Below are positions 1-25,419 of a stretch of 25,419 bases of DNA, piece after piece. Under the pieces are notes generated by a model. The model ran no database searches. It saw nothing but the letters and a program-made list of their open reading frames with translations, and was not told the DNA's origin. A program made the position numbers and the translations under genes. Source of the stretch: a virus; IMG/VR virus record IMGVR_UViG_3300003410_000023, positions 7,099 through 32,517 of that record; one strand, 5' to 3'. Position 1 is the first letter of the stretch; the number at the start of each line of letters is the position of its first letter.

Positions 1-646
1 CAACAACCTCAACTGTATTAACAACATAGGTTCCGAGGAAGATTCCATCAGATATCTGAACCTGGTCCCCGATTTTTATTCCATCAAGCAAGGGGTTGAT
101 TTCCCCGTTATTTGTTAATCTGCTAATTGTAACCTCCCTTAAGTCAGCAATCGAATCCTGTGGAGTACTATATTGTCCAGGTTCTGGTTTTTGTGTGCTT
201 TCAAATAATCCAGAATAGCTAAAGTTCCTAAAGGTAAAAAAGTCCCTGCCGTCGCTATCTGGGATATTTGAATTCGAAGAAGACCCGCCACCAATATCAA
301 ACCTTATAGGGATTGGGAATTCTTCTAATGGTCCGTTAATACCCTCATCCAATATAAATTGGATAGGATTAGTAAAAATAGTCTTAATGCCACCAAAAGC
401 CTCCCCTAGTTTTTTAAACCCCCCGGATAAAGCCTCTTTACCCAGAAATATTGGGGCAAACGAAGAAGCTAGACTTTTCTCAAAAACTCTTATTTGAAGC
501 TTCAGTAAAAGGGAGAATCCTGGTATGTTTGTTGTTGTTAACTTAAACTTAGGATCGCTAATGATTTTTTCGGCAGAAGAGTTTACCCTATTTATGAAAG
601 CATCAATCTCGAAGTCCTCCAGTATTTTATCAGGTAGAACTGCCAT
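1..646 (-). CDS. Baseplate-region protein, unrecognised, 3' end cut off by window edge
   Basis: An open frame starts at an ATG at 646, three bases after the stop of the gp5-like spike gene, and stays open for 215 codons to the edge of the window. The protein begins MAVLPDKILEDFEI. It then has a segment rich in hydrophobic and Lys/Gly residues, a Gly/Ser linker (GGGSSSNSN) near residue 135, and a beta-rich portion with a GDQVQISDG-like stretch near the cut. I do not recognise the family. Its position next to the hub and spike genes in the same direction suggests another baseplate or tail component. The coding call is strong because the frame is long, open and tightly spaced with its neighbour. 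The function is unknown. Confidence 0.8.
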   Translation of the reverse strand, partial: MAVLPDKILEDFEIDAFINRVNSSAEKIISDPKFKLTTTNIPGFSLLLKLQIRVFEKSLASSFAPIFLGKEALSGGFKKLGEAFGGIKTIFTNPIQFILDEGINGPLEEFPIPIRFDIGGGSSSNSNIPDSDGRDFFTFRNFSYSGLFESTQKPEPGQYSTPQDSIADLREVTISRLTNNGEINPLLDGIKIGDQVQISDGIFLGTYVVNTVEVV

Positions 647-649
647 AAG

Positions 650-1324
650 TTATTTCGTTTTGGAGACGTTTGATAGATGGGTTGGATCTGATGGGATGAC
701 TGGTGGGGAAGTAGGTCCTCCTAAATTACCCAAATGTGTATGACTGTTGAAATAAGTCTGGAATGTGTTGCCCTTTATAACAGATTCTATAGCTGCCTCA
801 CCTAATTCAATATTGTTGGAATTTACAATAACCTTATTGTTTTCCATTCTAATTTGATCAGAACCCATCTCGATAACAATCCTTAGTTGACCTCCATCTT
901 GGGTGTCTAACTGAATTTTAGCATCACCGAGGATGAAGTTCATCCCTTTTTTCTGGGTATAGAATATCTTTAGAGGCCCAGGTTCTGCCCCAGTATCATA
1001 TGCGAATGAATGAGCACCCTCATAGGAGTCACTTATTTCCTCCAGCATCTCAGGTGAACTTTCCCACTCTCCGTAATAAACCATTCTGTAATAATTCTGT
1101 CCATCAAATTCAACAGCTACAACAGAACCTATCCTAGGTATGGAAAGTCTACCGTTACCACTACCACCGAAAGAAATACCGTTGACCTGGCTTGCCCATG
1201 GGATATCTTGAACTTCAAGATCATCAAAGAGTCCAAATACTTTAACCTTAGCTCTCCCTTTCTTAAGAGGGTCGTTGATGTCTACTATTTCACCTAAGTA
1301 TATTTTGGGTGGATTATAAGGCAT
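650..1324 (-). CDS. Baseplate central spike protein, gp5/gpV-like OB-fold
   Basis: This 224-aa protein resembles the spike at the tip of contractile tails, which sits under the gp27-type hub. Residues 8-85 look like the gp5/gpV OB-fold: GEIVDINDPLKKGRAKVKVFG, then DIPWASQV, and GSVVAVEFDG further on. Residues 145-190 are short beta-strand repeats, as in a beta-helix stub (IRMENNKVIVNSNNIELG), followed by a His/Gly/Pro-rich end (HTHLGNLGGPTSPP). No lysozyme domain is present, unlike T4 gp5 of about 575 residues, so cell-wall digestion must be supplied elsewhere. The gene lies 12 bases after the 776-aa baseplate gene, in a run with the gp27-like hub. The OB-fold assignment is from family knowledge and the motif match. 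The His residues near the end may bind a metal, but that is inference. Confidence 0.85.
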   Translation of the reverse strand: MPYNPPKIYLGEIVDINDPLKKGRAKVKVFGLFDDLEVQDIPWASQVNGISFGGSGNGRLSIPRIGSVVAVEFDGQNYYRMVYYGEWESSPEMLEEISDSYEGAHSFAYDTGAEPGPLKIFYTQKKGMNFILGDAKIQLDTQDGGQLRIVIEMGSDQIRMENNKVIVNSNNIELGEAAIESVIKGNTFQTYFNSHTHLGNLGGPTSPPVIPSDPTHLSNVSKTK

Positions 1325-1336
1325 TTATTATAGATT

Positions 1337-3667
1337 TTATTGCTCATCGTAATCTTCTGGATTATAGTCACCCAGACTAACATTATATTTATCAGCAGGC
1401 TTTGAGTTCCCTAAATTGAGAGGTTCATCTATAATAAAGTCACCATTAGTAACAGGATATACATTTCCGATTTCACCAGAGGAAGGGTTCCTTCTAACGG
1501 GAGAATAAACCTGTCCAGGAGGCTGTGAGAAAGTATTTTCGGGGGATCTCAATTCACCCCTAGAAGAAACTAGAGAATTTTCTCCATATACTTTGGTATT
1601 TCCAAGAGAATCTGTAGTAAAGTCGCCATTAGTATAAACGTCTTCATTTAACTGCGGATTGTAACTTCTATCAGGTACTCCTAGATCCCTACCTGGATTA
1701 TTCTCATAAACATCACCGGGAGAATCAAATTTATAAGTTCTTTGTGGGGATCCTAAATCTGTTCCTGGAACGTTTCTATAAACATCTCTATCTCCTCCGG
1801 GTTCGGGATAAGCTCTATCAGGACCTCCTAAATCAGATCCTGGTACATTCTCATAAACATCCCCTTCTGGTTCTGGATAAACTCTATCAGGAACACCTAA
1901 ATCTGATCCTGGTACGTTTTCATAAGCATCACCACTTGGATCTGCATAAACACGATCAGGAGCACCCAGATCCGACCCTGGAACATTTTCGTACACATCA
2001 TCATTTACACCAGAATAAACTCTATCAGGAACTCCAAGATCTGCCCCAGGAACTCCACTATAAACATCATCGCTTACACCTGGATATACTCTATCCGGAA
2101 CACCCAAATCAGAACCAGGGACATTTTCATAAGCATCCGCTGGAGGAACTGGTGGATACACTCTCTCCCTCGGTCCACCTTCCCCCATGGTTTGTGGATT
2201 TGGTAGATTACCCTTAAATATATTATCAATGCCAGTTTCAGAAGCCCCATTTAGAAAATTTTCCAAATTATTGAACCCAAAGGATCCATTTTGGCTTGTC
2301 ATTCTTGATAACTGTGACGGATTGAAAGAATAAATGTTCCCAAGGAGAGATTGGTCTATACCACTAAGAACAGGGTCTATAAATTGATTTATCCCTTCAT
2401 TAACCAAGTCAGAAACTGCATTAGAAACTATATTAGTTAAAGCTTGCTGTCCTGCACCTATTATTCCTTCCAAAGATAAAGTATCATCACCCAAAAATTG
2501 GTAGCTGGATCTGTTTTGATCCCACCCATCAGCCAAAACCAAGGGTTTTCTATCCTGCCTTATATTTGGATATTGACTTTTCATTCTAACCTTACCAACA
2601 TGTATCTTGAATGATTGTTTTTCAGGATCCGCTGTACTAGATCCCATATCGGTCTCATTCGTTAGAGGTGTACTATCGCTAAAATCAAACTCACATTGAC
2701 TACATTCATAAACCATGACGGGTTTTATACCACTTTGATCCTGTTGATTTGTGAATGCCTCAAAGTCATTCTGGAGACCTGATCCGCTGAATACATTTCT
2801 AGCAAAAGATGAAAAAGCCCCTCCTCCACCTCCAGGATCAGGTCTTTCAGAACCTAGATTAAATCCATCTACGCTATATTGTCCATTACCCTGGGAATTT
2901 ATGGAGGATCCGGGATTTCTGTTAGTCGTTAATGTTGAAGATAAATTATCAATAGCTGCCAGTGCAGTACTGGAAGCGGTGAGTCTACTAGTCTTAAAGA
3001 AATTTCTGATCTCAGTTACAAATATCCACATTGTAAACTTTCTCATATTCCTTGGTACAAGGTACCTCATATTATCAGCATCGAATGTAGCCTGATTGTA
3101 AAGGTCAGCTAAAGCAGTAATCCTTAAATTAAGAGACTCTAAGCAATTTATGGTTAGTGTTTTATCTTGGGTCCTTTGTGGACTAAAAGAATCAGCCCCA
3201 TCACTATCCTGAAATCCGCTCTTAGATATTTTATCAAGTCTATCTAGACCTTCGATCGACTGGAAAAACCAAGGAGAATTTGTATTTATCTCCTGAAGGA
3301 GTTTTTGGAACTGTCTAATCGCCTGTGCTCTCCTTTGTGTATCACCGCCAGGAAAATTAGCTTCCCTCTCCAATAAATAATTATATGCTGAATAATATGT
3401 TACATCACTTTCTCTTCTTTCATATTGTGGCTGTCCAAAAGGATTACCAAGATTTGTTGCAGCACCAGCACCGTTGGTCAATGTATAATTTTGTGCTCTT
3501 AAAAGAGGACTTGGTGCCCACCCATAGTCCGGGTTTATTGGAAGTATGCCAGGATCAAAAACTATTTTAAATCCTAAATATGTCGGGTCTTCGTTTTTTC
3601 CAGATTCAGATAACTTAAATCCTTTTAAAAATAAATTCCTATTTTTATCTGTTGCTCTAATTCCCAT
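1337..3667 (-). CDS. Baseplate/tail-tube-domain protein with C-terminal Tyr-Pro-Gly repeats
   Basis: This 776-aa protein has two parts. Residues 1 to about 390 look like a tail-tube-type domain of the kind found in T4 gp48/gp54-like tube-baseplate adaptors. They include a YLGFKIVFD start, SPWFFQSIEGLDRL, NCLESLNLRITALADLY and LVPRNMRKFTMWIFVTEIRNF-like segments, and a CSQCEFDF strand. A Gly/Ser-rich linker and a short amphipathic region follow. Residues 510-675 are about seven copies of a 23-residue unit (consensus DVYENVPGSDLGVPDRVY), and the tail is acidic and Tyr/Pro-rich. The gene sits between the gp27-like hub and the gp5-like spike. The tube-fold assignment rests on remembered sequence patterns and is moderately supported. 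The role of the repeats is unknown, and exposed spacer or fibre-binding functions are possible. Confidence 0.7.
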   Translation of the reverse strand: MGIRATDKNRNLFLKGFKLSESGKNEDPTYLGFKIVFDPGILPINPDYGWAPSPLLRAQNYTLTNGAGAATNLGNPFGQPQYERRESDVTYYSAYNYLLEREANFPGGDTQRRAQAIRQFQKLLQEINTNSPWFFQSIEGLDRLDKISKSGFQDSDGADSFSPQRTQDKTLTINCLESLNLRITALADLYNQATFDADNMRYLVPRNMRKFTMWIFVTEIRNFFKTSRLTASSTALAAIDNLSSTLTTNRNPGSSINSQGNGQYSVDGFNLGSERPDPGGGGGAFSSFARNVFSGSGLQNDFEAFTNQQDQSGIKPVMVYECSQCEFDFSDSTPLTNETDMGSSTADPEKQSFKIHVGKVRMKSQYPNIRQDRKPLVLADGWDQNRSSYQFLGDDTLSLEGIIGAGQQALTNIVSNAVSDLVNEGINQFIDPVLSGIDQSLLGNIYSFNPSQLSRMTSQNGSFGFNNLENFLNGASETGIDNIFKGNLPNPQTMGEGGPRERVYPPVPPADAYENVPGSDLGVPDRVYPGVSDDVYSGVPGADLGVPDRVYSGVNDDVYENVPGSDLGAPDRVYADPSGDAYENVPGSDLGVPDRVYPEPEGDVYENVPGSDLGGPDRAYPEPGGDRDVYRNVPGTDLGSPQRTYKFDSPGDVYENNPGRDLGVPDRSYNPQLNEDVYTNGDFTTDSLGNTKVYGENSLVSSRGELRSPENTFSQPPGQVYSPVRRNPSSGEIGNVYPVTNGDFIIDEPLNLGNSKPADKYNVSLGDYNPEDYDEQ
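1643..2138 (-). repeat. In-gene tandem repeat, about 7 units of 69-75 nt
   Basis: Within the 776-aa baseplate gene the sequence encodes about seven successive units matching DVYENVPGSDLGVPDRVY plus a variable 4-7-residue spacer, and then a partial copy (DVYTNGD). The core PGxDLGxPxRxY is kept in every unit while the spacer varies in sequence and length. Units differ by many synonymous changes, so the array is old or held by selection on the protein rather than a fresh DNA duplication. Confidence 0.9.
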
Positions 3668-3691
3668 ATGATGTGGGTTATTTTACTATAT

Positions 3692-5191
3692 TTATCCGGT
3701 AAGTAGATTAATAGGGAAAGACTTAGGAAATGCGCCAGCGCTATTCAAGGTCCATTCTCTCTTATTCAAATAGAGAACCTGGTACATCCCACCAAGTGTT
3801 TCATATTTTACTTCCATAGAGGTTACTATATAAACACCGGAAAGGAATTTATCCAAAACTGGGTTTACATCGCTCTCGGGTTTTTGGTCATTAGAAACTC
3901 CGGTATTTTCTTTTCTCTTACCCTGATCGTTAGCGTATATCAAAACAGGAATTGCCTGACCCCTGTAGATACCACCATAATAACCACTAAGCTGTACTTT
4001 TAAAGTAAATTTCTCCAAATCACCCAGATTAAATTCATTTTGAATTAAAGCTTGTATAAAATTCTCATGGACACCACCACCTGAAGGTGAGTTATTTAAA
4101 GATCCATACCAAGATTTTCTTATCTCCACCTTGTAAAGATCTTCCTTCGGTCTACCCTTTTGCAATACCTGGTTCTCACCCACAGTCTCAGAAGTTCCTG
4201 CTTCTATAGTATAATTTACATATTTTTCTGTTGGTGAGTTATCAGGTACAATAGCCTCGTCATAAAACTGGACCTCTTGGATATACCCATACTTATTGGA
4301 CATATTACCAGATCTAGATAATAGGGTAAAATTGTTTATGAAGAATGGGAGATCCCCAGATCCATTTTGGTTGGTTAGAGCCAAAGGCATTTCTTGCATA
4401 TCCAACTCAGCACCAGAGATAAAAGTATCGTTTGCTTCATCTCCTCCACGAATGACCTTAACCTGTTGGACGTAATCGGTAGCAGTTAGCTGGTTATTCA
4501 GGTTGACAAAGGTCAAGTTGTAATAAGGATCTATCCACAATTTATAGAAGCTCTCATCGTTTTTATAGGCTCTCTCAGCAACCTCATGAACAAAATTGTA
4601 CAAAGAAAAGTTTGGACAAATCCAGGTCATATTATCGGTAAGACCACTGTCATTAGAGGAAAATCCAAGGTTCAAATCCTGCGATGCTTCAAATAAAGCA
4701 TCATAGGATGTCATGTCCCTATATGCTTTAGAAATCTCAGAGTATAGACCGGGAACTCTAGTTTCACCAAGTATAGTGAACCTTATTTTATTTCCCTCAG
4801 GATCTTGTGATTGCGAAGATCTTACACTCAGTATATTAAAATCCATACGGATTGGCTTGTAAACCTCTTCCTTTGATCTAACATACATGGAAATAATATC
4901 GCCATCCTTGGGATAATTCACACTTATAAAAAGAGGATCATCCATAGTAAAACTAACCCTAAGTGTTGGTAGAAAATCAATCTGAGAAAACTCAAAATAA
5001 TCCATGTACCTGTCTACGTAATATCCATTTATAAAAACTACAGGTCTATATGCACCCCAAGATTTATCATCGGTATCACTAAACAAAGGCTGATTCGGAT
5101 TCTCCTGTCCAGATCGGTTAGGAACAACAAGCTCGTCTAGTCGAATACTAGTTTTAGCATAGTTATTTATTACTATTTGTTCAGATGGCAT
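3692..5191 (-). CDS. Baseplate hub protein, gp27 / phage late control D-like
   Basis: This 499-aa protein is probably the trimeric hub that joins the tail tube to the spike. The N-terminal 130 residues are beta-rich (RPVVFINGYYVDRYMDYFEF; LPTLRVSFTMDDP). Residues 188-232 (TWICPNFSLYNFVHEVAERA, then SFYKLWIDPYYNLTFVNL) match the pattern of gp27/gpD/VgrG hub domains, where a short helix precedes strands that read a two-barrel fold. The C-terminal part is again beta-rich, with a Gly-Tyr-rich loop (SGYYGGIYRGQAIPVLIY). It lies between a gp53-like gene and the tube-domain/spike genes, the setting expected for a hub. T4 gp27 is 391 residues, so this copy is longer. The start ATG at 5191 follows the previous stop by five bases. 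Confidence 0.75.
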   Translation of the reverse strand: MPSEQIVINNYAKTSIRLDELVVPNRSGQENPNQPLFSDTDDKSWGAYRPVVFINGYYVDRYMDYFEFSQIDFLPTLRVSFTMDDPLFISVNYPKDGDIISMYVRSKEEVYKPIRMDFNILSVRSSQSQDPEGNKIRFTILGETRVPGLYSEISKAYRDMTSYDALFEASQDLNLGFSSNDSGLTDNMTWICPNFSLYNFVHEVAERAYKNDESFYKLWIDPYYNLTFVNLNNQLTATDYVQQVKVIRGGDEANDTFISGAELDMQEMPLALTNQNGSGDLPFFINNFTLLSRSGNMSNKYGYIQEVQFYDEAIVPDNSPTEKYVNYTIEAGTSETVGENQVLQKGRPKEDLYKVEIRKSWYGSLNNSPSGGGVHENFIQALIQNEFNLGDLEKFTLKVQLSGYYGGIYRGQAIPVLIYANDQGKRKENTGVSNDQKPESDVNPVLDKFLSGVYIVTSMEVKYETLGGMYQVLYLNKREWTLNSAGAFPKSFPINLLTG

Positions 5192-5196
5192 GCCTA

Positions 5197-5781
5197 TTAG
5201 ATGTTAGCGTTTGGATTTGGTACCGCATTACTCACGTCAGGGGCCAGACCTATAACAGAATTAGTTCTAACAGTTTGTCTTTCACCATCTTGCATTACAT
5301 TAGGAGGAAGTATTTGTGGGGTAGGATTTTTAGCCTTAAGTCTTTTAGCTAAGAAATCTTTCCTAGAATCACTAACCTTAAACCTTCTCTGTTCTTGAGA
5401 TTTCCTAAATTGGGAGTTTGGATTATTGTTGGATTCATCTTTTTTTAATAGTGATGCCTTAGTAGAAAACATGCTATCCACAGATTTTGTAGTAGGTGCA
5501 GCAAAAACCTCTCCTACGTCAATAGCAAAGGGATTAGAAATCGAATTAATCTTAAGAAGAGTACCGGTGTAAGCCATATCACCATAAATCTGATAAGCCA
5601 TCGAATCCGGTCTCATTTGGTAATCATCCTTAGTAACAAAATATTTCTTAAATTTCACATCCACATTCACGTAAGAAATACTGGATCTTGCAATATCCCA
5701 TATTCCATAGTTCCGCTGTTGTTGTTCAGAATCTGGATTAAAGATATTTTTATTTTTTGATAATGTGTCTATTCCAAGCAT
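5197..5781 (-). CDS. Baseplate wedge protein, gp53/LysM-like
   Basis: This 194-aa protein has a core at residues 42-96 that fits the gp53-type LysM-like module: KKYFVTKDDYQMRPDSMAYQ, then IYGD, LLKINSISNPFAIDVGEVF. T4 gp53 has the equivalent sequence (PEELANAIYGNPQLYWVLL). In T4, gp53 clamps baseplate wedges to the hub and so holds the baseplate together. The C-terminal 90 residues are polar, Lys/Arg- and Pro-rich and probably extended, with no recognisable domain. The gene is 12 bases after the 656-aa baseplate gene and 5 bases before the gp27-like gene. The match is short, so the call is moderate. A generic LysM peptidoglycan-binding role is the main alternative. Confidence 0.6.
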   Translation of the reverse strand: MLGIDTLSKNKNIFNPDSEQQQRNYGIWDIARSSISYVNVDVKFKKYFVTKDDYQMRPDSMAYQIYGDMAYTGTLLKINSISNPFAIDVGEVFAAPTTKSVDSMFSTKASLLKKDESNNNPNSQFRKSQEQRRFKVSDSRKDFLAKRLKAKNPTPQILPPNVMQDGERQTVRTNSVIGLAPDVSNAVPNPNANI

Positions 5782-5793
5782 AGTAATTAAATT

Positions 5794-7764
5794 TTATGAA
5801 GGTTGTGCTCCCTGTCTAGCAGATATATCATTAGGGCTGTCTGTGGTTGGTGAACCACCTTTAAAATTCTGAACTGTCTGACCGTTACTTAGTCCCTGAC
5901 TGAACGAAGATTGGTTGCTTGCATACGTAGGTATAGTACTCTGGTAAAGCCTTCCGTCGCCTCTATTAAACATGCTTTCGATTTCACCTCTCTCCCGATC
6001 TCTACCATGTTTTAACTTAAATGTTGCTATCACTTCAGTTGGGAAATCGTCGGGACCTAAAACCTCGCTAAATTCTATGTTAACACCCTCACAAATTAAA
6101 TTACCAACCATAGCAATGGGATTCATCGGGTTACCAACAACCATGTGCCATTCTCCAGTAGGAGCTCCTGTTTGTAGGGCCACCGGTAATTGTATATTTT
6201 CTATAAAGTCGTCGGCGAGTGCAAAAGCAAGTATGTTTCCTATTGCAGAATCAGATTCTATCAGATTATTTAAAGAACCAAGATCACTTTTAGCCAATTG
6301 TTTAACAACACTTTGAAGTTCTGCTACTGCTTTTTCTACAGAATTAGCAGATTCTTTAAACTGCTGAGCTTGCGGGTCATTCATAGTAAGACCGTCAGGG
6401 TCAGAAAGATATTTAATAGCTGTTTTCGTCCACTTGATAGGATCAGAATAAAAAGCATTTAATCCCTCATCACCACCGGGAAATCCAATAGCAGGGAATG
6501 TATTATCATATCTAATATCAGGGGTTAAGAAATTACCATAGTTTGTACCAATTGCTAGTAGATTTCCTATTATATCCAACATTGCAGCTTTTGTGTTTAC
6601 CTCGCCAACGGAAGTAAGCTCATAATGGAATTTTAAATCTATCGGGGTTTCAGTAAATGTTAGACCTCTACCTCTAACCCAGGTTCTATCAACAGTATCA
6701 ACAGAAACAAAAATAAAATCAGATAGCGGACCCCCCTCACTAATCATCTTATCCCTGAGAGCAAAGTTAATCTTAGGTATTGTTACCTCCTGTCTCCCAC
6801 CATCGGTTGCAGCAACAGCCAGGTTTGCAACATCACCCATCTTTGCTAATAGTTCACCAGCTCCAGATCCTGCTGCAGCACCAGCAAATGCCCTCCCGAG
6901 TACACTCTTGAAGAACCCCTGGTCAAACCCCTTTTGATACTTTACATCGTCTTGATTTTTCTGATCCCATACTAATCCTGCGCTAAATCCTACAATTTCA
7001 TTGAGAGTATTATCAGTATTTCCACCCCACCAGGTCACAGCCTGAGCAACAGGTCTTCCAGCCCCTTGCTTTTTATAAAGATCACTAGCTAAAAGTTGTT
7101 CCGGTATAGATAGGTTATCTCTCATAGGGGCTGGGAATCTTCTAAGAGTAACCATATAATTGTTTGGTATGGTACCGTAGTATTTACAATATAAAAAATC
7201 TTTCCAGTAATAAGGGGCAGAAGCTCCTCCTATGATAAGAGATTTATTTCCTCTAGTACTGTTATTTGGTGTGGTGTCCTGACTGTCAGTTCCAGCGGTA
7301 GCATCAATTTCGCTTAAAACATCCTGAGTAAGCCTAACTAGTTGACCTGCTGAAGGGTTTTTACTAGCACCCCTTCCGGTAACACTTGAAACTGGGGAAA
7401 TATTACTATTAAATTCCCTATTTTCCGATTTATAATACTCTTGTATGAAGTTATTTTGGTTATTACCAAAAGAATAAAGTAAAAACTGCCCAAATTTGGC
7501 ATCATCAGAATTATAAAAGCCACCATTATAGAAAAGTGTTCTAGCAGTAGGTCCTTTGTTAGGATTAACAGAACCTAGGTTAGACATCCTACCAGTTAGC
7601 TGGGCAGAAGCACTATCCAGCTGTGCTTCTCTGGACCCATAAGTAGCGCTATTAGCAACATTGGAAGGACTTCCACTGCTGTTTCCTAAATGAGAATATT
7701 GTCTTAGTCTATCAGTGAACCCTTGGGTTGCTGATACAGATCCTGTGTTGCTTGAGGTTGACAT
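5794..7764 (-). CDS. Large baseplate / tail-tube-cap protein (gp48/gp54-like, tentative)
   Basis: This 656-aa protein begins with about 75 Ser/Asn/Gly-rich residues of low complexity. Aromatic-rich segments follow (YWKDFLYCKYYGTIPNNYMV then TLRRFPAPM). Residues 310-345 are Ala/Gly-rich, and a beta-rich C-terminal domain starts near residue 537 (EWHMVVGNPMNPIAMVGNLI, then EVLGPDDFPTEVIATFKLKHGRDR). The C-terminal pattern, a GNP-x-NPI strand followed by a PTE-x-x-x-x-F-x-L-x-HGR strand, resembles tail-tube and tube-initiator proteins of contractile systems. Being the first large gene of the baseplate run, it may cap the baseplate where tube assembly starts. The family name is inferred, and another wedge protein is possible. 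The start ATG at 7764 lies inside a TATATAAATG string. Confidence 0.6.
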   Translation of the reverse strand: MSTSSNTGSVSATQGFTDRLRQYSHLGNSSGSPSNVANSATYGSREAQLDSASAQLTGRMSNLGSVNPNKGPTARTLFYNGGFYNSDDAKFGQFLLYSFGNNQNNFIQEYYKSENREFNSNISPVSSVTGRGASKNPSAGQLVRLTQDVLSEIDATAGTDSQDTTPNNSTRGNKSLIIGGASAPYYWKDFLYCKYYGTIPNNYMVTLRRFPAPMRDNLSIPEQLLASDLYKKQGAGRPVAQAVTWWGGNTDNTLNEIVGFSAGLVWDQKNQDDVKYQKGFDQGFFKSVLGRAFAGAAAGSGAGELLAKMGDVANLAVAATDGGRQEVTIPKINFALRDKMISEGGPLSDFIFVSVDTVDRTWVRGRGLTFTETPIDLKFHYELTSVGEVNTKAAMLDIIGNLLAIGTNYGNFLTPDIRYDNTFPAIGFPGGDEGLNAFYSDPIKWTKTAIKYLSDPDGLTMNDPQAQQFKESANSVEKAVAELQSVVKQLAKSDLGSLNNLIESDSAIGNILAFALADDFIENIQLPVALQTGAPTGEWHMVVGNPMNPIAMVGNLICEGVNIEFSEVLGPDDFPTEVIATFKLKHGRDRERGEIESMFNRGDGRLYQSTIPTYASNQSSFSQGLSNGQTVQNFKGGSPTTDSPNDISARQGAQPS

Positions 7765-7785
7765 TTATATAGCCAAGATTTTTTT

Positions 7786-8121
7786 TCACTCTATCTCGAT
7801 CGTAAACTCAAACTCCTCTTCCATTTCTTCGCAGAGAAAATATTCTAAATTTTCTGCAAATTTTTTAGAGATGTTCTTATAGACAACCAAGAGGTCATTA
7901 CATCTTGTACTATATATTCCTTGTGTGATTTTCTTCTGAACTGCGTAATTTATAACAAACTCGGACTCTGGCGATAACTCGTCCATATCATATCCAAGAT
8001 CCCTAATAATCTTGCCTATATCAACAATATAGTAAGTTTTATCAGAGCAGTATTTTCTTTTTGCCTCTTTTAGAGACATAGAGGTAAGTAAAAAAGATAT
8101 TTTTGGTATGTCCTTAGGCAT
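7786..8121 (-). CDS. Small unrecognised protein upstream of the baseplate genes
   Basis: This protein has 111 residues from the ATG at 8121, or 118 from an in-frame ATG at 8142 that adds MKRKPKI. I prefer 8121 because it gives an 8-base overlap with the preceding stop (ATGCCTAA), an arrangement seen at two other junctions in this window. The sequence alternates basic helix (LKEAKRKYCSDKTYYIVDIG) with an acidic C-terminus (EEMEEEFEFTIEIE). No family is recognised. A small acidic-tailed protein just before the baseplate structural genes could be a baseplate assembly chaperone, by analogy with T4 gp26/gp51, but no sequence motif proves it. Confidence 0.75.
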   Translation of the reverse strand: MPKDIPKISFLLTSMSLKEAKRKYCSDKTYYIVDIGKIIRDLGYDMDELSPESEFVINYAVQKKITQGIYSTRCNDLLVVYKNISKKFAENLEYFLCEEMEEEFEFTIEIE

Positions 8122-8455
8122 TATTTTCGGTTTCCGTTTCATCAGAAGCCTGAGGACCTTCCTTTAGTTCATTTAAAAATTCGAATGAACCTGAGTTTAC
8201 TTCCAAATTTTCTTCGACTCCAATCTCATTATTTTCTGAAATTTCCCTGGCTAATCTTTCCTCGGAGGCAATCTCCCTAGATTTCTGAGATTCTATTTGA
8301 TTATTTCTTGTATCTTCCAAATTCTTAAGGTGAATTTGCTTTCCCATTTTCTGGGATCTTCTTATCCTCTCCCTCATCTGGTCAAAGGATTCATTTTTAC
8401 CCAACAGGCCAAATTGTTTGGCCATTTGTCTTCTTTGTCTTCTTGATTGACTCAT
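8114..8455 (-). CDS. Small charge-polarised protein, unrecognised
   Basis: This 113-aa protein has a strongly basic first third (MSQSRRQRRQMAKQFG; MRERIRRSQKMGKQ) and a strongly acidic last third ending DETETENNA. The middle is predicted helical, with many Glu/Arg/Gln residues. Its ATG overlaps the stop of the Nudix gene (ATGA at 8455-8452), so translation is probably coupled. No domain is recognised. A structural or assembly accessory role is only suggested by position, and nucleic-acid contact through the Arg-rich N-terminus is another possibility. Confidence 0.8.
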   Translation of the reverse strand: MSQSRRQRRQMAKQFGLLGKNESFDQMRERIRRSQKMGKQIHLKNLEDTRNNQIESQKSREIASEERLAREISENNEIGVEENLEVNSGSFEFLNELKEGPQASDETETENNA

Positions 8456-9030
8456 TCTGCTGAAAATTTAAAGGTATCATCTCCTGATGTTTCTCCGGAT
8501 CCCTGTATATCTATGCCTAAAACATACTTAAATAATTTTAGGAAAAGACCAGGTATAAATATGTCTTTAGCTTTAACCACATCATTAGCAGGAATGAATT
8601 TAAATTCCATTTCTTGCTCTTCTGGACTACCATCAGTAATTGCTTCTCCTTTTTGTAAACCAGTAACATCTACAGCAAAGCAAGGCTGCTCGTGATCAAC
8701 AAATTTGGAAGAAGTAACAGATCCAAGGTAATACCACCTATCATTTTCATCCGCTTTAAATCCACTCTCTTCCAAAAGTTCCCTCTTTGCAGTAGTAAGA
8801 AGATCAGGATCTTCATCCTCACTCGTACCTGTAATTAAAGAAATTGTTAAACCTCCTTCTCTAAATGGATTTGTCTCCTTAAGTACACCAATTGCTAGAG
8901 GCAATCCTTGATCATCAGAAACAAAAGGCATAACAACAACATTCATAAATGTTGGGACTATTCCAATCCTTCCGTCTCTCTCGACAACGTTTAGTCCTTT
9001 GGTTTCATATAATATTTTATTGGTCTCCAT
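8452..9030 (-). CDS. Nudix hydrolase
   Basis: This 192-aa protein carries a Nudix box. The catalytic half is intact at residues 83-91 (RELLEESGF), preceded by Gly68 and an acidic run (EDEDPD). Counting from that Gly, the spacing to the RE is one residue longer than the canonical GX5EX7REUXEEXGU, so the first Glu is shifted or replaced. The family hydrolyses nucleoside diphosphates linked to another moiety (for example ADP-ribose, NADH, Ap4A, capped RNA ends) using Mg2+ held by the two Glu residues. The substrate cannot be read here. N-terminal strands (VPTFMNVVVMPFV) and the box fit a typical ADP-ribose-pyrophosphatase-like layout. The gene overlaps both neighbours (14 bases upstream, 4 downstream) and sits inside the late tail unit, an unusual place for a metabolic enzyme. 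Confidence 0.9.
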   Translation of the reverse strand: METNKILYETKGLNVVERDGRIGIVPTFMNVVVMPFVSDDQGLPLAIGVLKETNPFREGGLTISLITGTSEDEDPDLLTTAKRELLEESGFKADENDRWYYLGSVTSSKFVDHEQPCFAVDVTGLQKGEAITDGSPEEQEMEFKFIPANDVVKAKDIFIPGLFLKLFKYVLGIDIQGSGETSGDDTFKFSAE

Positions 9031-9685
9031 CTTCTATTGGTTTTTCCTTGTTCTTTTTTAAACTCTTGCTTGTTGACTTTTGAGTAGCGTCATAGTAATT
9101 TGATATAGAATCTGCCAGGGCTGATCTTATATCCTCTATATCAATACCCTCAGTTATATAGTTTATAATTTCATCATCAGCATTATCAAACGAGCTTATT
9201 AAAACGTTATACAAGCTTTTAGGAGGAAGGTTTAACTTAAGGGTTATGTTAACATTAACCCAATTTTCCTTCTGTTTTTTTAATAGCTTATATATCGGTG
9301 ATTCTTCCAGCTGAACCGAAGAAACTGTATTCCTGGATGCTTGCTTATCGGAAGTACTAGGCAAGTTATTTCCTTGAATAGATTGTTCTAAAGCAGGTTC
9401 TGTAATGACAGGCTCGTCCTTGAAATCAACCCTTGTTGCCGGGAATTTATCTAGATATTCTTCGAGTAGCTCTACATTAATTCTTCCACCGCCTTTAAAT
9501 TCAACAAAAGTCATTCCAGTGGCTTCGTCTGGAGAAACATCTAGAAATTTTTCGACATTTCCCATTTTATCTCCCTTTATCCATTGGAAATCATATTTGG
9601 ATAATTCTTCTTTGACTTCGGGTAAAGTTTTTTCCTTTAGATCCATCTTTTTTTTCTTATTAAATATTCGACTCAACCATCCCAT
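9017..9685 (-). CDS. Unrecognised 222-aa protein, late tail unit
   Basis: The protein starts MGWLSRIFNKKKK, a hydrophobic-then-polylysine N-terminus. A compact region follows with a short beta motif (GMTFVEFKGGGRINVELLEE) and a Ser/Thr-rich linker around residues 100-125. A mixed domain comes next (WVNVNITLKLNLPPKSLYNV, then DDEIINYITEGIDIEDIRSAL), and the tail is Lys-rich. No family is recognised. It is the first gene after the 122-bp gap at 9686-9807 and runs 14 bases into the Nudix gene, so the two are likely co-translated. Its coding status is well supported by composition and packing; its role is unknown. Confidence 0.85.
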   Translation of the reverse strand: MGWLSRIFNKKKKMDLKEKTLPEVKEELSKYDFQWIKGDKMGNVEKFLDVSPDEATGMTFVEFKGGGRINVELLEEYLDKFPATRVDFKDEPVITEPALEQSIQGNNLPSTSDKQASRNTVSSVQLEESPIYKLLKKQKENWVNVNITLKLNLPPKSLYNVLISSFDNADDEIINYITEGIDIEDIRSALADSISNYYDATQKSTSKSLKKNKEKPIEDGDQ

Positions 9686-9807
9686 GTATCTTCAAAAGTT
9701 AAACAGTTAACAAAAACTTGTAAAGGGTTGCATAAAAAACAATTCACCGGACAGCATTGCTGGATTTAAGAATTATATGGCAAATGTGTGAAAGTGTTCC
9801 GGGTTTA

Positions 9808-10722
9808 TTATTTTCCTAGGAACTTTGATCTAGCATCGGTGTACATTTCATCGATATGGGGTTCTGGAATAGAATTTTTAAGCATGCTCATAATTCTTTT
9901 TATCTCAGCTTTTTCTTCCATATTCTTATGTGTATTAGAATTAACCCCCTTATCAGACCAAGAGTGGTACTTAAATAGTTTCATTAAATGATCGACCAAA
10001 TTCCTTTGCTTTGAATCGTCAGTATCTTCTAAACAAATAGAAAGTAAGTACTTATCTACCGGATTATTCAACATTTCATCTATAGAATCATGCTTACATT
10101 CAAAATTCCCTTTCGGGGTTCTGTAAAAGCAATTATATCTTCCCCTATTTCTCTTGATAGAAATTAATGGGTGAATAGAATCCAAATCCTTATAAATAAA
10201 CATCTTCTTGAAAAGATCTGAGTCATTCTCTTTTACAATTTCAAATTCCATTCCATTTGAAATTACTCCGTCAAAACCGAGCGGGGAATTCCGATTACAA
10301 GATTTTACGTCATCCTCTATTCCAAGTAAATCTAGCATAACATTTACATCCTCTTCTATGTGGTTCATTTTCTTGCCTAAATTTCCATACTGAGATGAGA
10401 TATACTCATCCACAATGTCCGCAAATTTATTCCCGTTTTCTCCACTCTTAAACCAATTCATGTTGGTATCAAAAGAAATTATATCATATCCAGGCTGAGT
10501 AGATACACCAACGTACTTTTTAGGTATAGAACATGATTTTTCTCCTATTTGAAAAACGAAATTCTCCCCGTCATCAATTCTTTTTAGGGTTACCCCAGGA
10601 TTTTGTATTCTAATTTTAATCTCTCCGTTTAGATCAGGTCCAATTACACCTATTTCTTTCTTAGAGATTGAAGAAGATTCATTAAGTTTTACAAAATGTT
10701 CAAACTTTAAAGCCCTATCCAT
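9808..10722 (-). CDS. Unrecognised protein with N-terminal capsid-targeting-like peptide
   Basis: This protein has 304 residues from the ATG at 10722. A longer reading exists from a TTG at 10731, but the ATG gives an 8-base overlap with the preceding stop (ATGGATAG) and is preferred. The N-terminus MDRALKFEHFVKLNESSSIS contains a basic/aromatic helix followed by LNE-S. This is similar to the protease-cleaved leader peptides of T4 internal head proteins and to other proteins in this window. The body begins with beta strands (GEIKIRIQNPGVTLKRID) and has helices with a KYHSWSDKG segment near the C-terminus. No family is recognised. Packaging in the head is inferred only from the N-terminus. Confidence 0.85.
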   Translation of the reverse strand: MDRALKFEHFVKLNESSSISKKEIGVIGPDLNGEIKIRIQNPGVTLKRIDDGENFVFQIGEKSCSIPKKYVGVSTQPGYDIISFDTNMNWFKSGENGNKFADIVDEYISSQYGNLGKKMNHIEEDVNVMLDLLGIEDDVKSCNRNSPLGFDGVISNGMEFEIVKENDSDLFKKMFIYKDLDSIHPLISIKRNRGRYNCFYRTPKGNFECKHDSIDEMLNNPVDKYLLSICLEDTDDSKQRNLVDHLMKLFKYHSWSDKGVNSNTHKNMEEKAEIKRIMSMLKNSIPEPHIDEMYTDARSKFLGK

Positions 10723-11152
10723 TACTTCCAAATAGTATTTGAATCCTAAAGTCCTTGGGATTCATAGATTTTCTCATGTCAATTCTAGCAAATGTAGGAT
10801 CACATGGGATTAATTTAGATCCCTTCTGTATTATCACGGAAGAAACAGGAATGTTCGCATCTGGAACAATATCAAATTCAAATTCCTTCTGATCGTTTGG
10901 ATAATCGTCAACCTTTATCTCAAGCTCAATGTTATCAACTAGAAAATTTAAATCCTGTACACCACCCTTACGTCTTTCTATACCCACTTTATACTCAATC
11001 TCAAATTCAAGAGAATCAACATCAGAAATTTCAGGAGGTCTATTTACGACTTCAACATCCAAGAATCCTAATTCCGATGTGAAATGATATTCACTAGTAA
11101 CATTATTTTTTTTACTAGAGCTGAAGGAAATATAATCATCTATTCTTGGCAT
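10715..11152 (-). CDS. Unrecognised beta-rich 145-aa protein
   Basis: The protein is dominated by alternating hydrophobic/acidic strands (SLEFEIEYKVGIERRKGG; NIELEIKVDDYP; EFEFDIVPDANIPVSSVII), suggesting a beta-sandwich. It is the first gene of the minus-strand unit starting at the divergent region 11153-11265, and its stop overlaps the next start by 8 bases. No family is recognised. An accessory virion protein is plausible given the late-gene context, but nothing in the sequence proves it. Confidence 0.8.
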   Translation of the reverse strand: MPRIDDYISFSSSKKNNVTSEYHFTSELGFLDVEVVNRPPEISDVDSLEFEIEYKVGIERRKGGVQDLNFLVDNIELEIKVDDYPNDQKEFEFDIVPDANIPVSSVIIQKGSKLIPCDPTFARIDMRKSMNPKDFRIQILFGSNG

Positions 11153-11173
11153 AGCAGGACCACTTTTTTTATG

Positions 11174-11182
11174 TATTATATA
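11174..11182 (-). promoter_or_regulatory. Candidate late promoter box for the 11152 unit
   Basis: The minus strand reads TATATAATA, 21 bases before the ATG at 11152. It belongs to a family of TATA-type boxes found upstream of first genes in this window and resembles the T4 late promoter TATAAATA. Confidence 0.4.
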
Positions 11183-11243
11183 TCAAGAACACAAATCAGT
11201 TCTTTAAAAGTCGAGAAGAATAGCCAGTAGATAATATATAGAT

Positions 11244-11251
11244 TATAAACA
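11244..11251 (+). promoter_or_regulatory. Candidate late promoter box for the plus-strand gene
   Basis: TATAAACA lies 14 bases before the ATG at 11266, with a second AT run (TATATA at 11235) just upstream. It is back to back with the minus-strand box at 11174-11182, making the 113-bp gap a probable divergent promoter. Confidence 0.4.
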
Positions 11252-11265
11252 TAACTATTCTCACC

Positions 11266-12000
11266 ATGAAAGATATTAAACCCACATGGTTTATCGAACA
11301 TCCAGTCGATCAGGAATACAAACAGTACATTTTATTGGACTTCCTTTCTACCGTCAATAAAGACATTGCCGACGAGGACATATATTATCCGGTAAAAAGA
11401 ATTTTTTCCATGATAAAGGAAATCAGCTCATTGAAAGTATGGATTGAAAGTAATTTTGAGGAAATTCCCGAAGACCTATCGGAAAGTATAAAAGAAGTTA
11501 TACAGACCTACGAGGATAGTAAATTATCTGAATCTGAAAAGGACGAGTTATTCTCAATAATAGAGACCTCGCTTAATATACTCTATAAGTATGCAGATCT
11601 CGGAATGGACCTATGGAAAAACATAGAAAACCGGATCAAAGCATTCAGATTAAACAGTTCTATAGAAAGCAAAAATAGGGACAGAGGAATATTGATATTT
11701 AGAAACATGTCTACAGACCATCTGATCACATATTGGTGGCAGATCGGAAAGACCGATAAGGGATCTAAAGGGACCATGCTAAAGAAAATAAAGCTAAGGA
11801 ATTGTTATTACTCCATGTCGTATGAATTTACTGTTCACGAGATATTAGATAGCATGGACATCAAGGGGGATCTTGGAATGGAAGTAAATGTGATGGAAAT
11901 CTACGAAGATTTCTCGGAGGAGTCAGTTACTCTTAAAATTGCAAAAGAGCTTTTCATAAGGGAAATTAGCAAAGAGGAAGGTAAAAGAACCAATTACTGA
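11266..12000 (+). CDS. Only plus-strand gene; unrecognised 244-aa protein
   Basis: The protein starts MKDIKPTWFIEHPVDQEYKQ and is mostly helical and acidic. A predicted helical segment at residues 40-125 carries many Glu/Lys/Ser residues. A strand-rich part follows (RGILIFRNMSTDHLITYWWQ; LRNCYYSMSYEFTVHEIL), and the C-terminus is charged. No family is recognised. It reads against every other gene in the window, starts from its own divergent promoter region and ends overlapping the convergent glycosyltransferase gene by 7 bases. The opposite orientation suggests separate regulation from the late structural operons. No signal peptide or membrane segment is seen. Confidence 0.85.
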   Translation: MKDIKPTWFIEHPVDQEYKQYILLDFLSTVNKDIADEDIYYPVKRIFSMIKEISSLKVWIESNFEEIPEDLSESIKEVIQTYEDSKLSESEKDELFSIIETSLNILYKYADLGMDLWKNIENRIKAFRLNSSIESKNRDRGILIFRNMSTDHLITYWWQIGKTDKGSKGTMLKKIKLRNCYYSMSYEFTVHEILDSMDIKGDLGMEVNVMEIYEDFSEESVTLKIAKELFIREISKEEGKRTNY

Positions 12001-12662
12001 GATTCCTTCCACACATTATCTATGAGAGAAATTCCCTCGTGTTGACGGGCAAGTCTTTCCTTGATAATTCCAAATCTGTTAATACCAGACCTCCAAAGGG
12101 CCTCGTTAAACCAAATATCTGGGCTGTCCCACGAAAACTCATCAAGTGCTTTTAGTATAGTACCTCTCGCTGATGCTGGTAATACTACACAATGTGCAAG
12201 AATTACCTTATTAGTTACATAAAAGTCCGGATAATTCTCATCAAATTCAGTCTCTGGGGACTGTAAAAATCCATTAACAAACCTAGAACCTAATGAAAGA
12301 TATTGCAGATTATTAGAGTTGCAGAATTCTATTCCCCTCTCCAGGGAATTCATAAAGGACTCTGGAGAACACTCAAGTACACAATCACACTCACACAAGA
12401 CCAATGCATCCAGATCTTCAGAAAAATTATCAAGCATAGCTTTTTTGAATGACTGGAAAGCCCCATAATGGCCTGGTCCATGGTTAGTGTTTTGAGATTG
12501 TGTCAAAGCCTGTGTATTTTTCCAATCCTCTCCTCTATATCTCTGGTTAACCTGTTGTTGGTAATCCAATCCCAGATTTCCAAGGGGAGATAGTGATGCA
12601 ATCGATTCAACTTCCCTCCTAGTTTCGGGTTCTGTCAGTATATGTACTAGCTTAATATTCAT
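11994..12662 (-). CDS. Putative GT-A-fold glycosyltransferase
   Basis: This 222-aa protein opens with a strand and charged loop (MNIKLVHILTEPETRREVES) as in nucleotide-sugar binding GT-A folds. It continues with GPGHYGAFQSFKKAM and then, at residues 85-96, has a hydrophobic strand ending in an acidic pair (DALVLCECDCVL). That is the expected place for the metal-binding DxD motif (here ECD). Later segments (YVTNKVILAHCVVLPASARG; SPDIWFNEALW) fit an acceptor-side domain, and an Arg-Gln-His near the C-terminus (ARQHEGISLID) may complete the metal site. The donor and acceptor are unknown. Phage GTs modify DNA, host glycans or virion proteins. It is a single-gene unit with its own promoter box, converging on the plus-strand gene. 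Confidence 0.65.
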   Translation of the reverse strand: MNIKLVHILTEPETRREVESIASLSPLGNLGLDYQQQVNQRYRGEDWKNTQALTQSQNTNHGPGHYGAFQSFKKAMLDNFSEDLDALVLCECDCVLECSPESFMNSLERGIEFCNSNNLQYLSLGSRFVNGFLQSPETEFDENYPDFYVTNKVILAHCVVLPASARGTILKALDEFSWDSPDIWFNEALWRSGINRFGIIKERLARQHEGISLIDNVWKESQ

Positions 12663-12683
12663 CGTTCAGATAATCCTTGTTGT

Positions 12684-12691
12684 CATTTATA
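12684..12691 (-). promoter_or_regulatory. Candidate late promoter box for the 12662 gene
   Basis: The minus strand reads TATAAATG, 21 bases before the ATG at 12662 and just past the terminator of the preceding unit. This placement, right after a terminator, supports its reading as a promoter. Confidence 0.45.
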
Positions 12692-12696
12692 GTAAA

Positions 12697-12730
12697 CAAA
12701 AAAGACAAGTTTCAAAAGAAACTTGTCTTT
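12697..12730 (-). terminator. Rho-independent terminator after the 122-aa gene
   Basis: A 13-base perfect stem (AAAGACAAGTTTC at 12701-12713 pairing with 12718-12730) with a 4-base loop is followed on the minus strand by a run of Ts (12703-12698). It lies 24 bases after the stop at 12755 and closes the head-protein/enzyme unit. Confidence 0.9.
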
Positions 12731-12754
12731 GTATACTCCTTTTAAAAGATATTA

Positions 12755-13123
12755 CTAAAAATCCTCCAGTCTCCTTATTGAAAAAGATTCATTGACCTCA
12801 GATTCACCAAGGGCACTAGAAAGAGTTTGAGCAGAATTTGGTGCATTCACTATAGATGGACCTGCATTAGCAATGTTATATTCTCTATCTCCATCTGCAT
12901 TATATCCAGGAACCTCGATTCCAGCTTTTTCTGGACTAAATACAGCGTCTGCATAACCAACCCAATCATAAGCAGGCTGTCTTTTAATTTTATGTAATCC
13001 TGTTCTTCCACCTTCACTTTCCTGATTCTCAGCAGAAAATGGCTTGTATGTTTCGTCGTGGACTTTTTTCTTGAATTGATCAAAGTCTAAAACTTCTCTT
13101 TTTGAAACGTCGTTTATGTTCAT
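12755..13123 (-). CDS. Small unrecognised protein, possible internal head protein
   Basis: This 122-aa protein has an N-terminus MNINDVSKREVLDFDQFKKK followed by VHDE, resembling the basic/aromatic leader of other proteins in the window. The body is polar, Gly/Asn/Ser-rich and has few hydrophobic residues, so it may be poorly ordered. The C-terminus is GESEVNESFSIRRLEDF, containing a VNE-S site and an IRRLEDF end that resembles the IKSFEDF leader of the gene just upstream. It is 11 bases after the 228-aa gene and directly before a terminator, so the two form a small end-of-operon pair. No family is recognised, and the packaging role is inferred. Confidence 0.8.
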   Translation of the reverse strand: MNINDVSKREVLDFDQFKKKVHDETYKPFSAENQESEGGRTGLHKIKRQPAYDWVGYADAVFSPEKAGIEVPGYNADGDREYNIANAGPSIVNAPNSAQTLSSALGESEVNESFSIRRLEDF

Positions 13124-13134
13124 GATCTAGTTTT

Positions 13135-13821
13135 TTATTGTATTGTTGATCCTGTGCTTAATCCCATCGATTGCATTGACTGACCTCCGCCCATTAATCC
13201 AGACAAGAAATTAGCTACCAAATCTTTGTTAGCTTCCCCAGAGGGAACTTCTATATTTATATTATTGGGTTGACTTTTTGCTATTTTATCTATTCCGCTA
13301 CTTAGCGTTCTAGCTTCGGAGGGAGATAATGTACTTTTAAAGCTATCTACATCAACTTCCTTAAATCCATTAAATGCCTGCATGTAGAAGCTAACTAGAG
13401 ATTCTCTAAACTGACCTCTTCTGGTTTCATTACTTATCATCTCTGATATAGTTCTGTATATCCATCCAGTCGGATCTATGTGAAGATCTTCTGCAACACC
13501 ATCCAATCCCTTTTCTGAAAGAAATTCAATAGTTGCATCAGCAAGCTTTGGTGCCAAATAAGCAGAATTTGCTTTACCTGCAAAAATAATTTTAGTAAGA
13601 TCTGCAATAGGAATTTGCTCGACAAAGTTCTGGACAAGCTTACTAAATATAGATTGTTCACCAATGCCAAAGAAGCTCATTAGATAAGCAGAAGCCTTCC
13701 CTTTTAGAACATCACTAAAAGCACCACCAGCATACCCTAAGATATCACTGATCCAGTTTTCATTTACGCTTTGGTGTTCACTAGATTTAAAATCTTCAAA
13801 AGATTTTATGTTGTTTACCAT
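13135..13821 (-). CDS. Unrecognised 228-aa protein with capsid-targeting-like leader
   Basis: The N-terminus MVNNIKSFEDFKSSEHQSVN followed by E-N strongly resembles the T4 internal-protein leader (MKTYQEFIAEA): a short basic/aromatic helix and then an xNE site. The body is helical with Gly/Ala-rich segments (ILGYAGGAFSDVLKGKASAY; LAPKLADATIEFLSEKGLDG). It ends in a Gly/Met/Ser-rich tail (LMGGGQSMQSMGLSTGS). No enzymatic motif is seen. It has its own TATA-type box and starts 40 bases after the AsnB stop. A packaged head protein is the best guess, from the leader alone. Confidence 0.8.
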   Translation of the reverse strand: MVNNIKSFEDFKSSEHQSVNENWISDILGYAGGAFSDVLKGKASAYLMSFFGIGEQSIFSKLVQNFVEQIPIADLTKIIFAGKANSAYLAPKLADATIEFLSEKGLDGVAEDLHIDPTGWIYRTISEMISNETRRGQFRESLVSFYMQAFNGFKEVDVDSFKSTLSPSEARTLSSGIDKIAKSQPNNINIEVPSGEANKDLVANFLSGLMGGGQSMQSMGLSTGSTIQ

Positions 13822-13836
13822 TTTGGAGCTTTTTTC

Positions 13837-13844
13837 TTTATATA
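13837..13844 (-). promoter_or_regulatory. Candidate late promoter box for the 13821 gene
   Basis: The minus strand reads TATATAAA followed by G, 15 bases before the ATG at 13821 in the 40-base gap after asnB. The same nine bases occur before the protease-scaffold gene at 25258-25266. Confidence 0.5.
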
Positions 13845-13861
13845 TCGCTCACATTGGTAAT

Positions 13862-15262
13862 TTATTTACTTCTGAGGAAAAGTTCTACTGCCTTATATCG
13901 ATAGGCTATTTTATCTTCCTTTATCTTTGGATTCTTGAGTGGAGCCTTCTTCCTATTAATTATCTCATCAGGCAGAAGAGGGGCAAAGGTATCTTTCAAG
14001 ATTTTTTTATCCTTTCTCCATTCCAAGGGTAAGTGCAATGCAAATCTTACCAAGTCCAAGTTAAGAAAAGGACTTCTAAGCTCAATAGTATGTGCCATTG
14101 ACATTTTATCCAATCTAGGCAAGTGATAGAAAGATAATTCATCGAAGATATCAGATTTCTGTGAATCGTACTCGTGGATTCTTTTATACCCACCAAAAAG
14201 TTCGTCTGCTCCATCACCAGATAAAACTATTCTATAGCCACCGAATTTTTTCACTGCATCGAAAAGATGGTATTGTGGTATCACAGAACCAAGATCTATC
14301 GGGGATTCATTCCATTTTTTATAAATTAATTCGTTCATAGATTCATACATGCTATAATCTAGGAAAGAAACTGTTTTCCCCAACCGGTCTGCTAGCAAAT
14401 CCACATATTCCCTTTCACCGTTTTCTATACTAAACCATCTAACTTCAGCACCAATTTCATTTAATACGGAAGCTATAATTGAGGAATCAAGACCACCAGA
14501 AATAAGTAAAGATATTGGATAGTCTTTTGAGACAAGTCTATTCCTAACGGACTCGAACATTTTTTCCCAAAGCCATTCCATGTGTTCCTCATATCCTTTA
14601 CCAGCCAATTCTGATATTGGATGGTCAAATCCTTTATAGTAATTCTGATAAACGTTCTTAAACTCAGGATTATCCAGATTAAAGTTATAGATGTTATTAG
14701 GAAGTATTCTTTTTATATCACTATATGGTGTTCTATCATCAGTATTATATCCCCACTTTCTAACAGTGCTTATAAATGACTCATCAATAGGGGAATTCTC
14801 ACTTATCAGTGGCTTTATTTCAGATGCTATTTCTCCACTGGTATTATAATAAAGACATTTTCTACCCAATGGATCTGTAAAGGCTATAATTTCATTGGTC
14901 GTGGAATTGTAAACTGTGATAGCCCAGAATCCATCCCAAGTTTGTATAACCGGCGAAAAAAGAGCACAGAACATCTCAAAACTTTCCCCTCTATATCTTG
15001 AGAATGCATCGACTAAATATTCTATATCAGAACCATACCTTTCCCTGTCATAGTTAAATATCTCACCGTTAAACAGCAAATAGATGCCGTCTGCTACCTC
15101 TATTGGTTGATTCCAATCATCACCATCAGAAGTCTGTATTGGAAGCCTGTGGTGGCATATATTTAGTCCATTCTTAGAAACAACAGTTTTTTCGATGCCT
15201 CTATGTTTAATTGAGTCCAGTACTTCTTCACCTGGAGTTTTAGTAATTATTATTCCGCACAT
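13862..15262 (-). CDS. asnB: Asparagine synthetase (glutamine-hydrolysing), AsnB type
   Basis: This 466-aa enzyme has two domains. The N-terminal class II glutaminase has the nucleophile Cys2 (MCGIIIT), a HRG at 20-22, HHRLPI at 37-42 and NGEIFN at 65-70. The C-terminal PP-loop synthetase has SGGLDSS at 255-261 for ATP and SGDGADELFGGY at 348-359, followed by LDKMSMAHTIELRSPFLN. The family makes asparagine from aspartate, glutamine and ATP through an aspartyl-AMP intermediate. Some relatives amidate other carboxylates instead. At 466 residues it is shorter than E. coli AsnB (about 554) but all catalytic motifs are intact, and the classical RHRGPD is replaced by KHRGIE. It directly abuts the kinase-like gene (stop TAA then ATG) in an island with a glycosyltransferase-like gene. 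The real acceptor in the phage is uncertain. Confidence 0.93.
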   Translation of the reverse strand: MCGIIITKTPGEEVLDSIKHRGIEKTVVSKNGLNICHHRLPIQTSDGDDWNQPIEVADGIYLLFNGEIFNYDRERYGSDIEYLVDAFSRYRGESFEMFCALFSPVIQTWDGFWAITVYNSTTNEIIAFTDPLGRKCLYYNTSGEIASEIKPLISENSPIDESFISTVRKWGYNTDDRTPYSDIKRILPNNIYNFNLDNPEFKNVYQNYYKGFDHPISELAGKGYEEHMEWLWEKMFESVRNRLVSKDYPISLLISGGLDSSIIASVLNEIGAEVRWFSIENGEREYVDLLADRLGKTVSFLDYSMYESMNELIYKKWNESPIDLGSVIPQYHLFDAVKKFGGYRIVLSGDGADELFGGYKRIHEYDSQKSDIFDELSFYHLPRLDKMSMAHTIELRSPFLNLDLVRFALHLPLEWRKDKKILKDTFAPLLPDEIINRKKAPLKNPKIKEDKIAYRYKAVELFLRSK

Positions 15263-15811
15263 TTAGATCATTTTTAAATCGCTCACCGTTTTTTCATCAA
15301 AGCTGTTGAATATACGGTGTACATAAACATTATATGGCTGATTTTGAATATAGCCAATAAGATTTTCTATAATTTCTGCTTCCCGATTATCACCATCCCT
15401 AAAGTCCCAATTATCCTTTTTTCTTGGAGAGTCATCTGGATTATTACCTGCAATAAAATAAATCTCACAGTTTTCTAGTAGTCCTTGACCGGCAATCATA
15501 TCAAGCTGGCAATAAGCTTCTTTCTCTCCGATTCTACCTGAAAGAATTCCCCAGGATAAAACAGTTATTATACCACGATCAAGAATAAAATCTGACAAAA
15601 GACCATCCCTGGATAGTTGTAGAAGCATTAGCTCCTTTCCAAGAGCAAAGGAATGCGTCTCGTGAGAATTATCAGGGAAATCAAGTCTATTAAACCACCC
15701 AACAAAATCAAACTTATAAATAGGTAAATTTTTTATTTCAGCATATTTACGTGCTAAAAAGGTCTTCCCTGAATTTCTTGGTCCCTCGAATATCTTTATT
15801 TTCCCGGTCAT
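15263..15811 (-). CDS. P-loop NTPase, nucleotide/nucleoside-kinase-like
   Basis: This protein has 182 residues from the ATG at 15811. A longer reading from a TTG at 15829 adds six residues and is less likely. The N-terminus MTGKIKIFEGPRNSGKTFLA holds a Walker A (GPRNSGKT, residues 10-17) in the strand-loop-helix setting of thymidylate-kinase-like and deoxynucleoside-kinase-like enzymes. A mid-protein ILDRGIITVLSWGILSG fits the conserved Asp-Arg region of those kinases, which contacts the substrate phosphate or base. A charged loop (NPDDSPRKKDNWDFRDGD) could be the lid. The substrate is not readable. It overlaps the upstream glycosyltransferase-like gene by 65 bases and abuts asnB, implying coupled expression. 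A kinase acting on a sugar or small-molecule intermediate is also possible. Confidence 0.75.
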   Translation of the reverse strand: MTGKIKIFEGPRNSGKTFLARKYAEIKNLPIYKFDFVGWFNRLDFPDNSHETHSFALGKELMLLQLSRDGLLSDFILDRGIITVLSWGILSGRIGEKEAYCQLDMIAGQGLLENCEIYFIAGNNPDDSPRKKDNWDFRDGDNREAEIIENLIGYIQNQPYNVYVHRIFNSFDEKTVSDLKMI

Positions 15812-16679
15812 TGGTGAGATGCTTTTCAAATTCTTTTATTGACTTAGACGTAATATATTTCGATAATTCAGAATTTATTCTATATTCAACGTTCCTATCC
15901 ATGACAAGCTTTCTATCAGGAAATGCATATCTGGGAAAGTTCTTGTCAAGTTTACCATCTAGAATATATTTATAAACCAAACAATTTAGGACATGCTGCT
16001 CTGGACAACTGTGTGTAAATACTGGATATGGGTTTGGGTTTGGATATTTAGTTAATAAGTCCTTTCTCTTGCACAGATTCTTATACTCTCTAAAGAATTC
16101 TCTAGACCTAGGGGTGTTTTTAACTATTATCCTGCTAGAAGCTATCTCGTAACATCTGGATACAATGTCAGATTCAATTTTATTACCTATTATTGCATCC
16201 GTTGTGTATCTTTTTCCGTGTTGTGATACCAGATAATCTTTCTGAAGTCCGAAGTGTTCAAAAGGCATAAAGAAGTCTGACCTGTTTTCATAAAGGAGGA
16301 ATTCTATTATCTCCTTAATATTTTCCCAGTCTGTTTGCCAATATTGTGGATATTTATGAAAATTACAATCATGGTAGATCAGTATATCATTCTCTTCTAT
16401 CTCATTGAGTGTTTTATCTATTATAAAGGATTTAAAATCACCACATCCATTAGAGTTTAATCCAGGATTTAGATTGAAAACACCCTCGTGGAATTCACAA
16501 AATCCTTCGCTACCCTCGCATTCCTTAATGGATGTCGGAGTGTATATTGTAACGACATCAAAGAAATTCCCGAGAAGTAACCTAATATTATCTCCGTTAT
16601 CACTAAGATCTATACCGGAATCGTAAGGAGGTCCCTGACTACAAAAGCTAATAAAATAAATCTTTTCCTTCCTCTCCAC
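15747..16679 (-). CDS. Putative glycosyltransferase-like protein (GT-A type), GTG start
   Basis: This 310-aa protein begins at a GTG (16679). No in-frame ATG occurs near the start, and an in-frame TAA lies four codons upstream. The layout fits a poorly characterised family of GT-A-like proteins: IYFISFCSQGPPYDSG with later FFDVVTIYT (residues 7-47), then IIDKTLNEIEENDILIYHDC (86-105), where YHDCN takes the place of a DxD metal motif. A C-terminal PEQHVLNCLVYKY (226-238) resembles the HxxDQxxL acceptor-side segment. This match is from memory of family patterns, so the activity is tentative. It is the first gene of a three-enzyme island and overlaps the kinase-like gene by 65 bases. Possible targets are host or virion glycans. 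Confidence 0.55.
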   Translation of the reverse strand: MERKEKIYFISFCSQGPPYDSGIDLSDNGDNIRLLLGNFFDVVTIYTPTSIKECEGSEGFCEFHEGVFNLNPGLNSNGCGDFKSFIIDKTLNEIEENDILIYHDCNFHKYPQYWQTDWENIKEIIEFLLYENRSDFFMPFEHFGLQKDYLVSQHGKRYTTDAIIGNKIESDIVSRCYEIASSRIIVKNTPRSREFFREYKNLCKRKDLLTKYPNPNPYPVFTHSCPEQHVLNCLVYKYILDGKLDKNFPRYAFPDRKLVMDRNVEYRINSELSKYITSKSIKEFEKHLTNDRENKDIRGTKKFREDLFST

Positions 16680-16737
16680 TAGTAAAAGTTAATCTCAATG
16701 GATTATAGGAATTAAAGGCCAATAAGTTTCTAGACTA

Positions 16738-19119
16738 TCACTCCCTTGTTATAACGAGCATGGAATCAGAAATGTCAGGAGTAATGTCATCAATTCGATC
16801 AACACCTATTCTTTTGCAGTGCTTAGAAAGACTATTCATAATAGGCTTAACTTTACTCAAACTCTCTTTCATATTATTAACCTTATCTGGATCTTCGGTG
16901 CTTCCGATAATTGTGGATTTTAGAATATCGCTATCCACAGAATTTGTATCAAACAAAGCTATTTTTTCACTAGACATCTTTCCTCTCTTACCTAGAGATC
17001 CGTTCTTTCTTATATCAGAAATTAACTCATCTTCTGTAATATCCAAAGAGTTACATAACATTTTTACTGCCGGGGTCCATTCATCTTTATCTCTATTATA
17101 AGTTATTAAAGGTGAACAAACAATTACAGTATTGTACAAAGCTCTAAGCTCCCCAGGACTAAGACTTGAGATCCCATCGTTACCAAGCATTCCTTTTATA
17201 CTAGATACCAAGGATCTCATAGAATTTGGTCTAATGTAACCACCAGATACCTCATCCATATTTGGAACAAAAGATCCCTCTAATTCTTCGTATATAGAAG
17301 CAACCTCACTTAGACTTTCTTCTTTAGCAAGCTTACAATTGGATGTCATTACTTCATCCAAGACTTTTGATTTTATCTCAGATCCAACACCACCGAAATT
17401 TTTCCAGTACGAGGTGTACCAGTTTCCAAACTTGTGTACATCATCAATATCATCACCAGCAATTGATTTATACCTCTTCCAATTGCAAGGCTTATTTACA
17501 CTACCTGAAATCCTCTTTGTTGGGAAAAGAGAGCAGTTGTCGTTATCGTCAACCATAACAAAGAAAGAAACAGGTTTATCTCCAGAAATTGCCTTAGTCC
17601 AACAATCGACGTAATCATGAGGACAAGATCCCTTAAGAGTTCCATCTTCTTTTAAGAAATCTTCAGCTTCCGCATTTTTATTATAATCTTTTGTTCTTAA
17701 AAGCTTAGCAAGTGCTTCAGCTAGTGAATAGTCAGAGGTTGTTGGTTGAGAAATTGATTCATCATCTTCGGCCAACTCCTGGCTGTAATTCTTAATATTA
17801 ACTTCTATCTCATTAGGATCAATATAAGTCATAGCCTCCATTAATCTCATGAACTCCTCCGCTGATAATGCATTGCTGGATTCCCTTACCGATGAATAAG
17901 AACCTCGAAGTTGACTGATTGCTTCCTTGATAGTCTCCTTATTTTCTTTTGAAACCTGATCTAGTTTAAGAATTATATCAAGCAATGGCTTATCCAATTT
18001 TCCATTTACATCCTTATTACCTAAAGTAGATTGGATTGACTTCACTGCGACTTCAGTTGCAGTTTCATACTTACCGTTAGCACCACCTCTTGGATCCATT
18101 AGATTTTTAATTGGTACAAATGCATCGATAAGTGCTTTTTGTACAGCAGCGATTAGCCCAGAACCTTTAAGTTTTGTGTCATTATCCTTATCCCCAATCT
18201 TCAGAGGGAAAACTCTATCATTCATTTTAGTTTCCTTGTCTTCTAGGTCTTCTCTAACCTTTATCTCAATTAAACCTTCATCAGTATTGGATTTAGTAAC
18301 CTTGTCTAGAGCGTTAGTCATTATATCAAAGAAATCCGCAAACTTAGCTTCTAGATCATCATCCTTCATAAGTTTTGCCATAATAGACTCTACAGCTTTA
18401 ACAGAGTATTGAGCATACTCCTGTGCAAGGTTATCTGCTTTCTTTTCAAGTTCAGCAAGTGTTTTTCTGTCATTGTCAGAGAAAGTAGCCTTATCGCTAT
18501 TAATAGACGAAAGCTTTTGTGCTAGTGTTGTAAATAGTCTGTGCCAATCTCTTCCATAACCAGATTTAGCATCCTTGCCCTTAGAATCAACAATGTTGTT
18601 AATCAACATTTTCTTCAATCTATGGACCCTTCCCGGAACCCCAATTTCATTGGACTCGTTCAATTTTTCCTGGTACTCATCGGCAGTTCTCTTTACACTC
18701 TCAACTAGTTTTTTCCCAGCTGATTTAAAATTTTGGATAGCTTTTGACTCGAGGGATGGATCAAGTTCAACCATTCTTTTGATTGCATCACCAATTAAAT
18801 CAATCGAATCCAAATAAGATTTTTTGAGAGGTGAAAGTATAGAATCGTGCAATTCTGTATCCTCACAAGCATCTTTAATGTTAGCAATCAATCCTTTGAT
18901 AGTGGATGTATCTCCAATCATTTCAATCTTCTTTGCAAAAGACTCGTACGTTCTGTTCCTATCAGAAGCGAAATCAAAAATAATCTTCTTACAAGCTGCC
19001 AAAAGGGTATCAATTGATATTTTCAATACATCATCAACATCCTTATTCTCATAGAGCTTAAAAGTATCTATGGATAATTGATTTGCTACTGGGTTATTTC
19101 TAAGATAATTGTTTGACAT
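16738..19119 (-). CDS. Large 793-aa mostly helical protein, candidate internal head protein
   Basis: The N-terminus MSNNYLRNNPVANQLSIDTF followed by KLYENKD fits the leader pattern (hydrophobic/aromatic helix, then LYE-N) seen in other candidate packaged proteins here. Residues 30 to about 440 are helical with long Lys/Glu/Asp-rich stretches. A distinct central domain near residues 490-580 has several Cys/Trp residues (GSCPHDYVDCWTKAIS; NKPCNWKRYKS; FGNWYTSYWKNFGG) and may be globular. The C-terminal 200 residues are helical again. No known enzymatic motif is seen, and the family is not recognised. It follows the 90-aa gene by three bases. Its size and position after the capsid gene suggest a major inner-head component. 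Confidence 0.85.
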   Translation of the reverse strand: MSNNYLRNNPVANQLSIDTFKLYENKDVDDVLKISIDTLLAACKKIIFDFASDRNRTYESFAKKIEMIGDTSTIKGLIANIKDACEDTELHDSILSPLKKSYLDSIDLIGDAIKRMVELDPSLESKAIQNFKSAGKKLVESVKRTADEYQEKLNESNEIGVPGRVHRLKKMLINNIVDSKGKDAKSGYGRDWHRLFTTLAQKLSSINSDKATFSDNDRKTLAELEKKADNLAQEYAQYSVKAVESIMAKLMKDDDLEAKFADFFDIMTNALDKVTKSNTDEGLIEIKVREDLEDKETKMNDRVFPLKIGDKDNDTKLKGSGLIAAVQKALIDAFVPIKNLMDPRGGANGKYETATEVAVKSIQSTLGNKDVNGKLDKPLLDIILKLDQVSKENKETIKEAISQLRGSYSSVRESSNALSAEEFMRLMEAMTYIDPNEIEVNIKNYSQELAEDDESISQPTTSDYSLAEALAKLLRTKDYNKNAEAEDFLKEDGTLKGSCPHDYVDCWTKAISGDKPVSFFVMVDDNDNCSLFPTKRISGSVNKPCNWKRYKSIAGDDIDDVHKFGNWYTSYWKNFGGVGSEIKSKVLDEVMTSNCKLAKEESLSEVASIYEELEGSFVPNMDEVSGGYIRPNSMRSLVSSIKGMLGNDGISSLSPGELRALYNTVIVCSPLITYNRDKDEWTPAVKMLCNSLDITEDELISDIRKNGSLGKRGKMSSEKIALFDTNSVDSDILKSTIIGSTEDPDKVNNMKESLSKVKPIMNSLSKHCKRIGVDRIDDITPDISDSMLVITRE

Positions 19120-19122
19120 CTT

Positions 19123-19395
19123 TTAGTAAATATTTGTTGTATCTCCGGAATCAGCTTTTGCATCCATAGCATTAGCTAAAGCATTTAAAAGGGCTGGCAT
19201 TTGACCAACCAATCTTGCCTGGTTTCTTACACTAGCTGCCTTTTCCTTGAGATCTGTTGTTTCTTTCTGCTTAGCTATTTCTTCAGCTATCAAAGACTGT
19301 TGTTCATTAACATCAGCTTTAGCCTTGATCAGATCTTCGTTTGCGCCCTCAAAAAGGTTTTGAAAGTCAGATATTCTTTTTATATGATTATGCAT
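19123..19395 (-). CDS. Small helical protein with capsid-targeting-like leader
   Basis: This protein has 90 residues from the ATG at 19395. A reading from a TTG at 19407 adds four residues, but the ATG gives the 8-base overlap (ATGCATAA) with the preceding stop. The sequence MHNHIKRISDFQNLFEGANE has a basic/aromatic helix and an LFE-G site, the closest match in the window to the T4 internal-protein cleavage consensus. The remainder is a single long Ala/Glu/Lys/Gln helix (NEQQSLIAEEIAKQKETTDL) and an Ala-rich segment, likely coiled coil. It sits between two other helical genes. Confidence 0.8.
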   Translation of the reverse strand: MHNHIKRISDFQNLFEGANEDLIKAKADVNEQQSLIAEEIAKQKETTDLKEKAASVRNQARLVGQMPALLNALANAMDAKADSGDTTNIY

Positions 19396-20281
19396 ACCTT
19401 CTAGCAATAGTTATTTTTGTTCTCAAATCCCTTATTTGTTTCATTAGGGTTTCCCTTAATTCTGAAATACTATTCTTAACACTATCATCAGATAATCCTT
19501 TCTTTTTAGCCTGAGCTTCAAGACGATCTCTTTCAGTATCTAATGTAGCGTACCTTTCATTCCTCTCAGACTGCATAGCCTTAATTAAAGCACCAACCTG
19601 ACTCTTTTCGAGGTCTTGTACAAATTTGGTAAATTGAGGAGCATTCATAGAAAAGATAGGATCCATTGAAAAATTAGAACTTGTTATAGCCCTACTTTCA
19701 GCATCCGATTTAAGCGTAGAGGGCTTTGCTAAATCAAGCTTACCAAACTTTTCTCTAAACCTTTCATCCTTCTCTTTAGCATCCAAAGCTGCTTTCTTAT
19801 ACTTATCATAAAGTTCACCAGCAACAGAATCGTCAGTAAGACCTTTTGCCAGCTTGTACATTTTTTCAGCCAAGTCCGCTTCCAGCTCGGATTTTTTCAA
19901 ATTCCAGTAAGAAACCAATCTCTGCTTTCCATTTACAAGCTTTTCGACTCGATCATCAACCTTGGAAATATCAGCCTTCCTCTTTTTATTCAGTGCAGTG
20001 AGAAGCTTCTGATTCCTGTCGATCATTCTTTCTAGCTTCTTAGCTTCAGCAGGATCGCTTTTTGTCTGGGCTTTCTTTACCTCCAGTGCATCTATATCAG
20101 TTTGGATTTCATTCCAATCTTTAGAATATTGGGTCTCTATTGAATTAACATCAGAAAGCAATGTATCTATCTTAGATATAGTTCCTCCGAAGTTAGAACT
20201 TAACCAATTCATTATCTTATCTAGGCTAGAGTCCTTCTCATTTAAATTCTGAGATTCCCATTCTTTAAAATTTAACAACAT
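19388..20281 (-). CDS. Coiled-coil protein, candidate internal head protein
   Basis: This 297-aa protein starts MLLNFKEWESQNLNEKDSSL, with an LNE-K site after an aromatic helix. Nearly the whole remainder is predicted helical and highly charged, with heptad-like spacing (DALEVKKAQTKSDPAEAKKL; NRQKLLTALNKKRKAD; LETQ-type Glu/Lys runs), ending KKGLSDDSVKNSISELRETL. No globular or enzymatic motif is visible. It begins one base after the 366-aa gene's stop. The two proteins share composition and may be related or interact. Confidence 0.82.
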   Translation of the reverse strand: MLLNFKEWESQNLNEKDSSLDKIMNWLSSNFGGTISKIDTLLSDVNSIETQYSKDWNEIQTDIDALEVKKAQTKSDPAEAKKLERMIDRNQKLLTALNKKRKADISKVDDRVEKLVNGKQRLVSYWNLKKSELEADLAEKMYKLAKGLTDDSVAGELYDKYKKAALDAKEKDERFREKFGKLDLAKPSTLKSDAESRAITSSNFSMDPIFSMNAPQFTKFVQDLEKSQVGALIKAMQSERNERYATLDTERDRLEAQAKKKGLSDDSVKNSISELRETLMKQIRDLRTKITIARRYA

Positions 20282-20282
20282 C

Positions 20283-21383
20283 TTAGACTAATTTTTTTAT
20301 TAAGTTACCAATCTTCTTTAGGGTTACGTCGGATTTCATATCAACAACATCTTTTGTTATTCCCGAACCAGCATCATTACCATCAGCTATTGCAGAATTG
20401 ATCTTACTAAAAAGGCCAGTTAAAGCAGATTCATTAGAAATGGATTTACCTTTAGACTTGATAGCATCGGAGTAAACACTAATCAGATTTTCAAGGGAAT
20501 CGACCTCATTTGCTTTATCCTCCAGGTCCTTTATCCCATTAGAAATCTTTCCAGAAGATTTAACCTCTTCGTATGTCGGGGACTTTGACATGAACTGTTT
20601 TACATCATTTAGAACCTTCGACATCTGTGATTTTATGTCCTTAACACGTTCCTTAGATTTTTCTTTTAGAGATACGATAACGTTAATATCGTTAATAGAG
20701 ATCCTTTTTCTCAAAGATGCAACATCCTCTAGCTCTGAGTCCTTTATGGAAGATTTTGTTCTTGCAGAATCTTTGGATTTAGAAACAAAAGACTCCGCTT
20801 TCTTAGAAGCAGTCTCTAGATCATTCTTAAGCTTCTTTATTGAGCTATCGTCGGAAGACTTTTGTTTTGCAAGTTCATATTCAAACTTAGCTAGATCATA
20901 CTTATCGTCCAAAAAACCGGCCTCGTAATATTCTTTTCTCCTTGGGTTTTTACCTATAGTTTTTTCTAGAAGATTCATTCCTTTATTCATCTGTTCCCTT
21001 TTCATCTTAACAAACGAACGGAATTCTTTTCTCTTTCTTTCTATCTGAGATCTCAAACGGGAAATTTCATTAGAACTAGAACCTTTTTTTCGTGCTTCTT
21101 CTACCTTACCCTCTATATCAAGAATATCATCCTCCATGTCATATTCCTTTCTGATTATCTCCTTTTGAATTTCAAGATTACCCTTCCTAATAGTATCTAT
21201 AACGGATAATCTAGAAAAAGGTCCGAATAAAGTCTTAGAAACTGAATTTTTCAAAGTATCAAGAGCTTTACCCTCATTAAGATTATAATAATCCAATAAG
21301 AGACCAGCGAAAACAACCTGATCTACTTCTTCTGAAAGATCTCTTTCGAACAGGAACTGCTTATGTGAGTTTAATTTATTCAT
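20283..21383 (-). CDS. Lys/Ser-rich coiled-coil protein, candidate internal head protein
   Basis: This 366-aa protein is the first gene after the capsid terminator. The N-terminus MNKLNSHKQFLFERDLSEEV contains an LFE-R site, and a second possible site (YYNLNEG) lies near residue 37. The body is long charged helices (EISRLRSQIERKRKEFRSFV; LAKFEYELAKQKSSDDSS) with many Lys, Ser and Glu residues, giving a basic character that could contact packaged DNA. No enzymatic motif is seen. Two overlapping TATA-type boxes lie just upstream. Confidence 0.82.
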   Translation of the reverse strand: MNKLNSHKQFLFERDLSEEVDQVVFAGLLLDYYNLNEGKALDTLKNSVSKTLFGPFSRLSVIDTIRKGNLEIQKEIIRKEYDMEDDILDIEGKVEEARKKGSSSNEISRLRSQIERKRKEFRSFVKMKREQMNKGMNLLEKTIGKNPRRKEYYEAGFLDDKYDLAKFEYELAKQKSSDDSSIKKLKNDLETASKKAESFVSKSKDSARTKSSIKDSELEDVASLRKRISINDINVIVSLKEKSKERVKDIKSQMSKVLNDVKQFMSKSPTYEEVKSSGKISNGIKDLEDKANEVDSLENLISVYSDAIKSKGKSISNESALTGLFSKINSAIADGNDAGSGITKDVVDMKSDVTLKKIGNLIKKLV

Positions 21384-21396
21384 TATGCAACTGCCA

Positions 21397-21411
21397 CATT
21401 TATATTATATA
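21397..21411 (-). promoter_or_regulatory. Candidate late promoter for the internal-protein unit
   Basis: The minus strand reads TATATAAT (21411-21404) overlapping TATAAATG (21404-21397), ending 13 bases before the ATG at 21383. It follows the capsid terminator, so it probably restarts transcription for the downstream unit. Confidence 0.5.
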
Positions 21412-21423
21412 TCCCATATCAAT

Positions 21424-21453
21424 AAAAAAACCCCAGACAAAAGTCTGGGGTTT
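21424..21453 (-). terminator. Strong rho-independent terminator after the major capsid gene
   Basis: CCCCAGAC (21431-21438) pairs with GTCTGGGG (21443-21450) around an AAAA loop. Flanking A and T bases extend the stem, and the minus-strand transcript ends in a run of seven Ts. It begins 26 bases after the capsid stop. Confidence 0.95.
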
Positions 21454-21478
21454 AATATTAGTGTGTACTAACTACTGA

Positions 21479-23200
21479 TTAGGATAAACCTCCAGTAGGA
21501 ACGTTCACGTGGAAACAGAAGTACATAGTTTCTGGGTGGAAACCTGCTTCTACTAGTGCGTAACGAGACTTAACCGCAATCTTAGGTGACATAGTACCTT
21601 CAGAGATTGTTTGGATAGACTCAGCCATCATGTAAGGCATGAACTTAAGTCCTGGTTCGTCGTCACCACCTTTTCTACCAACTAATACTCTGTTATCACC
21701 GAACTTCATGTTCTGATCAACATAAACAGTCATACCTGCAAGCGAACCTACTGGGTAAAGTGTACCGTTGTTTTGAGTTAGTGTGTTAGAGAAAGGTGCA
21801 AAAGTGAACTGAGAGATGTCTTGCAATGCACTTGCAACGTTAGCGTTAGTAACGATGAAGTTAGCAGGACCTCTTCTTCCTCTGTTAGCTACTACGTTAG
21901 CAGAAGCTAAGATTCTAGAGAATAGTCTTCTCTGTAGAGTTGACAAGTTCTCGTATCCTCCTGAAGCAGGACCTGCAACAGATGAGATTGTAAGACCAGT
22001 GTCAGACTTACCTACGTAAGAAGGAATAGTGTAAGAACCTGCAGTACCACCGATAACGAGGTTTAGGTTCAAGTTTTGTCCTTCTGTAGTTAAGAATTCG
22101 TCGTGGTTAGACCATCCAAGAGCAAATGCTCTAGAAAGGATGTGCTTGTTGATAGCTTGAGATACTTCGTTAACCAATGCATTTTCGATCATTGAGATAA
22201 CGTCGATACCAAATTGCTTGTTCAAGTCTTGGATTTGCTCAGTAGTTACTGAAGCAGCTACTTGGAAAGTATCAGCTTCAACGAACTTAGTGAACGTTGA
22301 AAGACCCATTGATTGGTAGTAAGTGCTCTCACCAACACCTCTTAGCATTGGGTTGTAAGTCTTAGTACCGTCTACGAATGGACCTTGAAAGTCTTGGTCG
22401 TTGTTGAAACCAGCACCAGAGAATCCTTGGATGTGATCCTCAAGAGCTTTTACCAATTCTGCTCTTGCAGTTGTAGTACCTGCTTGAGCACCGTCTACTG
22501 AAGTACCAATTTTAGTAGCACCACCATCAAGAACTGCAGAAACAGTTTCACCAGCTGTTAATCCTTCTATCCTGAAGATTGGGAAACCATCAATTCTAGA
22601 TAGACCAACAAACTTAGTAGTGATGTAAGCACCTGCTGAAGAAGCGTTAGTGATGTAGTAAGTAGTACCTACTGCAAAATCTGCAGGATATCCAGCAGCT
22701 GGAGTAGTCAATTGTACCTTGATCATAGATGGTGCAGTTGCTAGTGCATCTGCAGCAGTTGAACCAGCTGTTGTTGGGCTGATTTTACCACCTGAGTATA
22801 CGTAATCTAGGTAAGAAAGTACGCCAGTAGGACCTGACATAGGAATTACAGGAACGATATCGAATCCAACAGTCTTCGCAGCAACCTGAATTGCCAATGG
22901 AAGAAGTGAAGGAAACTTATCTCCTGAACCTTGGTTAGCAGAGTTGTAGAAAGCTGCGTTAGCTTGGTTACCTACTGCTGCACCAGTTGAGTTATACCCA
23001 CCTGGGTATGCGGGTGGAGCTACGGCACCCATACCGTTTACAGTTGCTAGTGACTGATATGCACCAGCAGACTCGTTTAATGAATGGTAATGGCAATACT
23101 TGCTCAACCATCCTTTTTTCTCAGCATCTTGAATTCCTGCCTTCTGCTCAATGATAGGAGACCAGGTTTCGAAGATTTCTGCTTCGTTGATTAGTTTCAT
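21479..23200 (-). CDS. Major capsid protein, T4 gp23-like
   Basis: This 573-aa protein forms the head shell. The N-terminus (LINEAEIFETWSPIIEQ) parallels the T4 gp23 leader, and a probable prohead-protease site LNE-S lies at residues 41-44 (YHSLNESAGAY). This would leave a mature form of about 530 residues. The HK97-type core follows: FPSLLPLAIQVAAKTVGFDI then VPVIPMSGPTGVLSYLDYVY as in gp23, later ANFIVTNANVASALQDIS, MTVYVDQNMKFGDNRVLVG and MSPKIAVKSRYALVEAG. Residues 130-270 are Ala/Thr/Gly-rich and fit an inserted domain at the position of the gp23/gp24 insertion. The coding sequence looks less AT-rich and more codon-biased than its neighbours, as expected for a very highly expressed gene. 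Its leader is A-rich (AATATAATAAAAAG before ATG), without Shine-Dalgarno. Confidence 0.95.
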   Translation of the reverse strand: MKLINEAEIFETWSPIIEQKAGIQDAEKKGWLSKYCHYHSLNESAGAYQSLATVNGMGAVAPPAYPGGYNSTGAAVGNQANAAFYNSANQGSGDKFPSLLPLAIQVAAKTVGFDIVPVIPMSGPTGVLSYLDYVYSGGKISPTTAGSTAADALATAPSMIKVQLTTPAAGYPADFAVGTTYYITNASSAGAYITTKFVGLSRIDGFPIFRIEGLTAGETVSAVLDGGATKIGTSVDGAQAGTTTARAELVKALEDHIQGFSGAGFNNDQDFQGPFVDGTKTYNPMLRGVGESTYYQSMGLSTFTKFVEADTFQVAASVTTEQIQDLNKQFGIDVISMIENALVNEVSQAINKHILSRAFALGWSNHDEFLTTEGQNLNLNLVIGGTAGSYTIPSYVGKSDTGLTISSVAGPASGGYENLSTLQRRLFSRILASANVVANRGRRGPANFIVTNANVASALQDISQFTFAPFSNTLTQNNGTLYPVGSLAGMTVYVDQNMKFGDNRVLVGRKGGDDEPGLKFMPYMMAESIQTISEGTMSPKIAVKSRYALVEAGFHPETMYFCFHVNVPTGGLS

Positions 23201-23224
23201 CTTTTTATTATATTTTTTAGATTT

Positions 23225-25234
23225 TTAAAACTTACCTTCGAGCGACTTAGCGACCCAATTAAGGTAATCATTTGAATACCCTTGAGGGGTTGTAGCCGTC
23301 TTAGGCTCTGGTGTTTCTTGGCTCTCTTGAAGTTTCTGAAGTCCTACTGGTTTAGCACCAAGCTGACGAGTTGACCAGAAATTTTTGATCTGATATGAGG
23401 TTTCTAAATTATAGAAGTGAGACTGAGCAATAACTGATTGCTTTTGACTCTCATTTAGAGACTCCCATAACGGAGCATAATCTTCTGGCATTTCATCAAT
23501 AAATTTGTGACTTGATGATTCTGCCAATTTTACTTCTTCGGCTTCGTTGATTGCCTCATCTGCTTTTTGTGTTTGAGCAGTTGGCTCAACTTTCGTTTTT
23601 GCCTCGTTTATATTTTCCTCAGTCTTCTGTGTTTTGACCGATTCAATTAGAGAATCAATTTTACCTCCGAGATTTTCATAATCTCCAGCAAAACCTGATT
23701 CGACCAATTCTGTTTTGGAAGCTGTTACAGCATTTTCTCTAGCGCTTTCGTTTAACGAAGGTGCTTTTTCTGCTTTAACGCTTTCGTGAATAGCTTCTGT
23801 ATTAGCTATATTACCATTTAACTTCTCAGCTAAATAATCAGAGTAAGCAATTCCTTTATTTACATTCTCTGCTAGGTACTCTGTGTAGTTGATTCCTTGA
23901 TCTAGCTTTTCAGCGATATACTCGGAATAAGCAATTCCTTTATCAAGATTTTCAGCAAGATACTCAGAATAAGAAATACCTTTATCTAAGTTTTCTGCTA
24001 AGTACTCAGAATAAGCAATATTCTTGTCAACTTTTTCTGCCAAGTATTCTGAATAAGCAATTCCTTTATCAAGATTCTCCGCCACATATTCTGTATATTG
24101 TATACCATCGTCTACTTTTTCTGCAAGATACTTAGAGTAGTCGATTGCTTTGTCAACATTTTCAGCCACGTATTCTGAATATGAAATGCCCTTATCCACA
24201 TTTTCTGCCAAATACTTAGAATAAGAAATAGTCTTGTCCAAGTTTTCCGCCAAATACTTAGAATAAGTAATGCTACTATCTAGATTTTCTGCAAGGTACT
24301 CACCGTACTTGATAGCACTTTCTAGATTTTCTGCAAGGTACTCGGAGTATTTCTCCAGTTTAGAAACTCTTTCTTCCAGAGCTTTGCAATCTACAGAGTT
24401 ATTTTCGCTTTCAGTAACCTGAGCTTCTTGTTGTTTCATTTCAGAAATTTGCGTTTCAAGCTCATCCATCTTATTTTTCAAAAAGATAGAATACTTATTA
24501 AGCTCGTCAGCAGTAACATATTCTTTGTTGGCCTCCATAATAGTGGATTTATTTTTATCTTGATTAAGGATTTTTTCGAATTCTTCGCTATTTTCAACTT
24601 TATATATCTTCACACCAGATTCATTTTCTATGCCTAGTGATTCATTTACACATTCTAAGTTGTTTATAATCGAATTTTTTGATCTCTTCTCGAATTCAAA
24701 AGCATCGAAACCAGCGCTTTCATATACTCTTTCTAGCTGAGCGTCCTGAAAACCAGGATCAGCTACCAGATCATACGTAAAGATTTTTTTAATTTGTACC
24801 TTCTTGTCAGGTCCGACGTTTCCTGCTGCTCTAGATGAAATAGAAAGAGGTATACCAGCATCTACTAGCTTTTTAGCAATTTGTCCAGCTGGAGTGTCAA
24901 GCAAACGAACTTTAATGTTTAATACTCTTCCGTCTTTATCATAAACAAGATCCTCAACTACGTGAGAGATGTTTTTAAGAGATACATCGAATTTTTCAGG
25001 ATGGTCTAGTTCACCAACCAATCTCTTTTTACCTATCTTATCCTTAAGATATTCTAAATGAGGTAGGTATTCGCCTTCCTCATAGATTCTGTTGTTGTTA
25101 TTCTCCTTCCCAAATTGAGCAGCAATACCCTGAAGTACATACCCATCATCTGAGACTCCCTTTGAGACATCAAGATTATTATCTTGCTTCTCCAGGATAA
25201 AAAGGAGATTTTCATTCAATAAAGACTCGTTCAT
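23225..25234 (-). CDS. Prohead protease (gp21-like) fused to a repeat-containing scaffold
   Basis: This 669-aa polypeptide has two functions in T4 terms. Residues 30-190 are a gp21/S80-type prohead protease: LVGELDHPE with His78, ISHVVED, LLDTPAGQIAKKLVDAGIPL and LSISSRAAG with Ser133. These are the expected catalytic His and Ser. Residues 240-290 are a Glu-rich helix, residues 295-476 are 13 copies of a 14-residue helical unit, and the rest is an acidic/Ser-rich region. A final domain follows (DYAPLWESLNESQKQSVIAQ; FYNLETSYQIKNFWSTRQLG). [LV]xE-type sites such as SLNE-S occur in the C-terminal part, so the protein could process itself. T4 makes protease (gp21) and scaffold (gp22) from separate genes. 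Here no separate scaffold lies between protease and capsid gene, only 24 bases. Confidence 0.9.
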   Translation of the reverse strand: MNESLLNENLLFILEKQDNNLDVSKGVSDDGYVLQGIAAQFGKENNNNRIYEEGEYLPHLEYLKDKIGKKRLVGELDHPEKFDVSLKNISHVVEDLVYDKDGRVLNIKVRLLDTPAGQIAKKLVDAGIPLSISSRAAGNVGPDKKVQIKKIFTYDLVADPGFQDAQLERVYESAGFDAFEFEKRSKNSIINNLECVNESLGIENESGVKIYKVENSEEFEKILNQDKNKSTIMEANKEYVTADELNKYSIFLKNKMDELETQISEMKQQEAQVTESENNSVDCKALEERVSKLEKYSEYLAENLESAIKYGEYLAENLDSSITYSKYLAENLDKTISYSKYLAENVDKGISYSEYVAENVDKAIDYSKYLAEKVDDGIQYTEYVAENLDKGIAYSEYLAEKVDKNIAYSEYLAENLDKGISYSEYLAENLDKGIAYSEYIAEKLDQGINYTEYLAENVNKGIAYSDYLAEKLNGNIANTEAIHESVKAEKAPSLNESARENAVTASKTELVESGFAGDYENLGGKIDSLIESVKTQKTEENINEAKTKVEPTAQTQKADEAINEAEEVKLAESSSHKFIDEMPEDYAPLWESLNESQKQSVIAQSHFYNLETSYQIKNFWSTRQLGAKPVGLQKLQESQETPEPKTATTPQGYSNDYLNWVAKSLEGKF
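23807..24352 (-). repeat. 13 x 42-nt in-frame repeat in the scaffold region
   Basis: Thirteen consecutive 14-codon units encode variants of YSEYLAENLDKGIA with no insertion or deletion: 546 bases is exactly 13 x 42. Tyr, Tyr, Ala, Glu and Ile positions are nearly constant. The fourth Tyr/Leu and the Asn/Lys pair vary, and DNA sequences differ in wobble bases. The unit length equals two heptads, so the segment probably forms a long continuous helix or coiled coil. Confidence 0.95.
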
Positions 25235-25258
25235 TTCTTGACTTTACTATTATTTAAC

Positions 25259-25266
25259 TTTATATA
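25259..25266 (-). promoter_or_regulatory. Candidate late promoter box for the protease-scaffold/capsid unit
   Basis: The minus strand reads TATATAAA followed by G, 24 bases before the ATG at 25234 in a 65-base gap. It is identical over nine bases to the box at 13836-13844. Confidence 0.5.
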
Positions 25267-25299
25267 TCTATTTCCATTTTTGGAAATTTTGACGTTTTT

Positions 25300-25419
25300 T
25301 TATCCGGTGAAAGATATACCATCTTCTACAGACTTAGCGAAATTTAAGGCAGATTCAAATCCTTGTTCACCCTTTCTGATTACTCTTCTTCTGTTTGTAA
25401 GACTAGGAGCAAATCTGTT
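25300..25419 (-). CDS. C-terminal end of an unrecognised gene, cut by window edge
   Basis: The minus strand from the right edge is open for 39 codons and stops at TAA (25302-25300). The residues include SLTNRRRVIRKGEQGFESAL then NFAKSVEDGISFTG, so the protein end is basic. It lies immediately upstream of the protease gene, where T4 has small prohead core genes (67, 68) and, further on, the portal. The fragment is too short to assign. Confidence 0.6.
   Translation of the reverse strand, partial: NRFAPSLTNRRRVIRKGEQGFESALNFAKSVEDGISFTG

Follow-up and report, generated by a model that had tools for sequence, protein, structure and literature searches.

How can a phage with a T4-type head set the ratio of prohead protease to scaffold when the two are encoded as one polypeptide? 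The question was raised by a 25,419-nt stretch of DNA (the window) taken from the 34-kb record of a virus that has not been cultured. A sequence-only reading of the window had proposed that protease motifs and a long helical region share one frame directly ahead of the major capsid gene, and had noted that such a fusion would fix protease and scaffold at 1:1 unless an internal start made scaffold alone. We found the fusion gene at 23225..25234, where that reading had placed it; it is read from 25234 to 23225 along the minus strand, starts with ATG and encodes a single 669-aa ORF (75 kDa, pI 4.6) in which both the protease motifs and the helical repeat region are contained. The next gene on the same strand (21479..23200, minus) encodes a Gp23-type major capsid protein (Pfam Gp23 E 2e-41), confirming the proposed gene order. 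A sequencing or frame artefact behind the fusion was ruled out because one open frame was kept in all relatives.

The protease part of the protein matched Pfam Peptidase_S77 (E 8e-7) and S80 (E 2e-6) and PHROG 207, 'head maturation protease' (E 3e-35, residues 14-229). A PDB search with the family profile returned T4 gp21 (5jbl) as its sole match (E 3e-5), and when the AlphaFold model was searched with Foldseek the best fold match was again 5jbl (E 1e-8, TM 0.72 by target), with herpesvirus assemblins next. The T4 gp21-type serine protease domain identified by Pfam S77/S80, the PDB profile and Foldseek spans residues ~28-165 (24739..25153, minus strand). Its catalytic-position codons on the minus strand, His78 (25003-25001) and Ser133 (24838-24836), were invariant in the relatives and aligned with the two sites occupied by Ala in the crystallised T4 gp21 construct (5jbl). 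By profile, fold and catalytic residues, the N-terminal part of the fusion is a T4 gp21-type (S77/S80) prohead protease, as had been read from His78 and Ser133. Between protease and scaffold we noted a conserved N197-E198-S199 (VNE/SLG; 24638..24646, minus strand), in which N was kept in 49, E in 50 and S in 48 of 51 sequences, as was G201 in 49. We regard VNE/SLG (cut at the slash) as a candidate autocleavage site; its sequence fits the L/I-x-E rule of gp21 (PMC9026906) except for V at P3. Besides the fusion, stand-alone relatives of the protease domain were seen in LR756501 (~11437) and LR756500 (~154846) as ORFs of 181 and 135 aa, respectively; these are possibly second proteases.

The scaffold region is acidic and contains 13 repeats of 14 residues with the consensus YSEYLAENLDKGIA (residues 296-477; 23804..24349, minus strand). 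The spacing was perfectly 14 residues from residue 296, and Y1, Y4, A6, E7 and I13 were invariant in 13/13 units, each carrying a possible protease site, (LIV)AE. The AF2 model showed a single helix at 282-473 and further helices, at low confidence (pLDDT ~40-68) and weak over the repeats; together with the 13 repeats, this modelled helix bore out the long helical, repeat-bearing region that had been proposed. We counted 11 [LI]xE sites in the repeats, against 4.0 in shuffles, and 11 in the C-terminal part, against 2.9, while the protease part showed no enrichment over shuffles. A conserved C-terminal helical domain (residues 575-622, MPEDYAPLWESLNE...QIKNFWSTRQL; 23369..23512, minus strand) was modelled by AF2 at pLDDT ~80 and is also visible in Lak, PTm1 and pT24. 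In the same model the chain ends in an amphipathic helix (residues 655-669; 23228..23272, minus strand), which may serve as a capsid-binding tail by analogy with the C-terminus of the herpesvirus scaffold (PMC12474303). A scaffold role is supported by position, helix content, repeats and protease-site enrichment, and not by homology to gp22; a weak search of five genomes, made without a positive control, found no gp22 relative elsewhere at E 1. A Pfam 'LTI65_PGEED' match within the repeats was set aside and taken as low-complexity repeat similarity. Scaffold-like repeats also occurred in other proteins, namely a short ORF with MNYEDYIAESLEKNISYSEYISEN in LR745206 (~460486) and a 210-aa ORF with three C-terminal repeats in LR756501 (~620141).

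We scanned IMG/VR twice (47 and 80 loci) and kept 78 distinct complete relatives. The loci were selected with protease-domain patterns, a selection that a scaffold-only gene would escape; within it the fused form was found in 78/78 relatives, with 7-15 repeats each by a loose pattern, and no relative was split. The fused form with the same type of repeat was also present in phages LR745206 (635 kb), LR756500 (462 kb) and LR756501 (735 kb), the repeats being degenerate in LR756500. The reading of protease and scaffold as one polypeptide was therefore supported, with split forms only farther away: PA5oct (210 aa + 368 aa + capsid), T4 (gp21 + gp22 + gp23) and the ackermannvirus PWKp5 have separate genes in the same order. 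Elsewhere the protease was joined to other C-terminal parts, as in PTm1 (564 aa), pT24 (527 aa), MaF61 (1404 aa) and a Lak phage. In the cultured Flavobacterium phage MaF61, the 1404-aa ORF (L055:4869-9083) takes the fusion to an extreme, with the protease domain first and many LNE motifs in the chain. In Tenacibaculum phages PTm1 (ORF-300) and pT24 (BPT24_140), as in the window, a fused protease and helical region precedes the capsid gene; their repeats, however, are unlike YSEYLAEN. We rejected the idea that the fusion is unique to this phage, given the 78/78 fused relatives and its presence in other huge phages, PTm1, pT24 and Lak among them. The rarity of the arrangement had been overrated in the sequence-only reading, since lambda, P2 and herpesviruses fuse the two functions too (PMC8508860, PMC7552001, PMC12474303), and the fusion itself is of a known kind. 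The label of the PTm1 protein, 'prohead core scaffolding protein and protease', was rejected as a sign that its fusion had been recognised, because a 208-aa protease of XacN1 has the identical label.

We then examined the junction between the two parts for an internal start. The candidate start codon, Met233 (24536..24538, minus strand), follows the A-rich sequence AAAAATAAA and was singled out by Met conservation, start context and synonymous constraint. It would open a nested scaffold gene (23225..24538, minus strand), in frame and co-terminal with the fusion, with a predicted product of 437 aa (49 kDa, pI 4.5). The junction Met was kept in 70/70 relatives for which we could position the anchor motif and lay 4-9 residues N-terminal of VTxEDFNKYS in 69 of those 70, in a linker that is hypervariable and whose neighbouring residues vary with indels. 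In the alignment, Met occupied the Met233 column in 49/51 rows, whereas the commonest residue of each of the two preceding columns reached at most 14/51; these counts, like those given below for the promoter-like element, ignore shared ancestry. When a codon alignment of 22 clade members was divided into 618 eight-codon windows, the top excess of synonymous identity fell at codons 203-217 and 223-235, so that one peak surrounds Met233 and the other lies ~70 nt upstream. Junction ATGs had a start-context score of +2.0, compared with gene starts at +4.9 and internal ATGs at -5.6; the context of Met233 in the window itself was good but not outstanding, in the top 11% of internal ATGs only. Another ATG lay between the internal element and Met233 in 9/40 relatives. 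A Shine-Dalgarno sequence at the internal start is not expected, because the genes of this lineage use A-rich starts.

The upstream peak led to a nucleotide element. The first synonymous block (codons 203-217) coincided with the octamer GATATATA, which was invariant in 37 clade members. The codon preceding it was AAG, ATG, CAG, AGG or CGG (Lys, Met, Gln, Arg) with the final G in 37/37, and inside it every Ile was ATA, a codon used for 19% of Ile in the rest of the gene, and every Tyr was TAT. In two relatives (L107 and L108) the element stands at -34, in other codons, and we conclude that the nucleotide element and not the peptide is kept. The window has one promoter-like copy 34 nt before the fusion ATG (P1; 25261..25268, minus strand) and an internal one in the protease-scaffold linker, 70 nt before the internal ATG (P2; 24601..24608, minus strand). 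The two share the exact 13-mer GATATATAAAGTT, and both copies were present in 38 relatives. Across the 34-kb record, 6/8 sites of GATATATA had a gene start on the same strand no more than 150 nt downstream, compared with an average of 0.1 for permuted motifs, and in four related contigs the counts were 33/47, 27/41, 52/71 and 34/48, compared with 0.3-2.3. From its sequence distribution, GATATATA is a gene-start-associated, promoter-like element genome-wide. The 70-nt distance from P2 to its ATG is longer than the 12-40 nt of most elements. No -35 element was seen in the aligned GATATATA sites; T4 late promoters likewise lack one. The relatives G001-G004 encode gp55-like late sigma factors (E ~1e-10). 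Allowing 2 mismatches, GATATATAAAGTT was not above chance in the window alone (3 vs 2.1), so the promoter claim rests on the position of the exact 8-mer relative to genes; a sigma-70 promoter scan was near chance level (10 found vs 6.8 expected) and uninformative. No recognisable internal element was found in clades L111-L150 and the megaphages, though the Met is kept, and there the start would need the long mRNA or another promoter. A second GATATATA in coding frame (CACCGATATATAAGCTATTAAAAAA) was seen at 9296-9289 within the gene at 9017-9685 (minus strand), and the same gene in G001, G002, G003 and G004 has it as well; it is possibly an internal promoter for downstream genes.

Downstream, GATATATA was absent from the 70 nt before the capsid gene, and a hairpin with a T-run (AAACCCCAGACTTTTGTCTGGGGTTTTTTT; 21423..21453, minus strand), read directly and resembling an intrinsic terminator, follows the gene on its 3' side. 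With no GATATATA over those 70 nt and a hairpin after the capsid gene, P2 would feed scaffold and capsid, and P1 would add the protease. A further GATATATA (21406..21413, minus strand) stands upstream of the next gene, which encodes a 366-aa helical protein. Three helical proteins encoded 3' of the capsid gene (19126-21383, minus strand) are likely core proteins, and their N-termini and those of their relatives (FKEWESQNLNE, FEEYKKY, FKDFKMNE) resemble targeting signals. Inside the head gene cluster we also observed a class II glutamine amidotransferase/asparagine-synthetase-like gene (MCGIII...; 13862-15262, minus strand), which recurs in G001, G003 and G004. A 776-aa protein encoded at 1337-3667 (minus strand) has ~8 tandem ENVPGSDLGVPDRVYP-type repeats in its C-terminal third.

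Taken at the nucleotide level, the 70/70 Met, the synonymous peaks and GATATATA indicate that the 437-aa scaffold is very probably made alone, from a promoter and start inside the gene, as in herpesvirus UL26/UL26.5. The separate scaffold start that the sequence-only reading had asked about is thus very probable; the fusion behind its concern over stoichiometry stood, and the concern over a fixed 1:1 ratio was largely answered because the evidence within the gene for a second promoter and start is strong at the nucleotide level. Starting from the fusion, the protease fold, the conservation of Met233, the constraint on nucleotides and the association of GATATATA with gene starts, all of them present in the sequence, we consider it highly likely that the locus is an overlapping pair, a protease-scaffold gene and a nested co-terminal scaffold gene driven by P1 and P2, whose products would co-assemble and be cleaved in a timed manner. 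We infer transcription from P2, use of Met233, the ratio of the products, and where and when cleavage occurs, as follows. P1 (25268) would give an mRNA for the protease-scaffold and the capsid protein, and P2 (24608) an mRNA with Met233 as its first in-frame ATG, for the 437-aa scaffold and the capsid protein. The scaffold pool would then consist mostly of protease-free chains with a minority of fusion chains; these would co-assemble by way of the repeat helix that both kinds of chain have and so take the protease into the prohead. The T4 core has ~576 gp22 to 100 gp21 (PMC5694885) and in HSV-1 the long form is ~10% of scaffold (PMC12474303); by analogy, the ratio here may be similar. On closure of the shell the protease would release itself at the candidate site VNE198/S199 and then cut the capsid propeptide at the candidate site SLNE/SAG (SLNESAG is also found in G001, G003 and G004). 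Finally, it would chop the scaffold at many (LIV)xE sites, and the pieces would leave before DNA entry.

Other readings of the junction were weighed against this one. If only the full-length fusion were made, as with gpO of phage P2, self-cleavage at VNE198/S199 would free scaffold and protease. The universality of the fusion in the relatives examined, the nearly invariant NES and the precedent of P2 gpO (PMC7552001) agree with such a scheme, which nevertheless seems improbable to us, as it leaves unexplained an invariant Met in a variable linker, two peaks of synonymous constraint and a promoter-like element at that very place. The element might instead be a promoter for the downstream capsid gene alone, with Met233 unused as a start; the capsid gene, which lacks GATATATA over its 70 upstream nt, does need reading from P1 and P2. 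We hold this very unlikely, since Met233 is kept even in clades without the element, the constraint covers codons around Met233, and the first in-frame start on an mRNA from P2 would be Met233.

Conversely, Met233 could be used on the long mRNA in the manner of lambda C/Nu3, with GATATATA kept for another reason. The distant clades that have the Met without the element would suit this arrangement, as would the A-rich start context and the precedent of lambda (PMC8508860); in the window clade, however, the element stands at gene starts genome-wide, is invariant through different amino acids and has been relocated in L107 and L108, and we judge the arrangement unlikely. There is also little probability, in our estimate, that the C-terminal repeats form some other internal head or core protein and that the true scaffold is among the helical proteins at 19126-21383. 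Those proteins do have CTS-like (capsid-targeting-signal-like) N-termini and gp22 homology could not be shown, but the position of the repeat region matches the scaffold genes of T4 and PA5oct exactly, it is a long acidic helix, and [LI]xE sites are enriched in it and not in the protease part.

The nested pair, as we propose it, resembles herpesvirus UL26/UL26.5 (UL80/UL80.5) in its N-terminal protease, C-terminal scaffold and in-frame, co-terminal shorter gene inside (PMC12474303), and the protease folds are similar. In the phage, protease and scaffold likewise stand N- and C-terminal in one frame and the in-frame junction Met is conserved (70/70, with synonymous constraint), which is consistent with such a pair; in contrast to the herpesviruses, the protease is of T4 gp21 type, the scaffold sequence is unrelated, the promoter element is phage-specific and the scaffold-only product is predicted. 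Lambda C/Nu3 and P2 gpO also have protease and scaffold in one frame (PMC8508860, PMC7552001), and the lambda genes for scaffold and protease overlap (PMC8508860). The lambda and P2 proteases, however, belong to families other than the one found here, where there is also evidence for a separate promoter. We know of no nested scaffold in P2. With T4 genes 21, 22 and 23 the locus shares the protease fold and motifs, the Gp23 capsid, the gene order and sites of the L/I-x-E type, whereas in T4 protease and scaffold are separate and an internal start in gene 21 yields a shorter protease. The nested gene would link T4-type heads of very large phages to the herpesvirus way of setting the protease-to-scaffold ratio, in which a scaffold gene lies inside the protease-scaffold gene and has a promoter of its own, and it opens the ratio problem to direct tests. 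In the titles and abstracts of the open literature searched, neither an internal promoter and start of this kind for a T4-type head nor the likeness described below between repeat and CTS was reported, and these are the parts worth testing.

T4 internal proteins are packed by means of a 10-residue N-terminal signal, in which targeting depends on residues 4 and 7 and cutting requires residues 8 and 10 (PMC9026906). We saw this CTS in the T4 genome as MKTYQEFIAE. The scaffold repeat, YxxY[LIV]AE, has aromatic, aromatic, Leu/Ile/Val and Glu at the T4 CTS spacings in 13/13 units, the same YxxF(I)xE pattern as the CTS of IPIII, MKTYQEFIAEA (PMC9026906); T4 cargo bears it once, at the N-terminus, whereas here a similar unit occurs 13 times within the scaffold. 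The likeness was noticed after the repeat had been seen, and some of it could come from a generic amphipathic helix. When we searched for CTS-like N-termini with a looser motif, they were found in 52/963, 27/895 and 19/508 genes of three huge phages, against 1.4-2.8 in shuffles, and in 6-11 proteins of three contigs of the window lineage (160-343 kb), with shuffles at ~0.3-2.8 across genomes. PTm1, which differs from the window lineage in this respect, and XacN1 showed no clear excess (2 each). The strict motif was absent from the 34-kb record, including the window's 31 predicted genes, and occurred 3 times in a 230-kb relative, against 0.6 in shuffles (maximum 3); the excess is clear only in larger relatives, with the looser motif.

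With the tag removed, the tagged proteins of the huge phages fell into 44, 24 and 12 unrelated clusters. Among 30 that were searched, some matched PPK2, Nudix, RNA ligase, adenylate kinase, ATP-grasp or transglycosylase domains and many had no Pfam match. We tentatively suggest, at somewhat less than an even chance, that the scaffold is a tandem CTS array, that the N-terminal tag of the cargo mimics one repeat, and that the protease later cuts at this same motif to free the cargo. If the repeat is a CTS, this would explain how the scaffold recognises cargo and would provide a sequence rule to predict injected proteins of huge phages. The CTS system would then load several dozen unrelated huge-phage proteins into the head for injection, including those with PPK2, Nudix, RNA ligase, 2'-5' RNA ligase/exonuclease, radical SAM, adenylate kinase, ATP-grasp and transglycosylase domains. 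The tagged proteins of LR745206, LR756501 and LR756500 also include a 2'-5' RNA ligase/Acb1-like domain with exonuclease, a SMODS-associated NUDIX domain and an RNA ligase, domains that could counter host defence.
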